Positions 1-64,000 of a DNA stretch of 64,000 bases are shown piece by piece. The number at the start of each line of letters is the position of its first letter. The stretch's first letter is position 1. Position numbers and translations under genes: made by a program. Source of the stretch: Haloarcula halophila (GTDB taxonomy: Archaea; Halobacteriota; Halobacteria; Halobacteriales; Haloarculaceae); contig NZ_CP119559.1 in the NCBI RefSeq assembly GCF_029278565.1, positions 1,612,001 through 1,676,000 on the forward strand. The letters run 5' to 3'. The notes under the pieces are model-generated. The model ran no database searches. It saw only the letters and a list, made by a program, of their open reading frames with translations, and was not told where the DNA came from.

Positions 1-698
1 ACGGTGTCGTACTCGCGGCCGGATCGGGAACGCGACTGCGGCCACTGACTGCCGACAGACCGAAGGGACTCGTCCGGGTCGCCGGGCAACCGCTCCTCTC
101 ACACGCGTTCGATGCCGTGTTGTCGGTCGGTGTCGACAGACTGATCGCCGTGGTGGGCTACCGAGCCGACGATATCGTCGAATACTACGACGACGACTAC
201 CGTGGCGTCCCGGTCGAATACGTCCACCAGGCCGAGCAACTCGGGACCGCTCACGCACTCCAGCAGGCGTGTCCCCTCGACGGGACGACCGTCGTGATGA
301 ACGGGGACAACGTCTGCCGGGCGAACCTCGACGCGGTCCTCGACCGCCACGGGGCGACTGATGCAGCCGCTACACTCCTGGTAGAGTCGGTCACACGCGA
401 GCAAGCCCGCGAGACCGGCGTCGTCGAAACCGACGACGGTCGGGTCACCGGACTCGTCGAGAAACCGGCCGACCCGCCCTCGACGCTGGTCGTCCGAGGG
501 TTTCAGGTGTTCGAGCCGACGATCGAGCCGGCCTGTCGGCTGCTCAGACCGTCGGCTCGCGGTGAGTACGAACTCGCCGACGCGGTCGACCTCCTGGTGC
601 AGGCGGGCCATCGGGTCGAGACGGTTCGACTCGACGGCTGGTGTCACAACGTTAACGACACGGTGGACGTCGAAGAGGTCGCCGAACGGCTCGACTGA
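1..698 (+). CDS. Sugar-phosphate nucleotidyltransferase, 5' truncated by the window edge
   Basis: The reading frame is open from base 3 and starts inside the family signature: the first residues read GVVLAAGSGTRLRPLT followed by PKGLV, the G-x-G-T-R-x-x-P-x-T ... PK motif of glucose-1-phosphate uridylyl/thymidylyltransferases. A later GDN motif (residues MNGDN near base 300) matches the metal/nucleotide-binding aspartate region. The family transfers NMP from an NTP to a sugar 1-phosphate in the cytoplasm. Only the catalytic domain of about 230 residues is present, with no left-handed beta-helix tail before the stop. The true start lies before the window. The sugar and nucleotide cannot be told from sequence. 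The next gene is convergent. Confidence 0.85.
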   Translation, partial: GVVLAAGSGTRLRPLTADRPKGLVRVAGQPLLSHAFDAVLSVGVDRLIAVVGYRADDIVEYYDDDYRGVPVEYVHQAEQLGTAHALQQACPLDGTTVVMNGDNVCRANLDAVLDRHGATDAAATLLVESVTREQARETGVVETDDGRVTGLVEKPADPPSTLVVRGFQVFEPTIEPACRLLRPSARGEYELADAVDLLVQAGHRVETVRLDGWCHNVNDTVDVEEVAERLD

Positions 699-725
699 GC
701 AGGTGCGACGAAACGCGGCGGCGGG

Positions 726-1808
726 TCAGCCTTCGACGCCGCTGAAGGAGAGCCCGCCCTCGATGTATCGCTGTGCGAAGAGATAGACGAGCATGATCGG
801 CGTCGCGAACGTGAGCGCGAACGCGGAGAACCGCGCCCACGGGATCGAGTACTCGTCGACGAGCGAGTAGAGTCCGACCGGCAGGGTGTAGTTCTCGGTA
901 CCCAGCAGCGTCTGGGCGACGACGAACTCGGTCCAGCCAGTCAGGAAGGTGAAGATGAACACGGTCGCGAGGCCCGCCGCGGACATCGGGAGGATGACTT
1001 CCCAGACGACGCGCCACGGCGGCGCGCCGTCGACGACGGCCGCCTCCTCGTAGGAGACCGGGATCCCGTCCATGTAGGTCTTCAACAGCCACGTGTTGAA
1101 CGGGACCGCCGTCGCGGCGTAGTAGACCGCCAGCGCCAGTTTGTTGTCGTTGATGCCGAACTGGACGTAGATCGCGTACATCCCGATCAGCAGGGCGACG
1201 CCGAGTCCGCCGCCGACCTGGGTCATCAGGACGTACAGGAACAGGATCTTCCGGCGGAAGAGGAACTCACGGCGAGAGAGCGCGTACGACGCCGGGATGA
1301 TCAGCGCCATCGCGATCAGTACCGTCGGGATCGCGACGGTGACGCTGTTCCAGAGGAACTGCTTGAACTCCGACGGCCGGTCGACGCCGTAGGCCGAGGC
1401 GTCGAGGAACGTCAGTCCGGGCGTCTCGAAGACGAACGCCAGATCCGTCAGCGGGACACCGACGGTGATCGCCAGCGACGGGATGCCGATGTCACCGACG
1501 ACCCAGACGAAGGGCTTCACCGTCGGGTTCGGCGGGATCAGCGTGATGCTGTCGGACGTGTACAGCGACGCCCCCGAACCGGAGATGGCCGCCGTGAAGA
1601 TCCAGTAGATCGGGAACAGGAGCGCGAGCACCATCGCCGTCGCGGCGATCGTCGAGACGACGACCCGCAGGACCTCCGAAGCGGGCACCTCGCCGCGTTG
1701 GACCGCCTCGACGGTGTATTTCCACTGCCGGACGGTCTCGATCGGCGTCCGGGCGACGTTGAGGGCGTCCTCGGTGAGTTTCCGTGTGATATTCGAGAGC
1801 AGTCCCAT
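726..1808 (-). CDS. Carbohydrate ABC transporter permease, MalG type
   Basis: Inner-membrane subunit of a sugar importer, 360 residues. A hydrophobic helix at about 48-72 is followed by an outward loop of about 75 residues and then a five-helix core. The EAA loop that docks the ATPase is visible as EEAAVVDGAPPW around residues 254-265. The protein ends close to a helix and lacks a cytoplasmic extension, as usual for MalG-type permeases. Its start codon overlaps the stop of the upstream MalF-type gene by one base, so the two are translated together in a binding-protein, MalF, MalG operon. Nearby amylolytic genes make maltodextrin a plausible substrate, but that is inference. Confidence 0.9.
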   Translation of the reverse strand: MGLLSNITRKLTEDALNVARTPIETVRQWKYTVEAVQRGEVPASEVLRVVVSTIAATAMVLALLFPIYWIFTAAISGSGASLYTSDSITLIPPNPTVKPFVWVVGDIGIPSLAITVGVPLTDLAFVFETPGLTFLDASAYGVDRPSEFKQFLWNSVTVAIPTVLIAMALIIPASYALSRREFLFRRKILFLYVLMTQVGGGLGVALLIGMYAIYVQFGINDNKLALAVYYAATAVPFNTWLLKTYMDGIPVSYEEAAVVDGAPPWRVVWEVILPMSAAGLATVFIFTFLTGWTEFVVAQTLLGTENYTLPVGLYSLVDEYSIPWARFSAFALTFATPIMLVYLFAQRYIEGGLSFSGVEG

Positions 1809-2770
1809 CAGTCGTTCACCCCGTCAGCCAGCCGACCTTTCTTGACGTTCAGCCACATGAACGCGCCGATGAACAGCAGCGCGACGATACTGATCGCGGC
1901 ACCGCGACCGTACTCCTGGAACTGCAGCGCCTCGCGGTAGCCGTAGACGACGATGAGTTCGTTCGCCCGGGCCGGACCGCCCTCGTTGAACACGTAAGGG
2001 ATCAGGAACTGCTGGAACGAGGCGGCCGACGTGAGGATCGTCGCGAACAACACCGGTCGCTTGATCGACGGGAGCGTGACGTGGACGAACCGGGAGACGA
2101 AGCCGGCGCCGTCGACGACGGCGGCCTCGTGGAGTTCCTCCGAGACGTCCTGGAGCGCGCTCACGGTGATGATGACCATGAACGGGTAGGCCAGCCACGC
2201 CTCGGTGACGTTGTAGGCCATGAACGCGGTCCACCGGTTCGAGAGCCACGAGATCGAGGAGAAGCCGAAACCGGTCAGCAACTGGTTCATCAGGCCGAAC
2301 TGGGCCGAACTGAAGATCCCGCGCCACACCGTGATGATGAAGATCGGCGGCAGGCCCATCGGGAAGATGATGAACGAACGCAGCAGTCGTTTCCCGCGGA
2401 CGAGATCGCTGGTCACCACGAGCGCGATCGAGAGGCTCGTGACGATCTTGAGGACGACACTCGTCGCGACGAACAGCCAGGTCACACCGAAGGAGTTCCA
2501 GAACTCGGGGTCGGTCATCACGTTGGCGTAGTTCCTGAGACCGACGAAGGTCGCATCGCCGAACGTCAACACTGCGATCGCCCCGTCGCCGGCGAAGAGG
2601 TTCGCCGGTTCGGCGTTCGTAAAGGAGATGCCGATCAGATAGACGACCGGGAACAGCATGAACGCCGAGAAGATGAACAACCCGGGCAAGACGAGCAACA
2701 ACGACGTGTCTTCCCGATCGAGGAAGGGGACGTTCTCGACGCGGCGTGCGACGCGTGAAACCGTACTCAT
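1808..2770 (-). CDS. Carbohydrate ABC transporter permease, MalF type
   Basis: Second membrane subunit of the sugar importer, 320 residues. A short acidic cytoplasmic N-terminus precedes a first helix at about 24-50. Five more helices follow, with the EAA loop HEAAVVDGAGF at about residues 214-224. It has no long MalF-type periplasmic P2 insertion, so it resembles the compact permeases of CUT1-family importers. It lies 9 nt downstream of the binding-protein gene and overlaps the MalG-type gene by one base. It should form a heterodimer with that product and be powered by a MalK-type ATPase, most likely the one encoded at 10166-11329. Confidence 0.9.
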   Translation of the reverse strand: MSTVSRVARRVENVPFLDREDTSLLLVLPGLFIFSAFMLFPVVYLIGISFTNAEPANLFAGDGAIAVLTFGDATFVGLRNYANVMTDPEFWNSFGVTWLFVATSVVLKIVTSLSIALVVTSDLVRGKRLLRSFIIFPMGLPPIFIITVWRGIFSSAQFGLMNQLLTGFGFSSISWLSNRWTAFMAYNVTEAWLAYPFMVIITVSALQDVSEELHEAAVVDGAGFVSRFVHVTLPSIKRPVLFATILTSAASFQQFLIPYVFNEGGPARANELIVVYGYREALQFQEYGRGAAISIVALLFIGAFMWLNVKKGRLADGVND

Positions 2771-2779
2771 GAGTGCCCT

Positions 2780-4075
2780 CTAGCCTTCCCAGTTGCTGCG
2801 GATCTCCGATGCGGCCGTGTCCAGGGCCTCCTGTGCGCTGGCGTCGCCGTTGAAGGCCTTGGTCAGTGCGTTGCCGATCGGGTCCCAGACGTCGTCCATC
2901 CGGGGCGCGCTGGGCATCGGGGTGCCCTGGCCGGCCGACTGGGAGTAGGCCTGGACCGCCGCCGGGAGGTCGGAACTGCCGACGAGGCTGTCGAGTACCG
3001 GGATCGCGCCCTGCTCCTGGGCGAGCGTACTGAGGTGGTCCTCGTTGGTGACGTACCACTCGACGAACTCACGCGCCGCCGTGGCGTCGGCACCGCCGTC
3101 CGCCATCGGCTTGGCGAAGTACCACACCGAGATCCCCGTGTAGGGACTCGGTTCGCCTCCGTCCATCTCGGGGAAGCTGAACACTTCGTAGTTGATGTCG
3201 TTGTCGCTGAACGTGGCAAGCGCCCACGGCCCGTTGATCGCGAAGGCGGCGTTGCCCTCGTTGAACGCCGCGGCCTGGGGTTCGTAGCTCGGGTCGTTGG
3301 GCATGTACGGCCGGAGGTTCTCCAGGGCGTACTCCAGTCCCTGGACGACCTCCTCGGAGTTGACACCCAGGGGCTCGTCGGCCTGGGGGTCGTAGTAGTG
3401 GCCGCCGAACGCTTGCAGGAACCCACTGGAGAAGTACGGGTCGAACGGGTAGGAGAGTCCGTACTGACCGTTGTCGGGGTCGTGGTGCTCGTCCATCATC
3501 GAGACCATCTCGTCCATGGTCTCGGGCACCGAGTCGACGATGTCCATGTTCGCGATCGGCGTGACCGTCTCGGCACCGAACGGGAGGCCGACGAGGTTCC
3601 CCTCGTACTGGACGGCGTTCTGTGCCGTCTCGGTGAACTGGTCGAGGCTGATCGAGATCTGGTCGCGCTGATCGACGGTGAAGCCCTGTTCGTAGGTGTT
3701 GCCGGCCCAGTCGTGTGCCCAGTCGAAGATCTGGGGACCCTGACCGGCCGGGATGGCACTCGACGTCTTCTTCTGGAGGTCCGAGATATCGGAGCCTTCG
3801 ATGGTGTGCTGGCTCCGGTCGTTGAACGTACCGACGATCTCTTCTCGGGTCGCTTTCTCGCTGTCGCTCAGCGACCACCAGGCGGTCGCGGTGCCCGCGG
3901 GACCCCCGCTGTCAGTCGAGGACCCGCCGTCGCTCGATCCTTCGTCAGTTGCGCTACTTCCGGAGCCACCGTCCCCAGAACCGTCGTCTTGTTGTTGAAC
4001 GCTACATCCGGCGAGGGCTGCTGCCGCGCCGACGCCACCGATCCGTTCGAGGATTGTTCTGCGATCCATTGTCAT
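2780..4075 (-). CDS. Extracellular sugar-binding lipoprotein of ABC importer
   Basis: Captures sugar outside the cell and delivers it to the MalF/MalG-type channel. From ATG 4075 the protein begins MTMDRRTILERIG and reaches a lipobox LAGC, a twin-arginine lipoprotein signal typical of halophilic archaea. A Ser/Gly/Asp-rich linker follows, then a type-1 solute-binding fold (aligned GPWAL and DDVWDPIGNAL segments typical of the family). The open frame extends to 4105, but that adds ten residues in front of the Tat signal. A CTTAAG TATA-like element at 4108-4113 lies about 33 nt upstream of 4075, favouring 4075 (4069 is a second option). First gene of the three-gene importer operon. Confidence 0.88.
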   Translation of the reverse strand: MTMDRRTILERIGGVGAAAALAGCSVQQQDDGSGDGGSGSSATDEGSSDGGSSTDSGGPAGTATAWWSLSDSEKATREEIVGTFNDRSQHTIEGSDISDLQKKTSSAIPAGQGPQIFDWAHDWAGNTYEQGFTVDQRDQISISLDQFTETAQNAVQYEGNLVGLPFGAETVTPIANMDIVDSVPETMDEMVSMMDEHHDPDNGQYGLSYPFDPYFSSGFLQAFGGHYYDPQADEPLGVNSEEVVQGLEYALENLRPYMPNDPSYEPQAAAFNEGNAAFAINGPWALATFSDNDINYEVFSFPEMDGGEPSPYTGISVWYFAKPMADGGADATAAREFVEWYVTNEDHLSTLAQEQGAIPVLDSLVGSSDLPAAVQAYSQSAGQGTPMPSAPRMDDVWDPIGNALTKAFNGDASAQEALDTAASEIRSNWEG

Positions 4076-4105
4076 GGATGGATAATGGATGAAATAGTCG
4101 TTCAC

Positions 4106-4319
4106 AACTTAAGCCATTCGATTGTTCAGACACGTTCATGATATATACCGAGACACCATCGGCTCCGCGAGAACAGAATTTCCCGTCGCCGGCCGCTGCA
4201 GGCTCTGAGACGGACGACGATCCACGTCCATAAAAATTCTACGAAATCGTACCTCATACTTTCCAGCCAGTAGCGCCGGCGGCGAAAGACCCAATTACCC
4301 CACTGTGTACCGTGGGCGT
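4106..4319. promoter_or_regulatory. Divergent promoter region between importer and GH13 gene, with TACGA-N2-TCGTA dyad
   Basis: This 214-nt gap separates the divergently read importer operon and the amylase-type gene. On the minus side CTTAAG at 4108-4113 can serve as TATA element. On the plus side CAATTA at 4292-4297 is about 25 nt before ATG 4320. A perfect inverted repeat TACGA-AA-TCGTA sits at 4240-4251. Its half CTACGAA recurs in the promoters of the ABC ATPase gene (10095-10101) and the second GH15 gene (13454-13460, opposite strand), and as CTACGGA before the TrmB-type gene. It is a candidate sugar-regulator operator; function is inferred. Confidence 0.45.
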
Positions 4320-6374
4320 ATGCACCATCCCGGCCCACCACGGTTCTGTCACGTCACCGAGTCCGTCGAACTCGCGCCGCGGGAACCCGACCCCGACGCG
4401 TCGTACCACTGGACGCTCACCGAGACGCCCGACGACAGCGACGCGACGCTCGGTGACGGCCCCGTCGTCCACCTCGAACCCGATCGGCCGGGGAGTTACC
4501 GCGCCGAACTGACCGCACCCGACGGGACACACAGCCAGACGGTCCGAGCCTTCCCCGAAGCCGTGACCGAACGCGTCCGGTTCAGCGTCACCGAGGACGA
4601 CATCGTGGATGGAGATACGGACCGCTCGGACATCGAGGAGACGGTCGTCATCGGGAAGTTCAACGACTTCACGATGGGCGAACACCGGGCCCGCAGGGAA
4701 GGGACGGAGTGGGTCTTCGAGACCGATCTCCCGCCGGGGACCCACAGCGTGATCTTCGCGTTCGACGGGGAGTTCGACCCTCACGCCACCGACGAAGTGA
4801 CCGTCGAAGGGCCGGGCCGTCCCCGGATCGAACTCGACGGCAGCGTCGCGGACGAGGAACTGGTCGTCACTGCCGACGCGAAGGCGGCCCCGAACGGCGA
4901 CGACCCCGAGGTCGAGTTCCACCTGGACGACCGGGACGCACTCGCGGCGGCGGACGTGACCGTCGAGGGCGACGAACTCCACGTCCCGCTCGACGCCGTC
5001 CCCGAGGGCGCACGCGTCCACGCGGTCGCCGTCGCCGAACACCACAGCATCGCCGACACGCTCGAAATCGGCGGGGACGGGACGGTCCACCGACCGGCCG
5101 ACGCCCCCGAGTGGGCAGGCGACGCCACGGTCTACGAGATCTTCGTCCGGGAGTTCGTCGGCGACATCGCCGAGACCTCCTTCGCCGAGATCGAACGGCG
5201 GGTCCCCTACATCGAGTCGCTCGGGGTCGACGTGGTGTGGTTCACGCCCGTCGCACAGAGTCCGACCCGGCACGGCTACCATATCACCGATCTGTTCGAT
5301 ACCGCCGACGACCTGGGGACCCGGGCGGAGTTCGAATCGCTCGTCGACCGCCTCCACGAGGCCGGCATCTCGGTGCTGTTCGACCTGGTGATCAACCACA
5401 CCTCCCGGGATCACCCGGCCTTCCAGTTCCACCGCTCGGGGGTCCCCGGCTACGAGGACCACTACGAGCGAGTCCCGGCCGAGGACGACACCTCCAACGT
5501 CGACTGGGCCGGCGACGACGCGCCGGGCCTGTATTTCAACTGGACCCGGATTCCGAACGTCAACTACGACTCCCTGGCCGTCCGGGCGTGGATGCTCGAC
5601 GTGGTCGACGAGTGGGCCGGCGTCGTCGACGGCTTCCGCTGTGACGTGGCCTGGGGCGTCCCCCACGGCTTCTGGAAGGAGGTTCGTGAGCGCGTGAAAG
5701 CCGAGAACGGCGAGTTTCTCCTGCTGGACGAGACGGTCCCACGGGAGGCCGACTTCCGGGAGAACGAGTTCGACGTGCACTACGACACCGACTTCTATCA
5801 GACGCTGCTGGATATCGGTCGCGGCGAGGAGCCCGCCGCCGCCGTCTTCGACGCGCTCGACTCCTCCCAGGTCCGGGGCTACCCCGATCGGGCGGTCCAC
5901 ATGCGCTACGTCGAGAACCACGACGAGGACCGCTACCGCGACCAGTGTGGCGTCGCCCCGCTGCGGGCGGCCGTCGGCGCGACCTTCACGGTCCCCGGCG
6001 TGCCGATGATCTACTACGGCCAGGAACGCGGCGTCGAGGACCAGCGCGGGACGATGCGCTGGCACGACGGCGACAGCGAGTTGACCGACTTCCACCGCCG
6101 CCTCGTCGCACTCCGTCAGGACCATCCCGCGTTGCGCGCACCGGGCGTCGAGCCGGTCGAAGTGACCGTCCACGAAGGCGACCCCGAGGACGTGGTCGCC
6201 TACCACCGATCGGACGGCGAGGAGTCGCTGGTCGTGGTCCTGAACTTCGGGGCCGACCCGGCCACTGTCGCCCCGGCTGTCGGCGTTACCGGCCGGGACC
6301 TGCTCGCAGCGACCGACGCGACGACCGACGCCGGCCTCCGGGTCGAAGATGTCGTGGTCACGCCAGCCGAGTAA
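4320..6374 (+). CDS. GH13 alpha-amylase family enzyme (neopullulanase/cyclomaltodextrinase-like)
   Basis: Hydrolyses alpha-glucosidic bonds of maltodextrins; 684 residues from ATG 4320 (an in-frame GTG at 4305 gives five more). There is an N-terminal Ig-like stretch, then a CBM48/CBM20-like beta-domain near residues 100-160, then the (beta/alpha)8 catalytic barrel. All four conserved regions are visible: DLVINH (about 355), GFRCDVA with nucleophile D442, LLLDET with acid E471, and VENHDE with D535. A C-terminal beta domain follows. There is no signal peptide, so it is probably cytoplasmic and acts on sugars imported by the adjacent ABC system. The exact specificity (amylase, neopullulanase or cyclomaltodextrinase) is not decided by sequence. 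Confidence 0.88.
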   Translation: MHHPGPPRFCHVTESVELAPREPDPDASYHWTLTETPDDSDATLGDGPVVHLEPDRPGSYRAELTAPDGTHSQTVRAFPEAVTERVRFSVTEDDIVDGDTDRSDIEETVVIGKFNDFTMGEHRARREGTEWVFETDLPPGTHSVIFAFDGEFDPHATDEVTVEGPGRPRIELDGSVADEELVVTADAKAAPNGDDPEVEFHLDDRDALAAADVTVEGDELHVPLDAVPEGARVHAVAVAEHHSIADTLEIGGDGTVHRPADAPEWAGDATVYEIFVREFVGDIAETSFAEIERRVPYIESLGVDVVWFTPVAQSPTRHGYHITDLFDTADDLGTRAEFESLVDRLHEAGISVLFDLVINHTSRDHPAFQFHRSGVPGYEDHYERVPAEDDTSNVDWAGDDAPGLYFNWTRIPNVNYDSLAVRAWMLDVVDEWAGVVDGFRCDVAWGVPHGFWKEVRERVKAENGEFLLLDETVPREADFRENEFDVHYDTDFYQTLLDIGRGEEPAAAVFDALDSSQVRGYPDRAVHMRYVENHDEDRYRDQCGVAPLRAAVGATFTVPGVPMIYYGQERGVEDQRGTMRWHDGDSELTDFHRRLVALRQDHPALRAPGVEPVEVTVHEGDPEDVVAYHRSDGEESLVVVLNFGADPATVAPAVGVTGRDLLAATDATTDAGLRVEDVVVTPAE

Positions 6375-6459
6375 CGTCCGGGGCCGGCTACTGTGTCGAA
6401 CGTAGACATACGGATGCCTCATAGAAACCGTCAACCGACCGTCGCCAGGTGTCCGGAGT

Positions 6460-7473
6460 ATGGCCGCTCCCCGACGCCCCGTTCTACGGTTCGTTCTCGG
6501 TGTGACACTGGGGAGCATCGCACTCGCTGCCTACCTCGCGTTCGCCGGCTCCGACTCCGTTCTTGCCCGAGCGAGTACCATCGCCCCCTGGGCCGTCGCC
6601 GCCGTCGCCGTGCTCGTCGTCGCCGAGGGACTGGCCGACGCCGTCGGCGTCTGGGCGTCGATCCGGCCGCTGGGTGAGGGACTCTCCGGCAGCCAGAGCG
6701 TCCAGTTCGCGCTCGCCGGCGACTTCTTCGATACGCTCAGTCCCGCCGGGCCGGTCAGTTCCGAGCCGATCATGGCGCGGTTCATCAGCGTCACCACCGA
6801 CACCGGCTACAGCGAGGCCCTGGGCGTCCGCGGCGTCGCCAAGTACGTCAAATCCGGCACCCAGTTGCTCCTCTCGACGGTGCTCGCGCTCCTGTTGCTG
6901 GTCGGGACCCCGGACGCCCGCGTCGTCGTCGGTATCTTCGGCGTCGCGCTGCTCGGACTGCTGGCCGTGGGTGCGGCCCTGCTGTGGAGCCGGCAACGGC
7001 TCTCGCGGGCGATCGTGACGCTGCTCGCACCGCTCGTCGGCTTCCTCTCGGCACGGTACCGCGAGAACGCACACGACCGCTCGGCCGTCGCCGCTGCCGT
7101 CGACCGGTTCTGGGCGCGCGTCGTCCGCTTTCGTGACCGGCCGGGGTTGCTCGCGCTGATCGCGGTCGGCGGCCTCCTCGAACAGGTCCTGACCGCGACT
7201 GCGCTCTGGGTGGCGCTGTCCGGGACGGAGACGACCGTACCGCTGTTGCCGATCGTCGCGCTCGTCCCGCTGCCCCAGGCAGCCAGCGCAGTCCCTATCC
7301 CGGCGAGTCTGGGCGCCTACGACGTGCTGCTGAGCGGGGCACTGGCTCTCGTCGTCGGCGTTCCGGCGGCGACGACGGCGGCACCGGTGTTGGTCGTCCG
7401 GGCACTCTCGATCCCGTTCGCGCTCTCGGTCGGTGGCGTCGCCGTGGCCTTCCTGCGTGGCTGGCGACCCTGA
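6460..7473 (+). CDS. YbhN/UPF0104 (LPG synthase TM-like) integral membrane protein
   Basis: About eight predicted helices in 337 residues. The motif GDFFDTLSPAGPVSSEP around residues 86-102 and the late SLGAYDVLLSGAL segment fit the flippase-like lysylphosphatidylglycerol synthase transmembrane (YbhN/UPF0104) family. Some family members move or modify lipid-linked substrates, but this one lacks the soluble aminoacyl-transfer domain, so no enzymatic role is claimed. Starts 85 nt after the GH13 gene on the same strand and is convergent with the glucoamylase gene, with only 10 nt between stops. Its place inside the starch island may be chance. Confidence 0.75.
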   Translation: MAAPRRPVLRFVLGVTLGSIALAAYLAFAGSDSVLARASTIAPWAVAAVAVLVVAEGLADAVGVWASIRPLGEGLSGSQSVQFALAGDFFDTLSPAGPVSSEPIMARFISVTTDTGYSEALGVRGVAKYVKSGTQLLLSTVLALLLLVGTPDARVVVGIFGVALLGLLAVGAALLWSRQRLSRAIVTLLAPLVGFLSARYRENAHDRSAVAAAVDRFWARVVRFRDRPGLLALIAVGGLLEQVLTATALWVALSGTETTVPLLPIVALVPLPQAASAVPIPASLGAYDVLLSGALALVVGVPAATTAAPVLVVRALSIPFALSVGGVAVAFLRGWRP

Positions 7474-7483
7474 CCTCCGACGC

Positions 7484-10027
7484 CTACTCGCCTCGGTAGG
7501 TCACCGTCCGCCGTTCCAGCGCGACCGCGGCGTCGACGATGTCCTCGGTGTCGTCTGCGGCGACGAACGTGACCGTGTTGCGGATGCCAGAGAGGGGAAC
7601 CTCGACGGTCAGGCGCTCGCCGTCGGGTTCGATCCGCCGGGTCTCCTGGCCGTGCCGGACGATCAGTTCGGCGGCGTCGGTGGTCACCGCGACGGACAGC
7701 GTCGACTCCTCCGTCGTCGTCGGAAACTCCCCGACGGTCAGCGAGGGACGGCTCCGTTCGGTCCCGAATCGCTCGGCGACGATGGCGGGCGTCTCGACCG
7801 GTTCGCCCGCGTCGATCCCGTGAGCCAGGCGGACGTACTGGGCCATCGACCACGACAGCGGCGTCGCCGACCCGGTCCCCTCGCCGAACGCCCAGCCGTA
7901 CTCGGTGGGTTCGTCCCGGTCCCAGACCTGCTCGGGGATCATCCGCCCCTCGTTGGCGAAGCCCGCCATCGTCGACAGGAGGGTCCGGGGGGAGAGTTCG
8001 CCCGAGTCGGTCCCGCGGCGGAGTTCGTACTCGCCGCGTTCGCCGGTGAGGATCGGCCAGAGCCGTCCCTGCCCCTCGCTCTGCCAGGGCGATCCGTCCG
8101 CCGCTTCCCCGTAGCCGTCCCCGTTGTAGCGGTACCACGCCGGGCCGTTGGGCGTGTCCCGGCGGATCGTCCCGTCGACGACCGAGACGGAGTTTCGGAT
8201 CACCGGGTCGTCGGCCGACACGATCCCTAGCCGGACGAGTTCGAGGAAGCCGGCGTCGATCACGGCCCGTTCGTCCAGTGTCGGGCCGCCGTTTGCGAGG
8301 GCGAGGTCGGCCCCGTCGTCGGGGTCGGTGTCGTCGTCGACCCGCATGTAGTAGGGCGGTTCGTTGCCGTCGGCACCAGTCGTCGTCGCACACCACGCCT
8401 CGACCGAGCGGGCCCACTCGTCGGCGGTCGCCAGCCAGACCAGCGCGTCGGCACGCTCGTCCTCGGCGGCGGCCAGCGCCGCGGCGCAAGTCAGCCCGGC
8501 GATCTCGGCGGCGATCGTCGACGGGGAGTAGCCGCTCTCCTCCTCCCAGCGCTCCTGGCCCGTCGCCGGACCGCTGCCGGCCACGTAGTCGGCGGCGGCT
8601 TTGACCTGGTCGTAACTGTACTCGACGGCGTCGAATCCCAGGCCGTGGCGGTCGGCCAACTGGGAGGCCATCACCAGCGGGAGGGCGACTTCGTCCAGTT
8701 GCTCGCCGCCCCAGCGCAGGCGGCCGTCGACGAACGTGTTCTGTGGGATAGCGCCGTCCTCGCGTTGCTGGTACTCGAAGACGTACTCGACGGCACGGCG
8801 AGCGCCGTCGACGTCGCCCATCGCCCGCAGGGCGGTAAAGGACTGGTAGAGGTCCCGCGCCCAGACGAAGTTGTAGCCGTAGTCGCTGGGCGTCGACGCG
8901 CCGACGGCCGTCCCCCACGGGACCGACGGGCTGGCGATACCCGCCCCGACGTAGGTCTTGTCCTCGACGGCGGCGAGCACCATCGCGGCGACACGGTACT
9001 GGATCGCCAACTCGTCGTCCCCGGCGACGCTGTCGGGGACCGACAGCTCCCCGAGGTACGCCTCCCAGGCCGAGACGTACGCCTCGCGGGCCCGCTCGTA
9101 GCCCGCATCGACGGCCGCCCGTGCGGTCTCGCGGGCGGCCTCCTGGTCCCGGTCGGTCGCGAACCCGAGCGCGAGGGTGGCCCGGCCGCTGCCGGTCAGG
9201 AGGCGGCCGGCGAGGTCGACGACGCCCTCGACCGAGGCGTTGTTCGTCCACTCGCCGGCTTCCAGGAGCGCCTGGCCGTCGTCGGGTTCGAGCGCGCCGG
9301 CGCGGCTAAACCCGCTTTCGGCGACCATCCCCAGCGCGACCTCGTAGCTGTCGCCGTCGTCGCGGACGACGTGCTGGCCGTCGTTTCCGTCGGTGTCCCA
9401 GGCAGCGAGTTGGTAGCCGTCGGCGGTCGGCACACGCCGGCCGAAGTCGGCGCCGGCGCTCTGGGAGCAGGCAGTCCGGGCGACGGCGTACACCTCGTGT
9501 CGCCCGGCTCCGTCGAAATCGACCCGTCCCAGCAACGCGTCCCGCTGAGGGTCCGTCACCCACTCCGCGGTGAGTTCCCACGCGTCGCTCTCGGTGGGGG
9601 CGAACGTCTGTTCGTAGACGAGCGCCCGGTCGGTCGCCAGCGTTGTCGACCGCTCGACGCTGTCGGTCGTCGTTCGATCGGTCCGGTGACTCCGCCAGGC
9701 CCGTCGGTCCTCGGTGTCGACGACGACGAACTCCAGGGTCCGGAGGTTCAGCAGGTCAACCCGTGGATACCGGACCTCTGTGACCGCTCCCTCGGTGAAC
9801 GTCGCCCACACCCGCGATGGCGCGTCGTCCCCGTGATCGGGGACCGTCGCCACGCCGAACTTCCGCCCCGTCGTCCAGGTCGGCGAAGGTGCCTCGATGG
9901 CCGTCTCGGTCGCCGTCCCTGTGTCGGTCGCAGTGGACTCGCCCCCGCCGAACCGGCCCGGACAGCCGGCGAGACCGGCCATCCCGATCCCGGTCGCGAA
10001 CCGCACGAACTCCCGTCGTCGCGTCAT
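7484..10027 (-). CDS. GH15 glucoamylase-type lipoprotein (glucan 1,4-alpha-glucosidase)
   Basis: An 847-residue predicted exported enzyme releasing glucose from starch or dextrin ends. The N-terminus MTRRREFVRFATGIGMAGLAGC carries a twin-arginine signal and lipobox LAGC, so it should be anchored outside the cell. An N-terminal beta-sandwich of the bacterial glucoamylase/glucodextranase type precedes an (alpha/alpha)6 barrel. The acid-bearing WEEESGYSPST motif lies near residue 495 and the base-bearing MIPEQVWD near residue 697, and the substrate-binding WARDLYQS is also present. About 100 residues of beta-rich sequence follow. Its upstream region is shared with the divergent ABC ATPase gene. 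Together they suggest external digestion followed by uptake. Confidence 0.9.
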   Translation of the reverse strand: MTRRREFVRFATGIGMAGLAGCPGRFGGGESTATDTGTATETAIEAPSPTWTTGRKFGVATVPDHGDDAPSRVWATFTEGAVTEVRYPRVDLLNLRTLEFVVVDTEDRRAWRSHRTDRTTTDSVERSTTLATDRALVYEQTFAPTESDAWELTAEWVTDPQRDALLGRVDFDGAGRHEVYAVARTACSQSAGADFGRRVPTADGYQLAAWDTDGNDGQHVVRDDGDSYEVALGMVAESGFSRAGALEPDDGQALLEAGEWTNNASVEGVVDLAGRLLTGSGRATLALGFATDRDQEAARETARAAVDAGYERAREAYVSAWEAYLGELSVPDSVAGDDELAIQYRVAAMVLAAVEDKTYVGAGIASPSVPWGTAVGASTPSDYGYNFVWARDLYQSFTALRAMGDVDGARRAVEYVFEYQQREDGAIPQNTFVDGRLRWGGEQLDEVALPLVMASQLADRHGLGFDAVEYSYDQVKAAADYVAGSGPATGQERWEEESGYSPSTIAAEIAGLTCAAALAAAEDERADALVWLATADEWARSVEAWCATTTGADGNEPPYYMRVDDDTDPDDGADLALANGGPTLDERAVIDAGFLELVRLGIVSADDPVIRNSVSVVDGTIRRDTPNGPAWYRYNGDGYGEAADGSPWQSEGQGRLWPILTGERGEYELRRGTDSGELSPRTLLSTMAGFANEGRMIPEQVWDRDEPTEYGWAFGEGTGSATPLSWSMAQYVRLAHGIDAGEPVETPAIVAERFGTERSRPSLTVGEFPTTTEESTLSVAVTTDAAELIVRHGQETRRIEPDGERLTVEVPLSGIRNTVTFVAADDTEDIVDAAVALERRTVTYRGE

Positions 10028-10093
10028 CTGCTCCCCCCGTTTGACCCCCGACCGTGAATCATTGTCGGCTCGTCGAAGCGATCGCGTAAATTA

Positions 10094-10141
10094 ACTACGA
10101 AGTTTCCCATCACAAATTTCAAAATTCGGGGAAGATTTATC
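10094..10141 (+). promoter_or_regulatory. Promoter of the MalK-type ATPase gene with ACTACGAA motif
   Basis: TATA-like ATTTATC at 10135-10141 lies about 25-31 nt before ATG 10166, giving a leaderless or near-leaderless transcript. ACTACGAA at 10094-10101 lies 33 nt further upstream and repeats the half-site seen in the other starch-island promoters. An upstream position relative to TATA would suit activation; this is inferred from position only. Confidence 0.5.
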
Positions 10142-10165
10142 ATTGAGGAACCAAACATCGGAGTA

Positions 10166-11329
10166 ATGGCGAGTCTCGAACTTGAAACGCTTCGGAAGGA
10201 GTTCGACGGTGGGTCCATCGTCGCTGTCGACGACCTGGACCTCTCGATCGACGACGGCGAGTTCGTCACCGTCGTCGGGCCGTCGGGGTGCGGGAAGTCG
10301 ACGACACTACGGATGATCGCCGGGCTCGAACGACCGTCGAAGGGCCGTATCCGCCTCGGCGGCACGGACATCACCGACGTTCACGCGCGCCACCGCGACG
10401 TGGCGATGGTGTTCCAGAACTACGCGCTGTACCCACACAAGACCATCGAGCAGAACATGGCCTTCGGGCTCCGGATGAGTACGGATCTGTCCGCCGAGGA
10501 GCGCGAGAAACGCGTCTCCGAGGCCGCCGAGATGATGGGGATCGCCGAGTTGCTCGACGACACGCCCGACGAACTCTCCGGCGGGCAGAAACAGCGCGTC
10601 GCACTCGGCCGTGCGATCGTCCGCGAACCCGAGGTGTTCCTGTTCGACGAACCGCTCAGCAACCTCGACGCGAAGCTCCGGACGACGATGCGGACCGAGA
10701 TCCAGCGCCTCCAGGCGGAACTGGGCATCACGGCGGTCTACGTCACCCACGACCAGGAGGAGGCGATGACGATGGGCGACCGCATCGTCATCCTCAACGA
10801 CGGGAAGCTCCAGCAGACCGGCGAGCCCACCCACGTCTACAACAACCCGACCAATCAGTTCGTCGGCGGGTTCGTCGGCTCGCCGTCGATGAACTTCGTC
10901 GACGTGACCGCCGAACCGATCGACGGCGGCGTCCGGCTGACCGGCGCCGACGGCGCGTTCACCTACGACCTGACGAGCGGACGGGCCGACGCCTTCGGCG
11001 ACATCAGCGGGGGGACGTACGTGCTGGGCGTCCGCCCGGAACACGTCTCCGTCGGCAACGAGGGGGCGCAGTCGGCCGTCCCGGCCGTCGTCGACGTCGT
11101 CGAACCCGTCGGGAGCGACAACTACCTCTATCTGGACCTGGGGACCGACGCCCGGGCGTTCGACACCGAGGGCGCGCCGGAGTTCATCGCGCGTGTCGCC
11201 GCCGACATCGAACCCGAGGTCGGCGAGACGATCCACGTCTCCTTCGACGAATCGTCGGTCCACCTCTTCGACGACCGGACCGGCGAAGCGGTCACCGCCG
11301 TCGAGGAAGAACCCGTTCCGGCGAAGTAA
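10166..11329 (+). CDS. Sugar ABC transporter ATP-binding protein (MalK/UgpC/MsmX type)
   Basis: Cytoplasmic ATPase of a CUT1 sugar importer, 387 residues. Walker A GPSGCGKST is at about residues 37-45, with the Q-loop in MVFQNYALYPH, the signature LSGGQKQR, Walker B VFLFDEPLSNLD and the switch H in VTHDQEEA. The C-terminal 140 residues form the TOBE/OB regulatory extension typical of MalK and UgpC (GVRPEHVSV). It is transcribed alone, 6 kb from its likely permease partners at 726-2770, with two glycosidase genes and a membrane protein gene between. Such ATPases often serve more than one importer, so the partnership is inferred. Confidence 0.93.
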   Translation: MASLELETLRKEFDGGSIVAVDDLDLSIDDGEFVTVVGPSGCGKSTTLRMIAGLERPSKGRIRLGGTDITDVHARHRDVAMVFQNYALYPHKTIEQNMAFGLRMSTDLSAEEREKRVSEAAEMMGIAELLDDTPDELSGGQKQRVALGRAIVREPEVFLFDEPLSNLDAKLRTTMRTEIQRLQAELGITAVYVTHDQEEAMTMGDRIVILNDGKLQQTGEPTHVYNNPTNQFVGGFVGSPSMNFVDVTAEPIDGGVRLTGADGAFTYDLTSGRADAFGDISGGTYVLGVRPEHVSVGNEGAQSAVPAVVDVVEPVGSDNYLYLDLGTDARAFDTEGAPEFIARVAADIEPEVGETIHVSFDESSVHLFDDRTGEAVTAVEEEPVPAK

Positions 11330-11380
11330 CCGGCCCTCGTCGTTTCTCGTCTCTTCGACACAGGACCGATCGGCGAGTGA

Positions 11381-13405
11381 CTACTCGGTCGCTCCGGCCG
11401 CCTCCTCCGCCCGTAACTCGCCGATCGAACTGAGGTGTGCGACCGTCGCCAGTCGGAGCGCGTGTGGCCATCCCAGCGGGGTCGCACAGTCGGGGGTCCC
11501 GTCGTCGTACAACTGCTCGGAGAGGTAGCCACTGGGCTGGACGAGCGAGCCGCCGGGGAGGATCTCGGCCAGCAGGTCCCGCGAGCGGGCGTAGGCGGTC
11601 GCCGCCCGAACGTCCTCGTCCCGGTTGTCGAGCAGTGACCCCAACTGCGCGGCGGCGTTGGCTCCCCACGCGGTCGAGACCGTCCAGACTTTCTCGTCGG
11701 CCTGGGAGTTCCGTCGCCACTCGTCGCCCTCGAACCGGACGAGCCCGCGGATCGCGTCGGTCTCGCGTTCCAGGCCGTCGAGGGTCGTCCGGACGTGGGT
11801 GTCCAGTCGGTCCAGCGTCCGCTCGGGGAGGGCGACGAGCGCGGCGTACTCCCGGAGGGCACCGACCAGCGCGAGCGTCCCAGAGTCGAGTCGCTCGTCG
11901 AGTTCGCCGTCGTGGCCCCGGAGGGCGTAGTAGTCGCCGGTCCAGAGCGCGTCGAGGCCGTCGTGGACGGCGCGGGCCTGCTCGCGGGCGTGGTTCCGGA
12001 GCGGTTCGTTGACCGGCGCGCGGGCGACGGCGGCGTAGGCGTGCAGGAACGTCGCGGCGGTGTGAGTAAAGCGCCCCTGCATGTTCTCCCAGGCGTTCTG
12101 GCAGTCGATCGGCAGCCCGTCGTCGACGAGCGTCTCGTCCAGGCTCTCGATACCACGTGCAATCGCCGTCTCGATCCGCCCGGGATCGTCGGGGGAACCG
12201 GCCCGGAGGAAAGTCGCAAGAAAGCCCAGGACGCTCCCGGTCTGGTCGGCCTGGTAGTCGGTGTCGCTCCCGCTCTCGATGCGGGCGTTGGCCCAGCCGG
12301 GTGCCAGCGTCTCGTCGCCGGGCCAGACGCGGTGTGGCCAGCTCCCGTCGGGGAGCTGTGTCCGACAGTAGAGGGCCGCCGACCGCTCGTGCCAGTCGGC
12401 CAGCCCCAGACCGAGGAGCTGATCGCCCGACAGCAGGAAGCCGGCGATCTCGGCGTCGTCGCGGAACCACGTGTAGCCGTAGCCCCCGGAGGTGACGAAG
12501 AACGGATCGAAGTCCGGACCGGCCATCCGAGCGCCGTTACTCGCCGACAACAACGAGACCACGCGCAGATCGTCGACGATCGACTCCCGGTGTGGCGTCG
12601 ACTCCGGAACCGACCAGGGTCGGCACCCCTCGCTTGCCGCACACAGCGTGCCGACGCTGTCGTGACTACTCGCGAGGGCGGCCACCTCCGAGAGAGCGTC
12701 CCCGCGGGTCGTCTCGCTGATGTCGGTCACCAGTGTCACGAGCGTGACCGCGTGATCGTCGAAGGGGGCAGTCACGACGGCACCACCGGTCAGGACCGCG
12801 TCCTCGTAGCGGTCCTGTGTCGTCTCCCGGGGGAACTCGACCGGGCCTTCGGCGACCAGTTCGTCGAACCGCTCGGGGATCTGCCCGTGGACGGCCTCGA
12901 TACCGGTCGAAACGCCGACGTAGTCGTGTTCGTCGCGGTGGTACGCCTCGACTGCGTCGTCGTGGACGAGCAGGCTCGTCCGCCCCTCCCGGCCGTCGGG
13001 GGCGAAGCCGACGAACGCCCGCAGCGTCGGGTTCGGGGGCGCGTCGCCCCGGAGTTCGAACCGCGTGACGTGTGCCCGACCGAACGTACAGTCGTACTGG
13101 GCGATCGACCAGCCCGGCTGCTCGTGGACGGTCTCGACGACGCCGGTCTCACCCCGGTAGCGCTGTTCGCCGCCGTCGTCGAACCAGCGCACGTCGTCGG
13201 TCTCGACGCCGAACCGCGACTGGTCGATGCCCGAGAGGCCGCAGAGCGGATAGGAGTAATCCCGTAGCGAGCCGTCGCCGTCGACGTAGACGAGCCGGTC
13301 GGCGAAGCCGGAGAACATGCCGGCGGTAGAGCGCAACTCCCCCGGGAACCGCCGATCGTGGTCCCGGTTCCGTTTGAAATCGTTCAACGATGTCCGGAGC
13401 GTCAT
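11381..13405 (-). CDS. GH15 family glycosidase, cytoplasmic
   Basis: A 674-residue glucoamylase/trehalase-type enzyme with no signal peptide, so an intracellular maltodextrin (or other alpha-glucan) hydrolase. The N-terminal beta domain includes a segment reading GMFSGFADRLVYVDG. The (alpha/alpha)6 barrel shows YTWFRDDAEI, an acid in QNAWENMQGRF near residue 441, and a base in GYLSEQLYDD near residue 629. ATG 13405 is preferred to GTG 13411 because TATAAATT on the opposite strand at 13431-13438 sits about 26-33 nt away. It is only distantly like the exported GH15 at 7484-10027, so the two are not recent duplicates. Convergent with the ABC ATPase gene. Confidence 0.87.
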   Translation of the reverse strand: MTLRTSLNDFKRNRDHDRRFPGELRSTAGMFSGFADRLVYVDGDGSLRDYSYPLCGLSGIDQSRFGVETDDVRWFDDGGEQRYRGETGVVETVHEQPGWSIAQYDCTFGRAHVTRFELRGDAPPNPTLRAFVGFAPDGREGRTSLLVHDDAVEAYHRDEHDYVGVSTGIEAVHGQIPERFDELVAEGPVEFPRETTQDRYEDAVLTGGAVVTAPFDDHAVTLVTLVTDISETTRGDALSEVAALASSHDSVGTLCAASEGCRPWSVPESTPHRESIVDDLRVVSLLSASNGARMAGPDFDPFFVTSGGYGYTWFRDDAEIAGFLLSGDQLLGLGLADWHERSAALYCRTQLPDGSWPHRVWPGDETLAPGWANARIESGSDTDYQADQTGSVLGFLATFLRAGSPDDPGRIETAIARGIESLDETLVDDGLPIDCQNAWENMQGRFTHTAATFLHAYAAVARAPVNEPLRNHAREQARAVHDGLDALWTGDYYALRGHDGELDERLDSGTLALVGALREYAALVALPERTLDRLDTHVRTTLDGLERETDAIRGLVRFEGDEWRRNSQADEKVWTVSTAWGANAAAQLGSLLDNRDEDVRAATAYARSRDLLAEILPGGSLVQPSGYLSEQLYDDGTPDCATPLGWPHALRLATVAHLSSIGELRAEEAAGATE

Positions 13406-13430
13406 GGTCACCAGTCAGCACCCCCGACAC

Positions 13431-13460
13431 TATAAATTATGGTGTAATAATTTTTCGTAG
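13431..13460 (-). promoter_or_regulatory. Promoter of the cytoplasmic GH15 gene with CTACGAA motif
   Basis: Read on the minus strand, CTACGAA (13460-13454) is followed 15 nt later by the AATTTATA box (13438-13431) and then by ATG 13405. The half-site matches those before the ABC ATPase gene and in the importer/GH13 intergenic region. Its position upstream of TATA suggests activation; this is not tested. Confidence 0.5.
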
Positions 13461-13699
13461 TTAGAACAGGGCGTGGGAGACGTTCTATCCGCGTCTCGGA
13501 CTGGCCCCGGTGAGCCGTCGTCGCTACGTCGGGGAGATCACCGGTCGGGGCGGGCGACGTGGTCAGCGGCCAGTTCCCAGTCGTCGGTTCGGCTGTCCCC
13601 GACCTGAACGACCAGTAGCTTAACCCGTTTTCGATCAGTAGTGACAGACCGCAACGAAAATGCTGAGTGGACCGGCACCGACCCGAATACGACCGAAAC
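13461..13699. other. Gene-free stretch between divergent GH15 and TrmB-type genes
   Basis: No frame here looks like a real gene; the open frames have no homology-like features and cross the promoters. It contains GC-rich sequence with short T-runs and an AGCTTAACCC element near 13618, but no convincing RNA or operator beyond those listed separately. Confidence 0.5.
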
Positions 13700-13718
13700 A
13701 CAATTAGTCGTGACTACG
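13700..13718 (+). promoter_or_regulatory. Promoter of the TrmB-type regulator gene, possible autoregulatory site
   Basis: ACAATTA near 13700-13706 is a weak TATA-like element about 30 nt before ATG 13735. ACTACGGA at 13713-13720, one base different from the island's ACTACGAA motif, lies downstream of it. A site between TATA and start would be expected to repress. This contrast with the upstream sites in target promoters is suggestive of one protein acting both ways. Confidence 0.35.
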
Positions 13719-13734
13719 GAGGTTCTGACAACAG

Positions 13735-14778
13735 ATGGACGACGCAACGCTCGCAGCGCGACTCGAACAACTGGGCCTCTCCGAGAAGGAGGTCGATACG
13801 TACCTGTCGATCCTCCGGACCGGCGAGGCCAAGGCCAGCGAGATCGCCGACGACACCGGCGTCTCGAAGCGATACGTCTATAGCATCAGCGAATCGCTCG
13901 AAGACCGCGGGTTCGTCGAGGTCAACGACCACGTCGTCCCGACGACGATCCGGGCCCGCCCGCCCGGGGAGGTCATCGACGCCCTGACCGACCAGTTGAC
14001 GGAGATGGAGACGGCGCTGGCCGATCGGTTCGCCGACACGGATCGGGAACCCCAGCAGTTCGACGTCATCAAGTCCCGCGTGACGGTGGTCAAGCGCCTC
14101 AGCGAGTACATCGCCGACGCCGAAAGCGAGATTATGCTCTCGGTCCCCCAGCAGTACCTCTCGGAGATCGGCGACGACCTCGCCGCTGCAGTCGATCGCG
14201 GCGTACTCGTCATGCTGGTCGTCAACAGCACCACCCGGATCGATCCGACCGACGTCGAGGGGAAGGCCGCTGTCGCTCGCGCCTGGGAGCAGGAGATGCC
14301 GATCATGCTCACGGTCGATGGCCAGTACGGGCTGGTCGCCCCGGCGGACATGGTGCTCCGGACGAACTCCGACCAGCGGGCGATCGCGTTCGTCCAGAGA
14401 CAGATCGTCCCGATCCTCTCGGGGTCGTTCCTCGGGAACTACTGGCCGATGGCGACCGAACTCCACGTCGGCGAGCCACACCCGCTCCCCGAGACGTACC
14501 GGAGCTTCCGTCATCTCGTGTTACAGGCCACGCTCCGACTCCGGGCCGACGAACCGGTGACGTTCGTTGCCGACGTTGCTCCCGTCCAGGCCACCGACGA
14601 CCCCGGACACATCGAGGGACAGGTCGTCGATACGCGCCAGGGGATGGTCGAACCACAGACCAACGCCTATCCGATCGAACACACGCTCGTCGTCGAACTG
14701 GGCGACGAGACGGTGACCGTCGGTGGGCCGGGCTCGTTCCTCGAAGACTACGAGGCCAACGAGGCCCGTCTCAGCTAA
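13735..14778 (+). CDS. TrmB-family sugar-sensing transcriptional regulator
   Basis: Cytoplasmic DNA-binding protein of 347 residues. An N-terminal winged helix-turn-helix (residues about 5-75: GLSEKEVDTYLSIL, then SEIADDTGVSKRYVYSISESL) is followed by a coiled segment. The C-terminal effector domain is of the TrmB sugar-binding type, starting near residue 105 in a PLD-like half (IMLSVPQQYL). Family members bind maltose, trehalose or glucose and control sugar import and central metabolism. The location beside a maltodextrin importer and three glycosidases points to control of this island. Its stop overlaps the convergent pilin gene by 4 nt. Confidence 0.9.
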   Translation: MDDATLAARLEQLGLSEKEVDTYLSILRTGEAKASEIADDTGVSKRYVYSISESLEDRGFVEVNDHVVPTTIRARPPGEVIDALTDQLTEMETALADRFADTDREPQQFDVIKSRVTVVKRLSEYIADAESEIMLSVPQQYLSEIGDDLAAAVDRGVLVMLVVNSTTRIDPTDVEGKAAVARAWEQEMPIMLTVDGQYGLVAPADMVLRTNSDQRAIAFVQRQIVPILSGSFLGNYWPMATELHVGEPHPLPETYRSFRHLVLQATLRLRADEPVTFVADVAPVQATDDPGHIEGQVVDTRQGMVEPQTNAYPIEHTLVVELGDETVTVGGPGSFLEDYEANEARLS

Positions 14779-15275
14779 CGGGTACTCGGGTCCGGCCAAC
14801 GATAGATGACGTACGTATTCGTCTCCTCGCTGGTGGCCGGTTCCCAGACGATCCGGAGTGTCGCCTCGCTCAGGTCGAGATGTTCGCCCGACCCGACGCC
14901 GCTGAACTGCTTCGCGTTGATACTGATCTCCGTGCCCGAACTGATCTCGGTCGGGGCCTGTGCCTGTATCGGATTCCCGGTCAGCGAGACGTCGTTCCCG
15001 CTGGAGTCTTTCGCGTCGCTCACCGTCACCGAGAGCTCGTTTCGCTGGAGCGTCTCACCGCTCCCGACAGTCAGGTTGAGATACTCGCCGTTCGGGCTGG
15101 TCTCTTTACTGTAGTCGGCGACGATCGCCGTCTGTGGCGCGTTTTGCGGCTGCTGTTGGCCGATATTGAGGACGAACGTCCCGACCACGGCCGCGAGAAT
15201 CACGACGATAGCGACCATCAGTACCACACCGATGACGGTGCTTACCCCCCGCTCGTTCCCAGCGTCATCCCTCAT
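14775..15275 (-). CDS. Archaeal type IV pilin-like secreted protein
   Basis: A 166-residue protein starting MRDDAGNERGVSTVIGVVLMVAIVVILAAVVGTFVL. This is the class III (prepilin peptidase) signal of haloarchaeal pilins, with cleavage expected after RG and an adjacent hydrophobic helix that would form the pilus core. The remaining 125 residues are Ser/Thr/Gly-rich beta-type sequence, probably exposed at the surface. The frame is open to 15473, but the upstream 66 residues are not pilin-like and the signal fixes the start at 15275. There are no pilus-assembly genes beside it, so it would use machinery encoded elsewhere. Convergent with the TrmB-type gene. Confidence 0.82.
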   Translation of the reverse strand: MRDDAGNERGVSTVIGVVLMVAIVVILAAVVGTFVLNIGQQQPQNAPQTAIVADYSKETSPNGEYLNLTVGSGETLQRNELSVTVSDAKDSSGNDVSLTGNPIQAQAPTEISSGTEISINAKQFSGVGSGEHLDLSEATLRIVWEPATSEETNTYVIYRWPDPSTR

Positions 15276-15360
15276 TGCACCAGTATCTGGGGGTAGGACG
15301 TAAAAACGCTGCCGTCCACTCAGCGTGCGATATGTCGGCCGGAGAACCCGATCGGCCCGG

Positions 15361-16359
15361 TCAGGCCGTCGCGAGGAGATCGTCGGGGAGTTCACCCGGC
15401 AGTTCGTCCCGGTCGTGAGTGGCCTCGAAGTCGGGGGCGGGACCCATCGGCACGATCCGTTTCGGACTGACATCCGGATGGGTCGTGTAGTAGTGTTCCT
15501 TGATGTGGTCGACGTTGACCGTCTCTGCGACGCCCGGCGTCTGGTAGAGGTCCCGCAGATACGGCCAGAGGTTGTCGTACTCGCGGACGAGCTTGTGGTT
15601 GCACATGAAGTGGGTGTGGTAGACCTCGTCGAACCGGACCAGCGTGGTGAACATGCAGATGTCCGCCTCTGTCAGCCGGTCACCGGCGAGGTACCGCTGA
15701 TCTGCGAGCACGTCGTCCCAGTGCTCCAGGGCGTCGAACAGTTCCGTGACGGCGTCGTCGTAGGCGGCCTGCGTGTCCGCGAAGCCGGCCCGGTAGACGC
15801 CGTTGTTGATCGGCTCGTAGATCTCGTCGATGATCCGGTCGATTTCGTCCTGATAGCCCTCGGGGTAGAGGTCGACGTCGTGTTCGGCGACGCCGCCGAA
15901 CTCGGTGTCGAGCATCCGCAGGACCTCCTTGGACTCGTTGTTGACGATGGTCTCCTCCTGTTTGTCCCAGAGGACCGGTACCGTCACCCGACCGGTCATC
16001 TCCGGGTCGGCCGCGACGTAGACCTCCCGGAGGTAGTCGGCCCCGTTGACCGAGTCTTCGGTACAGCCGGCTTTCTCGGGGGTGAACTGCCAGCCGTCGT
16101 CGCCGCGGTAGGGGTCGACGACGTCGACGCTGATCGCGTCCTCCAACCCTTTGAGTTTCCGGACCAGCAGCGTCCGGTGTGCCCACGGACAGGCCAGCGA
16201 GACGTAGAGGTGGTACCGCCCCGCTTCGGGCTGGAACCGCGCGTCCGGGTCGTCCTCGATACGGTCACGGAACGACGTCTCCTGCCGGTCGAACTCACCG
16301 TCCTCGTTGGTTGTCTTGTAGGCGTCTGTCCGCCACTCGCCGTCGACGAGCATGTTCAT
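15361..16359 (-). CDS. Xi-class glutathione S-transferase-like protein (glutathionyl-hydroquinone reductase family)
   Basis: A 332-residue soluble protein. The thioredoxin-fold N-domain has the catalytic Cys57 in ACPWAHR, the hallmark of YqjG/ECM4 enzymes, and an all-helical C-domain follows (VYRAGFADTQAAYDDAV, RLTEADI). Family members reduce glutathionylated quinols with GSH. Haloarchaea generally use gamma-glutamylcysteine in place of glutathione, so the thiol is uncertain. ATG 16359 is chosen because GTTTATGG, read on the minus strand at 16393-16386, lies about 28-34 nt upstream; the frame extends to 16395 but without family-like sequence. Confidence 0.87.
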   Translation of the reverse strand: MNMLVDGEWRTDAYKTTNEDGEFDRQETSFRDRIEDDPDARFQPEAGRYHLYVSLACPWAHRTLLVRKLKGLEDAISVDVVDPYRGDDGWQFTPEKAGCTEDSVNGADYLREVYVAADPEMTGRVTVPVLWDKQEETIVNNESKEVLRMLDTEFGGVAEHDVDLYPEGYQDEIDRIIDEIYEPINNGVYRAGFADTQAAYDDAVTELFDALEHWDDVLADQRYLAGDRLTEADICMFTTLVRFDEVYHTHFMCNHKLVREYDNLWPYLRDLYQTPGVAETVNVDHIKEHYYTTHPDVSPKRIVPMGPAPDFEATHDRDELPGELPDDLLATA

Positions 16360-16525
16360 TGTACCGTATCTGAAGGCGTCGACGACCATAAACACCCCAG
16401 CGAGGTAACACCAGTGCCACCCGCACCCCGTTGCTGTAGCGACTGCTGTCAGTTACCCACACGGCGTCGTCTCGGCTTCGAAGCGCTTATCCCCCCGCTC
16501 GGCTACGTATCCGCCAAGAGTATCT

Positions 16526-17059
16526 ATGTCGGAGAAACCCGCTTCAATGTACCGGGACATCGACAAGCCCTCGTACACCCGACGCGAGTACATCACGGGC
16601 ATCCCCGGATCGAAGATCGCACAGCACGAGATGGGCCAGAAGCAGACCGATCGGGACGAGTACCCCGTCCAGATCAGCCTCGTCGTCGAGGAGTCCGTCC
16701 AGTTGCGCCACGGCTCCCTGGAGGCCTCCCGCCTCTCGGCCAACCGCCACCTGATCAAGGAACTCGGCGAGGACGGCGACTACAAGATGACCCTCCGGAA
16801 GTTCCCCCACCAGGTCCTGCGGGAGAACAAGCAGGCGACCGGTGCCGGGGCCGACCGTGTCTCCGACGGGATGCGCCAGGCGTTCGGGAAGATCGTCGGC
16901 ACCGCAGCCCGCGTCCAGTCCGGCGAGCGCCTCTTTACGGCCTACTGCCAGGTCGAGGACGCCCCCCACGTCAAGGAAGCGTTCCGCCGTGCCTACAACA
17001 AGATCACGCCGTCCTGCCGCATCAACGTCGAGCGTGGCGAAGAACTGCTGATCGCGTAA
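16526..17059 (+). CDS. rpl10e: Large-subunit ribosomal protein L10e (uL16)
   Basis: 177 residues matching archaeal L10e throughout. It begins [19 protein letters not shown] and carries the conserved KIAQHEMGQ near the start, [10 protein letters not shown] and [12 protein letters not shown] in the centre, and [11 protein letters not shown] near the end. It occupies the uL16 position in the 50S subunit near the tRNA sites. Length is normal for the family. It is transcribed alone between divergent and convergent neighbours. A CTTATCC element about 36-42 nt before the ATG could act as promoter with a short leader. Confidence 0.97.
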
Positions 17060-17063
17060 CACC

Positions 17064-17160
17064 ACTTTTTGCTGCGGCGGACTTCCTCGGCCGCATCCGG
17101 GGACCTGCTGAACCCCTTCGATGGGAACGCTGCTCGACTACGCTTCGCTCGGTCGAGTGA
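17064..17160 (+). terminator. Likely termination region after rpl10e
   Basis: A T5 run (ACTTTTTGC) begins 5 nt after the rpl10e stop, the usual archaeal termination signal. Further on, CTCGAC and GTCGAG near 17138-17158 can pair as a 6-bp hairpin. The next gene is convergent, so bidirectional termination here is reasonable. Confidence 0.45.
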
Positions 17161-17208
17161 AACGGCTCGCTCGCCGTCTGCTTCTACAAACGAGACGGAC
17201 CGAGCCGG

Positions 17209-18078
17209 TTAGTCGGACCGCGGCGGCTTCCCCGTCTGTGACCGACGGGGGAACGACTCCTCGCTCGGGACCGTCGTCGTCCCGACGTCGCTGTACCGGA
17301 CCGATTCGGTCACCCGGAGTCGCGTCCCGTCGCGGACGACCGTGTACTGGAGGGCGTACGAGCGGACGATCCCCTTGGGGGTCACCGTCGCCGTGAAACT
17401 CACGCCGCCGACCCGGTCCCCGCCAACGAGGGGCACTCGGCCGCGGTCGGTCGCGCCGTCAGTCGAGACGCGGTACAGTGGCGCCCGGTTGATCTGCATG
17501 ACTTCCTCGTTGGTGAGCGAAACGTCGGTGACGTTGACGGCGCCGAACAGTATCCGGAACCGCTGATTGTAGGTGGGATCGAACGACAGCGCCGCCCGTG
17601 GCGGGAGCGGTGGACCGCCGATACCGCGGCTGTCGGCGACGATGCGTCGATCTGTCGTCCCGTTCTCGGTCACCCACTGGACCGCGCGCCCGTCCGCCCA
17701 GCGAATGCGGGCGGTCCGATCGGTGACAGTACTCCCGGTGACGGTTCTGACCGCGCGGTAGCTGTCGTAGCCCGCGGCGATCTCGGCTCGCGTGTGCTGG
17801 CGCAACCGGACGGTCCCCTCGGTCGTCTCGACCAGGCGCCGACGGTCGACCGTGTACGACCGGTTCGAGAGGCGCGTGACGTGGGCACGTGCCAGCGCGT
17901 CGGCGTCGTCGATCCCGGCTTCGGTGAGTCCCGGTGCGATCCTGACGGTCTCGGGATCGGGCGCCGGAACCGGTGCGGGCGTGACGGCCTCTGTCGGGCC
18001 GGTCCCGCCGACGAACCCGCCACAGCCCGCGAGGGTGAGACAGAGCACGACACCCAGTACCCGGAGCCCACCGTGCAT
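17209..18078 (-). CDS. Predicted exported lipoprotein of unknown function
   Basis: A 289-residue protein starting MHGGLRVLGVVLCLTLAGC, a Sec-type signal with lipobox LAGC. A short Gly/Thr/Pro-rich spacer and a mixed alpha/beta domain follow, with repeated YDSYRAVRTV and WADGRAVQWVTENG style segments. Similar lipoproteins are common in haloarchaea and lack a known role. The frame is open far upstream, but the signal peptide and a GTTATG element (minus strand, near 18103-18108) place the start at 18078. It stands alone, divergent from the dehydrogenase gene. Confidence 0.75.
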   Translation of the reverse strand: MHGGLRVLGVVLCLTLAGCGGFVGGTGPTEAVTPAPVPAPDPETVRIAPGLTEAGIDDADALARAHVTRLSNRSYTVDRRRLVETTEGTVRLRQHTRAEIAAGYDSYRAVRTVTGSTVTDRTARIRWADGRAVQWVTENGTTDRRIVADSRGIGGPPLPPRAALSFDPTYNQRFRILFGAVNVTDVSLTNEEVMQINRAPLYRVSTDGATDRGRVPLVGGDRVGGVSFTATVTPKGIVRSYALQYTVVRDGTRLRVTESVRYSDVGTTTVPSEESFPRRSQTGKPPRSD

Positions 18079-18180
18079 ACGGGAACGTCGGTGCCGAGCG
18101 GCATAACGGCTCGGTCGACGGAGGCCGTGGGGCGAAGCGCCTGTTCCACCTATAAGTTCCAGCGGGTCCCACCATCGGAC

Positions 18181-19176
18181 ATGCAGACCCTGTTGCTCGG
18201 TCCGGACGCAGTCGAGAGACACGCCGACCTCCCCGCGATCGTCGACGCGGTGTCGGCCGCGTTCGCCGCCGACGCGCGTGGCGACACGATCATGCCCGCG
18301 AAGTCCTACATCGACCTGCCCGAGTACAACGGCGACTTCCGGTCGATGCCGGCCTACGTCAACGCCGGCGACTGGGACGCCGCGGCGGTCAAGTGGGTCA
18401 ACGTCCACACGGACAACCCGACCGACCACGACCTCCCGACGGTGCTGGGGACGCTCATCTACTCGGACCCGGAGACGGCGTTCCCCCTCGCCGTGATGGA
18501 CGGGACCGTCCTGACGCGGCTCCGCACCGGCGCGGCCGCGGCCGTGGCGACCGACCACCTCGCGGTCCCCGACGCCGACTCGCTGGGGTTGGTCGGTGCC
18601 GGGACGCAGGCGTACACGCAACTGGAGGCCATCGCGACCGTTCGTGACATCGAGACGGTCGTCGTCGCCGACCGGGACGAACAACGCCAGCGGGCCGTCG
18701 TCGATCACTTCGGCGACCGCTTCGACGTCCGCGCCGGACCCATCGAGGAGGCGGCTGGCTGTGACGTGCTCTCGACGATCACGCCCGTGGAGTCGCCCAT
18801 CGTCGACCGGGAGTGGCTGGGCGAACACACCCACGTCAACGCCATCGGTGCCGACGCCGCCGGGAAACACGAACACGACGACCGGACGTTACTGGACGCG
18901 AAACTCGTCATCGACGACTACGAGCAGTGTACCCACTCCGGCGAGATCAACGTCCCCTGGAGCGAGGGCGTCCTCGACGACGGGGACATCTACGGCGAAC
19001 TCGGCTCGATCGTCGCCGGCGACCTCCCGGGCCGGGAGTCGGCGGACGGCATCACCCTCTTTGACTCGACCGGCCTGGCGATCCAGGACGTGGCGGCGGC
19101 CCACGTCGCCTACGAGAACGCCCGCGAGGCCGGCGAGGGAACCGACTTCGTACTCGTCGGTACCGACACCACGTGA
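18181..19176 (+). CDS. Ornithine cyclodeaminase/mu-crystallin family enzyme (archaeal alanine dehydrogenase-like)
   Basis: NAD(P)-dependent amino-acid enzyme of 331 residues. The Rossmann motif GLVGAGTQA is at about 136-144, the catalytic lysine region MPAKSYIDLP is near 38-46, and AVKWVNVHTDNP and the NAIGADAAGKHE segment are conserved in archaeal alanine dehydrogenases and ornithine cyclodeaminases. The exact reaction (L-alanine to pyruvate, ornithine to proline, or imine reduction) cannot be decided here. TATAAGTT at 18151-18158 lies 23-30 nt before ATG 18181, so the transcript is probably leaderless and the longer open frame is not used. Confidence 0.87.
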   Translation: MQTLLLGPDAVERHADLPAIVDAVSAAFAADARGDTIMPAKSYIDLPEYNGDFRSMPAYVNAGDWDAAAVKWVNVHTDNPTDHDLPTVLGTLIYSDPETAFPLAVMDGTVLTRLRTGAAAAVATDHLAVPDADSLGLVGAGTQAYTQLEAIATVRDIETVVVADRDEQRQRAVVDHFGDRFDVRAGPIEEAAGCDVLSTITPVESPIVDREWLGEHTHVNAIGADAAGKHEHDDRTLLDAKLVIDDYEQCTHSGEINVPWSEGVLDDGDIYGELGSIVAGDLPGRESADGITLFDSTGLAIQDVAAAHVAYENAREAGEGTDFVLVGTDTT

Positions 19177-19191
19177 ACGGACGCCGGCGAG

Positions 19192-19413
19192 CTAGCTCGG
19201 CGTCAGCGCCTCGGTCACCTTCGAGATCAGCCAGACGATGACGAGGAAAGGCAACAGCGGGACCAGCAGGACCGCGAGCCCCAGGAACATCCCCCAGCCG
19301 AAAACATCCATCTCCCAGTCGTGATGGGTGCCGGTCAGCGGCGTCACGCTCCGGATCGGTGCCGGAAGGATCGACTCTGTCGCCTCCGCGTCGGTGGACG
19401 CATCGTCTGCCAT
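19192..19413 (-). CDS. Small single-TM membrane protein
   Basis: 73 residues: a polar acidic N-terminus of about 38 residues, one strongly hydrophobic segment (FLGLAVLLVPLLPFLVIVWLISKV) and a short tail. I recognise it only as a conserved small haloarchaeal membrane protein type; no function is known to me. It is convergent with the alanine dehydrogenase-like gene and divergent from leuS. Acidic composition and a proper ATG support it being real. Confidence 0.6.
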   Translation of the reverse strand: MADDASTDAEATESILPAPIRSVTPLTGTHHDWEMDVFGWGMFLGLAVLLVPLLPFLVIVWLISKVTEALTPS

Positions 19414-19531
19414 GCCCCGACGTTCGCTCGAAGTGACAATAAGCCTGTGCCACCACGTCGTTGGGTGTCACACTGTCGACCCGGTCGGCTGAAGGGAAAG
19501 CTATAGCAACGTCGGTGTCCGACCGACTACC

Positions 19532-22204
19532 ATGACCACGACCGGTGACGAACGCGAACGCGGGTTCGACCACACGGCGATCGAGCCCCACTGGCAAGAG
19601 GTGTGGGACGAGGCGGACGTGTTCCGCATCGAGGACGACGCCACCGATCCCGAGTACGTCCTTGCGATGTTCCCCTACACGTCGGGTTCGCTGCACATGG
19701 GCCACGTCCGCAACTACACGATCACCGACGCCTTCGCTCGCTTCGAGCGGATGCGTGGGGAGAGCGTCCTCCATCCGATGGGATGGGACTCCTTCGGCCT
19801 ACCCGCGGAGAACGCCGCCGAGGAGCGGGACACCAACCCCCGCGACTGGACGCTGGGCTGTATCGACTCGATGAAAGAACAGCTGACCGAGATGGGCTTT
19901 GGCTACGACTGGGAGCGGGAAGTCACCACCTGTGATCCCGACTACTACCGCTGGAACCAGTGGCTGTTCAAGCGCTTCGACGAGGCCGGCCTGGTCGAAC
20001 GCCAGGGCGCGGAACTGAACTGGTGTCCCTCGTGTGAAACCGTCCTCGCGGACGAACAGGTCGAAGGCGAGGCGGAACTGTGCTGGCGCTGTGACACCCC
20101 CATCGAACACCGCGAGATGGACCAGTGGTTCCTCACCATCACGGACTACGCCGAGGAACTGCTCGACTCGCTCGACGACCTGGACGGGTGGCCGAACAAC
20201 GTCCGGGAGATGCAGCGCAACTGGATCGGCAAGCAGGAGGGCGCGAGTGTCGCCTTCGAGGTCGGCGACTACGGCGCGGTCGACATCTTCACCACCCGAC
20301 TGGACACGATCTACGGCGCGACCTACTTCTCGCTGGCACCGGGCCACCCGGTCGCCCAGGAGATCGCCGAAGACAACGACGAGGTCGCCGACTACATCCG
20401 CGAGGTCGAACACGCCGACGAGGACGACCTGGAGGTGACCTCGGGGGTGTTCACCGGCGAGTACGCCACGAACCCCGCGACCGGCGAGGAGATCCCGGTC
20501 TACGTCGCCGACTACGTCCTGACCGACGTGGGCACCGGCGCGCTCTACGCGGTGCCGGCCCACGACGACCGTGACCACGAGTTCGCTACCCACCACGACA
20601 TCCCCATCGAGCAGGTCGTCGAGCCGACCGAGGACGCCGCGGTCGACCCCGAGGACATCGACGTTCAGGAAACGGCCTACACCGAAGACGGCGTCCTCGT
20701 CAACAGCGGCGAGTACAACGGCCTGACGAGCGAACAGGCCCGCGAGCGGTTCGTCGAGGTCTTCGACGGCGAACACCGCACGGAGTACAACCTCCGGGAC
20801 TGGGGGATCTCCCGGCAACGGTACTGGGGGACGCCGATCCCGATGATCGACTGTCCGGACTGTGGCTACGTTCCCGTCCCCGACGAGGACCTGCCGGTCG
20901 AACTACCGGAGTTCGTCCACACCACCGGGAACCCCCTGGACGCGGCCGAGGAGTGGAAACACGTCGACTGTCCCGACTGCGGGGCCGACGCGGTCCGGGA
21001 GACCGACACGATGGACACCTTCGTCGACTCCTCGTGGTACTTCCTGCGGTACACCTCGCCGGCCCTCGACGACGCCCCCTTCGACACCGAGCGGGCGACC
21101 GACTGGATGCCCGTCGACCAGTACGTCGGCGGCATCGAACACGCCGTGATGCACCTGCTGTACGCCCGCTTCTTCACGAAGGTCGTCGACGACCTCGACC
21201 TGCTCTCCGGCGGCGTCCGCGAGCCCTTCACCAACCTGACGAACCAGGGGATGGTCCTGGGTGCCGACGGCAACAAGATGTCCAAGAGCCTGGGCAACGG
21301 TGTCTCGCCCCAGCGCATCATCGAGGAGTACGGCGCCGACACCGCCCGGCTGTTCATCATGGAGGCCGCCCAGCCCGAGAAGGAGTTCGCCTGGAGCGCC
21401 GAGGGCGTCCAGTCGGCCCACAGTTTCCTCCAGAACGTCTACGAACTGACCGCCGACTACGTGGCCGGCGACGTCGAGACCGGCGAGCGCGACGACATCG
21501 CCGAGTACGTCGCCCGCGAGATCGACGCCACGGCCGCCCGCGCGACCGAGGAGTACGAGGAGTTCCGGTTCAACCACGCTCTCCAGGCGGTCCGGGAACT
21601 GGTCTCGCTGCTCCGCCGGTACGAGGAAGCGACCGATCCCGCCCCGGAGACCTTCGAGCGCGGGCTGGTGACGGTGACGAAGCTACTGGCCCCGGTCGCG
21701 CCCCACGTCTCCGAGGAGATCTGGCAGGAACTGGACAACGACGGGCTCGTCGCCGAGGCCGACTGGCCGGCCGGCGAGGCCCCCGAGGACTACGAGGTCG
21801 AACGCCGTCTGGTCGAGGACACCCGTGAAGACGTCCGGGACATCGTCGACACGGTCGGCATCGAGGACCCCCAGCGGATCACGCTGGCGGTCGCACCCGA
21901 CTGGAAACACCGGGTCGTCGACATCGCTCGCGAGGCCGACAACGTCGTCCCCGCGGTGATGCAAAACGAGGACCTCCAGCGACACGGCGAGGCCGCCGCG
22001 GACTTCGCGAAGGAACTGGCCGGCCGCGCGACGTTCCCGACCCTGCTCACTCCCGAACAGGAGGTCGCGACCCTCCGGCGTGCGGCGTGGCTGCTCGAAC
22101 GCGAGTTCGGTGCCGAGGTCGTCGTCCAGTCGCCCGAGGCGGCCGACGAGGGGCTGATGGGGAACGCCGAGCCCGGTCGCCCGGCGATCGACATCGCGGA
22201 GTAG
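19532..22204 (+). CDS. leuS: Leucyl-tRNA synthetase, bacterial type
   Basis: Charges tRNA-Leu; 890 residues. The class I motifs are HMGH at 55-58 and KMSKS at 582-586. The N-terminal MFPYTSGSLHMGHVRNYTITD and the PMGWDSFGLPAENAA segment match bacterial LeuRS rather than the archaeal/eukaryotic form. A CX2C zinc module (CPSC...CWRC) precedes the CP1 editing domain (TTRLDTIYGATY), and a second CX2C pair occurs before the KMSKS loop. GCTATAGC at 19500-19507 is 25-32 nt before ATG. The insertion element at 22.2-23.8 kb begins just past its stop and leaves the gene intact. Confidence 0.96.
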   Translation: MTTTGDERERGFDHTAIEPHWQEVWDEADVFRIEDDATDPEYVLAMFPYTSGSLHMGHVRNYTITDAFARFERMRGESVLHPMGWDSFGLPAENAAEERDTNPRDWTLGCIDSMKEQLTEMGFGYDWEREVTTCDPDYYRWNQWLFKRFDEAGLVERQGAELNWCPSCETVLADEQVEGEAELCWRCDTPIEHREMDQWFLTITDYAEELLDSLDDLDGWPNNVREMQRNWIGKQEGASVAFEVGDYGAVDIFTTRLDTIYGATYFSLAPGHPVAQEIAEDNDEVADYIREVEHADEDDLEVTSGVFTGEYATNPATGEEIPVYVADYVLTDVGTGALYAVPAHDDRDHEFATHHDIPIEQVVEPTEDAAVDPEDIDVQETAYTEDGVLVNSGEYNGLTSEQARERFVEVFDGEHRTEYNLRDWGISRQRYWGTPIPMIDCPDCGYVPVPDEDLPVELPEFVHTTGNPLDAAEEWKHVDCPDCGADAVRETDTMDTFVDSSWYFLRYTSPALDDAPFDTERATDWMPVDQYVGGIEHAVMHLLYARFFTKVVDDLDLLSGGVREPFTNLTNQGMVLGADGNKMSKSLGNGVSPQRIIEEYGADTARLFIMEAAQPEKEFAWSAEGVQSAHSFLQNVYELTADYVAGDVETGERDDIAEYVAREIDATAARATEEYEEFRFNHALQAVRELVSLLRRYEEATDPAPETFERGLVTVTKLLAPVAPHVSEEIWQELDNDGLVAEADWPAGEAPEDYEVERRLVEDTREDVRDIVDTVGIEDPQRITLAVAPDWKHRVVDIAREADNVVPAVMQNEDLQRHGEAAADFAKELAGRATFPTLLTPEQEVATLRRAAWLLEREFGAEVVVQSPEAADEGLMGNAEPGRPAIDIAE

Positions 22205-22227
22205 CTACCTTTCGACATCGAGAGAGT

Positions 22228-22245
22228 CCCGCCGTTCACGGCGGG
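22228..22245 (+). repeat. Left-end hairpin of the TnpB element
   Basis: Perfect 7-bp stem CCCGCCG/CGGCGGG with loop TTCA, 24 nt after the leuS stop. Its form resembles the right-end hairpin (loop TTTA). It could also help terminate leuS transcription. Confidence 0.65.
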
Positions 22246-22381
22246 CGTGAATCGCGTACACTCCTGTGAGGAACCGTCATGATACAACTGGCCGTGAGTC
22301 TCCAACGATCACCAGCAGTTTTCACTTTCACTTTGGTTGACTGGTATTTACGTTCCCACAACTCCTACTGGTAGTTGGCAG

Positions 22382-23722
<1,341 letters not shown>

Positions 23723-23772
23723 ACTGGTTGAGACTCCCACGGAGGAAACCGCGCCGTTTACGGCGCGGAGGA
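23723..23772 (+). ncRNA. Right end of TnpB element, likely omega-RNA 3' scaffold
   Basis: In this superfamily the guide RNA spans the end of tnpB and the right end. Here the short right end contains a perfect 8-bp hairpin, CCGCGCCG/CGGCGCGG with loop TTTA (23749-23768), followed by AGGATGTC. If this is the RNA scaffold, the guide would be the flanking host sequence from about 23775, the end of bcp. Inferred from family knowledge; no RNA evidence. Confidence 0.4.
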
Positions 23773-23774
23773 TG

Positions 23775-24230
<456 letters not shown>

Positions 24231-24232
24231 CG

Positions 24233-24637
24233 TCAGTTCACCGGGATGTCGGTCCCTTCGTCGTCCTCGTCCTCGACGATCTTGGGCAGGTGGACGGTCA
24301 GGACGCCGTCGTCGTAGCTGGCCGCCGCGTCGTCCTCGACGGGACCGGGCAGTCGGACGGTCCGGCTCAGGGACTGCCTGCGCCGTTCGCGTGTGAGATA
24401 CTGCCCGTCGACGGACTCGGCCGACTCGTCGCGCTCGGCGGTGACCGAGAGCTTCCGGTCCTCGGCGAGTGTGACGTCGATATCGTCGGTGTCGAACCCG
24501 GGCAGATCCATGCGGACGACGAACTCGTCGCCGGTTTCGACCAGATCCGTCGGGACCGCACCGAGGTTGGCCCCGAACTGGTCGGTCAGTACGTCGAACG
24601 CGCGCTCGATCTCGCTGAACGGATCGGTATCGGTCAT
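24233..24637 (-). CDS. Hsp20/alpha-crystallin small heat-shock protein
   Basis: 134 residues. The alpha-crystallin domain runs from about residue 35 (GDEFVVRMDLPGFDTDDIDVTL) to about 120 (DGVLTVHLPK). The IxV-like tail is replaced by an acidic DEDDEGTDIPVN end. It acts as an ATP-independent holdase in the cytoplasm. The frame is open far upstream, but ATG 24637 gives the family start, and GTTAAG read on the minus strand near 24667-24662 lies about 27 nt upstream. First gene of the hsp20-bcp pair. Confidence 0.92.
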   Translation of the reverse strand: MTDTDPFSEIERAFDVLTDQFGANLGAVPTDLVETGDEFVVRMDLPGFDTDDIDVTLAEDRKLSVTAERDESAESVDGQYLTRERRRQSLSRTVRLPGPVEDDAAASYDDGVLTVHLPKIVEDEDDEGTDIPVN

Positions 24638-24773
24638 ATTCGACCCTACGCGCGCCCCCGACTTAACTTTCACATGACAGGTTGTCGCACTGTCGGGAGT
24701 CGGACGGGTTACTGTCGCTGTGTACCGGTGGTCGTCCGACCGTTGTTCGTCGATACCGGTCAGAGACGACGTC

Positions 24774-25589
24774 TCAGTTGATGACCGTCTCGGAGTCGTA
24801 GGAACCCAGCCGGCGGACCCAGCCGTTCTCTGCGATGGCCTCGATGTCTTCGAGGGCAGCCTGGGTCCGGTCCTCGTAGAGGCCGGCGGCGATGTCGATG
24901 TGGAAGACGTAGTCGCCCAGGCGCTCGCCGCTGGGCCGGGACTCGACGCGGGTGAGGTTGATGTCCCGGTCGGCGAACGGCTCCAGCAGTTCCAGCAGGA
25001 GCCCGGGATAGTCGGCGTTCGGGTAGACGATGAAGGAGGTCTTGCTGCCGGCGTCGCTGCGTTCGTCGGCCGGCGCGACGACGACGAACCGGGTGGCGTT
25101 CGAGGAGCGGTCCTGGATGTCCTCGGCCAACACGTCCAGTTCGGTCCCGTTGGCGGCGTTCGCGGGGTGGCCGATCGCGGCGACGGACGGATCATCGCGT
25201 GCGCGCTCGACGCCGCGGGCGGTCGAGGTGACCGCTTCCACGTCGATCCCCGGGTAATGCTCGTCGAGCCAGCCCCGACACTGCGCCAGTGCCTGGGCGT
25301 GGCTCGCGACGAGGTCGAACGAGTCGTGCTGGGCCAGCAGGGCGTGCCGGATCGGGGTGATGATCTCCCTGACGACGGCGATATCGTAGGTACTGAAAGC
25401 GTCGAGGGATTCTGTCACCGATCCCTCGATGCTGTTCTCGACCGGGACGACACCGCGGTCGGCCTCGCCGTCGGCGACGGCTTCGACGATCGCGGTAACC
25501 GACTCGGTGAACGTGATGTCGTCGTCGGCGACCGCCTGTGCGGCCCGATGAGAGTAGGTGCCCGACGGACCGAGCGTGATCGTGGTCAT
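24774..25589 (-). CDS. pheA: Prephenate dehydratase
   Basis: Makes phenylpyruvate in phenylalanine synthesis; 271 residues, beginning MTTITLGPSGTYSHRAA. Conserved PVENSIEGSV and the catalytic TRF motif (NATRFVVV) are visible. A C-terminal ACT domain for phenylalanine feedback begins near residue 185 and carries the ESRP signature (VESRPSGERLGDY). It is a stand-alone dehydratase without a fused chorismate mutase. The open frame extends to 25640, but the family start is 25589. Confidence 0.94.
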   Translation of the reverse strand: MTTITLGPSGTYSHRAAQAVADDDITFTESVTAIVEAVADGEADRGVVPVENSIEGSVTESLDAFSTYDIAVVREIITPIRHALLAQHDSFDLVASHAQALAQCRGWLDEHYPGIDVEAVTSTARGVERARDDPSVAAIGHPANAANGTELDVLAEDIQDRSSNATRFVVVAPADERSDAGSKTSFIVYPNADYPGLLLELLEPFADRDINLTRVESRPSGERLGDYVFHIDIAAGLYEDRTQAALEDIEAIAENGWVRRLGSYDSETVIN

Positions 25590-25644
25590 GGCTCCGGGTA
25601 CAGCGCAGTGGCTGAAAAACACCCCGGTGTCGGGAGACACTACC

Positions 25645-25944
25645 TCACCGGGTCAACCGTCCGTGGGCGTCGGCCCAGTCGTCCCCAGCGGCGATCGCCG
25701 CCGGAAGCTCGGCGACACACTCCCGACAGTACCGATAACCGGACTCGTTCTCGGTCCCGCAGGCCGGACACGCCAGGACAGCCGGCCCGTCGTCATCGCG
25801 TTCGTCGTCGACGTGGGTGTCCTCCCCGATATCTGCGGTCGCCGTCCGTTCGGCCCGACCCAGTCGGACCGCGACGTAGACACCCAGACAGTTGAACGCG
25901 AGCGCGGCTACGAGCGCACCGAGTTGCCAGGGTGGAACAGGCAT
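25645..25944 (-). CDS. Small membrane protein with zinc ribbon
   Basis: 99 residues: one N-terminal membrane helix (LGALVAALAFNCLGVYVAVRLG), an acidic middle, and a CPAC...CREC zinc ribbon near residues 60-80. It has the look of the many haloarchaeal zinc-ribbon membrane proteins of unknown role. It sits 55 nt upstream of pheA on the same strand, so co-transcription is possible. Confidence 0.65.
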   Translation of the reverse strand: MPVPPWQLGALVAALAFNCLGVYVAVRLGRAERTATADIGEDTHVDDERDDDGPAVLACPACGTENESGYRYCRECVAELPAAIAAGDDWADAHGRLTR

Positions 25945-26049
25945 GGTCCTCTAGGCGAACGTCCGTCTGCCAGCGACAAAAATGAGGGGTGCCGTTCCCA
26001 ACAGCGGGGAACCCGGAGTCGGAGAAACAGCGCCGTCGGTGCGCCGCTA

Positions 26050-26889
26050 TCAGGAGAGCCGTGCGAGTTCGTCGTCGCTGAGATCGATCGCGCTGGCGGC
26101 GACGTTCTGTTCGAGGTGCTCGATACTCGACGTCCCAGGGATCGGCAGCGTCACGTCCGAATGACCGAGCAGCCACGCCAGTGCGATCTGGTAGGGTGTC
26201 GCGTCGTGGCGTCGAGCGATCTCCTCGATCCCCTCGACGTCGTCGAGCTCACCGGCTGCCAGCGGGTACCACGGGATGAACCCGATCCCCGCGTCCTCAC
26301 AGGCCTCCAGGACAGCCTCGTCCTCACGGTTAGCGATGTTGTACTGGTTCTGGACCGTCGCGATCTCGACGATCTCGCGTGCCCGGTCGAGCTGGTCGAC
26401 CGAGACGTTCGAGAGGCCGACGTGGCGGACCAGCCCCTCGTCTTTCAGCTCCGCGAGGGTGTGGACCGACTCCTCGAACGGTGTGTCCGGGTCCGGGCGG
26501 TGGAACTGATAGAGGTCGATCGGGTCCATCCGCAGCCGGTCCCGCGAGCACAGCTGTGCGTTCCGGAGGTAGTCGGGGTCGCCGTGGGGGAGCCAGTCGG
26601 CGTCGGTATTGCGGAGCAGTCCGCCTTTGGTCGCGATCACGAGATCATCGCGCTCGGTATCGAGGGCCTCGCCGATCAGTCGCTCGGAGACGCCCGGGCC
26701 GTAGGAGTCGGCGGTGTCGATGAAGTCGACGCCGAGTTCGACCGCTCGCTCCAGTACCCGGCGGGCGTTCTCGGCGTCGTCCGGTTCGCCGATGACGTCG
26801 TCGCCGGTGATCCGCATCGCACCGAACCCGAGTCGGTTGACCGTCAGTTCGCCACCGATGTCGAAGGTGTCGCTCTCGTTTGTGACCAT
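26050..26889 (-). CDS. Aldo/keto reductase
   Basis: NAD(P)H-dependent oxidoreductase with a TIM-barrel fold, 279 residues from ATG 26889. The catalytic tetrad is visible as D58 and Y63 (DFIDTADSYG), K88 (ATKGG) and H130 (YQFHRPD), and the late cofactor segment PIPGTSSIEHLEQN is conserved. Substrate is unknown. The frame reaches 26982, but ATTTAC read on the minus strand at 26918-26913 lies about 26 nt before 26889, supporting the shorter form. It is divergent from the exported/GT-C-like pair. Confidence 0.9.
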   Translation of the reverse strand: MVTNESDTFDIGGELTVNRLGFGAMRITGDDVIGEPDDAENARRVLERAVELGVDFIDTADSYGPGVSERLIGEALDTERDDLVIATKGGLLRNTDADWLPHGDPDYLRNAQLCSRDRLRMDPIDLYQFHRPDPDTPFEESVHTLAELKDEGLVRHVGLSNVSVDQLDRAREIVEIATVQNQYNIANREDEAVLEACEDAGIGFIPWYPLAAGELDDVEGIEEIARRHDATPYQIALAWLLGHSDVTLPIPGTSSIEHLEQNVAASAIDLSDDELARLS

Positions 26890-26933
26890 CGTCGTCCCGT
26901 TGGCCGTCGAGACGTAAATGTCGTCGGCGTCGT

Positions 26934-26969
26934 TATCCGGTCCGATAATCGCCCCAGTAGAGTCATATG
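26934..26969 (+). promoter_or_regulatory. TATC-N6-GATA operator and TATA element of the first exported/GT-C-like pair
   Basis: Perfect dyad TTATC-CGGTCC-GATAA at 26933-26948, core TATC 26934-26937 and GATA 26944-26947. A CATATG TATA-like element follows at 26964-26969, about 25-30 nt before ATG 26994. Spacing from GATA to TATA (about 16 nt) resembles that in the archaellin, cheY and cheW promoters. Confidence 0.6.
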
Positions 26970-26993
26970 CGGCCACGGTCAACGACCGGTATC

Positions 26994-27476
26994 ATGTCGC
27001 TCCCGCGCCCGCTGGCGGCGCTGGCCGTTGCGGTCGCTGTCCTCGCGTTCGTCTCCGGCCCGCTGGTCGGTGCCGTCGACCTCACGCGGGCGACTCCCCC
27101 GCCGGGAGCCGGCCAGGCGGACGTCTCCGTCGAGTCGGTCCCCGACGGGGGGATCGTCCTCGAACGGGGTCGGTTCGGTGCCGGGCGATACCACCTGTCC
27201 GCGCCCCCCGCGGTCGTCTCAGTCGATTCCGTCGAAGGAAACCCTGTCGTCCGGTACACGATCGACATCCCGGAACTGTGGACGACGGCGACAAGCAGAT
27301 ACGCGCTGGCCGGCCGCGGCGGCGAACGAGTCCAGCTCCGACCGAACCCGTTAGGAATCAGTCCGGACCGGATCGAGCGGGAGAGCTACGAGGCGACCGT
27401 CGCCGTCTGGCTGCGGACCGGCGACAGGGAGCGTGACCTGGTCCAGCGCCGCATCACGATCGAGGTCGAGCGATGA
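26994..27476 (+). CDS. Small exported protein of unknown function, copy 1 of duplicated pair
   Basis: 160 residues from ATG 26994, starting MSLPRPLAALAVAVAVLAF, a signal peptide or N-terminal anchor, followed by a beta-rich domain. An in-frame ATG at 26967 adds nine residues but would leave no room for a promoter behind the operator. It is a divergent paralogue of the protein encoded at 40129-40608: both have GPL(V/I)G after the helix, then (V/L)DLTR-like sequence, GRFG, and V-x(2)-V-x-G-x-P motifs. Its stop overlaps the start of the membrane-protein gene by 4 nt (ATGA), exactly as in copy 2. Function unknown. Confidence 0.7.
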   Translation: MSLPRPLAALAVAVAVLAFVSGPLVGAVDLTRATPPPGAGQADVSVESVPDGGIVLERGRFGAGRYHLSAPPAVVSVDSVEGNPVVRYTIDIPELWTTATSRYALAGRGGERVQLRPNPLGISPDRIERESYEATVAVWLRTGDRERDLVQRRITIEVER

Positions 27477-29431
27477 GCGAGGGCGTCCTCGACCGGTTGC
27501 TCGCCGGCGAGACAGTCACTGTCTCGGAGTTGCGGACAGCGGTGGTTCGCTCGGTCTTCGGGGACCGGATCGGGGCGCTTGTCGGGCTCGCCGCGATCGT
27601 CTGGTTCGCGCTCTACTGGGAGCTGAACTTCTTCTCCAGCGACCAGTACACGTTCGCGAACACGCTCGTCGGCGTCGTCGAGGGACACCTCTCCATCGAC
27701 GAGGCCGTCTACGGGCCGCCATCGGGCTCGACACCGGGGACCTCCCTCGTCGACGGTCGGGTCTACGGCCGGAACTACGGCGTCGTCGTCGTCTCGGCGG
27801 TGTGGCTCGTCGTCTATCGGCTCCTCTCAGTACTCCTCGACCTCCGGGTACTCCTGGTCGGCCTGTGGTCGCTGGCCGTCGCCGTCCTGAGCTACGGGAT
27901 CGGGACCGTGATCGGCCGGGAACGGGCGGGGACACTGCTCGGAGCGGGGATCGGGGCAGCCGTCTTCGTGGGGAACCTCGCGGTCGCGACGCCGCTCCCG
28001 CCGCGGTGGCTACCGGTGTTGGCCCTCCAGACGACCACCGCACTCGCTGCCGCGTTCGTCGCCGTCGTCTGCTATCGACTGGGGAACGCAGCGTACACGC
28101 GTCGCGTCGGGCTCGCGATGGGTGTGGTCGCCGCCGTCGGGACGCCGGTCGGGTTCTGGGCGACCGTCCCGAAACGCCACAGCGTCACCGCCCTGTTGGT
28201 CGTCCTGGCGATGTACACCCTCTACCGGAGCCGAGCGGCGACGACCCGCCGGCGCGCGAGGCGGTTCCGAGCGCTGACCTACGCCTGGGTCGGGGCCGCG
28301 GCCTGGGTTCACGCGGCGGAGGGGTTCATCCTGTTGCTCGCGGTCGCGGCGGTCGATCTGCCGACGGCACGGTCGAACCGCGCCCGTGACCTCGCCGTCG
28401 TTGGGGTCGCCCTGTTCCTCTCGCTGGTCCCGTTCTTCCTGACGAACTGGCTGATCGCGGGCAACCCAGTGGAGCCTCCCCGGCTCCTGCCGAACTACGG
28501 CGGCGACGTGCTCAGTCCGGGAGCGACCGAGGGCGGATCGGCTACGCAGGGAGGGGCGGGCGGGGGAACCACAGGGGGAGATACGGCGTCGGCCGAGTCG
28601 ACCGGCGACGGGTCCGGGAGCGGTCTCAGCGCCGTCGTCGCGACCGCCGTCGGGCTGTTCGGCCGGCGACTACCGGGGCTGTTCATGGGATCGTACGGAC
28701 TGTTCCTCACCGACCCCGGGCGGATCGCTGCGATCTTCGTCCGGACTGGCTATCTCGGCGGGCTCACGTCCTCCGAGGACGCCGCGGTCAACCTGAGCGT
28801 GCTGGCGTCGATGCCGCTGTTGGGAGCACTCGTCGCGGCCCCGATGTTGGCCGGGAAGCGGCACCTGTCGGCGGTCCGGTCCCCGAACGAGTGGTCCGCT
28901 ATCCGGGTCCTCGACGCCTTCTCGGTCGGCTACGTCGTGTTGCTACTGGGCGTCTTCTTGGGCTCGCTCCCGGTCCATCACATGTTCACCGTCCGGTACC
29001 TCCACCCGCTGTACGTCGTCGGCGTCTACTGGCTGGCCCGACTGCCGGCAGTCCGGCGTGTCGTCGACTCGCAGGGTCGCGTGCTCGCGGCGACGACGGC
29101 GACCACCGCAGTAGCCGGGACTGGCGTGTATCTGGCTGCGATCGCCGGCGGCGACCTCGTCCTGGACGAGTCCGTTCAGGTGTACGCACTGTGGGCGCTG
29201 GCGGTCGCCGTCGTCGCCCTCGCGTGGGCGGTCCTGGCGACGACACGCTCCGGAGTCGATCGTGCCGGCGCGGTCGTCCTCGGGGTCGCCGCCGGGTCGA
29301 TGGCGGCGTACCTACTGGTCAGCGGGCTTTCGCTGTTTCCCGTCTCCGGGGAGTTCCTCCTGCCGGGATCGCGGGTTCTCAGCGACGCTGTCCACTACAC
29401 TCGACTCTACGGCAGTTCGCCGCCGTTCTGA
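27473..29431 (+). CDS. Polytopic membrane protein, GT-C glycosyltransferase-like, copy 1
   Basis: 652 residues with about 12-13 hydrophobic helices. The first extracytoplasmic loop carries SDQYTFANTLV followed by DGRVYGRNYG; an acidic residue in this loop is typical of GT-C enzymes that use lipid-linked sugars. Other segments shared with the paralogue at 40605-42551 are GTPVGFWAT(V/I)PKRH, W(V/I)HA-x-EGF, NP(V/A)EPPR-x-LPN and TVRYLHP. A Gly/Ser/Thr-rich loop near residues 350-385 is probably outside the cell. The GT-C assignment rests on topology and loop pattern only. It abuts cheF convergently. Confidence 0.7.
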   Translation: MSEGVLDRLLAGETVTVSELRTAVVRSVFGDRIGALVGLAAIVWFALYWELNFFSSDQYTFANTLVGVVEGHLSIDEAVYGPPSGSTPGTSLVDGRVYGRNYGVVVVSAVWLVVYRLLSVLLDLRVLLVGLWSLAVAVLSYGIGTVIGRERAGTLLGAGIGAAVFVGNLAVATPLPPRWLPVLALQTTTALAAAFVAVVCYRLGNAAYTRRVGLAMGVVAAVGTPVGFWATVPKRHSVTALLVVLAMYTLYRSRAATTRRRARRFRALTYAWVGAAAWVHAAEGFILLLAVAAVDLPTARSNRARDLAVVGVALFLSLVPFFLTNWLIAGNPVEPPRLLPNYGGDVLSPGATEGGSATQGGAGGGTTGGDTASAESTGDGSGSGLSAVVATAVGLFGRRLPGLFMGSYGLFLTDPGRIAAIFVRTGYLGGLTSSEDAAVNLSVLASMPLLGALVAAPMLAGKRHLSAVRSPNEWSAIRVLDAFSVGYVVLLLGVFLGSLPVHHMFTVRYLHPLYVVGVYWLARLPAVRRVVDSQGRVLAATTATTAVAGTGVYLAAIAGGDLVLDESVQVYALWALAVAVVALAWAVLATTRSGVDRAGAVVLGVAAGSMAAYLLVSGLSLFPVSGEFLLPGSRVLSDAVHYTRLYGSSPPF

Positions 29432-30295
29432 CTACTGATCGGACATCGCCTCGCTGGCGATCGACCGCCCGCGGGCCTCCAGTTGGACCTCGCGTCGGGT
29501 CCGGACCGGCTCCAGAATGTCGGCCTCCAGCAGGCGGTCGTACACCTCCTCGACCGTCTCGATCTCCATGTCGACGAACTCCGGGATCTTGAACGGCGAG
29601 ATGCCGGAGTACAACGCCATCAACACCTGTGTCTCCTCGTCGGAGAGTTCGATGTCGTCGGCGACGTTCCGCTGTTCGCCCTGCCGGACCAACCCCTCCA
29701 GCAGTGAGACGTGTCGGGCACCACCGGAGATGTGGGTCTCGACGCTGGTTCCGTCGACAGTGTGTTCGACTTCGAGCACCGGGCGCTCCTCGCCACTGAC
29801 CGTCTTCTCTTTCGCGTCGACGGTCCCGACGTCGTCGATGTCGAGTTCGACGAACGTCCCCGACGTGATCGCGAGGTTGATGCAGTCGCCGTCGAGTTTG
29901 ACGCGGGCCTTCTCCCAGCCGATCTCCTGGACGACGCCGCCCTCGACGGCGGGGTGTTTGGTGAGGACGACGATCTGGTCGAGTAAGGTGCTGTAGAGCT
30001 GGTCCTCGAACTCCTCGTCGGCCCGGGGCGCGACGAGTGTCACGTCCCTGCCCGACCGGAGTTTCACGTAGCTGTCGACCTGTGCGAGGGGCTGGTTCAT
30101 CTGGCTGGCGGTGACGGCGGTCAGCGACGACAGCGGGATCGTCCGCTTGCCCTCGTTCGTGGCCAGTACCAGCCGTTTGTTCGACAGCAGGATACGTCCG
30201 GGGACCCACTCGATGTCGTTGCGTTTTCGCCCGTCCTTGACGACCTGGACGAACTTGCCTTGCGTATCGAGGAGTTTGCGCTCTCCGTCGCTCAT
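29432..30295 (-). CDS. cheF: Chemotaxis protein CheF (archaellum adaptor)
   Basis: 287 residues matching archaeal DUF439/CheF proteins. These link CheY, CheC/CheD and the HEAT-repeat protein to the archaellum motor, as shown in Halobacterium salinarum. It begins MSDGERKLLDTQGKFVQVVKDGRK, with a PH-like beta domain (ILLSNKRLVLATNEGKRTIPL) and a C-terminal winged-helix-like part (LSDEETQVLMALYSGI). It lies 82 nt downstream of the HEAT-repeat gene, the last gene of the cheB-cheA-cheR operon, and may be read from it; a weak CTCAAGTACC element in the gap could start it separately. Confidence 0.9.
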   Translation of the reverse strand: MSDGERKLLDTQGKFVQVVKDGRKRNDIEWVPGRILLSNKRLVLATNEGKRTIPLSSLTAVTASQMNQPLAQVDSYVKLRSGRDVTLVAPRADEEFEDQLYSTLLDQIVVLTKHPAVEGGVVQEIGWEKARVKLDGDCINLAITSGTFVELDIDDVGTVDAKEKTVSGEERPVLEVEHTVDGTSVETHISGGARHVSLLEGLVRQGEQRNVADDIELSDEETQVLMALYSGISPFKIPEFVDMEIETVEEVYDRLLEADILEPVRTRREVQLEARGRSIASEAMSDQ

Positions 30296-30377
30296 CGCTC
30301 TGGTCGCTCACCCGCCGGTAGGGGCGGGCGGTACTTGAGCCGACCGGCCAGGGCGACGGGCGAAGTGGCGGGGACGG

Positions 30378-31610
30378 TCATCCCCGGCCTCCCAGTTTCG
30401 AGATGGCCGAGAAGGCCTTCTTCCGGACGGTCTCGTTTTCGGTCTCGTCGATGAGTTTGTCCAGTACCTTCCGGGAGCGCTCGCCGCCGACTTTCCCGAG
30501 CGTGAAGATCGCTTGCCCACGGACGGCCGGATCGACGCCGGTGTCCTCGACGATCGGGAGCAGGCGCCGCTCGACCATCCCGTCGTCGTCGTCCAGTTCC
30601 GCCAGGCTCGTCGCGGCGAACTGGCGGATCATCTGCCCGTCGTCGGAGAGCGCGTCGACCAGGGCGTCGATGACCCGACTCCGTTCTGCCTGGGTCGTCA
30701 CGCGACCGAGGAGCCAGGCGGTGTTGCGCCGCTGTGCGGCCTGGGTGCTCTCTTCGAGGATCTCGACCAACGGGACGACGACGCTTCGGTCGTCCGTGTT
30801 CGAGAGCTTCTCGACGACGGTCTCGCGGATCTCGTGGCTCTGATCGGTCGGGACGTTCGAGAGCAGTTCGATCAGCGAGTACACCGCAGTCCGGCGAACG
30901 CCCGGCGAGTCGTCGGAAAGGGCCTCGGTGAGATAGTCGACGGGCTGGTCGTTGTCGAAGTTGCCGAAGGCGTCGACCGCGATCCGTCGGACCTCCTCGT
31001 GGTCGTCCTCGTACAGCGGGAGGAGGGCTCGCAGCGCCTGCCGGTTGCCGATGTTCCCGAGCGCCCGCGCGGCTTCGCGGCGGACCGCCGACGATGAATC
31101 GGTCAGCAACGATTCGAGCGGGTCCGTCGCCCGCGAGTCACCGATCTTTCCGGCCGAACGGGCCGCTCGCGCCCGGACCCGCGGGTCCGGATCGTCGAAC
31201 CGCTGGGTGAGTTTCGGGACGGCGTCGGCCTGGTCGAGTCCACCGAGGGCGTTGGCCGCGGCCATCCGCAGTTCCGGGACCTCCGCGTCCAGCGCCTGCG
31301 TGTAGGCCTTTGCTTTCACCCAGTCGGCCGAGTCCTCGTCCAGATCGACGCCGGCCATGGTACCGATGAGCTGTTCGATCGCGTCCCCACCCAGTTCGTC
31401 CAGCGAGTCGATCGCCGCGGCCGTGACGGCGTCGCTGTCCCGCTGTACAGCCGTGACCAGGGCGTTGACCACGTCCCGCCGGTCGTCGTGGTCGGGGAAG
31501 TTCCCCAGCAGTTCGGCCGCGCGGGTCTGGACGCGCTCGTTGTCGCTCTCGCGAAGCACCCGGATGAGTTCCTGTACCTCGCCGTCCCGTTCCAGTTCGT
31601 AGAGGCTCAT
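30378..31610 (-). CDS. HEAT/PBS-lyase repeat protein of the archaeal chemotaxis system
   Basis: 410 residues built almost entirely of about 30-residue HEAT/PBS-lyase repeats (for example VRARAARSAGKIGDSRATDPL and VRREAARALGNIGNRQALRAL). A HEAT-repeat protein of this kind next to cheF is the archaeal partner that binds CheF and archaellum components in H. salinarum. Its start ATG 31610 overlaps the cheR stop by 4 nt, so translation is coupled; the frame to 31664 lies inside cheR and is not used. It is expected to act as a cytoplasmic scaffold. Confidence 0.88.
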   Translation of the reverse strand: MSLYELERDGEVQELIRVLRESDNERVQTRAAELLGNFPDHDDRRDVVNALVTAVQRDSDAVTAAAIDSLDELGGDAIEQLIGTMAGVDLDEDSADWVKAKAYTQALDAEVPELRMAAANALGGLDQADAVPKLTQRFDDPDPRVRARAARSAGKIGDSRATDPLESLLTDSSSAVRREAARALGNIGNRQALRALLPLYEDDHEEVRRIAVDAFGNFDNDQPVDYLTEALSDDSPGVRRTAVYSLIELLSNVPTDQSHEIRETVVEKLSNTDDRSVVVPLVEILEESTQAAQRRNTAWLLGRVTTQAERSRVIDALVDALSDDGQMIRQFAATSLAELDDDDGMVERRLLPIVEDTGVDPAVRGQAIFTLGKVGGERSRKVLDKLIDETENETVRKKAFSAISKLGGRG

Positions 31611-32416
31611 ACCCGTCGGTAGATGCGGTGTTGCTTGTCGACCGGTTCGAAGGAGTCCCGACATTCGGTGGGGAGGGTCTCGGTCATCCCGATCATCAGG
31701 TACCCCCCCTCCCGGAGCGAGCCACGGATCGTCTCGAAGATGGGGACCTTGTACTCGGAGTCGATGTAGATGAGGAGGTTCCGACAGAAGACCAGATCGA
31801 AGTCCCGCTTGGGGTCCCCGCGGATGAGGTCGTGTTGCTCGAAGGTGACCATGTCGGTGACGTGATCGCGGACCCGAAACGTGTTGGCGTCCTGTTCGAT
31901 GTACTCGGCGTAGTCTTCGAGCGGTTCCAGTTCCTCCGCGATATCGGTCGTCTGTGAGGTCTCGTAGGTCGCCCGGCGGGCCTCACGGAGGATGTCGGCG
32001 TTGATGTCGGTCCCGGTGATCTCGACGCGCCGGGCGTCGATCTCGGGATCGTCGAGCGCCAGCATCGCCGCCGAGTACGGCTCCCTGCCGTCGGCACTGG
32101 GGGCCGACCACAGTCTGACCCGGCGGTTCTCCTCGGTCAGTTCCCGCAGGACCGGGCGCAGCGCTTCCCAGGCCTCGGGGTTGCGGAAGAAGCCCGTGAC
32201 GTTGATCGACAGCGAGTCCAGCAACTGTTCGCGTTCGCCCTCGTCACGCTGGAGCAGTTGCTTGTAGGCCCGGTAGGTCTCGGTGTCGGTCCGGCGCATC
32301 CGGGCGGTGATCCGCCGGTCGAGATACGCGTCGTTGTAGAAGCCCGACTCGAACTCCATCTCGTCGCCGATGAACGCCAACAACTGGCTGAACTGTCTGT
32401 CGCTCCCTTTGTTCAT
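31607..32416 (-). CDS. cheR: Chemotaxis protein methyltransferase CheR
   Basis: Methylates glutamates of transducers using S-adenosylmethionine for adaptation; 269 residues. The N-terminal helical domain has the basic DRRITARMRRTDTETY helix, and the SAM-binding domain includes LSINVTGFFRN, LRLWSAPSADGREPYS and DLVFCRNLLIYID. It overlaps cheA and the HEAT-repeat gene by 4 nt each, typical of a tightly coupled operon. Note the SAPSADG motif, where CheR proteins often read SAACSTG. Confidence 0.95.
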   Translation of the reverse strand: MNKGSDRQFSQLLAFIGDEMEFESGFYNDAYLDRRITARMRRTDTETYRAYKQLLQRDEGEREQLLDSLSINVTGFFRNPEAWEALRPVLRELTEENRRVRLWSAPSADGREPYSAAMLALDDPEIDARRVEITGTDINADILREARRATYETSQTTDIAEELEPLEDYAEYIEQDANTFRVRDHVTDMVTFEQHDLIRGDPKRDFDLVFCRNLLIYIDSEYKVPIFETIRGSLREGGYLMIGMTETLPTECRDSFEPVDKQHRIYRRV

Positions 32417-34374
32417 AGCGTCACCACGTCGAGGATGTGGACGATGTTCCCGTCGCCCAACACGGCGGTCCCGGAGAGCCCGGGCGTCCCCGAGAGGATT
32501 CCCTCCAGGGGTTTGACGACGACCTCCTCCTGGCTATTGACCGAGTCACAGTACAGCGCCACCTGGCGCTCGGACTCGCGGATGCGGACGAGCATCCCGT
32601 CGCCGTTGGTGTGGGCGTCCTCGACGTCGAAGGTGTCCGCCAGTTGGATGACGGGGTAGATGTCGTCGTTGTGCTTGATGACTTCCGTCCCGTTGACCTG
32701 CTTGATCGCGTCGGTGGAAGTGATCTCGTCGACGTTCTTGATCGGGACGCCGTACTCCTCGTCGCCGACTTCGACGAACAGTACCTTCACGATGGCCATC
32801 GTCACCGGCAGTCGCAGGGAGACGGTCGTCCCCTCCCCCTGGTCGGATTCGACGCTGACAGAGCCGTCCAGTTGGGTGACGGTGTCGTGGACGACGTCCA
32901 TCCCGACCCCGCGGCCGCTGGTATCGGTCACCTCGTCGGCCGTCGAGAAGCCGGGGTGGAAGATCAGGTCGTAGATCGCGGAGTCGTCCATCGCCTCCAG
33001 TTCCTCCGGCGAGCGGACGCCTTTCTCGATGGCCTTCTGCTTGATCCCTTGGACGTCCAAGCCGGCCCCGTCGTCCTCGACAGTGATGATGACGTGGTCC
33101 CGTTCCCGGGAGGCCCGGAGTTCGATCTGACCGGTCCGGGGTTTGCCCGCCTGCTCCCGTTCGTCGGGCGACTCGATCCCGTGGTCGACCGAGTTACGCA
33201 GGATGTGCATCAGTGGATCGGAGATCTCGGTGAGGATCGTCCGGTCGAGTTCGATGTCCTCGCCCTCGATGGTGAACTCGATGTCTTTGTCGAGTTCGCG
33301 GGCCAGGTCACGGACCAGCCGCGGGAACTTCCCGACGACCTTCTTCAGCGGGATGAGCCGCATGTCCATCACGGTGTTCTGGAGGTTCGCGGTGATCTTG
33401 TCCAGTTCGTTGAGCGTCTCTCCCGCCGAATCCAGATCGTTCTGTTCGACGCCACGGCGCAACTTGATCCGGCTCGTGACCAGTTGCTCGACGAGCCCGT
33501 GGAGGTCGTCGAGCTGGTCGACGTCGACACGGACGGATTTGATCTCGTCGACGCTGTGTTCCTCGGAGTCCTCGCTCTCGGTCGCGCCGGCCGTCATCGA
33601 CCCGGAGTCGGCCACCCCTGTGGTCAGTTCGTCGGTCACGTCGGTGGCGTCGAACGAATCGATCTTCCCGACCGAGTTCAGTTCCGCGTCGACGGTCGCC
33701 GCGTCGGAAGCGTCCAGATACAGGACGAACGTGTCCTCGAACTCGCCGTCCTCGATAGCTGCCCGCTCCGGTTCCATCGCCAGGACATCGAAGACGTCCT
33801 CGACGGCTTCCAGTGCCAGCATCGAGTCGACGCCGAGCATGTCCGACTCGCCGACGTCGATATCGACGTGGACGATCCGGTCGTCGGCCTCGCTCGCGTC
33901 GATGTCGGCCCCGACGGAGACGCTGTCGTCGCCACTACCACCGCCGTCGTCGGTGCCGCCGGCATCCCCTGTGGGGTCACCACCGGCTGCGTCGGCCCCT
34001 TCTTCGAGGACGGTTCGGAGTTCCGCGACCATCTCGTCTGTCTGTGTCTGTGACTCGCCGTGTTCCTCGATCTCGTTGACGATCACCTCGATCTGATCGA
34101 CGCCGGCGAAGACGAGGTCCATCACCTCGGGCGTGACTTCCATCTCGCCCTGTCGCATCTGGTCGAGGAGGTCCTCGACGGCGTGTGCGAGGTTCGCCGC
34201 GTCGTCGAAGCCCATCGCGCCGAAGTTCCCCTTCAGCGTGTGGGCAGTTCGGAAGATCGAGTCCATCGCCTCGGTGTCCGAGGGATCCGATTCCAGATCG
34301 AGCAGCGAATTGTTCAGTTCAGTGATCGCCTCCTCGCTCTCGCGGATGAATGCGTCGAGATATTGGTCGTCCAT
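32413..34374 (-). CDS. cheA: Chemotaxis histidine kinase CheA
   Basis: 653 residues with the full domain order. P1 holds phospho-acceptor H45 (FRTAHTLKGN). An acidic linker/P2 region is followed by P3 dimerisation helices, then the P4 kinase with N box (LMHILRNSVDHGIE), G1 (VEDDGAGLD) and G2 (TDTSGRGVGMDVV). The C-terminal P5 CheW-like domain ends GDGNIVHILDVVTL. It phosphorylates CheY and CheB in response to transducers. It lies 2 nt after cheB and overlaps cheR by 4 nt. No transducer gene is in the window, so receptors are encoded elsewhere. Confidence 0.97.
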   Translation of the reverse strand: MDDQYLDAFIRESEEAITELNNSLLDLESDPSDTEAMDSIFRTAHTLKGNFGAMGFDDAANLAHAVEDLLDQMRQGEMEVTPEVMDLVFAGVDQIEVIVNEIEEHGESQTQTDEMVAELRTVLEEGADAAGGDPTGDAGGTDDGGGSGDDSVSVGADIDASEADDRIVHVDIDVGESDMLGVDSMLALEAVEDVFDVLAMEPERAAIEDGEFEDTFVLYLDASDAATVDAELNSVGKIDSFDATDVTDELTTGVADSGSMTAGATESEDSEEHSVDEIKSVRVDVDQLDDLHGLVEQLVTSRIKLRRGVEQNDLDSAGETLNELDKITANLQNTVMDMRLIPLKKVVGKFPRLVRDLARELDKDIEFTIEGEDIELDRTILTEISDPLMHILRNSVDHGIESPDEREQAGKPRTGQIELRASRERDHVIITVEDDGAGLDVQGIKQKAIEKGVRSPEELEAMDDSAIYDLIFHPGFSTADEVTDTSGRGVGMDVVHDTVTQLDGSVSVESDQGEGTTVSLRLPVTMAIVKVLFVEVGDEEYGVPIKNVDEITSTDAIKQVNGTEVIKHNDDIYPVIQLADTFDVEDAHTNGDGMLVRIRESERQVALYCDSVNSQEEVVVKPLEGILSGTPGLSGTAVLGDGNIVHILDVVTL

Positions 34375-34376
34375 TG

Positions 34377-35471
34377 TTAGGTCACCTGAGTCGTGATCGT
34401 GTCGAGAATGCCGCTCGCGATATCGTCGATCGGTAACACCGAGTCGACACAGCCCGTCTCGACAGCCCGCTTGGGCATGCCGTAGACGGCTGACGTTGCC
34501 TCGTCCTGCGCGATCGTGTGTCCGCCCGCAGCTTTGATCGCCCTGATCCCCTCAGCGCCGTCCTCGCCCATTCCGGTGAGGATCACGCCGACGAGGGGAT
34601 CGTCGATGGTCGACGCCGCCGATTCCATGGTCACGTCGACGGCTGGACGGACGCTGTTGACCGGCGGGTCCTGGTTCAGCTTCACGCGGAGCCGGCCGTT
34701 CCGGTAGTTCTTGACGACCATGTGGCGGTCGCCGGCCGCGATCATGGCTTCACCGCCGCCGAGGCGGCCGCCGTCGGTCGCTTCGCGGACCTCGTAGTCA
34801 CTCCGGGCGTCGATTCGCTCGGCGAACCGACCGGTAAACCCCTCTGGCATGTGCTGGATGACCAACACACGGAGATCAGCGGCCAACGGGAGAGAGGCGA
34901 GTGTCTTCTCGACCATCTTCGGGCCGCCGGTCGAGGAGCCGACGACGAGCGTCGGGTTGTCGACGTAGCTCCGGCCGTCCTCGTGGGTCCCGTCGGATCG
35001 TTGCGTGTCGGATCGCTGCCCGCCACTGCCCGACTGGGCGGTAGACTGCCGACCGCTCCCGGCGACGTCGACCTCGGCGACCGAGGTCACCATCTCGACA
35101 AGCTGGTCTTTCAGCCGGGACATCTCCATCGAGACCTCGCCGCCGGGTTTCGTGAAGAAGTCAACCGCCCCCTTGTCCAGGGCCTCGAAGGTCACGTCGG
35201 CGTTCTCGTCGGTGTGGGCGGAGAGCATCAACACCGGCGTCGGATGCACGTCCATGATCCGCGCGGTCGCGTCGATGCCGTTCATCTCGGGCATCTCCAC
35301 GTCCATCGTCACGACGTCGGGGTCGTGTTCCCGAACCGCCTCGACGGCTTCGACGCCGTTGCGTGCCTGTGCGATGACCTCGATACCCCCTTCGTCCAGG
35401 ATATCGGAGATGACACTCCGCATGAAATGGGAGTCGTCGGCGACCACCGCACGCGGCGCGCGGCCGACCAT
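34377..35471 (-). CDS. cheB: Chemotaxis response regulator/protein-glutamate methylesterase CheB
   Basis: 364 residues from ATG 35471. The receiver domain has phospho-acceptor D57 (VVTMDVEMPEMNG). A Ser/Gly/Gln/Thr-rich linker near residues 140-175 leads to the methylesterase domain with catalytic Ser (VGSSTGGPK), His (IQHMPEGFT) and Asp (LTGMGEDGAEG). It demethylates or deamidates transducers. It is the first gene of cheB-cheA-cheR-HEAT. The frame is open to 35573, but the receiver fold begins at 35471. The promoter contains AGTATTTATTTC (minus strand 35556-35545), which leaves a leader of about 50 nt. Confidence 0.95.
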   Translation of the reverse strand: MVGRAPRAVVADDSHFMRSVISDILDEGGIEVIAQARNGVEAVEAVREHDPDVVTMDVEMPEMNGIDATARIMDVHPTPVLMLSAHTDENADVTFEALDKGAVDFFTKPGGEVSMEMSRLKDQLVEMVTSVAEVDVAGSGRQSTAQSGSGGQRSDTQRSDGTHEDGRSYVDNPTLVVGSSTGGPKMVEKTLASLPLAADLRVLVIQHMPEGFTGRFAERIDARSDYEVREATDGGRLGGGEAMIAAGDRHMVVKNYRNGRLRVKLNQDPPVNSVRPAVDVTMESAASTIDDPLVGVILTGMGEDGAEGIRAIKAAGGHTIAQDEATSAVYGMPKRAVETGCVDSVLPIDDIASGILDTITTQVT

Positions 35472-35545
35472 TGTCACGACGGCTCCGGAACTCGGGTAGT
35501 TCGCGAGCGCCACATCATACCTACCACGAAGTCGGGTTCGGCCCC

Positions 35546-35602
35546 GAAATAAATACTCCGACCGTGTAATCAAAGTTGATATCCCAGCAGGCAGTTTTAT
35601 GC
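35546..35602. promoter_or_regulatory. Divergent cheB/cheW promoter with near-perfect TATC-N6-GATA operator
   Basis: AATC-AAAGTT-GATA at 35567-35580 is a one-mismatch copy of the motility operator. It lies between a minus-strand TATTTATT box for cheB (35555-35546) and a plus-strand GTTTTATG box for cheW (35594-35601). Distances from dyad edge to each box are about 11 and 14 nt, so one site could serve both directions. Confidence 0.55.
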
Positions 35603-35642
35603 CAACCTGTGGCCCTATCTTCTGATACTCCCAGGAACAGCT

Positions 35643-36077
35643 ATGTCAGCCCAGTCAGCCACGACCGGCCAAGTGCTCGAGTTCAAGCTTGGAGACGAAA
35701 CCTACTGTGTGAGTATCGACTACGTGACAGAGATCGTCGACATCGGCGAGTTGACGAAGGTCCCGAACGCGCCCCCGCACGTCGAGGGCGTCATGGACCT
35801 CCGCGGGCGAACGACATCGATCGTGAACCCGAAAGCGGTGTTCGGGATCGACGAAGCGGGCGAGGAGAAGCGGATCATCGTCTACGATCCAGAGATCGTC
35901 CAGACACAGAGCGCGGCCGGCTGGCTGGTCGACGAGGTGTATCAGGTCGTCCAGGTCTCGCCGGAGCAGGTCGATCGGTCCCCGGCCAACGACAACGGAT
36001 CGATCCGCGGTGTCGTGAAACGCGACGACGAGTTCGTCATCTGGGTCGATCCGGCGGTCGTCCACGCCGCTGGTTGA
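35643..36077 (+). CDS. cheW: Chemotaxis adaptor CheW
   Basis: 144 residues forming one CheW domain. It begins with FKLGDETYCVSIDYVTEIVD, continues VEGVMDLRGRTTSIVNPKAVF, and ends with NGSIRGVVKRDDEFVIWVD. It couples transducers to CheA. It is divergent from cheB and followed by a hairpin plus T-run. A short AGGA-containing sequence 6-9 nt before the ATG may act as ribosome-binding site, consistent with a leader of about 20 nt from its promoter. Confidence 0.95.
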   Translation: MSAQSATTGQVLEFKLGDETYCVSIDYVTEIVDIGELTKVPNAPPHVEGVMDLRGRTTSIVNPKAVFGIDEAGEEKRIIVYDPEIVQTQSAAGWLVDEVYQVVQVSPEQVDRSPANDNGSIRGVVKRDDEFVIWVDPAVVHAAG

Positions 36078-36110
36078 CCGTCGTCTGACGGTTCGTGAAC
36101 AAGACTTTTT
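36077..36110 (+). terminator. Hairpin and T-run after cheW
   Basis: ACCGTC-GTCT-GACGGT (36077-36092) is a perfect 6-bp stem with a 4-nt loop at the cheW stop. T5 at 36106-36110 follows. The T-run region may also contribute the TATA element (CTTTTTACC) of the next gene. Confidence 0.45.
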
Positions 36111-36161
36111 ACCGCCCGTAACGCAGAGATACCTAACTTCCCCGGAGAAAAGACACGAAAA

Positions 36162-36887
36162 ATGATAGAAATAACGAAAACAGGCATCGAGGGGCTCGAT
36201 TCCATTCTAAACGGCGGCATTGTCACCGATTCGACGACGCTGGTGAGCGGAAACCCGGGCGCCGGGAAGTCGATCCTCTGCCTTCAGTACATCTACAACG
36301 GCGTCGACCAGTTCGACGAGAAGGGGATCTACCTCTCTTTCGAGGAAAACGAAGCGGATCTCCGGGAGGCAGCGGAGTCGATCGGCTTCGACAAGTGGCC
36401 GGAGTTCGTCGAGAACGGCGACATCAAGGTGTACGACAAACAGGTACTGCTGCGGGAAAACGACTTCTCCTCGTCGCTCGATCTCCTCCTCGACGACCTC
36501 GAAGACGAAGAGTACGATCGGCTCGTCCTCGACTCGCTTGCGATGTTCAACCTCTTCTTCGACGACGAAGCCGAGAAACGGACGTATCTCCTGAAGTTCA
36601 CCGATATCCTGCGGAGTAACGGACTCACCACGCTGATGACCAACGAGCAGGGGGCGGTCTTTCCGGACACCGAGATCGGGCTAGAGAACTACCTCACCGA
36701 CGGGAACATCTACCTGATCCAGACGCCGACCGACTCCGGCGTCAGCCGATACGTCTGGGTGGCGAAGATGCGCAAGCAGGACATCGAGACGGATATCTTC
36801 CCGATGGAGATCGAGTGGGGTGGGATTCAAGTCCACGAAAACGCGAGCGCGTTCTCGATGATGAGCGAAGAGGATTCGCCGCTCTAA
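36162..36887 (+). CDS. Single-domain KaiC/RadA-like ATPase
   Basis: 241 residues of one KaiC-type RecA fold. Walker A is GNPGAGKS at 30-37, the paired acidic residues are in YLSFEENEADL, and Walker B is in DRLVLDSLAMF. It is related in fold to ArlH but clearly a separate gene; arlH is at 47517-48281. It lies between cheW and the winged-helix gene, inside the motility cluster, so a signalling or switch role is possible, but nothing in the sequence proves it. ATGATAGAAATAACG-type AT-rich start codons and a CTTTTTACC box upstream define the start. Confidence 0.8.
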   Translation: MIEITKTGIEGLDSILNGGIVTDSTTLVSGNPGAGKSILCLQYIYNGVDQFDEKGIYLSFEENEADLREAAESIGFDKWPEFVENGDIKVYDKQVLLRENDFSSSLDLLLDDLEDEEYDRLVLDSLAMFNLFFDDEAEKRTYLLKFTDILRSNGLTTLMTNEQGAVFPDTEIGLENYLTDGNIYLIQTPTDSGVSRYVWVAKMRKQDIETDIFPMEIEWGGIQVHENASAFSMMSEEDSPL

Positions 36888-36991
36888 ACCGGGGGTTTTC
36901 CTCATTATTATCCGGAAAAACGAGTGGTATAGAGTCTTTACACCGAATACCGCCGATTCTACCCAGTCGAGGGACGGATGCCCGACTCAGT

Positions 36992-37018
36992 AGCTATCAA
37001 AGGCGATAGCTTTATGAA
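36992..37018 (+). promoter_or_regulatory. Operator abutting the TATA box of the winged-helix gene
   Basis: AGCTATC at 36992-36998, six bases AAAGGC, then GATAGCT at 37005-37011 form a perfect 7-bp-arm dyad containing the TATC-N6-GATA core. The TATA element TTTATGAA (37011-37018) begins on its last base, about 28 nt before ATG 37044. A protein bound here would cover the TFB/TBP site, so repression is expected. Confidence 0.65.
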
Positions 37019-37043
37019 ATACTGAATTCATAATCTGATAACG

Positions 37044-37379
37044 ATGGCTTCGGCGGAGATCCTACAGACGCTGGGGAACAAATACAGCGCCGAGATTCTC
37101 GATGCCACCGACGAACCCGTGTCGGCCCAAGATCTGAGCGACGAGCTGGGCATTCCGATCGCGACATGTTATCGGCGGATCGACGAGCTCACCGAGCACG
37201 ATCTGCTCGAACTACACGACAACATTCTCTCCGACGACCGGCGGCGCATCAAAGTGTACCGCCGAAACGTCGACGAACTCCGGGTCGACTTCGAGGACGA
37301 GATGACGATCCACATCGAAGAGCGGTCGGAAGTGACGAACAAACTCGACGAGGCGTGGCGAACCCTCTCGGACGGCTAA
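37044..37379 (+). CDS. Small winged helix-turn-helix regulator of the motility cluster
   Basis: 111 residues. A winged helix occupies residues about 1-75: LGNKYSAEILDATDEPVSAQDLSDELGIPIATCYRRIDEL, with recognition helix near IATCYRRID, then a wing LSDDRRRIKVYRRN. A short C-terminal acidic helix could dimerise. It resembles ArsR/MarR-like archaeal regulators. Its promoter carries the TATC-N6-GATA dyad fused to the TATA element, while motility promoters carry the same core upstream of TATA. The inferred role is an autorepressor and regulator of archaellum and chemotaxis genes. No direct proof; another protein could bind these sites. Confidence 0.85.
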   Translation: MASAEILQTLGNKYSAEILDATDEPVSAQDLSDELGIPIATCYRRIDELTEHDLLELHDNILSDDRRRIKVYRRNVDELRVDFEDEMTIHIEERSEVTNKLDEAWRTLSDG

Positions 37380-37400
37380 GTTCTCACGAATTTTCGACGT

Positions 37401-37435
37401 TATCAGCAGAGATATTTTAGAGGGTGGATTTATGC
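37401..37435 (+). promoter_or_regulatory. TATC-N6-GATA operator and TATA box of the 3-TM gene
   Basis: TATC-AGCAGA-GATA at 37401-37414, then TATA-like GATTTATG at 37428-37435, about 25-32 nt before ATG 37460. The whole stretch from CGTTATCAG to GATATTTT is nearly identical to the archaellin 1 promoter at 37903-37923. Confidence 0.6.
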
Positions 37436-37459
37436 GTAGTTCCGTGCTAGTGATCGGTA

Positions 37460-37741
37460 ATGCCGATGATAGAGCTCCTCTATACGGTTTCGACCCTGGT
37501 GTTCGTCGTCGCGGGCCTCACCATGGTCGGAATGGCGATGCGGGCGTACGTCCAGACATCACGGCGAGCAATGCTGCACCTGTCGGTGGGGTTTTCCCTC
37601 GCTGTCGCGGGCGCAGCCGCGACGATGATCAGCGCGTTCGTCAACGATTTCACCGGCGTCAAATCGTTGTTGCTCGTCAACAGCGGCCTCACGACCTTCG
37701 GGTACCTCTTCGTGATGTATAGCTTGGTTACCTACGAGTAG
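37460..37741 (+). CDS. Small three-helix membrane protein in the motility cluster
   Basis: 93 residues with three hydrophobic helices (about 5-27, 38-62 and 66-90) and short loops; no catalytic motif. It reads YTVSTLVFVVAGLTMVGMAMRAY, then HLSVGFSLAVAGAAATM, then VNSGLTTFGYLFVMYSLV. It sits 81 nt downstream of the winged-helix gene with its own promoter, which is nearly a copy of the archaellin promoter. Small 3-TM proteins next to winged-helix genes are frequent in haloarchaea but unassigned. A link to archaellum assembly or regulation is inferred from promoter identity. Confidence 0.75.
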   Translation: MPMIELLYTVSTLVFVVAGLTMVGMAMRAYVQTSRRAMLHLSVGFSLAVAGAAATMISAFVNDFTGVKSLLLVNSGLTTFGYLFVMYSLVTYE

Positions 37742-37905
37742 TAGTAGACGTGCCCGCGCGCGATGCGGCGCTACACCGGTCACGGTTTTCCGTTGATCCA
37801 CCCTGCATTCGGGTGCTACCGTAGTCTCGATCTCGAATGGAAACGGACGTGTCAGTGTCCGGTTCCGTGCGCAATTTATCGGCCTTACCCCACTCAAGCC
37901 CTCGT

Positions 37906-37978
37906 TATCAGGAGAGATATTTTCGGGAGAGGTATTATAACCAGTGAAACAGACGAACTGATAGGGTCAGAGAGACCC
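37906..37978 (+). promoter_or_regulatory. Archaellin 1 promoter: operator, TATA box and 5'-UTR hairpin
   Basis: TATC-AGGAGA-GATA at 37906-37919 is followed 15 nt later by ATTATA (37934-37939). The transcript would have a leader of about 25 nt containing the stem GGGTC-AGAGA-GACCC (37964-37978), ten bases before ATG 37989. The hairpin is conserved in the archaellin 2 leader. Upstream, an imperfect inverted repeat GGAAACGGAC/GTCCGGTTCC lies at 37839-37866. Confidence 0.6.
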
Positions 37979-37988
37979 GGACCAACCA

Positions 37989-38594
37989 ATGTTCATGGAA
38001 TCAGACGAGGACCGCGGGCAAGTCGGGATCGGCACCCTCATCGTGTTCATCGCGATGGTGCTGGTCGCCGCTATCGCCGCAGGCGTCCTCATCAACACCG
38101 CCGGCTTCCTCCAGAGCAGCGCCGAGGAAACCGGACAGCAGAGTAGCGACCAAGTCACCAACCGCCTCGAAGTCGTCAACACCGTCGGTGACGACATCAA
38201 CCAGGACGATAAAGTGATCCACACGGTCGAGGTGACGGTCAAGAAGGCACCCGGTGCGGCCAATATCGATATGGGTAGCACTATCGCCCAGTGGGTCGAC
38301 ACCAGTGGCTCCTACGACCTTACCTACGGAGAGTCTGCAAATGCCTCGTACTTCTCCATTAGTACTGTTCAAGACGACGATTCGTCGATCACGGACAGCC
38401 AGGTGCTGAACGACCCATCGGATCGTGCGACGCTCAAGTTCAGTGCGCAAAGTATTCGTGGCGGGACCAATACTGATGGACTCGGTGAGGGTGAAACTGC
38501 AACCATCCAACTGAACACCCAGTCCGGCGGGACCACGACGGTCCGCCTCGTCACTCCGGAGACCTTGTCCGGTAACTCCGCGGTCACCCTGTAA
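37989..38594 (+). CDS. arlA: Archaellin (archaellum filament protein) 1
   Basis: 201 residues. The short class III signal [10 protein letters not shown] is followed by [31 protein letters not shown], the filament-core helix; cleavage by the prepilin peptidase is expected after G10. The surface domain is beta-rich, Asp/Ser/Thr-rich and ends [29 protein letters not shown] and similar sequons could be glycosylated. It is closely paralogous to the next gene, with near-identical N-terminal coding DNA. The stop is followed by GCTCTTTTCG, a likely terminator. Confidence 0.96.
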
Positions 38595-38718
38595 TCTGCG
38601 CGCCGCTCTTTTCGTTTCTGTCTTCAGCACGTCACGCCAGAGAGCGTAAGCCCTACCCAGTATCCTCAGATCAGTCAGAGATGCCGATATCCAGCGGTTC
38701 GTCTCCTGAGAATGCCAT

Positions 38719-38792
38719 TATCAAGATGGAAATTTGCGGGAGAGCTATTATTACCAGTGAGAAAACTGTATTCAGTAGGGTCAGACAGACCC
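38719..38792 (+). promoter_or_regulatory. Archaellin 2 promoter with degenerate operator and 5'-UTR hairpin
   Basis: TATC-AAGATG-GAAA at 38719-38732 is the archaellin operator with one changed base in the second arm, followed at 38746-38754 by TATTATTAC as TATA element. The leader contains the stem GGGTC-AGACA-GACCC (38778-38792), matching archaellin 1. A weaker operator could lower expression of this paralogue. Confidence 0.5.
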
Positions 38793-38802
38793 GGACAAAC
38801 CA

Positions 38803-39447
38803 ATGTTCATGCAATCTTCAGATGACGACGACCGCGGGCAGGTCGGGATCGGTACCCTCATCGTGTTCATCGCGATGGTGCTGGTCGCCGCTATCGCCGC
38901 AGGCGTCCTCATCAACACCGCCGGCTTCCTCCAGAGCAGCGCCGAGGAAACCGGACAGCAGAGTAGCGACCAAGTCACCAACCGCCTCGAAGTCGTCAAC
39001 ACCGTCGGTACCGAAATCAACGGTGACGCGAAGACGGTCGACCTGGTCGAGGTGACGGTCAAGAAAGCGCCTGGTGCGGCCAACATCGACCTCGGGAGTA
39101 CCATCGCTCAGTGGGTCGACACGACCGGCTCGTACGATCTCACCTATGGCGACAACACGGGCAATACCGATGCGCCGAACTCGACGGCGTTCAGCGTCGA
39201 CGGGGTGCAGGACGACGACTCGTCGATCTCAGACAGCCAGGTCCTCAACGACCCGGCCGACCGAGCGACGATTACCTTCGACGTGGACGACATCCGTACG
39301 GACAGTAACGACGCCAGTTACGACGGCGACGGCCTCGGTGAAGGTGAAACTGCGACCATCCAAATGAACACCCAGTCCGGTGGGACCTCGACCGTCCGCC
39401 TCGTCGCTCCGGAGACCCTGTCCGGTAACTCCGCGGTCACCCTGTAA
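38803..39447 (+). CDS. arlA: Archaellin (archaellum filament protein) 2
   Basis: 214 residues, paralogue of the preceding archaellin. The signal is [12 protein letters not shown] and the core helix is the same [13 protein letters not shown] segment. The central surface part is longer and differs ([31 protein letters not shown]), while the end NSAVTL is shared. It contains an NST sequon. The 5' third is almost identical in DNA to gene 1, suggesting recent duplication or gene conversion. It has its own promoter and a T-rich stretch after the stop. Confidence 0.96.
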
Positions 39448-39516
39448 TCTGCGCCCGGCTCTTTTCGTTTCGTTCCCGCCGACGGAGTTATACCGCTCCT
39501 TGCCACAGTGTAGTGT

Positions 39517-40083
39517 ATGGCACAGGGGTCAGACGACACGAACCCTGAGGACGGGAAGATTCTCTCCCCCGAGGAGCTCGACATCGCGGAGGACGAACAC
39601 GTCACACAGATCGACGACGGGCGGTACGTCGTCTCCTCGGACGTGCGGACCGACGAGAAGTACGGGAACGCCGCGAACACAGCTGACCCCCAACCGGAAC
39701 CCACCCCGGAGCCGGAACCCGACCCGACGCCGGAGTTCACCGACGCGAACGTCCACGAGTGGCTGGCCGAGCAGATGGACGACTCCAACGCCCGGTACGG
39801 CTTCGACGTGACCGCGAAGTTCGACGGCGAAGTCGACCAACAGCAGTTGGTCTCGAACGACATCGTGACCGTTTTCGAGAGCTTTATGCTCTGGTACGGG
39901 CGGCAGATGGACGGTTCGACCCCGGTCGAAGACGTACTGGGTATTCTGCTCTCGGAGTCGAACGTGCCGGTTCGATACCCGCCCGAGAGCATCAAGACGC
40001 TGTTACGGTCGACCCAACTCTCGCCCGACGATACGATCGCCGACCTCATCGAAGCAGTCGACGACGACGGGATCGAACTCTGA
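39517..40083 (+). CDS. Conserved archaellum-cluster protein of unknown function
   Basis: 188 residues, no signal or membrane helix. An acidic N-terminus (SPEELDIAEDEHVTQIDDGRYVVS) leads into a Pro/Glu-rich spacer of repeated PEPE/PTPE units (about residues 58-75) and an alpha-helical C-terminal domain (NDIVTVFESFMLWYGRQ, SPDDTIADLIEAVDDDG). I cannot assign a function; proteins of this layout are found near haloarchaeal archaellin genes. GTTATACC at 39488-39495 is about 25 nt before the ATG. No TATC-N6-GATA dyad is seen upstream. Confidence 0.75.
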   Translation: MAQGSDDTNPEDGKILSPEELDIAEDEHVTQIDDGRYVVSSDVRTDEKYGNAANTADPQPEPTPEPEPDPTPEFTDANVHEWLAEQMDDSNARYGFDVTAKFDGEVDQQQLVSNDIVTVFESFMLWYGRQMDGSTPVEDVLGILLSESNVPVRYPPESIKTLLRSTQLSPDDTIADLIEAVDDDGIEL

Positions 40084-40128
40084 CGCCGAGGGATTTATTC
40101 CCGGCCCCGATAGTTGTCTCGGCAGGCG

Positions 40129-40608
40129 ATGACACCCCGGTCGCTCCCGTCACTCGTTGCCGCAATGGTCGCGCTCGCGCTCGTCGTTACCGGTCCGTTG
40201 ATCGGACTCGACGTGACCCGTAGCTCGCCGGACTCGTTCGGCGAAGGGGACGCGACAGTCGCTGCCGTCGACATCGAGGACAGCGAGCTCCGGGTGACGG
40301 CCGGTCGTTTCGGAACCGACGTGTCGTACCTTCGAGTGCCGACTGCGAGGGTGACTGTCGGTGAGGTGACCGGGCGACCGCGCCTAGTCTATCTGGTGGC
40401 GGTTCCGTCGGCAGGCATCGACCTTGTCTCGACGGCCCTGGTGACCGAGTCCGCACGAACCTACGCGGTCGATCCGGGCGACCAGGGAATCGAGTCGGGG
40501 AGTCTCGAACGGGGGACGATCACAGCGACTGTAACGGTTCGTGTCCAGAGTTTCTCGGTCGATCGAACGGTCACGCGACAGAACGTCACCGTAGAGGTGC
40601 AGGCATGA
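40129..40608 (+). CDS. Small exported protein of unknown function, copy 2 of duplicated pair
   Basis: 159 residues beginning MTPRSLPSLVAAMVALALVVTGPLIG, a signal peptide or anchor, with a beta-rich exported domain. It is paralogous to 26994-27476, with matching GRFG, V-x(2)-V-x-G-x-P and terminal VTVEV segments. ATTTATTC at 40093-40100 lies about 29-36 nt before ATG 40129, favouring this start over an alternative codon at 40114. The stop overlaps the following membrane-protein gene by 4 nt. Unlike copy 1 there is no full operator in front, only a lone GATA half-site at 40109-40112. Confidence 0.7.
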   Translation: MTPRSLPSLVAAMVALALVVTGPLIGLDVTRSSPDSFGEGDATVAAVDIEDSELRVTAGRFGTDVSYLRVPTARVTVGEVTGRPRLVYLVAVPSAGIDLVSTALVTESARTYAVDPGDQGIESGSLERGTITATVTVRVQSFSVDRTVTRQNVTVEVQA

Positions 40609-42551
40609 CAGGGGAGTCCGACGCGAGATCGGGTGGCAACACCAGTCACCAACTGGCCGACCGGGTCCGTCGGAGCAAGCGGTGGGTGTTCCACGATCGG
40701 TACGGACTGGCGCTCTGGCTGGGGCTCGTGCTCGCGTTCGGGCTGACCTGGCGCGTGGGCTTTTTCATCCAGGATACGTACGCCACGGCCAACGCCCTCG
40801 TGGCGCTAGCGAACGGACAGCTCCACGTCACGGAGGTTCGATACTCGCTGTCGCTGGGATCGTTACCGGGGATGTACGAGGTCGACGGGAGGCTGTACGG
40901 CCGCAACTACGGACAGCTCGCGCTCGCCGTCCCGTTCGTCTGGCTGCTGGAAGCGAGTACGGCCGTCGTCGATCCTGGGCTAGTTCTCCCGGGGCTGTGG
41001 GCGCTCTGTGGGCTCGCGTTCGTTCGGACCGTGGCTGGACTGGAGCGGTTCGACCGCGACTGGACGATCACGCTCGGGTCAGTTGCGGTCCTCGCGTGGT
41101 TCGTCGCGTCGCTCCGTACGGCGACGGATCTGGGCCCGGACCAGCTCGCACTGGTGGGGTATCAACTGTCGACGCTGCTTGCAGCCGCGACGCTCGGCCT
41201 CCTGGTGTATCGGCTGGTGACGCTCGTCCACGGCAGACGGACCGGGCTGGCGGCGGGACTGGCTACCGGGTTCGCGACGCCCGTCGGCTTCTGGGCGACC
41301 ATCCCGAAGCGACACACCTTGGTGGCTGCGATGGTCGTCGGTGTCGTCTACGCGTTCGCAGTGAGCCGTCACAGCGAGGGCAAAGCGGCGATGCGGGCTC
41401 GGGCCGGTGCGTACGCGCTGGCCGGGTTAGTCACGTGGATACACGCCTTCGAGGGGTTCTTTCTGGTCGTCGTCCTGGGGACCGTCGACCTCTTGACCGG
41501 GGGTCGGCCCCGTCCCCGCCGGCTCCTGGTGATCGGTGTCGTCCTCCTGTTGGCGCTGACGCCGATGCTGGCGACGAACTACGCCATCTCCGGGAACCCC
41601 GCAGAACCGCCTCGGGTGTTACCGAACGCTGAAACCGGCCAGACCGACGGGCAGACGCCGCCCGAACAGGACGTGGGCGAATCCGAACCGGTGGCCGATC
41701 CAGACGGTGGGAGTGACAGTGGGGAGCAGCCGTCGACAGTGGATCGTCTCCTGCCGCTAGTCGTGACGCTCTTCGGCCTCGTCTACGAGTTCGCGGGCCG
41801 GTCGTTCGTTGGCGGCCTCGGTGTGCTCGGCCAGCCCGAGCGGCTGATCGATATCTTCCTCCGGAGCGGGCGGATCGCCGGGGTGAAATACCGGATCAAC
41901 GGCTACGAAGTGGTCGAACTGGCGTTGCTGGAGGCGATGCCGATCGCCGGTGCCGTAGCTGCGCTTCCGGTGGCCGCAGCCCGCCGGGTTCGGGACGGAA
42001 CCGAACGCATCCGGCGGTCGGCCCGCCCGTGGACGCTCTCCCCTGTTCGACAGACCGACCTGCTCGTCTGTGCGCTCGCGGCGGTGTTGGCGATCGTCTA
42101 TCTCCCACGACTCCCGCTTTTCAGCCAGCTCACCGTCCGGTATCTCCATCCAGTGGTCCCGCTGCTGGGCTACGGTGTCGTCCGACTACCGGCAGTCCGT
42201 GCCGGGATCGAGAGCGACTGGCGGCTGCAGGCGGGCGGTTCGCTGGGCTGGTTCGCTCTGACCACAGCCGGGATGCTCGGCGCGATCACGACGCTGTCGC
42301 TCGCACTCGGAGAGGCAGTGCAGTTACACGCGCTCCTCGCGTTCCTGTCGGCGATCGGCTGGGCGGCGGCGGTCGTCGCCCGGACGCTCACACCGCGACG
42401 GGTCGACAGACGGCTCGTCGCGGTCTGTGGGGCGTCGGCCGTCGGCGTCGGTGCCTCGTACGTGGTCCTGTCGGCACTCGTCTACTTCCGATACGGGCAG
42501 TACGCACTGGCCGTGGTTCGGGCCGTCGCAGCCGGCCTACCGACAGTCTGA
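40605..42551 (+). CDS. Polytopic membrane protein, GT-C glycosyltransferase-like, copy 2
   Basis: 648 residues with about 12-13 helices, paralogous along its length to 27473-29431. The first loop carries QDTYATANALV and DGRLYGRNYG. Later segments are GFATPVGFWATIPKRH, WIHAFEGFF, NPAEPPRVLPN and TVRYLHPVVPL. The central extracytoplasmic loop (about residues 345-385) is low complexity and acidic here but Gly-rich in copy 1. If it is a GT-C enzyme, a lipid-linked sugar donor and an exported acceptor such as archaellin or its small partner would be expected; this is inference. It precedes cheY. Confidence 0.7.
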   Translation: MTGESDARSGGNTSHQLADRVRRSKRWVFHDRYGLALWLGLVLAFGLTWRVGFFIQDTYATANALVALANGQLHVTEVRYSLSLGSLPGMYEVDGRLYGRNYGQLALAVPFVWLLEASTAVVDPGLVLPGLWALCGLAFVRTVAGLERFDRDWTITLGSVAVLAWFVASLRTATDLGPDQLALVGYQLSTLLAAATLGLLVYRLVTLVHGRRTGLAAGLATGFATPVGFWATIPKRHTLVAAMVVGVVYAFAVSRHSEGKAAMRARAGAYALAGLVTWIHAFEGFFLVVVLGTVDLLTGGRPRPRRLLVIGVVLLLALTPMLATNYAISGNPAEPPRVLPNAETGQTDGQTPPEQDVGESEPVADPDGGSDSGEQPSTVDRLLPLVVTLFGLVYEFAGRSFVGGLGVLGQPERLIDIFLRSGRIAGVKYRINGYEVVELALLEAMPIAGAVAALPVAAARRVRDGTERIRRSARPWTLSPVRQTDLLVCALAAVLAIVYLPRLPLFSQLTVRYLHPVVPLLGYGVVRLPAVRAGIESDWRLQAGGSLGWFALTTAGMLGAITTLSLALGEAVQLHALLAFLSAIGWAAAVVARTLTPRRVDRRLVAVCGASAVGVGASYVVLSALVYFRYGQYALAVVRAVAAGLPTV

Positions 42552-42570
42552 TCACCGTGTCGTAGTGCGG

Positions 42571-42606
42571 TATCAGACGCGATAATTTACGGGACACCTT
42601 TATTTA
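42571..42606 (+). promoter_or_regulatory. TATC-N6-GATA operator and TATA box of cheY-cheC-cheD
   Basis: TATC-AGACGC-GATA at 42571-42584, then CCTTTATTTA at 42597-42606, which gives a short leader to ATG 42638. GATA-to-TATA spacing (about 13 nt) matches the archaellin promoters. Confidence 0.6.
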
Positions 42607-42637
42607 GCTCATTCCGGTATCTACGGTTCGATAAGTC

Positions 42638-42997
42638 ATGCCAGACGTACTGATAGCCGACGACTCGGAATTTATGCGTAACCTCCTGCGTGAGATTCTG
42701 GAGGAAGACCACGACATCGTTGGCGAGGTCGAGAACGGTGTCGAGGCTGTCGAAGTGTACAAAGAGGAGACCCCGGATCTGGTGATGATGGACATCGTCA
42801 TGCCGATCCGGGACGGGATCGAAGCCACCGACGAGATCAAGACGTCGAACCCCGAGGCCAACGTGATCATGTGTACGAGCGTCGGCCAGGAAGAGAAGAT
42901 GAAAGAGGCCGTCAAGGCTGGCGCCGACGGCTACATCACCAAACCGTTCCAGAAACCGAGCGTGATGGAGGCAATCGAGGACGTCGTCCCGTCATAG
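42638..42997 (+). CDS. cheY: Chemotaxis response regulator CheY
   Basis: 119-residue single receiver domain. The acidic pair is D8/D9, phospho-acceptor D52 lies in VMMDIVMP, the conserved Thr/Ser is in IMCTSVGQ, and the lysine is in YITKPFQ. Phospho-CheY signals to the archaellum through CheF in archaea. It is the first gene of cheY-cheC-cheD; its stop directly precedes the cheC start. Confidence 0.97.
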   Translation: MPDVLIADDSEFMRNLLREILEEDHDIVGEVENGVEAVEVYKEETPDLVMMDIVMPIRDGIEATDEIKTSNPEANVIMCTSVGQEEKMKEAVKAGADGYITKPFQKPSVMEAIEDVVPS

Positions 42998-44215
42998 ATG
43001 AACGTCGATATCCAGTCGCTCGGTACGTTCAACCAACTCGCACACGAGGGGGCGCAGCAAGCGACGGCGTCGATGGCACAGATGACGGGTATCGACGCGA
43101 GCGTCGACGTGACGAAGATCACGCTCGTCCCGCGGGCCGACGTGGGCGAGGAGCTGAAAGGAACGGATTTCGTGGGCGTTCAGTTCGACTTCGACGGTGT
43201 CATGCAGGGAGAGACGGTCCTCGCGTTCGACGCCGACTCCGCCGACACCATGGTCGAGGCGCTCGTTCCCGGTGGCGCAAGCGACGACGCGATGGCACAG
43301 AGCGGCGTCGAGGAGATCGGCAACATCATGATGAGCGGGTTTATCGACGGCTGGGCCGACTATCTCGGTGCGACGATCGATCACTCGCCGCCCGTCTACA
43401 TCGAGAAATCGGGGGCCGACGTGTTGCCGGAAGCGCCCGAGCACGACGCCCACGACCAGGTGTTCGTCTTCAAGTCCGAGATCGAGTGGGTCAGCGAGTC
43501 GGTGAATTTCTACATCTACATGCTCCCCGAGTACGAGTCGCTCACGGAGACGATGATGTCGAACGCCGACACCGACGGCGACGCCATTCCGATCGACAAG
43601 TTGGAGACGTTCAACGAGATGACCGAGAGCGGCACCGAACAGGCCGCCAGTAACGTCGAGATGATGACCGGGATCGAGACCGAGGCGGAAGTGACACAGA
43701 TCAGTTTCGCCCCGATCACCGACGTGCCCAAACAGATCGGGACCGACACCTACGTCGGGACGGTCGTCGAGTTCACCGGGGTCCCCAGCGGCTACTTGCT
43801 GGTGTTGTTCGACGAGGCGTCGGCGGTCACCGTCGCGGAGGCGATGATGCCGGTCGAGATGGACAGCGACGAACTGACCGACCAACACAAGGCCGCTATC
43901 GAGGAACTGGGGAACATCATGACCAGCGGGTTCGTCGATGGCTGGGCGAACGTTCTCCAGACCTCCGTCGACCACACGCCACCCCGTCTCGTCCACGACA
44001 TGGGGCAGGCGATCGTCGATCCCCTGGCAGCACAGGTCGGCCAGCACCAGGAACACGCGTTCATCATCGATTCGGAGATGCACACGCCCGACGTCGACTT
44101 CGCTGCGGAGATTCACGCACTCCCCAACGAGAAAGAACTACGGGAAGCACTGGAGGACCTGGACGTCGAGAGAGCCGACAAAACGGACGCAAGCGTGGAA
44201 CAGATATTCGAATAA
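42998..44215 (+). CDS. cheC: Tandem-domain CheC phosphatase
   Basis: 405 residues consisting of two CheC domains (about 1-185 and 200-400). Each contains the E-x3-N ... P signature: EEIGNIMMSGFIDGWADYLG then DHSPP, and EELGNIMTSGFVDGWANVLQ then DHTPP. CheC dephosphorylates CheY and binds CheD. Duplication within one chain means up to four potential active sites. It begins on the base after the cheY stop and overlaps cheD by one base. Confidence 0.94.
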   Translation: MNVDIQSLGTFNQLAHEGAQQATASMAQMTGIDASVDVTKITLVPRADVGEELKGTDFVGVQFDFDGVMQGETVLAFDADSADTMVEALVPGGASDDAMAQSGVEEIGNIMMSGFIDGWADYLGATIDHSPPVYIEKSGADVLPEAPEHDAHDQVFVFKSEIEWVSESVNFYIYMLPEYESLTETMMSNADTDGDAIPIDKLETFNEMTESGTEQAASNVEMMTGIETEAEVTQISFAPITDVPKQIGTDTYVGTVVEFTGVPSGYLLVLFDEASAVTVAEAMMPVEMDSDELTDQHKAAIEELGNIMTSGFVDGWANVLQTSVDHTPPRLVHDMGQAIVDPLAAQVGQHQEHAFIIDSEMHTPDVDFAAEIHALPNEKELREALEDLDVERADKTDASVEQIFE

Positions 44216-44736
44216 TGAAAGTCTACGACGGGAGCCAGACGAACGGAACGAAGAAGAGTGCGCCGGAACGGATCAAAGTCGGCATCGCGGAGTACAAAGT
44301 GACGACAGACGCCGCAATACTGACGACCAGTGGCCTCGGCTCGTGTATCGGGGTGGCGCTGTACGACGAGAGTTCGGGTGCCGCCGGGCTTGTCCATGTC
44401 ATGCTCCCGACCGCGGAGGACGTCGAGGGAGGGGCCAGTGCGAAGTTCGCCGATACCGGGGTGGAAACCCTCGTCGACGCGCTGGAACAGGCCGGCGCGG
44501 ACATCGCTTCGGTACAAGCGAAGATCGCCGGCGGGAGCGATATGCTCGACTTCTCGGAGAACGGCTCCTCGATCGGCTCTCGGAACGCAAAGCAGGTACG
44601 GGCGACTCTCGACGAGTACGACATCCCGATCATCGGTGAAGACATCGGCGGTGACCACGGCCGATCGATCCAGTTGAAAGCCGACAGCGGCGACCTCGTG
44701 GTCAAGAGCGCGAACACGGAGTCGACGACGCTGTAA
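44215..44736 (+). CDS. cheD: Chemoreceptor glutamine deamidase CheD
   Basis: 173 residues. Catalytic Cys44 lies in GLGSCIGVALYD and His61 in GLVHVMLP; KIAGGSDML near residue 100 and the GEDIGGDHGRSI segment are conserved. It deamidates transducer glutamines and interacts with CheC. The first 20 residues (GSQTNGTKKSAPERIK) are a polar extension. Last gene of its operon; the 256-nt gap behind it holds the arl promoter. Confidence 0.95.
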   Translation: MKVYDGSQTNGTKKSAPERIKVGIAEYKVTTDAAILTTSGLGSCIGVALYDESSGAAGLVHVMLPTAEDVEGGASAKFADTGVETLVDALEQAGADIASVQAKIAGGSDMLDFSENGSSIGSRNAKQVRATLDEYDIPIIGEDIGGDHGRSIQLKADSGDLVVKSANTESTTL

Positions 44737-44931
44737 GTTTTGAGAACTGTCGAATGGGTTCCGCGTTTTCTGTCGGATTCGTGTCTGACAGGTGGCAGCC
44801 AACCGGCAGACGGAAGCGCGCTCGGAAACCGCTCGAAACGCAGATATCTCCAACAGAAACGGAGGTGTGTTGATTTATCCACCCCCCAGTATATTGAATT
44901 TAGGTTATTCTCGCCCTAGTAACTCCAGAGT

Positions 44932-44962
44932 TATCACTTGTGATAGGCTAGACGGAATATTG
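44932..44962 (+). promoter_or_regulatory. TATC-N6-GATA operator and TATA box of the arlCE-J operon
   Basis: TATC-ACTTGT-GATA at 44932-44945, with extended arms TATCAC/GTGATA, is followed about 10 nt later by GAATATTG (44955-44962), 31-38 nt before ATG 44993. The surrounding 44870-44970 stretch is markedly AT-rich. A leader hairpin CTGAG/CTCAG is possible near 44971-44987. Confidence 0.65.
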
Positions 44963-44992
44963 AAGGGTATCTGAGGCCATCTCTCAGAGAGA

Positions 44993-46621
44993 ATGAACAG
45001 TCCCGCTCTCGTCGCGGCGCTCGCGGATCTCGCCGCGCCAGCGCTGGTGGTGCTTCTGTCCGGCGGGCTGGTCGGCATGAGCATCAAGAACATGTTCGAC
45101 TCGATCCTGTCGGACGACGGGAGCGACGACGACGACGGCGACGACGGTGACGGGATGGCCGACGGCGGCGGGCTGATGGCCGAGGAGGGCGGCGGCGACG
45201 ACGACCTCGGCGGGCTAGGTGGTTTCGAGGACGAGGACGACGAGATGGGTGGGTTCGGTGACGACGAGTTCGGCGATATGGAAGACGCCACCGGCCCGGA
45301 TACCGACGAACTCGAACACCGGTTGGACGAACTCGAAAACGAGGTCGGGAGCCTCTCTTCGACGGTCAACACCGTCCGGACCGAGAACGAGAGCATCTCC
45401 GAATCCGTCGAGGAGGTCGAAGAAAACGTCCGGAAACTGCTCGATATCTACGAGATGGTCACGCGTGGCGTCAATCCCTTCGCCGACGACGTCGACGCCG
45501 GGATGGGCGGCGGAATGGACGGTGACGGCTCGTTCGGCCTGTTCGACGACGACGGCGGAGAGGACGAGGCTGAACTCGACGACGACATCGCCAACGCCGA
45601 CGCCGAGGGGTTCTTCGACGAGGACCTCGTCGAGGACGACGGCGGCGATATGGGGATGGGTGGCGGCGACGACGTCGACGATATGTTTCCCGAAGAGGGT
45701 GGGGACGACTTCGATGACGACGGCGGCGCGTTCGACGAGGAGTTCGACGACGGTATGGAGATGGACGAGGATATGAGCATGGACGACGGACTAGAGGCAG
45801 ACGACAGCATGGAAGCGGACGACGGGGACGACGGCGGTGACGGCGGCAAGTCCTTCGCCGAGTTGAAAGACGAGTACGAGTCCGGTGACGCCGACTGGGC
45901 AGAGGGTGAGGAGCCGGACGCCGACGACGACGGCGAGGAGCTGTTCGACGACGGGATGGACGACGAGATGCTGACCGACGATTCGATGGACGACGGTATG
46001 CTCGAAGCGGATGACGACGGCATGGAGGTAGACGAGGAGAGCCTCGAAGACGACGACCTCTTCGACGAGGTCATCGACGACGAGCCGGAAGAGACGACGG
46101 CAGCGGAGTCGGCCGAACCGACGACCGAGTCCGAGCCCGCCACCGAGCCTGAGCCGGAGCCTGCCACCGAACCAGATCCCGAACCGGAGCCCGACCCCGA
46201 GTCTGAGCCGGCCCAGGCGGAGACGGCCTCGACCGAATCCGAGACGGAGACCCGAAGCGAGGACGATTCGGCCGACGGGAGCGGAAAGCCGTACCTGTCG
46301 ACCCTCCCCGACGGCTTCGGGTCGGAGCTCATCATCGTCGAGTGGTTGGAGTTCCTGGTCAGCGAATCGGGATACCGCGAGGCGACCAGAGCGATCGAGT
46401 ACTACGAGACCATCGACTGGATCGACGCCGCCGTCGCAGCGGACCTGCGAACCTACCTCCAAGGGTTCGACGACGTCGACGACAGCGGCGAGCCACTGAC
46501 GATCGACCACCACACCGAGAGCCTGACCTACATCGCACAGCTCGACGGTGACAGCGGGGCCGAGGGCGTCGCGCTCTCGAAGCTCGTCCGTGGAGGTGGT
46601 TCCGATGGGCTTCAGCGTTAG
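44993..46621 (+). CDS. arlCE: Archaellum motor/switch protein, fused ArlC-ArlD/E
   Basis: 542 residues. The N-terminal hydrophobic stretch (about 5-30) may anchor the protein. A coiled coil (DELEHRLDELENEVGSLSSTVNTV) plus VRKLLDIYEMVTRGVNPF is the ArlC part. A very acidic low-complexity linker, rich in Asp, Gly and Met and later in repeated PEPEP units, spans about 280 residues. The ArlD/E domain then begins YLSTLPDGFGSELIIVEWLEFLV at about 431. In haloarchaea ArlCE forms the cytoplasmic ring that receives CheF/CheY. No separate arlD gene is present in this operon. Confidence 0.9.
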   Translation: MNSPALVAALADLAAPALVVLLSGGLVGMSIKNMFDSILSDDGSDDDDGDDGDGMADGGGLMAEEGGGDDDLGGLGGFEDEDDEMGGFGDDEFGDMEDATGPDTDELEHRLDELENEVGSLSSTVNTVRTENESISESVEEVEENVRKLLDIYEMVTRGVNPFADDVDAGMGGGMDGDGSFGLFDDDGGEDEAELDDDIANADAEGFFDEDLVEDDGGDMGMGGGDDVDDMFPEEGGDDFDDDGGAFDEEFDDGMEMDEDMSMDDGLEADDSMEADDGDDGGDGGKSFAELKDEYESGDADWAEGEEPDADDDGEELFDDGMDDEMLTDDSMDDGMLEADDDGMEVDEESLEDDDLFDEVIDDEPEETTAAESAEPTTESEPATEPEPEPATEPDPEPEPDPESEPAQAETASTESETETRSEDDSADGSGKPYLSTLPDGFGSELIIVEWLEFLVSESGYREATRAIEYYETIDWIDAAVAADLRTYLQGFDDVDDSGEPLTIDHHTESLTYIAQLDGDSGAEGVALSKLVRGGGSDGLQR

Positions 46622-47048
46622 TGGCTCGGCGGCGCTCATCTTCGTGGCCGCGTTCATCGGCTTCGGGATGTTCTACACTGCGTCGGCCAACAGTTTCGAG
46701 ACCGTCAACGACGCGCGGGAGGCCAGCGCCGACCAGACCCTCGAACAACAAAACACCGCCATCGAGATCCAGACAGTGGTGTACAACAGCACCGCAGCGT
46801 CACTGGAGATCACGGTCGACAACACCGGATCGACGGAACTGTCGGTCGAAGCCGTCGACGTACTGGCCGACAACCAGTATCTGAGCGGCTACGGGACGGA
46901 GGTCGACGGCTCGACCACGACGGACCTCTGGCTCCCCGGCGAGACGCTGACGATCAGCGCGACCGGGGTCTCGTCCGACCCGGGGCGGGTCAAACTCGTC
47001 ACCGGACCGGGCGTGGCCGCGACCGGACAGACGACGGTGGTGAGCTGA
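46605..47048 (+). CDS. arlF: Archaellum stator protein ArlF
   Basis: 147 residues starting MGFSVSGSAALIFVAAFIGFGMFYTA. One N-terminal helix, lacking a normal prepilin cleavage pattern, is followed by an extracytoplasmic beta-sandwich (NTGSTELSVEAVDVLADNQYL). ArlF binds the S-layer and anchors the motor. GGAGGTG at 46592-46598 is a strong Shine-Dalgarno-like site 6-12 nt upstream, and the start lies 17 nt inside arlCE, so translation is coupled. This decides ATG 46605 over the earlier in-frame codon. Confidence 0.9.
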   Translation: MGFSVSGSAALIFVAAFIGFGMFYTASANSFETVNDAREASADQTLEQQNTAIEIQTVVYNSTAASLEITVDNTGSTELSVEAVDVLADNQYLSGYGTEVDGSTTTDLWLPGETLTISATGVSSDPGRVKLVTGPGVAATGQTTVVS

Positions 47049-47049
47049 G

Positions 47050-47520
47050 ATGGCGAGCGTGTCGGTCTCGCATCTGATCATCTTCATCGCCTCGATGATG
47101 ATCGCCGCCAGCGTCGCCGGCGTGTTCACCAATACCGTCGGACAGTTGAGTAGTGCCGTCTCCGAACAGGGGTTAGACGTCAGCAGCGACGTCCGGACCG
47201 ACATCGAGATCATCTCGGATAGCGGTTCCGACGCGGTCTACAACAGCGACGGCAACCAGAACATCACGCTCCACGTCAAAAACACCGGTTCGGAGGGATT
47301 AGCGGCTGATCCGGGCGAACTCGACGTGTTCGTCGACGGGGAGTTCGCGACCGTCTACACGGTGACTCTGCTGCCGGACGGCGGGCTCTCCTGGAACCAA
47401 GGGGACGTGGTCCGCCTGGAGATCTCGACCGCGGCACTGGCCAACTGGCAGGCCAGCGGTGACCACCGCGTCAAGGTCATAGTCAACGGCGACGAGGAGG
47501 TGTTCGAGTTCCGCTCATGA
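47050..47520 (+). CDS. arlG: Archaellum stator protein ArlG
   Basis: 156 residues. The N-terminal helix [20 protein letters not shown] is followed by a beta-rich domain ([27 protein letters not shown]) like ArlF. ArlG caps or extends the ArlF stator outside the membrane. It begins one base after the arlF stop and overlaps arlH by 4 nt. Confidence 0.92.
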
Positions 47521-48281
47521 GTCTCGCAAGCAACGATCTGTTCTCGCTCGGACTGGACGATCACGACCGACTGAACAAGGAACTGGGCGGTGGCATCCCG
47601 CCCGGGAGTATCATCCTCGTCGAGGGTGACTACGGGGCCGGGAAATCGGCGATGAGCCAGCGGTTCGCCTACGGCCTCTGCGAGGAAGGGATCGACGTGA
47701 CCTACCTCTCGACGGAGCTGACCGTCGGGAGCTTCCTCGATCAGATGCACTCGCTGTCCTACGGGATGGTCGATCACATCTTAGACGAGAACATCCTCTT
47801 CCTCCACGCCGATATCGGGGAATCGAACGCCCTGACCGGCAACAACCAGGAGGAAGAGGACCGCAAGGAGCTGCTCAAGCGACTGATGGAGGCCGACGTG
47901 ATGTGGAACAGCGACGTCATCATCATCGACACGTTCGACGCCATCCTCCGGAACGACCCCAAGTTCGAGGCGCTGGTCCGGCAGAACGAGGAACGCCAGG
48001 CCGCTCTGGAGGTCATCTCCTACTTCCGGGACGTGATCTCCCAGGGCAAGTGTGTGATGTTGACCGTCGACCCCTCGACGCTGGACGAGGAAGCGATCGG
48101 CCCGTTCCGGGCCATCGCCGACGTGTTCATCGAGCTGGAGATGATCGAGGTCGGCAACGACGTGCGCCGACAGATCAACGTCCTCCGGTTCGCGGGGATG
48201 GGCGAACAGGTCGGTGACACCATCGGGTTCTCGGTACGGTCGGGAACCGGCATCGTCATCGAATCCAGGAGTGTTGCATAA
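47517..48281 (+). CDS. arlH: Archaellum KaiC-like ATP-binding protein ArlH
   Basis: 254 residues, RecA/KaiC fold. Walker A is GDYGAGKS at 37-44 and Walker B-like [11 protein letters not shown]. ArlH binds ATP, docks on ArlI within the ArlC/D/E ring and is essential for assembly. It overlaps arlG by 4 nt and arlI by one base. Confidence 0.95.
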
Positions 48282-49954
48282 TGACAGACCACGGACGAGC
48301 CAAACCATCCGACGAACTGCGACAGATGGCCGCGCGACGACCACACCTGCGTGACCACCTGAAGAAGTTCAAACAGATCACCGGGGAGTTCCCTATGCTC
48401 ATCGACGAGGCCGACGGCGACTACGAGTCCGACCGGCCGAACGTCCTCTATCCCGTCGGTGGCCCCATCTTCTGTCACGTGTACGGTGACGTGGGTCAGG
48501 ACAAGAAATACTACGCCATCGAACCGGAACTCGACGAGGAGGAACAGGTCGTCTTCGGGAAGGTCCGCAACCGCCTGCTGGAGAAAAGCGTCAACAAGCC
48601 TGCCCCCGAGAGCGAGGCCCAGTACGACGACCGGATCGAGGAACTGCTCCAGGAGACGACGACGGTCAAAAACGAGGACGGGAACGACGGGGTGCTCACG
48701 CGGCTGTCGAACCTCACGAGCGTCGGCAGCGTCGAGGTCACCCAGTCGACCTACGAGAACATCCTCTACCGGCTCAACCGCGACATCGTCGGCCTCGGAC
48801 CGCTCGAACCGGTGATGCGCGACCCGGCCAACGAGGATATCCACGTCATCGGCCGCAGCGAGTGTCACGTCGACCACGGCGTCTACGGCATGCTGGAGAC
48901 GACCGTCGAGTGGGAGTCAGAGGAGGCCTTCGACCAGTGGCTCAGAAACATGGGCGAGCGGATGGGCGATCCCGTCTCCGACTCCGACCCGATCGTCGAC
49001 TCGACGCTGCCCGACGGCTCGCGTCTGAACCTCATCTACTCCGACGACGTCTCGCTGAAAGGCCCCTCGCTGACCATCCGCCAGGGCGACGAGGTGCCCC
49101 TGTCGATCTTCCAGATCACGAAGTGGATGACCCTCTCGCCGGAACTGGCGGCGTATCTCTGGCTCTGTCTGGAGAACGAACAGACCGTCTTCGTGGTCGG
49201 GGAGACCGCGTCCGGGAAGACGACGACGCTGAACGCCATCACCTCGTTCATCCCCGACGACGCCAAGATCTACACCGCGGAGGACACCGCCGAGGTGCTC
49301 CCGCCACACAACACCTGGCAGCAACTGCTCACCCGTGAGGGTGAAGACGAGGGGACCAGCATCGACATGTTCGACCTGGTCGCGGCCGCCCTCCGTTCGC
49401 GCCCCGACTACATCATCGTTGGCGAGGTCCGTGGCGAGGAGGGGCGGATGGCCTTCCAGGCCGCCCAGACCGGTCACCCAGTCATGCTGACCTTCCACGC
49501 CAGCGACATCGTCTCGATGATCCAGCGCTTTACCGGCGAACCCATCAACGTCCCCGAGACGTTCATGGACGTGGCCGACGTGGCGCTGTTCCAGAACCGC
49601 GTCAAGCAGGGCGACGACGTCCTCCGCCGTGTCACCTCCGTCCAGGAGATCGAGGGGTACTCAAAGGAGATGGACGGTGTCGTCACCCGGCAGGTGTTCA
49701 ACTGGGACCCCGTCGAGGACGAGATCGTCTTCCAGGGGATGAACAACTCCTTCGTACTGGAAGAGCAGATCGCGACGCTGCTCGGGTACGAGGACACGCG
49801 TGACATCTACGACGACCTGGAGTTCCGGGCCGACATCATCAGGCGTGCGATCCAGGAGGGGATCACCGGCTACCACGAGGTCAACGACTTCATCAGTGAC
49901 TTCCAGCGCGACGGCATCGAGGGGATTCCCTTCAACATGACCCGACCCGACTGA
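48281..49954 (+). CDS. arlI: Archaellum motor ATPase ArlI
   Basis: 557 residues, type II/IV secretion ATPase family. The N-terminal domain is about 300 residues, then Walker A GETASGKT at 307-314. The Asp box and Walker B region (RSRPDYIIVGEVRGEEG) and His box (GHPVMLTFHASD) follow. It powers both assembly and rotation of the archaellum as a hexamer on ArlJ. It is one base overlapped with arlH. Confidence 0.97.
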   Translation: MTDHGRAKPSDELRQMAARRPHLRDHLKKFKQITGEFPMLIDEADGDYESDRPNVLYPVGGPIFCHVYGDVGQDKKYYAIEPELDEEEQVVFGKVRNRLLEKSVNKPAPESEAQYDDRIEELLQETTTVKNEDGNDGVLTRLSNLTSVGSVEVTQSTYENILYRLNRDIVGLGPLEPVMRDPANEDIHVIGRSECHVDHGVYGMLETTVEWESEEAFDQWLRNMGERMGDPVSDSDPIVDSTLPDGSRLNLIYSDDVSLKGPSLTIRQGDEVPLSIFQITKWMTLSPELAAYLWLCLENEQTVFVVGETASGKTTTLNAITSFIPDDAKIYTAEDTAEVLPPHNTWQQLLTREGEDEGTSIDMFDLVAAALRSRPDYIIVGEVRGEEGRMAFQAAQTGHPVMLTFHASDIVSMIQRFTGEPINVPETFMDVADVALFQNRVKQGDDVLRRVTSVQEIEGYSKEMDGVVTRQVFNWDPVEDEIVFQGMNNSFVLEEQIATLLGYEDTRDIYDDLEFRADIIRRAIQEGITGYHEVNDFISDFQRDGIEGIPFNMTRPD

Positions 49955-49955
49955 C

Positions 49956-51701
49956 ATGGCCCAGAGCGAAGCCGAGGGATTAGACCTCACGATCACCGAA
50001 TTCGTCCAGGGATTGGCGGAGTCCTACCGCCAGATGGAGATCCCCCTGGAACGGTATCTCACCTACATCCTCGTCCCGTCGATCGTGTTCTTTCTCATCA
50101 CGATCGGTGCGGGACTCCTGTTGCCGGTCCCGCTTACCATCCGCGCGCCGATCCCGCTGCTTGGCCTTCTCGTGCTCGCGTCGGCGGTGTTTTACCCGAA
50201 GATACTGCTGAGCCAGCGGAAAAGCGAACTCAACAACCGGTTTCACCTGATGGTCACGCACATGACCGTGCTGGCGACGACGAAGATCGACCGGATGGAG
50301 GTGTTTCGCACCCTGGCCGAGGAAGACGAGTACGGCGAACTCGCCATGGAGATGCACCGCATCGTCCAGTTGGTCGACACCTGGAACCAGAGCCTCGACG
50401 ACGCCTGTCGGCGCCGGGCCAAGGAAGTGCCAAGCGACGCCGTCGCCGATTTCCTGGATCGGTTGGCCTACACGCTCGGGGCCGGCCAGTCCCTGGAGGA
50501 CTACCTCCTCTCCGAGCAGGGACAGATCATCCAGCACTACACCACCGTCTACCGGAGTTCGCTGGACAGCCTGGAGGTCATGAAAGACCTCTACCTGTCG
50601 ATGATCCTCTCGATGACGTTCGCGCTGGTGTTCGCGGTCGTTCTGCCCGTGTTGACCGGAACGAACCCGACGATGACCGTCAGCGCCGTCATCGTGATGT
50701 TCGTGTTCGTCCAGTCGGGCTTCTTCCTGGCGATCCGGTCGATGGCACCCTACGACCCGGTGTGGTTCCACCCAGTCGAATACCCCTCGCCGATCAAAGC
50801 GAAACTCGACCGGTCGATGTACGTCGGCGTCGGGCTATCGATGCTGTTGCTCTGTCTCTCGTTGGGCGGGATGACCGGTCTCTCGCCGGTCGGACTCAAC
50901 GACCTCCTCTTCATGTTCCCACAGGTCCCGCTGCCGTTCTACGCGGCCGTCCCGATCACGCCGATGATCATTCCCGGGATCGTCTTCCGGCAGGAAGAGC
51001 AGAAGATCAAGGCCCGCGACCAGGAGTTCCCCAGTTTCATCCGGGCGCTCGGAGCCACCGAGGGAGCCAAGCAGTCGACGACCGGGCAGGTGTTGCGGAC
51101 GCTGCGCAAGAAGGACTTCGGCCCGCTGACCCAGAACATCAACGACCTCTACAAGCGGCTGAACATGCGCATCGAGCCGACGGCGGCCTGGCGGTACTTC
51201 ACCGCCGACTGTCGCTCGTATCTCATCCAGACGTTCTCGGAGATGTACCTCATCGGTCGTGAGATGGGTGGCTCGCCCAAACAGCTCGGTGAGCTCATCG
51301 CCGAGAACATGAACGAAGTGCTCCAGTTGCGCCAGAAGCGAAAGCAGGCCGCGACGACGCTGATCGGGCTACTGTACGGGATCACGGCGGCCTCGACGTT
51401 CGCCTTCTTCATCGGCTTACAGGTCGTCAACATCCTGGCACAGATGTCGCTGGATCTCAACGCCGGGAGCCGGCTGGACGTCAACTCGCTCATCAACACC
51501 AGCGTCTACAACATCCCGCTGATCGAGTTCCTACTGGTCATCATCATCATGTTCTCGGCGATGCTGTCCAGTCTGATGATCCGGACCGTCGACGGCGGCC
51601 ACAAGGCGAACACCTTCATGCACTTCGTCATCCTCAGCTGGATCGGCGCCATCACGGGGACGTTCACGAAGTGGCTGGTGACCCAGTTCCTCCAGATCTG
51701 A
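49956..51701 (+). CDS. arlJ: Archaellum membrane platform protein ArlJ
   Basis: 581 residues with two GspF/TadC-like halves and about 9-10 membrane helices: clusters near 30-75, 205-260, 275-340 and 450-580. Positively charged cytoplasmic segments (LNRRFHLMVTHM-like, KRLNMRIEPTAAWRYF) contact ArlI. Begins one base after the arlI stop and ends the operon. The next gene is convergent. Confidence 0.95.
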   Translation: MAQSEAEGLDLTITEFVQGLAESYRQMEIPLERYLTYILVPSIVFFLITIGAGLLLPVPLTIRAPIPLLGLLVLASAVFYPKILLSQRKSELNNRFHLMVTHMTVLATTKIDRMEVFRTLAEEDEYGELAMEMHRIVQLVDTWNQSLDDACRRRAKEVPSDAVADFLDRLAYTLGAGQSLEDYLLSEQGQIIQHYTTVYRSSLDSLEVMKDLYLSMILSMTFALVFAVVLPVLTGTNPTMTVSAVIVMFVFVQSGFFLAIRSMAPYDPVWFHPVEYPSPIKAKLDRSMYVGVGLSMLLLCLSLGGMTGLSPVGLNDLLFMFPQVPLPFYAAVPITPMIIPGIVFRQEEQKIKARDQEFPSFIRALGATEGAKQSTTGQVLRTLRKKDFGPLTQNINDLYKRLNMRIEPTAAWRYFTADCRSYLIQTFSEMYLIGREMGGSPKQLGELIAENMNEVLQLRQKRKQAATTLIGLLYGITAASTFAFFIGLQVVNILAQMSLDLNAGSRLDVNSLINTSVYNIPLIEFLLVIIIMFSAMLSSLMIRTVDGGHKANTFMHFVILSWIGAITGTFTKWLVTQFLQI

Positions 51702-51716
51702 GCCGTCGCCGGCGGG

Positions 51717-52814
51717 TCACCTCTCGAACCCGTCTTCCCACCGGAACAGCCCGTCACGCTGGACGACCGCACCGTCGACTTCCAGTCGGGACCCATCGCC
51801 CATGGTCGTGATGAGATCCTCGTGGACCGCGCTGTCGTTGCCGGCCACACCGTCGGGGAGACAGGCGTCGTAGGCCCGCCCCAGCGCCAGATGGACGGTC
51901 CCTCCCATCTTCTCGTCGAAGAGGATGTTGTCGGTGACGCGGTCGACGCCGCGGTTCATGCCGATCCCCAGTTCGCCGAGTCTGCGGGCCCCCTCGTCCG
52001 TCGAGAGCACCTCCTCGATCACGGCCGCCCCCTGTTCGGCGTCCCAGTCGACGACGACGCCGTCCTCGAAGGTCAGTTCGACGTCCCGGACGCGCCTGCC
52101 CTGGACGGTCATGGGGACGTCAAAGGTGACGACGCCCTCGGTGGCCTCGGGTGCGGTGAACACCTCACCGGAGGGGAGGTTATGCGAGTCGTAGGCGACG
52201 CTCGCCGCCGAATTGACCGCGATCCGGTCGGCGATGGACATGGTGAGGTCGGTTCCGTCGGCGACCAGTTGGACCTCGCTGCCGTCGTCGAGGATCTCTT
52301 TGAGGCGGGCCTGTTCCTCGGCCAGAGCTTCCCAGTCACGAAGGGTCGCGTCGTAGACGAAGTCCTCGTAGGCTTCGTAGGCCATGCCGGCCTGCTGGGC
52401 CATGGCCCGCGTGGGGTGCTGGGTCGATACCCAGTCGGTGTCCAGTCGGGCCTCTCGGATGCCCGCGCGGGCCTTGGCGTAGGCCTGCCGTCGGTCCCCG
52501 GGAACGTCTGCGCTGCCGGCGGTGTTGTTCGACCCCGACAGCGACAGGACGCTGTCGGCCCGTTCGTACAGTGCCAGCGCGTACTCCGGGTCGGTCGTGA
52601 ACTCGCCGTCGGAGGCCCGCAGATACGCGCGAGTGATCTCGTCGCTGTCGTAGACCGAGAGCAGGTTCGCGCCGCACTCACCCAGTCGTTCGGCGACGGC
52701 GACTGCCAGATCGTGGGCACCCTCGTCGACCCGGACGACGACGTCGTCGCCGGGGTCGATGCGGGCGCTCCAGTCGACCAGAACCCGTGCGTGTTCACGG
52801 ATGCGTTCGTCCAT
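51717..52814 (-). CDS. M29-family aminopeptidase
   Basis: 365 residues from ATG 52814 (MDERIREHARVLVDWSARI). It resembles thermophilic aminopeptidase T/PepS enzymes, which use two metals. Likely ligand regions are LPSGEVFTAPE (Glu), ELGIGMN (Glu), and HLALGRAYD with the downstream DSAVHEDLI (His/Asp). It releases N-terminal residues from peptides in the cytoplasm. The open frame to 53000 lacks family sequence before 52814. Confidence 0.88.
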   Translation of the reverse strand: MDERIREHARVLVDWSARIDPGDDVVVRVDEGAHDLAVAVAERLGECGANLLSVYDSDEITRAYLRASDGEFTTDPEYALALYERADSVLSLSGSNNTAGSADVPGDRRQAYAKARAGIREARLDTDWVSTQHPTRAMAQQAGMAYEAYEDFVYDATLRDWEALAEEQARLKEILDDGSEVQLVADGTDLTMSIADRIAVNSAASVAYDSHNLPSGEVFTAPEATEGVVTFDVPMTVQGRRVRDVELTFEDGVVVDWDAEQGAAVIEEVLSTDEGARRLGELGIGMNRGVDRVTDNILFDEKMGGTVHLALGRAYDACLPDGVAGNDSAVHEDLITTMGDGSRLEVDGAVVQRDGLFRWEDGFER

Positions 52815-52920
52815 GCCAACGTCCACGCGCCCTGCCGTGGAAAACGTACCGTCCCGGCAGTCGGTTCCACCCGAAACCGGGGCGTCCACGCCCGGTTCGT
52901 CGGGGGTCCGAGCCGGCCGC

Positions 52921-53238
52921 TCACGATTCGGTCTCCAACAACCCTTCGACGCGGCGTTCGAACTCCGATTCGTCGATCTCACCCCGGGCGTATCGCTCAC
53001 GAAGCGTCGCGACCGGGGTCGACTCAGTCGGTTGCGTCTCGGCGGATCGGTCGCCGGCCGCCGACCGCGTTCGCAACACGCCCAGCGTCAGCGGGAGTAC
53101 CCCGCCGTACCCGATCGGGAAAGCGATCCACGCCCAGGAGACCCCGAGCGCGAGGCTGCCGAGTCCGACCAGTAGAATCAGCAGGGAGATGGTGCCAGTG
53201 ACCAGACCGCCGGTCGCGATGTCGTCGTTCGTCTCCAT
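52921..53238 (-). CDS. Two-helix membrane protein with SHOCT domain
   Basis: 105 residues from ATG 53238: METNDDIATGGLVTGTISLLILLVGLGSLALGV, then a second helix WIAFPIGYGGVLPLTLGVL. A polar linker and a C-terminal SHOCT motif (LRERYARGEIDESEFERRVEGLL) follow. Such proteins are common in haloarchaea, with SHOCT probably mediating oligomer contacts. GTTTTATG on the minus strand near 53270-53263 lies about 28 nt upstream of 53238, which rejects the longer frame start. Confidence 0.8.
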   Translation of the reverse strand: METNDDIATGGLVTGTISLLILLVGLGSLALGVSWAWIAFPIGYGGVLPLTLGVLRTRSAAGDRSAETQPTESTPVATLRERYARGEIDESEFERRVEGLLETES

Positions 53239-53357
53239 ACGACGGGGTACTGGCTGGAGCAACATAAAACTGAGTGAGTACTCACTAATCGGGTCGACAA
53301 AAACCACCACAGTTTCGCGGCCCCTGTCTGACCCCGATCCAGTCCTAACGGTCGGAT

Positions 53358-54422
53358 ATGAGTACGGCCGTCCCGACCCGAGTCCGTCCGGTCCTGGACG
53401 TCTTCGAGTCGACGAACCGTCCGCTGACTATCTCGCGGCTGGCGCTGGTGGCGGTGGCACTCGCTTTCGGTGCCCTGCGGCTGGCCGGCGTCTCGCTGTC
53501 GCTGCCGACACAGGCCGGGATCTATCTGTTCGGGATGGTCGCGTTGAATCTCCCCCACGGGGGCTACGAACACTTCGCGAACCTCCGGCGCCGTCGACTC
53601 ACCTTCCGGTGGCACTATCTCGGGCTGTATCTCGCGCTCGTCGCCGCGTTCGCCGGCCTGTTCGTCCTCGCCCCGGTCGCGGGGCTCGCGCTGGCGATCG
53701 GCGTCGCGGTCGCGAAAGGGGGTCACGGCGGGCTCCGGGTGCTCGATGCGACGACCGGGACCGATCACCTCGACACACGGTTCCAGCGGGCGCTCGCCGT
53801 CGCTGTCCGGGGCGGTGCGGTGATGGCGGTACCGCTGTTTTGCTGGCCCGGCGTCTTCGAGGCCTTCAGCCACTACATGGTCGCGATCTTCGATCCCGGT
53901 GCGCTGGCCGACTACGCCGCCTACTTCGGGACGACTCGCTGGCTCGTCGGCGGCGGGTGGGCACTGGTGGCGATGACACACGTCGGACTCGGCTACGTCC
54001 GCGGTGGCGGACGGTCCTGGGTAGCCGACGCGGGCGAGACGGTCCTGTTGGGCGCGTACTTCGCCGTCGTACCGGTCGTCGTCGCCGTCGGGCTCTACTT
54101 CCCGCTGTGGTACTCGACACGGCAGGTGGGCCGCGACATCGCGGTCGACGACCGACGCGGGACCGGCGGCCCGGACTTGCTGGAGTTCGAGGAGCCACAG
54201 CGGATCGCGCTGGTCACCTGGGGACTGCTGCTGGCCGGGGCCGTCCTGACTTTCGCCATCGCGGGCCTGCTGTACCGGTTCGCGCCGAACCCGCTGGGGA
54301 CGGCCTCGCCGCTGGTGGGTGGGGTCGCCTTCTGGAGCGTCTTCGTCTCGATCATCGCCCTGCCACACGTCGTCGTCGGCGCCTGGTTCGACCGCGAGCA
54401 GGGGATCTGGTTCGTCCCCTGA
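53358..54422 (+). CDS. Brp/Blh family membrane protein, atypical
   Basis: 354 residues with about nine helices. The family includes beta-carotene 15,15'-dioxygenases (retinal formation for rhodopsins). NLPHGGYEH (H67, H72) and GGHGG (H123) fit, as does LPHVVVGAW near the end. The family's paired iron-binding histidines, normally in a WHSxRH motif, are absent: the matching place reads W251-Y-S-T-R-Q256. This version may therefore be inactive for cleavage or have a different job. No rhodopsin gene is nearby. The start is an ATG with only a weak promoter-like CCTAACGG just before it. Confidence 0.8.
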   Translation: MSTAVPTRVRPVLDVFESTNRPLTISRLALVAVALAFGALRLAGVSLSLPTQAGIYLFGMVALNLPHGGYEHFANLRRRRLTFRWHYLGLYLALVAAFAGLFVLAPVAGLALAIGVAVAKGGHGGLRVLDATTGTDHLDTRFQRALAVAVRGGAVMAVPLFCWPGVFEAFSHYMVAIFDPGALADYAAYFGTTRWLVGGGWALVAMTHVGLGYVRGGGRSWVADAGETVLLGAYFAVVPVVVAVGLYFPLWYSTRQVGRDIAVDDRRGTGGPDLLEFEEPQRIALVTWGLLLAGAVLTFAIAGLLYRFAPNPLGTASPLVGGVAFWSVFVSIIALPHVVVGAWFDREQGIWFVP

Positions 54423-54471
54423 TCACGGTCGGAACCGGAACCCCTACCTGCCCGCTCGTAGACCTGCCGGT

Positions 54472-55368
54472 ATGGAACTTGGCGTCATCGGACTCGGACG
54501 GATGGGCCGGATCGTCGTCGACCGTGTCCTCGACGACGGTCACGACGTGGTCGTCTTCGATATCGACGAGGAAGCAGTCGCGGACGCCGCCGACGCCGGG
54601 GCACGCCCGGCCGACAGTATCGCCGACCTCGCGGACAGCCTCGGCGAGGAGAAACGCATCTGGCTGATGGTGCCGGCCGGCGACCCGGTCGACGCCGCAC
54701 TCGACGAACTCGACGGCGTGGTCGACGACGCGGACGTGATCGTCGACGGCGGCAACTCCTACTTCGAGGACTCGGTTCGCCGTGCGGAGTCGACCGACGC
54801 CGCGTACCTGGACTGTGGAACCTCCGGTGGCCCCGCAGGGGCCGAACTGGGCTTTTCGCTGATGGTCGGCGGCCCCGAGTGGGCCTACGAGGAACTCACG
54901 CCGGTCTTCGACGCCGTCGCCACCGGCCCCGACGGCCACGACCGGATGGGACCGGCCGGCTCCGGTCACTACGTCAAGATGGTCCACAACGGCGTCGAGT
55001 ACGCGCTGATGCAGACCTACGGCGAAGGGTTCGAACTGCTCGCGAACGGTCGCTACGACCTCGACCTGGAGGCCGTCGCGCGCACCTGGAACAACGGCGC
55101 CGTCATCCGCTCGTGGCTCCTGGAACTGTGTGAGGAAGCGTTCCGCGAGGAGGGGAACGATCTGGGCGACGTCGCCGACCGTGTCGAGGGTGGCTCGACA
55201 GGCACCTGGACCGTCCAGGAAGCCCTCGAACAGGAGATCCCGGTCCCGTTGCTCTACCAGGCGCTGGCCGAGCGGTTCGGCTCGCGGGCCGACGACGGCC
55301 GGTTCTCGCGGCGGCTGGCGAGTCGGCTCCGGTACGGCTTCGGTCGCCACGACGTGCCGCGGCGGTAG
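54472..55368 (+). CDS. gnd: 6-phosphogluconate dehydrogenase, decarboxylating (short GndA type)
   Basis: 298 residues. The N-terminal Rossmann domain has GLGRMG at 7-12 and IVDGGNSYFEDSVRR, the substrate motif is LDCGTSGGPAGAE, and catalytic Lys and Asn lie in YVKMVHNGVEY. The all-helical C-domain is short, as in the NAD-dependent 300-residue form. It makes ribulose 5-phosphate from 6-phosphogluconate, the oxidative pentose route of haloarchaea. It starts 49 nt after the Brp-like gene on the same strand. Confidence 0.92.
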   Translation: MELGVIGLGRMGRIVVDRVLDDGHDVVVFDIDEEAVADAADAGARPADSIADLADSLGEEKRIWLMVPAGDPVDAALDELDGVVDDADVIVDGGNSYFEDSVRRAESTDAAYLDCGTSGGPAGAELGFSLMVGGPEWAYEELTPVFDAVATGPDGHDRMGPAGSGHYVKMVHNGVEYALMQTYGEGFELLANGRYDLDLEAVARTWNNGAVIRSWLLELCEEAFREEGNDLGDVADRVEGGSTGTWTVQEALEQEIPVPLLYQALAERFGSRADDGRFSRRLASRLRYGFGRHDVPRR

Positions 55369-55524
55369 TACTCCCAGCGCCGTGATGACCGCGATCCGCG
55401 GGTGGACTCCGGTCGTCGGTCCCCCCGCGGCACCCCGGACGTGGTAGAACCGCCCGTCATTCTGCGGTGTCGGTACGGGCACTGAAACAACAGCTAATTA
55501 AATCAGTACTCCATAGGCGCGCAC

Positions 55525-56103
55525 ATGGTTGAACTCGTAGGTATCGGCGCGGGGGCCGCTCTCACCCTCATCGTAGTGGCCCTTCACTACGCGAAAGGGA
55601 CTGGGTGGGAGGCCCCGGAGGACATCTCCCAAGAGGTCCTCGAACAGCGCGCTGCCACAGTTCCGGAGACGGACTTCCCCGAACCGTACAACCGGTCGAT
55701 CGGCGGCGGCGGTGCCGCAGCGATCCCCGCCGGCGAGGCCGGCGAACTCGGTGAAGGCGAGGAAGAAGAGGAAGACGCCGGTTTCGACCCGGACGACATC
55801 GCCGACGACGAGGTCGAGTACTACGAAATCGAGTTCGAGAAGGAGGGCGAGACCATCGAGGTCGCCAACAACGAGACCATCCTCGACGCCGGCGAAGAGG
55901 AGGGCTGGGACCTCCCCTACGCCTGCCGGCAGGGCCAGTGTATCTCCTGTTCCGGTCAGATCCAGGACGGCCCCGCCGAGGAGTACATCCGGCACAGTCA
56001 GAACGACTCGCTGATGGACGACGACATGGACGAGGGTTACTGCCTGACCTGTGTCGCCTACCCCACCGCGGAGTTCAGCATCGAGACCGGCGAGTCCCCC
56101 TGA
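55525..56103 (+). CDS. Membrane-anchored 2Fe-2S ferredoxin
   Basis: 192 residues. An N-terminal helix (about 2-21, GIGAGAALTLIVVALHY), a Gly/Ala/Glu-rich linker to about 95, then a plant-type [2Fe-2S] ferredoxin domain. The cluster ligands are C134, C139, C142 and probably C176 (CRQGQCISC ... CLTC). It is more acidic and longer than ordinary halobacterial ferredoxins, which are soluble. TAATTAAATC at 55496-55505 lies about 20-29 nt before the ATG. It probably transfers electrons at the membrane; partner unknown. Confidence 0.92.
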   Translation: MVELVGIGAGAALTLIVVALHYAKGTGWEAPEDISQEVLEQRAATVPETDFPEPYNRSIGGGGAAAIPAGEAGELGEGEEEEEDAGFDPDDIADDEVEYYEIEFEKEGETIEVANNETILDAGEEEGWDLPYACRQGQCISCSGQIQDGPAEEYIRHSQNDSLMDDDMDEGYCLTCVAYPTAEFSIETGESP

Positions 56104-56153
56104 CTACCGACGTTCACAACCGTTAAGACGAGCTATCCAGTACGGCGTATCGA

Positions 56154-56226
56154 GGGCGGCTAGTTCAGCGGACAGAACGCCTGGTTCCGGACCAGATGGT
56201 CGGGGGTTCAAATCCCTCGCCGCCCG
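56154..56226 (+). tRNA. tRNA-Arg (CCG)
   Basis: Cloverleaf of 73 nt. The acceptor is GGGCGGC/GCCGCCC, the D stem GTTC/GAAC, and the anticodon loop TTCCGGA with anticodon CCG (codon CGG). The T stem is GGGGG/CCCTC with TTCAAAT loop. The outermost anticodon-stem pair is a C-A mismatch. No CCA is encoded, fitting the cca gene nearby. Confidence 0.92.
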
Positions 56227-56420
56227 TTGCTTGTCGCGAACAATTCGTGAGCGGCAGCAACGGGACCGAGGGATTTGAACTCTGGAAGTCGCAGCGCCGA
56301 GCGGAGCGAGGCGACCGCCTTCCTCCAGTTCAAATCCCTCGCCGCCCGTACAGCGAACCCGAGTTTTACGAGCGGTGAGCGAACCGACAGCGATGATTTG
56401 AACCCGAGGAGCCGCAGCGC
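56206..56420 (+). repeat. tRNA-tail and GC-rich repeats behind tRNA-Arg(CCG)
   Basis: The last 22 nt of the tRNA and flank (56206-56227) recur exactly at 56328-56349, 122 nt downstream. An inverted copy of the T-arm part (GAGGGATTTGAACT) lies at 56268-56281, and a further partial GATTTGAACC copy at 56394-56403. Each inverted piece is followed by GCAGCGCCGAGCG...AGGCGACC. Such tRNA tail copies can be attachment-site scars; no integrase remains. No gene is seen in 56227-56506. Confidence 0.7.
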
Positions 56421-56506
56421 CGAGCGAGGCGACCGTCCCCCATGCTCCGCGTTCTGGGGAAACAGCCATGAGAAACAACAGTGAGACGAAAGCCTCGGCA
56501 AGCGGA

Positions 56507-56704
56507 TCAATCGAGAACGCGTCGGTAAACGATGAACCCGCCCACGACACTCACGAGCGCCATCAGGAACACGGCCGCCAACTCGCCATCGGGGATGGGA
56601 GCCAGTTGGATGAACTGTGCAGTCGTCAGCATGCCGCCGACGCCGATCAGCACGATGCCCAACAGAAGCACGCCGACCGCGAGCCAGCGGAGTCTACGTG
56701 GCAT
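56507..56704 (-). CDS. Small two-helix membrane protein
   Basis: 65 residues with two hydrophobic helices (about 6-27 and 42-60), joined by FIQLAPIPDGELA and ending YRRVLD. Function unknown. CCATTACC on the minus strand near 56741-56734 lies about 30 nt before the ATG and supports a leaderless transcript. It lies between two tRNA genes. Confidence 0.55.
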   Translation of the reverse strand: MPRRLRWLAVGVLLLGIVLIGVGGMLTTAQFIQLAPIPDGELAAVFLMALVSVVGGFIVYRRVLD

Positions 56705-56872
56705 CCTGGGTCACACTAGACGGTTCTGGCGAACGGTAATGGTTTTTCCCCCGAGTGCCAACTTAGATCGGACGGCCGGTCACTGGAGGTCCGCCCGGGT
56801 AGCCTGTGCGAGGCTCCGTAGCAGGCGAGGGACCTCCCTGGCGTCGCTCGTCGGGCGTCGAATCGAGAGAAG

Positions 56873-56945
56873 CGCCACCGCCAGGGCTCGAACCTGGGAC
56901 AACCTGGGTAACAACCAGGTGCTCTACCAACTGAGCTACGGCGGC
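56873..56945 (-). tRNA. tRNA-Asn (GTT)
   Basis: 73-nt cloverleaf on the minus strand. The acceptor is GCCGCCG/CGGTGGC, the D arm GCTC...GAGC, and the anticodon stem CCTGG/CCAGG with loop TTGTTAC (anticodon GTT). The T arm is CCAGG-TTCGAGC-CCTGG, with discriminator G. No CCA is encoded. Confidence 0.95.
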
Positions 56946-57040
56946 TTGCTGCATCCGTGATTTGCTGGAGTTGGTAATTAGGACTTTCGCTTCCGGCGCG
57001 CATCGACACGCTTTCACGCACTCTGTGAGTACCGCGGGAC

Positions 57041-58393
57041 ATGAGCGACGAGTTCGACGCCGTCGTCGAGCGGGTCCGCGAGCGGGTCTCGCCCGACGAC
57101 GACGAGCGCACCCGCCTCCAGCGGGTCGCCAGCGAAGTCCGGCGACGGGCAGCCGATGCCGTCGCGGACCTCCCGGTGACGGCCGAGATCGTCCAGGTCG
57201 GTTCGACCGCCCGCGGGACCTGGACCGCTGGGGACAGAGATATCGACGTCTTCGTCTGTTTCCCGCCGGAACTGGACCGCGAGACGCTGGAGGCGTACGG
57301 CCTGGAGGTCGGTCACGCAGTGGTGCCCGAGGGTCGCGAGGAGTACGCCGAACATCCCTACGTCGTCGGCGAGGTCGACGGATACGCCGTCGATCTGGTC
57401 CCCTGTTACGACGTGACCGACGCGACCGCGATCCAGTCGGCCGTCGACCGCACACCCTTCCACACCCGGTATCTGGAGAGCCGACTCGACGACCGTCTGG
57501 CCGGCGAAGTCCGGGTCACAAAGCAGTTCCTGAAAGGCATCGGCGTCTACGGGAGCGACCTCCGGACGCGTGGCTTCTCGGGGTACCTGACGGAGCTCTT
57601 GATCGTCGAGTACGGTGGCTTCCGGACGTTCGTGGAAGCGGCAGCCGACTGGCAGCCGCCGGTCGAGTTCGACCCCGAGGACCACGCCGAGGCGGCGTTC
57701 GACGACCCGCTCGTGGTCGTCGACCCGACCGATCCCGAACGCAACGTCGCGGCGGTCTGCTCGGCGCGGAACGTCGCGCGGCTTCAGCACTACGCTCGGG
57801 ACCTGCTCGGGGACCCACGCGAGTCGCTGTTCACCGCCAGCGAACCCGAGCCCTACGATATCGACGACGTTCGGACAGCCATCGAGCGCCGCGGGACGAC
57901 GCCGGTCGCCCTCCGGTTCGAGACGCCCGACGTCGTCGCGGACCAACTCTGGCCACAACTGGAGAAGTCCCTGACCGGACTGACGGAAGAACTGGAACGG
58001 CGGGGATTCGACGTGTTCCGGTCGGCGGCCTTTGCCGACGACCGGTCGGTGCTACTCGTTGAACTGGCCGTTGCCGAGCGGCCGGCAGTCGAGCGCCACG
58101 AGGGGCCGCCGGTCCACGTCCGCCAGCACGCAGCGGGGTTCTACGAGTCCTACGCCGACGCCGACGTTGCCGGCCCGTTCGTCGACGGCGACCGATACGT
58201 CGTCGAACGTGAGCGGGAGTTTACGACTGCCGCCGACTTCCTCGACAGCGACGCCGTCTTCGACGTGCGCTTGGGTCCACATATCGAGTCGGCACTCGAC
58301 GACGGCTACGACTGTCTTGTCGGCCAAGAACTCACGACGCTCGTCCCGGCCTTCGGCGTCGACCTGGCTCGTTACTTCGATCCGAAGCCCTGA
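57041..58393 (+). CDS. cca: CCA-adding enzyme (archaeal class I tRNA nucleotidyltransferase)
   Basis: Adds CCA to tRNA 3' ends; 450 residues. The class I nucleotidyltransferase head has GSTARGTW at 54-61 and metal-binding D67/D69 (GDRDIDVF), with a third acidic residue in VDLVPCYDV. RFSGYL-like RGFSGYLTELL follows, then a C-terminal RRM-like/tail region. None of the tRNAs in this window encodes CCA, so the enzyme is needed. Its 3' end overlaps the convergent HDAC-family gene by 22 nt. Confidence 0.95.
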   Translation: MSDEFDAVVERVRERVSPDDDERTRLQRVASEVRRRAADAVADLPVTAEIVQVGSTARGTWTAGDRDIDVFVCFPPELDRETLEAYGLEVGHAVVPEGREEYAEHPYVVGEVDGYAVDLVPCYDVTDATAIQSAVDRTPFHTRYLESRLDDRLAGEVRVTKQFLKGIGVYGSDLRTRGFSGYLTELLIVEYGGFRTFVEAAADWQPPVEFDPEDHAEAAFDDPLVVVDPTDPERNVAAVCSARNVARLQHYARDLLGDPRESLFTASEPEPYDIDDVRTAIERRGTTPVALRFETPDVVADQLWPQLEKSLTGLTEELERRGFDVFRSAAFADDRSVLLVELAVAERPAVERHEGPPVHVRQHAAGFYESYADADVAGPFVDGDRYVVEREREFTTAADFLDSDAVFDVRLGPHIESALDDGYDCLVGQELTTLVPAFGVDLARYFDPKP

Positions 58394-59379
58394 GCGGCCA
58401 GTTCGTCCAGGACAGCGCGGGCGTCCTCGTCGACCTCGCCGTCTGGGGTGACGGGTTCGTACCCGTCGAACACCTCGTGGACGGTCGTGATCGAGTCCGC
58501 GAGCGTGTCCAGCCCGTAGCCGCCTTCCAGCACGAACCCGAGACCGGCACCGCAGTCGTCGGCCAAGGTCCGCATCCGCTGGGTCATCGCGCCGTACCCC
58601 TCCGTCGTGACCCGCATCCGCGAGATGGGGTCGTGTTCGTGGGCGTCGAAGCCGGCGCTGATGAGCAACAGATCGGGATCGTAGTCGGCGATCGCCGGCG
58701 CGATACAGTCGTCGATCGCCGCCAGGTAATCCGTCGTGTCGGCACCGGGTTCGTACTTGACGTTGAGGGTCGTCCCCTCGCCGTCACCGGCTCCGGTCTC
58801 CTCGATAGCACCGGTGCCGGGATAGAGCCCGTCCTCGTGGATCGAAGCGTAGAAGACGTCCCCACGGTCGTAAAAGATGTCCTGGGTACCGTTGCCGTGA
58901 TGGACGTCCCAGTCGAAGATCGCGACCCGGTCGGCCTCGCGTTCCAGGGCGGCCTGTGCGGCGACGGCGGCGTTGTTGATGAAGCAGAACCCCATCGCGT
59001 CGTCTTCGACCGCGTGGTGGCCCGGTGGCCGACCGAGCCCGAAGGGGGTGTCACGGCCGTCGAGCCCACCGAGTGCGGCCTCGGCGGCCCACACCGCGGT
59101 GCCGGCCGACGCCAGCGCCGCGCTCCAGGTCGCCTCGACGGCGACAGTGTCGGCGTCCCAGTTTCCCCCACCGTCGTCACAGAAGACCCGGAACTCGTCG
59201 ATGTAATCGCTGTCGTGGACGCTCCTGACGAGGTCCGTGTCCGCGTCGTTGGCAGCGACGTACTCGACGCCGTGGCGGTCCTTGAGCGCACGGCGTACCG
59301 CCCGGAGTCGGTCGGGACTCTCGGGATGGCGCGGGCCGGTGTCGTGGTCGAGACAGACCTCGCGGTAGCCGAAGTTCAT
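58372..59379 (-). CDS. Histone deacetylase/acetoin utilisation family (class II-like) hydrolase
   Basis: 335 residues. Zn-dependent deacetylase fold with RPPGHHAVEDDAMGFC (tandem His), DWDVHHGNGTQ (Asp/His ligands), SAGFDAH (Asp ligand) and LEGGY near the end. Substrate may be acetyl-lysine or polyamine. The gene directly follows the histone gene on the same strand with 6 nt between, so the two are probably co-transcribed. It begins MNFGYREVCLDHDTGPRHPESPDR, the usual family N-terminus. Confidence 0.93.
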   Translation of the reverse strand: MNFGYREVCLDHDTGPRHPESPDRLRAVRRALKDRHGVEYVAANDADTDLVRSVHDSDYIDEFRVFCDDGGGNWDADTVAVEATWSAALASAGTAVWAAEAALGGLDGRDTPFGLGRPPGHHAVEDDAMGFCFINNAAVAAQAALEREADRVAIFDWDVHHGNGTQDIFYDRGDVFYASIHEDGLYPGTGAIEETGAGDGEGTTLNVKYEPGADTTDYLAAIDDCIAPAIADYDPDLLLISAGFDAHEHDPISRMRVTTEGYGAMTQRMRTLADDCGAGLGFVLEGGYGLDTLADSITTVHEVFDGYEPVTPDGEVDEDARAVLDELAAQGFGSK

Positions 59380-59385
59380 TCAGAG

Positions 59386-59823
59386 TCAGTAGTACTGCGC
59401 GAGTTCGAAGTACGCCTCGATGTCCTCGCCTTTGATCGTCCGTCGGCCGGCGTGTCGGGCGAGCGTCGCGGCGGCGGTCGCCGTGTCGTCGGCGAACGCC
59501 TCCAGAAGCTCGGCCAACGCGACGCGTGCGTCCATCGACACCCGGTAATCGTCGTCGATATCGAGCCGAGCGATACGGTCGACCGGTGCCACTGGTAGTT
59601 CGAGCGCGTCCTTGTCGGGGATCTGATCGACGCCGAAGTCCTCGGGCATCAACGTTTTTCGCCCGTCCGTGGTCGCCTCGGTGGCCGCATCGACCGCAAG
59701 CGACGACCCACGTGTCTGGATCCTGCGCGCCAGTTCCTCGGCCGCCTCGGCGCTCACTCGCAGCCCGTCCGCGTTTCGCCGGATAACGGCGTCGACCGGC
59801 GCGAACGGTAGCTCGACACTCAT
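59386..59823 (-). CDS. Archaeal doublet histone
   Basis: 145 residues containing two histone folds in one chain: ELPFAPVDAVIRRNADGLRVSAEAAEELA, and then ELPVAPVDRIARLDIDDDYRVSMDARVALAELLEAF. Each resembles the 65-residue archaeal histone. Haloarchaeal histones of this kind are very acidic and may act more as regulators than packagers. ATG 59823 is preferred to GTG 59829; CTTAAG (minus strand near 59855-59850) lies about 27 nt upstream. Confidence 0.95.
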   Translation of the reverse strand: MSVELPFAPVDAVIRRNADGLRVSAEAAEELARRIQTRGSSLAVDAATEATTDGRKTLMPEDFGVDQIPDKDALELPVAPVDRIARLDIDDDYRVSMDARVALAELLEAFADDTATAAATLARHAGRRTIKGEDIEAYFELAQYY

Positions 59824-59927
59824 ACCCACATTCGGGAGTGTTGCGGTCTTAAGGGTTTCCGTAGCGGCGTTGGTCGGCGCAGAGCCGTCGAGTGGAGACC
59901 GGGCTATCAGGTGGCGTGAACGGGCTG

Positions 59928-61370
59928 TCAGAACACGTCGTCGGCGTCGATGCGGTCCTCGTCGGTCGAGTGTCCCCGGACGGTGACTTCCTGGCCGAGT
60001 TGGACACGCTCGTCGGTCTCGACGGTCCGGGTCTCGGTCCCGTCGTCCAAGATGATCGGATTGCCGGTCTGGACGACCGTGCCGGTGAACTCGACCTGCT
60101 GGCCGGTGACCGAGCCACCGTCGGCCGACGCATCGGCCACGGACCCGGAATCGGCCTCGGCCTCGGTCCCCGACGCTGGGGTGTCTTTGCCCGCCTCGCC
60201 ATCGGCGAACTGTCCCAGTCCCGCGTTCTCCTCGTCGCCACCCGCGGAGCTGGTCACGTCGACCGTGTCTTCGAGGACGACGACCGTCGACGCCCAGTTC
60301 GCGGAGGCTTCCTTGTCGTCTTTCCAGCCGTCCTGGATCTCGACATCGGCGGCGAGCACCTCGTCACCCGGCCCGATCTCCTTGTCGGCTTTCTCACCCC
60401 ACAGTGCGATTCGGATATCGCCCGTACCGTCCTGGACGCGGATGTTCCGGACCTGTCCCTCACCGCCGTCGTCCCGATCGAAAGTCCGTTTCGGGTCCGC
60501 CGATCGGACGACGCCGGCGATGTCGACCGTCTCGCCGATCTGGACGGCGGTAATATCGTCGGCGTCGGGCTCGAACGCGACCGACTCGTCGATCTCGTCG
60601 ACCGCACCACCGTCCCCGACGTGGAGTTCGAGCGAGCCCTCGCGCTCGCGGACGTAGCCGTCGACGACTTCGACGGCGGTCCCCGCGGAAAGCTCCTCGG
60701 CGCGGTCCGCGCGGTCGTCCCACAGCGTCACCCGGACCCGTCCGGTCTCGTCACCCAGCGTGAGGTTCGCGACGCGGCCCTCGCTGCCGTCGTCCCGGTC
60801 GAAGGTCCTGATCGAGTCCGTATCCAGCACCAGCCCGCGGAGCGTGACATCGCCCTGCCCGAGCGTCAGCGAGTCGATGGTCGACCCGCCGGCGGGGTCG
60901 ACGTCGATGGTGGCTTCGTCGTCGGGTTCGGCCTTGTCGACCGAGACCTCCAGGCCGTTGTAGCCGTCCTTCGGTCGACCCTTGATCCGGAGGACCTCGC
61001 CGACCGTCAGTTGTCCCTCGTCGATCGAGACGGCCTGTTCGTCCCAGAAGGCCAGGCGGACGCTGTCGGTCTCGTCGGCGACGTCGACGTTGATCACGCG
61101 TCCGTCCTCGTCCTCACCGTCTCGTTCGAACGTGCGCAACTCGCCGACCGACATGACCTTCGCGAGGAACTTCACTTCCTCCATACCGGGTTCGATGTCG
61201 GCGACGGAGTTGACCTCGCCCTCGCTGAGTTCGTGAGCGATGAGCATCGCGGCCGTCTCCTCGTCGGCGAGCCCCCCCATCTGCTCGACCTTCTGCTCGA
61301 CGGCCTCCCGGAACTTCTCCTCGGAAACGTCGGCCTCGACGTCCGCGTAGATCTCCTCTATCGCGCCCAT
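59928..61370 (-). CDS. rpa: Replication factor A-type single-stranded DNA-binding protein
   Basis: 480 residues with three related OB folds, each with an RTF(D/E)RD...G(R/Q)V-x-N-x-x-x-x-D-x-(T/D) core, for example GELRTFERDGEDEDGRVINV, DSIRTFDRDDGSEGRVANL and DPKRTFDRDDGGEGQVRNI. A Gly/Ala/Asp linker (about 375-410) and a fourth OB-like segment near the end (QVEFTGTVVQTGNP) follow. It protects ssDNA in replication and repair. CTTAAG at 61401-61406 is about 31 nt upstream. No zinc-finger motif is present. Confidence 0.93.
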   Translation of the reverse strand: MGAIEEIYADVEADVSEEKFREAVEQKVEQMGGLADEETAAMLIAHELSEGEVNSVADIEPGMEEVKFLAKVMSVGELRTFERDGEDEDGRVINVDVADETDSVRLAFWDEQAVSIDEGQLTVGEVLRIKGRPKDGYNGLEVSVDKAEPDDEATIDVDPAGGSTIDSLTLGQGDVTLRGLVLDTDSIRTFDRDDGSEGRVANLTLGDETGRVRVTLWDDRADRAEELSAGTAVEVVDGYVREREGSLELHVGDGGAVDEIDESVAFEPDADDITAVQIGETVDIAGVVRSADPKRTFDRDDGGEGQVRNIRVQDGTGDIRIALWGEKADKEIGPGDEVLAADVEIQDGWKDDKEASANWASTVVVLEDTVDVTSSAGGDEENAGLGQFADGEAGKDTPASGTEAEADSGSVADASADGGSVTGQQVEFTGTVVQTGNPIILDDGTETRTVETDERVQLGQEVTVRGHSTDEDRIDADDVF

Positions 61371-61529
61371 CGTATCTATGGGAGGCAGGGATGGACCGCG
61401 CTTAAGCGTTGTCGTTGGCCGGCCATCGTACCGTTCTCTGTCGGTTCTGTCGCGTTCGAGCGCATCGTCGGGGTTGGTCCCGGCACCGCATATAAACGTC
61501 GGCGTCGGAAGCGGTCGGTGGGCAGGCTG

Positions 61530-62003
61530 TTACTGGCCGCTCGTACGCGTGACTTCCTGTGGTCCGTCGCCGTGGTCGTGGGTGACCACGACGGTGTCGG
61601 GGAGTCCGTGAGACAGCGAGACGACTGCCCGGTACTCGATCTCGGCGATGGCCTGGGTGCAGGCGACGTCCGTCTCGGCGGTTCTGTCTGCCGTCTCGAC
61701 GGCGACGGTCAGCTCCCCCGAGCCCTGGTCGTAGGTCGCCCCCGAGAGTGCTGCCGTCCGGCAGCCGTTTCGGCCCCAGATGGTTCCGGTAACGCTGACG
61801 GTCGAGTCGTCGGTCGAGACCGTCGCCGTGTCCCGTTGCTGGCCATCGATCCGGCCCAGAACGGCGAAGTCGACGGTCTCGACGACGACCGAGCGGTCGG
61901 TCGTCGCTGTCGGCGTGTCGTCGGCCGGCCCACCGCCGAGACAGCCACCCAAAAGGGAGACACCCGCGGTTCCGAGACACCGGAGCATCGTGCGGCGATC
62001 CAT
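61530..62003 (-). CDS. Predicted exported lipoprotein
   Basis: 157 residues beginning MDRRTMLRCLGTAGVSLLGGC, a twin-arginine-like signal with lipobox LGGC. A Thr/Asp-rich spacer precedes a beta-rich domain (DTATVSTDDSTVSVTGTIWGRNGCRTAAL) with two cysteines that could form a disulfide. Unknown function. CTTTATTTCG on the minus strand near 62032-62023 lies about 25 nt before the ATG. Confidence 0.75.
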   Translation of the reverse strand: MDRRTMLRCLGTAGVSLLGGCLGGGPADDTPTATTDRSVVVETVDFAVLGRIDGQQRDTATVSTDDSTVSVTGTIWGRNGCRTAALSGATYDQGSGELTVAVETADRTAETDVACTQAIAEIEYRAVVSLSHGLPDTVVVTHDHGDGPQEVTRTSGQ

Positions 62004-62136
62004 ATACTCTCAGAGCACGCACGAAATAAAGGCCCTTGTGTTCGCTGAAACTCGTGTTGCAGCGTCGTGTGTCCCCGTCTCGTGGGCCTAAGCGAACCGT
62101 CACCCTTTTGAGTACCACCACCGTCCTCTCATACGA

Positions 62137-62209
62137 GTCCGGGTAGGGTAGTGGACTATCCTCTTGGCTTGCGGAGCCAGGGACCGGAGTTCAAATCTCC
62201 GTCCGGACG
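62137..62209 (+). tRNA. tRNA-Arg (GCG)
   Basis: 73-nt cloverleaf. The acceptor is GTCCGGG/TCCGGAC with a terminal G-T pair at the base of the helix. The anticodon stem TTGGC/GCCAG holds loop TTGCGGA (anticodon GCG, codons CGC/CGU). The T arm is CGGAG-TTCAAAT-CTCCG, with discriminator G. No CCA is encoded. Confidence 0.92.
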
Positions 62210-62267
62210 TTCATTGCGTTCACGACCGGCCGTGCTCCACGCTCGCGTGGAACTCCGGCCGGACGTT
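62194..62267 (+). repeat. Partial tRNA-tail copy behind tRNA-Arg(GCG)
   Basis: The acceptor end TCCGTCCGGACGTT (62198-62211) is followed by an imperfect copy TCCGGCCGGACGTT at 62254-62267. CCACGCTCGCGTGG at 62237-62250 is a self-complementary hairpin between them. It is a weaker version of the arrangement behind tRNA-Arg(CCG). Confidence 0.5.
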
Positions 62268-62420
62268 TCTGTCGACATCACACCACGAGCGACAGCGAGC
62301 GGTCCGTGAGGTCGGTGTCGACCGATCGAACGCCACGGTGTATCGCTGCTAACGGAGCTTTTTATTCCGGCATAAATATATAGGTATTATACCCACAGTA
62401 GTCGTAGCACCCGAAAGAGC

Positions 62421-63170
62421 ATGAAACGACGTGACGCGCTGACGGCTGTTTCGGCCGGTATCGCGGCGGCGAGTGGCTGCCTGGGGGGCGGAACCGCGTG
62501 CAATCCCGGCGCGGACGAGATCGCCAGTCTCCCGAGCGACTTCGGAACACCACAGGACGGTGGCTGGCGGATCGGTGAGACGAGCTATGCCGTCCGGGGA
62601 ACCGTCGTGAAACATCTGGGACTGGGCGTCCTCGTCAGCGACGGGAGCGGCCAGAAGCTGGAGTTGATCGCCCGCTATGCCGACGAGCAGATCAATCAGG
62701 ACGTGATCGAGATCGGTGATTGTGTCGAAGCGGAGGCCCCCCTGGCGCTCAACTCGTCGGCCCGGAACCGGATGCCCGTGATGGCCGTCACAGCCGACTC
62801 CTTCTCGAAGATCGGCGAGACGGACGGCGACGTTCAGGAGGTTCCGGACGCTCCCTACGTCAACGGCGAACCGGTCTCGTACAACTCGTACGACGAGTCG
62901 AATCCGGTAGCCGAAGGGACAGTCGGCGTGCGATACGAGGGGAGTGACGAGCGTGCGCCGACAGCGCGGAACCTCTTCGTATTGCACGGCGAGCGAGCGG
63001 ACCCCTGGCACGAACTCGCCGACGAGGTGTCGGCCGACCAGTCCGTTCCGGACGGCTCGTTGGCGACGTTTCCGCGGCCGGCCGACAACGAAGCGGGGCT
63101 CCTCTGGAAGGCGCCGGACCGAACCTGGGCTCGACAGTTCGGCGGCGTCGGATTCGCCGAGCGGCGCTGA
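62421..63170 (+). CDS. Predicted exported lipoprotein, OB-like
   Basis: 249 residues starting MKRRDALTAVSAGIAAASGC, a twin-arginine signal with SGC lipobox, then a Gly-rich linker. A first half of beta-strand character (YAVRGTVVKHLGLGVLVSDGSGQKLELIARY) suggests an OB- or ssDNA/anticodon-like fold. The second half (FVLHGERADPWHELADEV) is unassigned. GGTATTATA at 62383-62391 lies 30-38 nt before the ATG. Function unknown. Confidence 0.75.
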   Translation: MKRRDALTAVSAGIAAASGCLGGGTACNPGADEIASLPSDFGTPQDGGWRIGETSYAVRGTVVKHLGLGVLVSDGSGQKLELIARYADEQINQDVIEIGDCVEAEAPLALNSSARNRMPVMAVTADSFSKIGETDGDVQEVPDAPYVNGEPVSYNSYDESNPVAEGTVGVRYEGSDERAPTARNLFVLHGERADPWHELADEVSADQSVPDGSLATFPRPADNEAGLLWKAPDRTWARQFGGVGFAERR

Positions 63171-63265
63171 CGCTGTCGGCCGTGAGAGGACTGCCGACGT
63201 TCGAGCAGATACATGACAGGCGGAGAGAGCCGGAGCCTTTTGCCCGATGGCCGCCAAAGGCCGCT

Positions 63266-63877
63266 ATGCGTCCCCACCTCCGTGCCGGCATCGCCGTCTA
63301 CAACGCCGGCCGGTACCACGCCGCCCACGACGCCTGGGAGGACCGGTGGCTGGCGCTCCCGGCGGGCGAGGACGAACGATACCTCCACGGACTCATCCAG
63401 TTCACCGCCGTCGTCCACCACGGTCGAACCGAGAACTGGTCGGGCGCGGGTGGCCTCGCCGAGAGCGCCGGCGAGTACTTGGCTGAACTACCGGCCGTCT
63501 ACCGAGGCGTCGATCTGGAACCGGTCCGTCGGTTCCTCGCCCGTGTGGCCGCCGACCCGGAAGCCGTCGACTGGGCCGAGCCACCGCGACTGACTCACGA
63601 AGGCGCCGTCATCGGGTACGACGACCTCGACTTCGAGGCGACGGCGATCGCCGCGACGGTGCTTGCAGCGGCCGACGGCTACGACGAGGGACTCCTCGAA
63701 CAGGCCGTCGAGTACGCACGGGACGAACTCGACGATCGAGAAGACGGCCGGTTCGTCGGACTGGTGTTCTCGTTCGTTCGCGAGCGCGAGCAGCGGCCGG
63801 TGGTCTTCCAGCGGCTTGGTGATCACGTCCGACGGGAGCGACAGAAAGACGACGACGTGGCGGGGCTGTTCGACTGA
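63266..63877 (+). CDS. DUF309-family protein
   Basis: 203 residues from ATG 63266. The family signature is near the start: RAGIAVYNAGRYHAAHDAWEDRW, then LHGLIQFTAVVHHGRTENWSGA. This is a small helical protein of unknown function with conserved His and Trp residues. The frame opens at 63182, but the preceding 28 residues are not family-like. It adjoins the convergent epimerase gene stop-to-stop. Confidence 0.8.
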   Translation: MRPHLRAGIAVYNAGRYHAAHDAWEDRWLALPAGEDERYLHGLIQFTAVVHHGRTENWSGAGGLAESAGEYLAELPAVYRGVDLEPVRRFLARVAADPEAVDWAEPPRLTHEGAVIGYDDLDFEATAIAATVLAAADGYDEGLLEQAVEYARDELDDREDGRFVGLVFSFVREREQRPVVFQRLGDHVRRERQKDDDVAGLFD

Positions 63878-64000
63878 TCAGAGATCGGGTTCGACGACCC
63901 GCTCGCCATCCTCGAAATGTGCGGAGTTGTCCCGTGGCTCGTACCCGAGGACCTCTTTCGCGCGCTCGATGGAGTAGTACTTGCGGTCGTTGTCGGAGAT
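63878..64000 (-). CDS. NAD-dependent epimerase/dehydratase, C-terminal fragment at window edge
   Basis: Only the last 40 codons are in the window. They read ISDNDRKYYSIERAKEVLGY followed by PRDNSAHFEDGERVV, which is the typical end of haloarchaeal short-chain extended NAD-dependent sugar epimerase/dehydratases, including uronate-type dehydrogenases. The catalytic region lies beyond the window, so the substrate is unknown. Confidence 0.7.
   Translation of the reverse strand: MSDNDRKYYSIERAKEVLGYEPRDNSAHFEDGERVVEPDL

Follow-up and report, generated by a model that had tools for sequence, protein, structure and literature searches.

Two copies of a two-gene unit, consisting of a small exported protein and a large membrane protein, are present in the 64,000-nucleotide stretch of the Haloarcula halophila genome analyzed here (the window). 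We propose, with a probability of roughly 0.6, that this unit is a glycosylation module dedicated to type IV filaments, made up of a GT-C glycosyltransferase and an adaptor and probably transferring a non-N-linked glycan.

Pair 1 consists of a small protein of 160 amino acids (26994–27476) and a membrane protein of 652 amino acids (27473–29431), pair 2 of a small protein of 159 amino acids (40129–40608) and a membrane protein of 648 amino acids belonging to the archaellin-associated clade (40605–42551); all four genes are located on the plus strand. In both pairs the ORFs overlap by 4 nt with the sequence ATGA, at 27473–27476 and 40605–40608. BLASTP aligned the two membrane proteins with 36% identity over 616 columns (E 4e-77) and the two small proteins with 32% identity over 158 positions (E 8e-20), and the five blocks DGR-x-YGRNYG, FWAT-x-PKRH, HA-x-EGF, EPPR-x-LPN and TVRYLHP are all common to both pairs. 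ORFs and BLASTP thereby confirm the same gene order, the overlaps, the shared blocks and the paralogy that a sequence-only reading had described. Its placement of the pairs at the border and inside of the motility cluster was likewise correct: a complete che/arl cluster extends from 29432 to 51701, with pair 1 directly outside, convergent with cheF (29432–30295, minus strand), and pair 2 inside. The cluster comprises cheF, a HEAT-repeat protein, cheR, cheA, cheB, cheW, a KaiC-like protein, a winged-helix regulator and DUF7521, followed by two archaellins (37989–38594 and 38803–39447, both plus strand), the proposed targets with one N-X-S/T sequon each, then DUF7500 (39517–40083, plus strand), pair 2, cheY, cheC, cheD, arlCDE and arlF-J. 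The DUF7500 gene, a constant neighbor between archaellins and pair 2, adjoins archaellins in those clusters of Haloarculaceae that were read, and lies near archaellins in Natrinema too. The H. halophila genome contains three copies of the membrane protein family; the third belongs to a pair elsewhere in the genome, with pilins 450 and 1826 bp upstream. Far from both pairs, the window also contains a Pilin_N match on the minus strand (15012–15251, E 2e-21), in a region where the simple gene caller placed the start of the ORF differently, and an IS605 OrfB/TnpB-like gene (OrfB_IS605, Cas12f1-like TNB) at 22337–23722 shows a GC3 unusually low for the genome.

The membrane protein of pair 1 was modelled with AlphaFold2 from 46 sequences at a pLDDT of 88 and a pTM of 0.90. 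In the structural alignment the 49 best matches were all GT-C-type proteins, with Z scores from 19.3 to 7.5 and covering residues 15–642. They include Pmt1-Pmt2 (19.3), ALG12 (18.4), ArnT (18.2), yeast STT3 (17.8), AftB (17.6), AglB (16.8), ALG9 (16.3), PglB (15.7), ALG3 (12.8) and PimE (7.5), directly below which the first unrelated chain appeared at Z 6.8. Two of the 49, chains 9ub7 and 8imx (Z 12.4 and 9.8), belong to the GPI transamidase complex, and we count them as GT-C-like. Sequence searches recorded much less: scanning the four pair proteins against Pfam and NCBIfam gave nothing above cut-off. For the membrane protein neither database returned a PMT match, the STT3 model of Pfam gave no match, and a putative glycosyltransferase family of NCBIfam matched weakly (E 1.7e-4), far under its cut-off. 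A profile search of PDB sequences returned no homologue, merely chance and low-complexity matches. In the model the chain ends past the last membrane helices, with no fused soluble C-terminal domain. On this model and the structural comparison we are confident that the membrane protein adopts the predicted GT-C fold; the sequence-only reading had called it GT-C-like and suggested structure prediction as a check, which returned no fold of another type.

The 112 paired members that were aligned share eight residues without exception (D57, N63, G71, H236, D295, N325, R508 and Q569 in pair 1 numbering). Among them D57 is the conserved acidic residue of the first extracytoplasmic loop, behind the first membrane helix. 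Likened by chain position, this is presumably where GT-C enzymes hold a catalytic or metal-binding acidic residue.

The small protein of pair 1 was modelled (AlphaFold2, pLDDT 90.9) with a single N-terminal membrane helix followed by an Ig-like beta-sandwich, so that the partner is predicted to be a membrane-anchored Ig-like domain. The earlier suggestion of an exported partner for the GT-C protein agrees with these confident models. Fold neighbors of the small protein were uninformative, being generic Ig-like sandwiches with a best Z of 9.5, and matches to DksA, autotransporters and porins were discarded as chance-level. The trees of small and membrane proteins correlate with r 0.84, compared to a maximum of 0.07 after permutation; since most of this correlation reflects shared ancestry, we draw no conclusion on contact from it.

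We surveyed the family across the class; of 391 genomes sampled, 78 encode the membrane protein. The gene of the small partner immediately precedes that of the enzyme in 113 of 120 sampled loci, usually with the 4-nt overlap; these loci include many close relatives and their counts are not independent. A pilin or archaellin gene was detected by motif within 2.5 kb of 78 of the 113 paired copies, a PilA-type pilin in 49 and an archaellin in 29, and a profile search added two pilin-like neighbors, giving 80. The pair is mostly located just downstream of the filament gene: of the 127 filament genes found upstream, 125 share its strand (84/86 pilins, 41/41 archaellins), and none was found at a distance of 3–6 kb, though most loci include that much flank. 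The H. halophila genome shows 19 Pilin_N matches in 4.04 Mb, so a random stretch of 7 kb is expected to include one in about 3% of cases. Partnerless enzyme copies had no filament neighbor in any of seven cases (Fisher p 0.0005). Orthologues of pair 2 are found in the archaellum clusters of several lineages, namely in Haloarculaceae and beside archaellins in Natrinema and Natronomonas; many archaellum clusters lack the pair, and its presence is not universal to the archaellum. The pair is tied to type IV filament subunits rather than to motility alone. The neighborhood survey bears out the link to the archaellum cluster that had been proposed, while "tied to motility" proved too narrow, because many members are located beside type IV pilins outside motility clusters and some in sugar-nucleotide clusters. 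A gene starting MDRLK-SLL-APIIEK (e.g. L040 11902–12471), which we take to encode probably a purine phosphoribosyltransferase, is a frequent downstream neighbor of pilin-linked pairs.

In a careful tree the archaellin-associated enzymes form one clade with 100/99 support that spans several haloarchaeal families. Within it the gene order in Haloarculaceae is archaellin, DUF7500, pair, cheY, and another order is found in Natrinema and Natronomonas. Pair 1 enzymes form a separate clade of eight Haloarcula sequences (100/100), which have cheF alone nearby. A grouping of pair 1 with Haloarcula pair 2, as expected from local duplication, was rejected (p-AU 6.7e-154). The two pairs had been described as duplicated; paralogous they are, but judging from the trees they are old paralogues which arrived at the same cluster and not the product of a duplication within it. 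The phylogeny also bears on the possibility that the pair modifies another surface component, such as the S-layer protein, a polysaccharide or a lipid, and is close to filament genes through shared regulation only. Such a role would suit the 26 of 113 paired copies without a recognized filament gene nearby, pair 1 with its cheF neighbor only, and the members found in polysaccharide clusters, but it leaves unexplained why subfamilies follow the filament type, as the archaellin clade does, and why an orphan partner remains with the archaellins when the enzyme relocates (see below). We regard it as quite improbable.

Split pairs were observed in four Halorientalis-like genomes (loci L220, L221, L222 and L224), in which an orphan small gene is located between DUF7500 and cheY. 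The orphan proteins are closest to the small proteins of the archaellin clade. Three of the four genomes (G103, G126 and G202) encode a partnerless archaellin-clade enzyme elsewhere (L165, L170 and L166, respectively); in the genome of L222 (G256) a search for an archaellin-type enzyme found none. In named relatives, such partnerless enzymes have glycan genes around them: in Halorientalis marina (L041) these encode two epimerases, one sugar transferase, one nucleotidyltransferase and one UDP-glucose dehydrogenase, in H. pallida (L057) one sugar transferase together with a group 1 glycosyltransferase. The small protein staying with the filament while the enzyme moves with sugar genes fits an adaptor and a glycosyltransferase. 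We also considered that the pair serves as a filament assembly, anchoring or quality-control factor, the GT-C fold being retained without glycosyltransferase activity. The tight filament linkage and the clean presence or absence of the pair between DUF7500 and cheY are compatible with such a factor, but partnerless members among sugar-nucleotide genes are not what it predicts, and the invariant acidic and basic residues are as expected for an active enzyme; we assign it very little weight.

We determined the number of N-X-S/T sequons in the archaellins in comparison to shuffled sequences. Archaellins accompanied by the pair (41 proteins in 30 clusters, from several families) contain 15 sequons versus 90 expected, and the six archaellins of split-pair genomes contain none versus 11 expected. 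Most archaellins of pairless Haloarculaceae have 2–6 sequons, and outside Haloarcula the ratio is 1.24, in totals which include a false archaellin ORF in L226 that was left out of the tree test. Exceptions are L217, L218 and L219 from Haloarcula as well as L233, with neither pair nor sequons and with long archaellins of about 280–460 residues. In L217, L218 and L219, which lack pair 2, the archaellins measure 440–460 residues and the cluster includes an inverted archaellin-like gene, possibly a switching locus or part of another modification system. On the cheC tree we counted six independent contrasts, about four of them in the predicted direction and none opposite (sign test p about 0.12, not significant), using a threshold of two sequons that was chosen once the data had been seen. 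The clearest case is given by sister genomes: the archaellins of L120, with the pair, have 0 and 0 sequons, those of L216, without it, 4 and 4. Eight genomes with the pair or with a split pair were checked for genes of the STT3/AglB family, and each of them has such genes; losing the N-glycosylation enzyme therefore does not account for the depletion. Among pilins the contrast is weaker than among archaellins: the sequon ratio is 0.44 for 95 pilins beside the pair, 0.72 for 14 pilins encoded elsewhere in pair-bearing genomes and 1.67 for nine pilins of three genomes without the family. Ser/Thr content of the archaellins showed no clear difference between groups. The earlier idea of an action on archaellins gains indirect support from gene order, split pairs and sequon depletion, the acceptor itself being one that we infer.

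Sequon depletion also weighs on an alternative in which the GT-C enzyme would elongate or complete an N-glycan, either lipid-linked or already bound to protein, and would lie close to filament genes because filaments count among the major N-glycoproteins. A parallel is known from Haloferax, where AglS adds the last mannose. The GT-C fold is common to the lipid-linked glycan enzymes ALG12, ALG9 and ALG3, and partnerless Halorientalis members are located in glycan gene clusters. However, archaellins accompanied by the pair have hardly any sequons and therefore little N-glycan to extend, and a shared glycan needs no filament-matched enzyme with its own partner. This alternative appears unlikely to us.

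Upstream of pair 1 the operator TTATC-N6-GATAA is found at 26933–26948 (core TATC-N6-GATA at 26934–26947). The window contains six such cores versus 0.13 expected, all between 26.9 and 45 kb. The other five, at 36995–37008, 37401–37414, 37906–37919, 42571–42584 and 44932–44945, read TATCA-N5-GATA, are located upstream of the winged-helix regulator, DUF7521, archaellin, cheY and arlCDE and recur at similar upstream distances in other Haloarculaceae clusters. CsmR of Haloferax, a 13-kDa winged-helix protein encoded upstream of archaellins, binds TATCA-N4-TGATA (PMC13286277), and the five sites resemble its ChIP-seq motif. The small winged-helix gene at 37044–37379 (plus strand), which has its own operator at 36995–37008, would by place and size be the counterpart of CsmR. 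Together with the KaiC-like gene at 36162–36887 it forms a couple beside the archaellins that resembles CirA and CsmR of Haloferax. The core upstream of pair 1 is kept in six of seven other Haloarcula genomes with pair 1, while its 6-nt spacer varies, which supports, at the level of nucleotide conservation, that pair 1 may be controlled along with motility. The operator of this copy had been called perfect. The core is indeed present, but the word is slightly generous, because the half-sites of pair 1 read TATCC and CGATA whereas the five other sites and the CsmR consensus (PMC13286277) read TATCA. Genome-wide we found 44 TATC-N6-GATA sites versus 8 for the reversed control; only one of 20 other genomic stretches with such sites includes a chemoreceptor gene; by itself the core therefore does not single out motility genes.

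For the proposed glycosylation module we envisage the following mechanism. On the outer membrane face, the GT-C enzyme would accept an activated sugar, or a short glycan, carried on a lipid. With the help of the invariant Asp57 of its first outer loop, it would transfer this to a type IV filament subunit, onto the subunit's extracellular domain, ahead of assembly. The small partner, anchored by its N-terminal helix with the Ig-like domain outside, may recognize or present the acceptor and thereby replace a soluble domain of the kind that is built into many protein glycosyltransferases of the GT-C type. Each paralogous module would be matched to a filament, pair 2 to archaellins and the third genomic copy to pilins; pair 1 would be a second module, probably controlled by the motility operator. 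The loss of N-glycosylation sequons from archaellins that go with the module makes an N-linkage improbable, and we consider O-linkage, to Ser or Thr, the likeliest. A point against the module is that the GT-C superfamily includes enzymes whose substrates are lipid-linked glycans or lipids, which leaves the protein acceptor a prediction. Fold, pairing, filament linkage, sequon depletion and operator are computed results, whereas enzymatic activity, lipid-linked donor, glycan linkage and partner function are, like the acceptor, predicted. A wider proposal, which we hold tentatively and at somewhat less than even odds, is that the pairs constitute a two-component glycosylation reserved for type IV filaments, made of a GT-C transferase and an exported adaptor that binds the acceptor, with a matched paralogue for each filament type, replacing AglB-dependent N-glycosylation of archaella and representing the first archaeal O-glycosylation enzyme. 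Among the papers returned by our literature searches, a few of which were read in part, we recognized none describing the pair. Located beside sequon-poor archaellins, it is a concrete candidate for the missing archaeal O-glycosylation pathway. It predicts which species should bear non-N-linked filament glycans and would explain how some archaella might manage without N-glycans, and one module would connect pili and archaella.

Comparison with known systems shows likeness in several directions. The protein O-mannosyltransferases Pmt1/Pmt2/Pmt4 (GT39) are the best structural match (Z 19.3 and 17.9) and are membrane GT-C enzymes with exported proteins as substrates, as predicted for the pair enzyme, but no significant sequence similarity was found, and the pair enzyme has no MIR domain and has a separate small Ig-like partner. 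AglB is the known glycosylation enzyme for archaellins and pilins of haloarchaea and shares the GT-C fold together with STT3 and PglB; unlike these oligosaccharyltransferases, the pair enzyme has neither a fused soluble C-terminal domain nor an STT3 Pfam match, and goes with archaellins poor in N-X-S/T sequons. ArnT, the lipid A aminoarabinose transferase, has the same fold (Z 18.2) and is the best Foldseek match (E 6.7e-4), but it has no partner protein of this kind, and its substrate is lipid A, which archaea are not known to possess. A like genetic logic is found in TfpO/PilO, bacterial pilin-linked O-oligosaccharyltransferases of the Wzy_C/WaaL family encoded beside pilA. As is proposed for the pair, a membrane glycosylation enzyme is there the neighbor of the pilin that it modifies, whereas the pair enzyme shows no Wzy_C/WaaL match, has an exported partner and is located beside archaellins as well.

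Follow-up and report, generated by a model that had tools for sequence, protein, structure and literature searches.

In the middle of the archaellum and chemotaxis (arl/che) gene cluster of Haloarcula halophila lies a short gene for a winged-helix protein. The questions are which promoters this protein controls and whether its own promoter is one of them. The initial annotation of the window (the whole stretch of 64,000 nucleotides that was analysed) placed a 111-residue winged-helix protein between a KaiC-like gene and the archaellins, and this arrangement is indeed present:

36162 to 36887, plus strand: cirA orthologue (KaiC-like; KaiC match with E 9.7e-47), directly upstream of csmR
37044 to 37379, plus strand: csmR orthologue; ATG at 37044, stop at 37377-37379; open reading frame of 111 residues, 12.86 kDa

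The gene order is KaiC-like gene, csmR, a DUF7521 gene and then two archaellin genes (arlA1 and arlA2). The surrounding cluster contains cheF, cheR, cheA, cheB, cheW, cheY, cheC, cheD, arlC/E, arlH, arlI and arlJ, as well as a further archaellin-like (arlF/G) gene. A gene for a HEAT-repeat protein (30378-31664, minus strand) is situated between cheF and cheR. The csmR product matches the winged-helix Pfam family HTH_20 (E 2.9e-12; 46.8 bits against a cut-off of 27). Relatives with 48-94% identity are found in 75 named haloarchaeal loci, the nearest of which (about 89-94%) belong to Haloarcula and the former Halomicroarcula, and a clear orthologue is present in most of 391 genomes.

A regulator of this kind has recently been described in Haloferax volcanii. 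CsmR (HVO_1209) is a winged-helix protein of 13 kDa encoded upstream of arlA1 and arlA2 (Nussbaum et al., June 2026, PMC13286277). Its ChIP-seq motif, TATCA(N4)TGATA next to TATA, was present in 50 of 65 peaks. Deletion of csmR abolishes motility and its overexpression makes the cells hypermotile; the deletion raised the arl and che transcripts although swimming was lost (PMC13286277). Two Haloferax-like genomes (L245 and L246), of inferred genus and with the published gene order, stood in for H. volcanii, so that the identities given here refer to these genomes rather than to the HVO_1209 sequence itself. The window protein is 58% identical over 110 residues to the product of the gene in the csmR place of their csmR-arlA1-arlA2-(convergent KaiC/cirA) locus. 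The window KaiC is 68% identical to that encoded convergently with arlA2 and, judged by this identity, is the product of the cirA orthologue. Together with the published gene order, the 58% identity identifies the window protein, at the level of sequence, as the CsmR orthologue, and the regulator itself is therefore already known. That a motility regulator binds TATC-N6-GATA, as the initial annotation had proposed, was right and is already in print for the H. volcanii protein (PMC13286277).

The window gene shares with H. volcanii csmR the size of its product (about 13 kDa), the winged helix, the orthologous locus with a place before the archaellin genes and a cirA neighbour, the motif, and the predicted placement of the site next to TATA at motility promoters. 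The loci differ in that the window cirA immediately precedes csmR and has the same orientation, whereas in the Haloferax-like genomes it is convergent and follows arlA2. The arrangement of the window, with cirA about 880 bp before csmR, is found in nearly all Haloarculaceae loci. They also differ in that the window csmR promoter has the motif over BRE, whereas this promoter lacks it in the Haloferax-like genomes. A DUF7500 gene (39517-40083, plus strand) follows arlA2 in the window, and its relative is divergent from csmR in the Haloferax-like genomes, so that DUF7500 appears to travel with the archaellin region.

An AlphaFold2 model of CsmR calculated from 34 orthologues (pLDDT 85, pTM 0.75) most closely resembles the ArsR-type protein Phr of Pyrococcus furiosus (PDB 2P4W, E 1.5e-05) and PH1932, followed by the ArsR-type repressors CadC and CzrA. 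The published structural work, which used an AlphaFold 3 dimer, also reported Phr as a fold match (PMC13286277). PH1932 was found, weakly, upon searching the solved structures with a CsmR alignment; the search with a single CsmR sequence gave no match. Membership of Lrp/AsnC, the class assigned in PMC13286277, is supported neither by Pfam, in which the HTH_AsnC-type match has 16.3 bits against a cut-off of 27, nor by the fold search, in which no entry so named is among the best 50 matches of the model. Based on Pfam and the model, we would call CsmR an HTH_20/ArsR-type protein rather than a member of Lrp/AsnC. Phr represses from a site over the start of transcription, which is where the csmR operators of many lineages lie, but it has 198 residues, is about 23% identical to CsmR and acts on heat-shock genes. 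EarA of Methanococcus and Pyrococcus is likewise a winged-helix archaellum regulator that binds just upstream of BRE, but is reported to resemble CsmR neither in sequence nor in structure (PMC13286277).

The exact palindrome TATC-N6-GATA occurs six times in the window, versus 0.13 occurrences expected, and none of 100 shuffles reaches six. Five of the six are promoter sites, and the sixth (26934) is away from the arl and che promoters. Two more promoter sites have one mismatch, at 35568 (cheB/cheW) and 38719 (arlA2). The predicted sites, none of which has a strand, and the elements of the csmR promoter are as follows:

35568 to 35581: predicted CsmR site common to the divergent cheB (minus strand) and cheW (plus strand); TTTAT at 14 bp on either side
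36992 to 37011: candidate csmR operator AGCTATC-AAAGGC-GATAGCT; overlaps BRE and abuts TATA
37011 to 37016, plus strand: csmR TATA box TTTATG, 28-33 bp before the ATG of a putatively leaderless promoter; TTTAT-type box conserved
37036 to 37041, plus strand: TGATAA half-site at the putative csmR start site; TGATAAC in 15 of 15 Haloarcula/Halomicrobium promoters
37401 to 37414: predicted CsmR site upstream of DUF7521 (37460-37741); spacing of the target type throughout Haloarculaceae
37906 to 37919: predicted CsmR site of arlA1 (37989-38594); exact palindrome
38719 to 38732: predicted CsmR site of arlA2 (38803-39447); one mismatch (GAAA)
42571 to 42584: predicted CsmR site of cheY (42638-42997); exact palindrome
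44932 to 44945: predicted CsmR site of arlC/E (44993-46621); perfect TATCA(N4)TGATA, weak TATA

The eight sites counted previously correspond to seven palindromes serving eight promoters, if cheB and cheW, which are divergent, each count as one promoter. No CsmR site was found in the promoter of the window's cirA orthologue.

Downstream of the end of the palindrome, TTTAT begins at 14 bp (equivalent to TTAT at 15 bp) in the cheW, cheB, DUF7521 and cheY promoters, and TTAT begins at 15 bp in those of arlA1 and arlA2; arlC has a weak ATATTG at 11 bp. In the csmR promoter, TTTAT begins at 2 bp (TTAT at 3 bp), 12 bp closer than at the targets. These spacings confirm the geometry noticed earlier, with the operator upstream of TATA at the motility promoters and over the TATA/BRE region at csmR. 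The 7 bp arms AGCTATC/GATAGCT, singled out before as the longest, do exist at 36992-37011, but this outward lengthening is not a conserved feature: only 3 of 15 non-redundant Haloarcula/Halomicrobium csmR promoters have a C in front of TATC. A weight matrix built from archaellin sites gives 9.1 for the csmR site, whereas the archaellin sites themselves have a median of 18.7, with 12.8 as their 5th percentile. Arm length was consequently rejected as a measure of operator strength.

The target arrangement is predicted well outside the window. In loci that contain csmR, a site deviating from TATC-N6-GATA by no more than one base is present in 94 archaellin promoters, and in 88 of these TATA starts 14-16 bp after the site. 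The consensus of the archaellin sites is TTWTCA(N4)NGATAWT. The matrix score is at least 10 at the archaellin promoter in 91 of 92 csmR-positive loci, a result that is partly circular because the matrix was built from these sites. As independent evidence, none of 14 genomes that have archaellins and lack a close csmR has an archaellin site at the target spacing. The top score among genomes without a close csmR is 10.3, in a single genome whose TTAAT is at 12 rather than 14-16 bp; in its sister genome the homologous promoter has a score of 0.6, and none of the remaining genomes exceeds 7.6. The ambiguous genome G060 was set aside from the 14. Its archaellin promoter (L159) retains a CsmR-like site whose spacing is roughly right, its best csmR match has only E 2e-16, and a clear csmR is present in other genomes of its genus. 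In H. halophila a further archaellin gene lies far from the cluster (L162; G000:C1:2021630-2022157, minus strand) and has a degenerate promoter site, TCTCACCGCTAATA.

A strict combination of site and TATA (TATCA or TTTCA, N5, GATA, 13-16 bp, TTAW) matches four times in the whole 4.04 Mb genome, three of these matches being in the cluster, and the reversed-pattern control does not match at all. The fourth match, the sole strict CsmR-type promoter elsewhere in the genome, is found in front of a gene for a 328-residue soluble chemotaxis transducer (L244; G000:C1:1404654, minus strand). The idea that all 44 TATC-N6-GATA places in the genome are targets was ruled out, as those beyond the window all lack a TATA at the distance seen at the targets. 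Around base 1058 of L170, the site TATCAGACGCGATA, which has the same core as that of cheY, is situated 3 bp before TTTTA, and the gene resembles an alpha-glucosidase. The geometry is csmR-like, of the repressor type, and possibly arose by chance.

Every Haloarcula examined has a csmR site abutting TATA, apart from L016, which has one mismatch. In 15 non-redundant Haloarcula/Halomicrobium csmR promoters, TATCA is kept in 14-15 and CGATA in all 15, while the flanks vary. The right half of the palindrome coincides with BRE, which persists in promoters that have lost the left half; the conserved left arm TATCA stands outside the core promoter elements. In other families, the full palindrome stands where the window csmR has the TGATAA half-site. 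A site is found in 55 of 105 non-redundant csmR promoters (p <= 0.05; about 5 expected) and, by the same test, in 2 of 43 neighbouring kaiC/cirA promoters, showing that the core-promoter motif at csmR is not a by-product of regional composition. These sites are mostly within the core promoter, either over BRE or clustered before the ATG, ending at 3-6 bp (genus g20, family f6 and several others) or at 18-20 bp (Natrialbaceae). The site is upstream, 51-70 bp before the ATG, in genus g22 (L120, L131, L132 and L135), which belongs to the family of the Haloferax-like genomes, and at 52-57 bp in a few other promoters. No site was found in eight Haloferax-like csmR promoters or in those of the family-f2 genomes L133, L134, L138 and L139. 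The position is thus lineage-dependent and some lineages have no site, ruling out BRE-overlapping autoregulation in all haloarchaea. The window site taken alone has p = 0.08 against shuffles, which is not significant, so that the case is carried by conservation rather than by this site as a statistical proof.

Archaeal regulators act as repressors when bound over BRE/TATA or downstream of it, whereas sites upstream of BRE usually lead to TFB/TBP recruitment and activation. TrmBL1/Tgr and VNG1451C have such a dual function, set by the position of the site relative to BRE/TATA, but are of another family (TrmB), for which the Pfam match of CsmR (E 0.013) is below the cut-off. The csmR operator lies within the core promoter of its own gene, as expected of a negatively autoregulated regulator, and by the position rule the window's lineage would have a self-repressing CsmR. 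The gene is likely to be under negative autoregulation in Haloarcula as well as in several other lineages. CsmR, probably dimeric, would bind TTWTCA(N4)NGATAWT. At arlA1, arlA2, arlC, cheB, cheW, cheY and DUF7521 it would bind immediately before BRE/TATA, with one fixed helical position in nearly all cases, and there most likely contacts TFB/TBP and sets transcription. At its own promoter it would sit 12 bp closer, atop BRE, and exclude TFB, most likely causing self-repression. Since the csmR site is weaker by the matrix, it would fill only when CsmR is abundant, and the feedback would then keep the level of CsmR steady. We give this explanation as a whole (a CsmR orthologue, control of targets from a fixed position, and self-repression through a weaker BRE site) a probability of about 0.7. 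Its basis is the sites, their spacing and conservation, the co-occurrence with csmR, and the orthology to a protein tested by ChIP-seq; from these we infer binding in H. halophila, dimerisation, autorepression and the sign at the targets.

The earlier suggestion that the protein represses itself is thus supported by the comparison of 105 promoters for most lineages, including that of the window, but does not extend to the Haloferax-like genomes, which have no site. The comparison suggests, with good support, that csmR is autorepressed in most haloarchaeal lineages and not in Haloferax, which appears to be unreported: the text of PMC13286277 does not mention feedback or the promoter of csmR. 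Given the lack of a site in the Haloferax-like promoters, work on H. volcanii would miss the feedback. The regulator and its motif were known (PMC13286277), and the comparative evidence on the csmR promoter is new.

The possibility that the csmR palindrome is a coincidence, its right half being simply BRE (CGATAG-TTTTAT), its left half fortuitous and csmR constitutive, agrees with the persistence of a CGGTAG/CGATAG-TTTAT block in genera without the left half and with a csmR transcript that is stable across conditions in H. volcanii (PMC13286277). It is nevertheless quite improbable in view of the TATCA arm kept in divergent promoters despite their variable flanks, the full start-site palindrome of other families, and the excess of sites over the control promoters. 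Only a little less improbable is that some lineages use CsmR as an activator of csmR itself, from a site upstream of TATA, so that the sign of autoregulation varies among haloarchaea. The target-like positions in genus g22 and the few others point that way, but this reading is inapplicable to the window, where, as in nearly all Haloarcula, the site abuts TATA. The genome encodes at least 12 related winged-helix proteins, and one of these paralogues might occupy the sites instead of CsmR; this is very unlikely indeed, given that ChIP-seq of the orthologue yielded the same motif and that, from genome to genome, the archaellin site goes along with csmR.

Regarding the sign at the targets, activation, as initially proposed, has a chance of slightly more than one half. 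It is favoured by the fixed spacing upstream of TATA and by archaeal precedent, but the increase of arl and che transcripts in the H. volcanii deletion strain argues against simple activation. The original proposal would have been contradicted by archaellin and che transcription that stays the same in a deletion strain; in H. volcanii transcription does shift, but upwards. On the other hand, CsmR might repress everywhere, bound next to BRE at the targets and over its own core promoter, with the mutant immotile because of mis-timed or unbalanced expression. The genes most upregulated in the H. volcanii deletion strain are those with motif-bearing, promoter-proximal peaks, and the authors write of direct derepression in one passage; elsewhere the same authors deduce positive regulation from the position of the site (PMC13286277). 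General repression is nonetheless rather unlikely, since a TATA spacing of 14-16 bp over 88 promoters exceeds the needs of a blocking protein and since overexpression of CsmR increases motility. The preferred self-repression of csmR may be part of a wider, more tentative picture, to which we give somewhat less than even odds, in which CsmR has a dual action that depends on the position of its site. Its negative feedback loop would be under selection in most haloarchaea, with the operator moved between BRE and the start site, and would have been lost in Haloferax. If this is true, the loss of feedback in Haloferax, the only genus studied, could help to explain the paradoxical results in H. volcanii.

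The main haloarchaeal regulator of the archaellum has thus been newly described in a single species, together with the paradox that its deletion gives no motility and more transcript. The upstream spacing at the targets, combined with the core-promoter position at csmR, permits a sharp and cheap test of activation, repression or both, and Haloferax is suggested to be an atypical place to look for a CsmR feedback loop.

The DUF7521 gene between csmR and arlA1 (37460-37741, plus strand, 93 residues) has a predicted CsmR site of its own, which is kept in Haloarculaceae. By the test used for csmR, the site is found in 19 of 29 DUF7521 promoters, mostly at a target-like distance of 45-54 bp. Judged by these promoters, DUF7521 is likely an unstudied motility gene.
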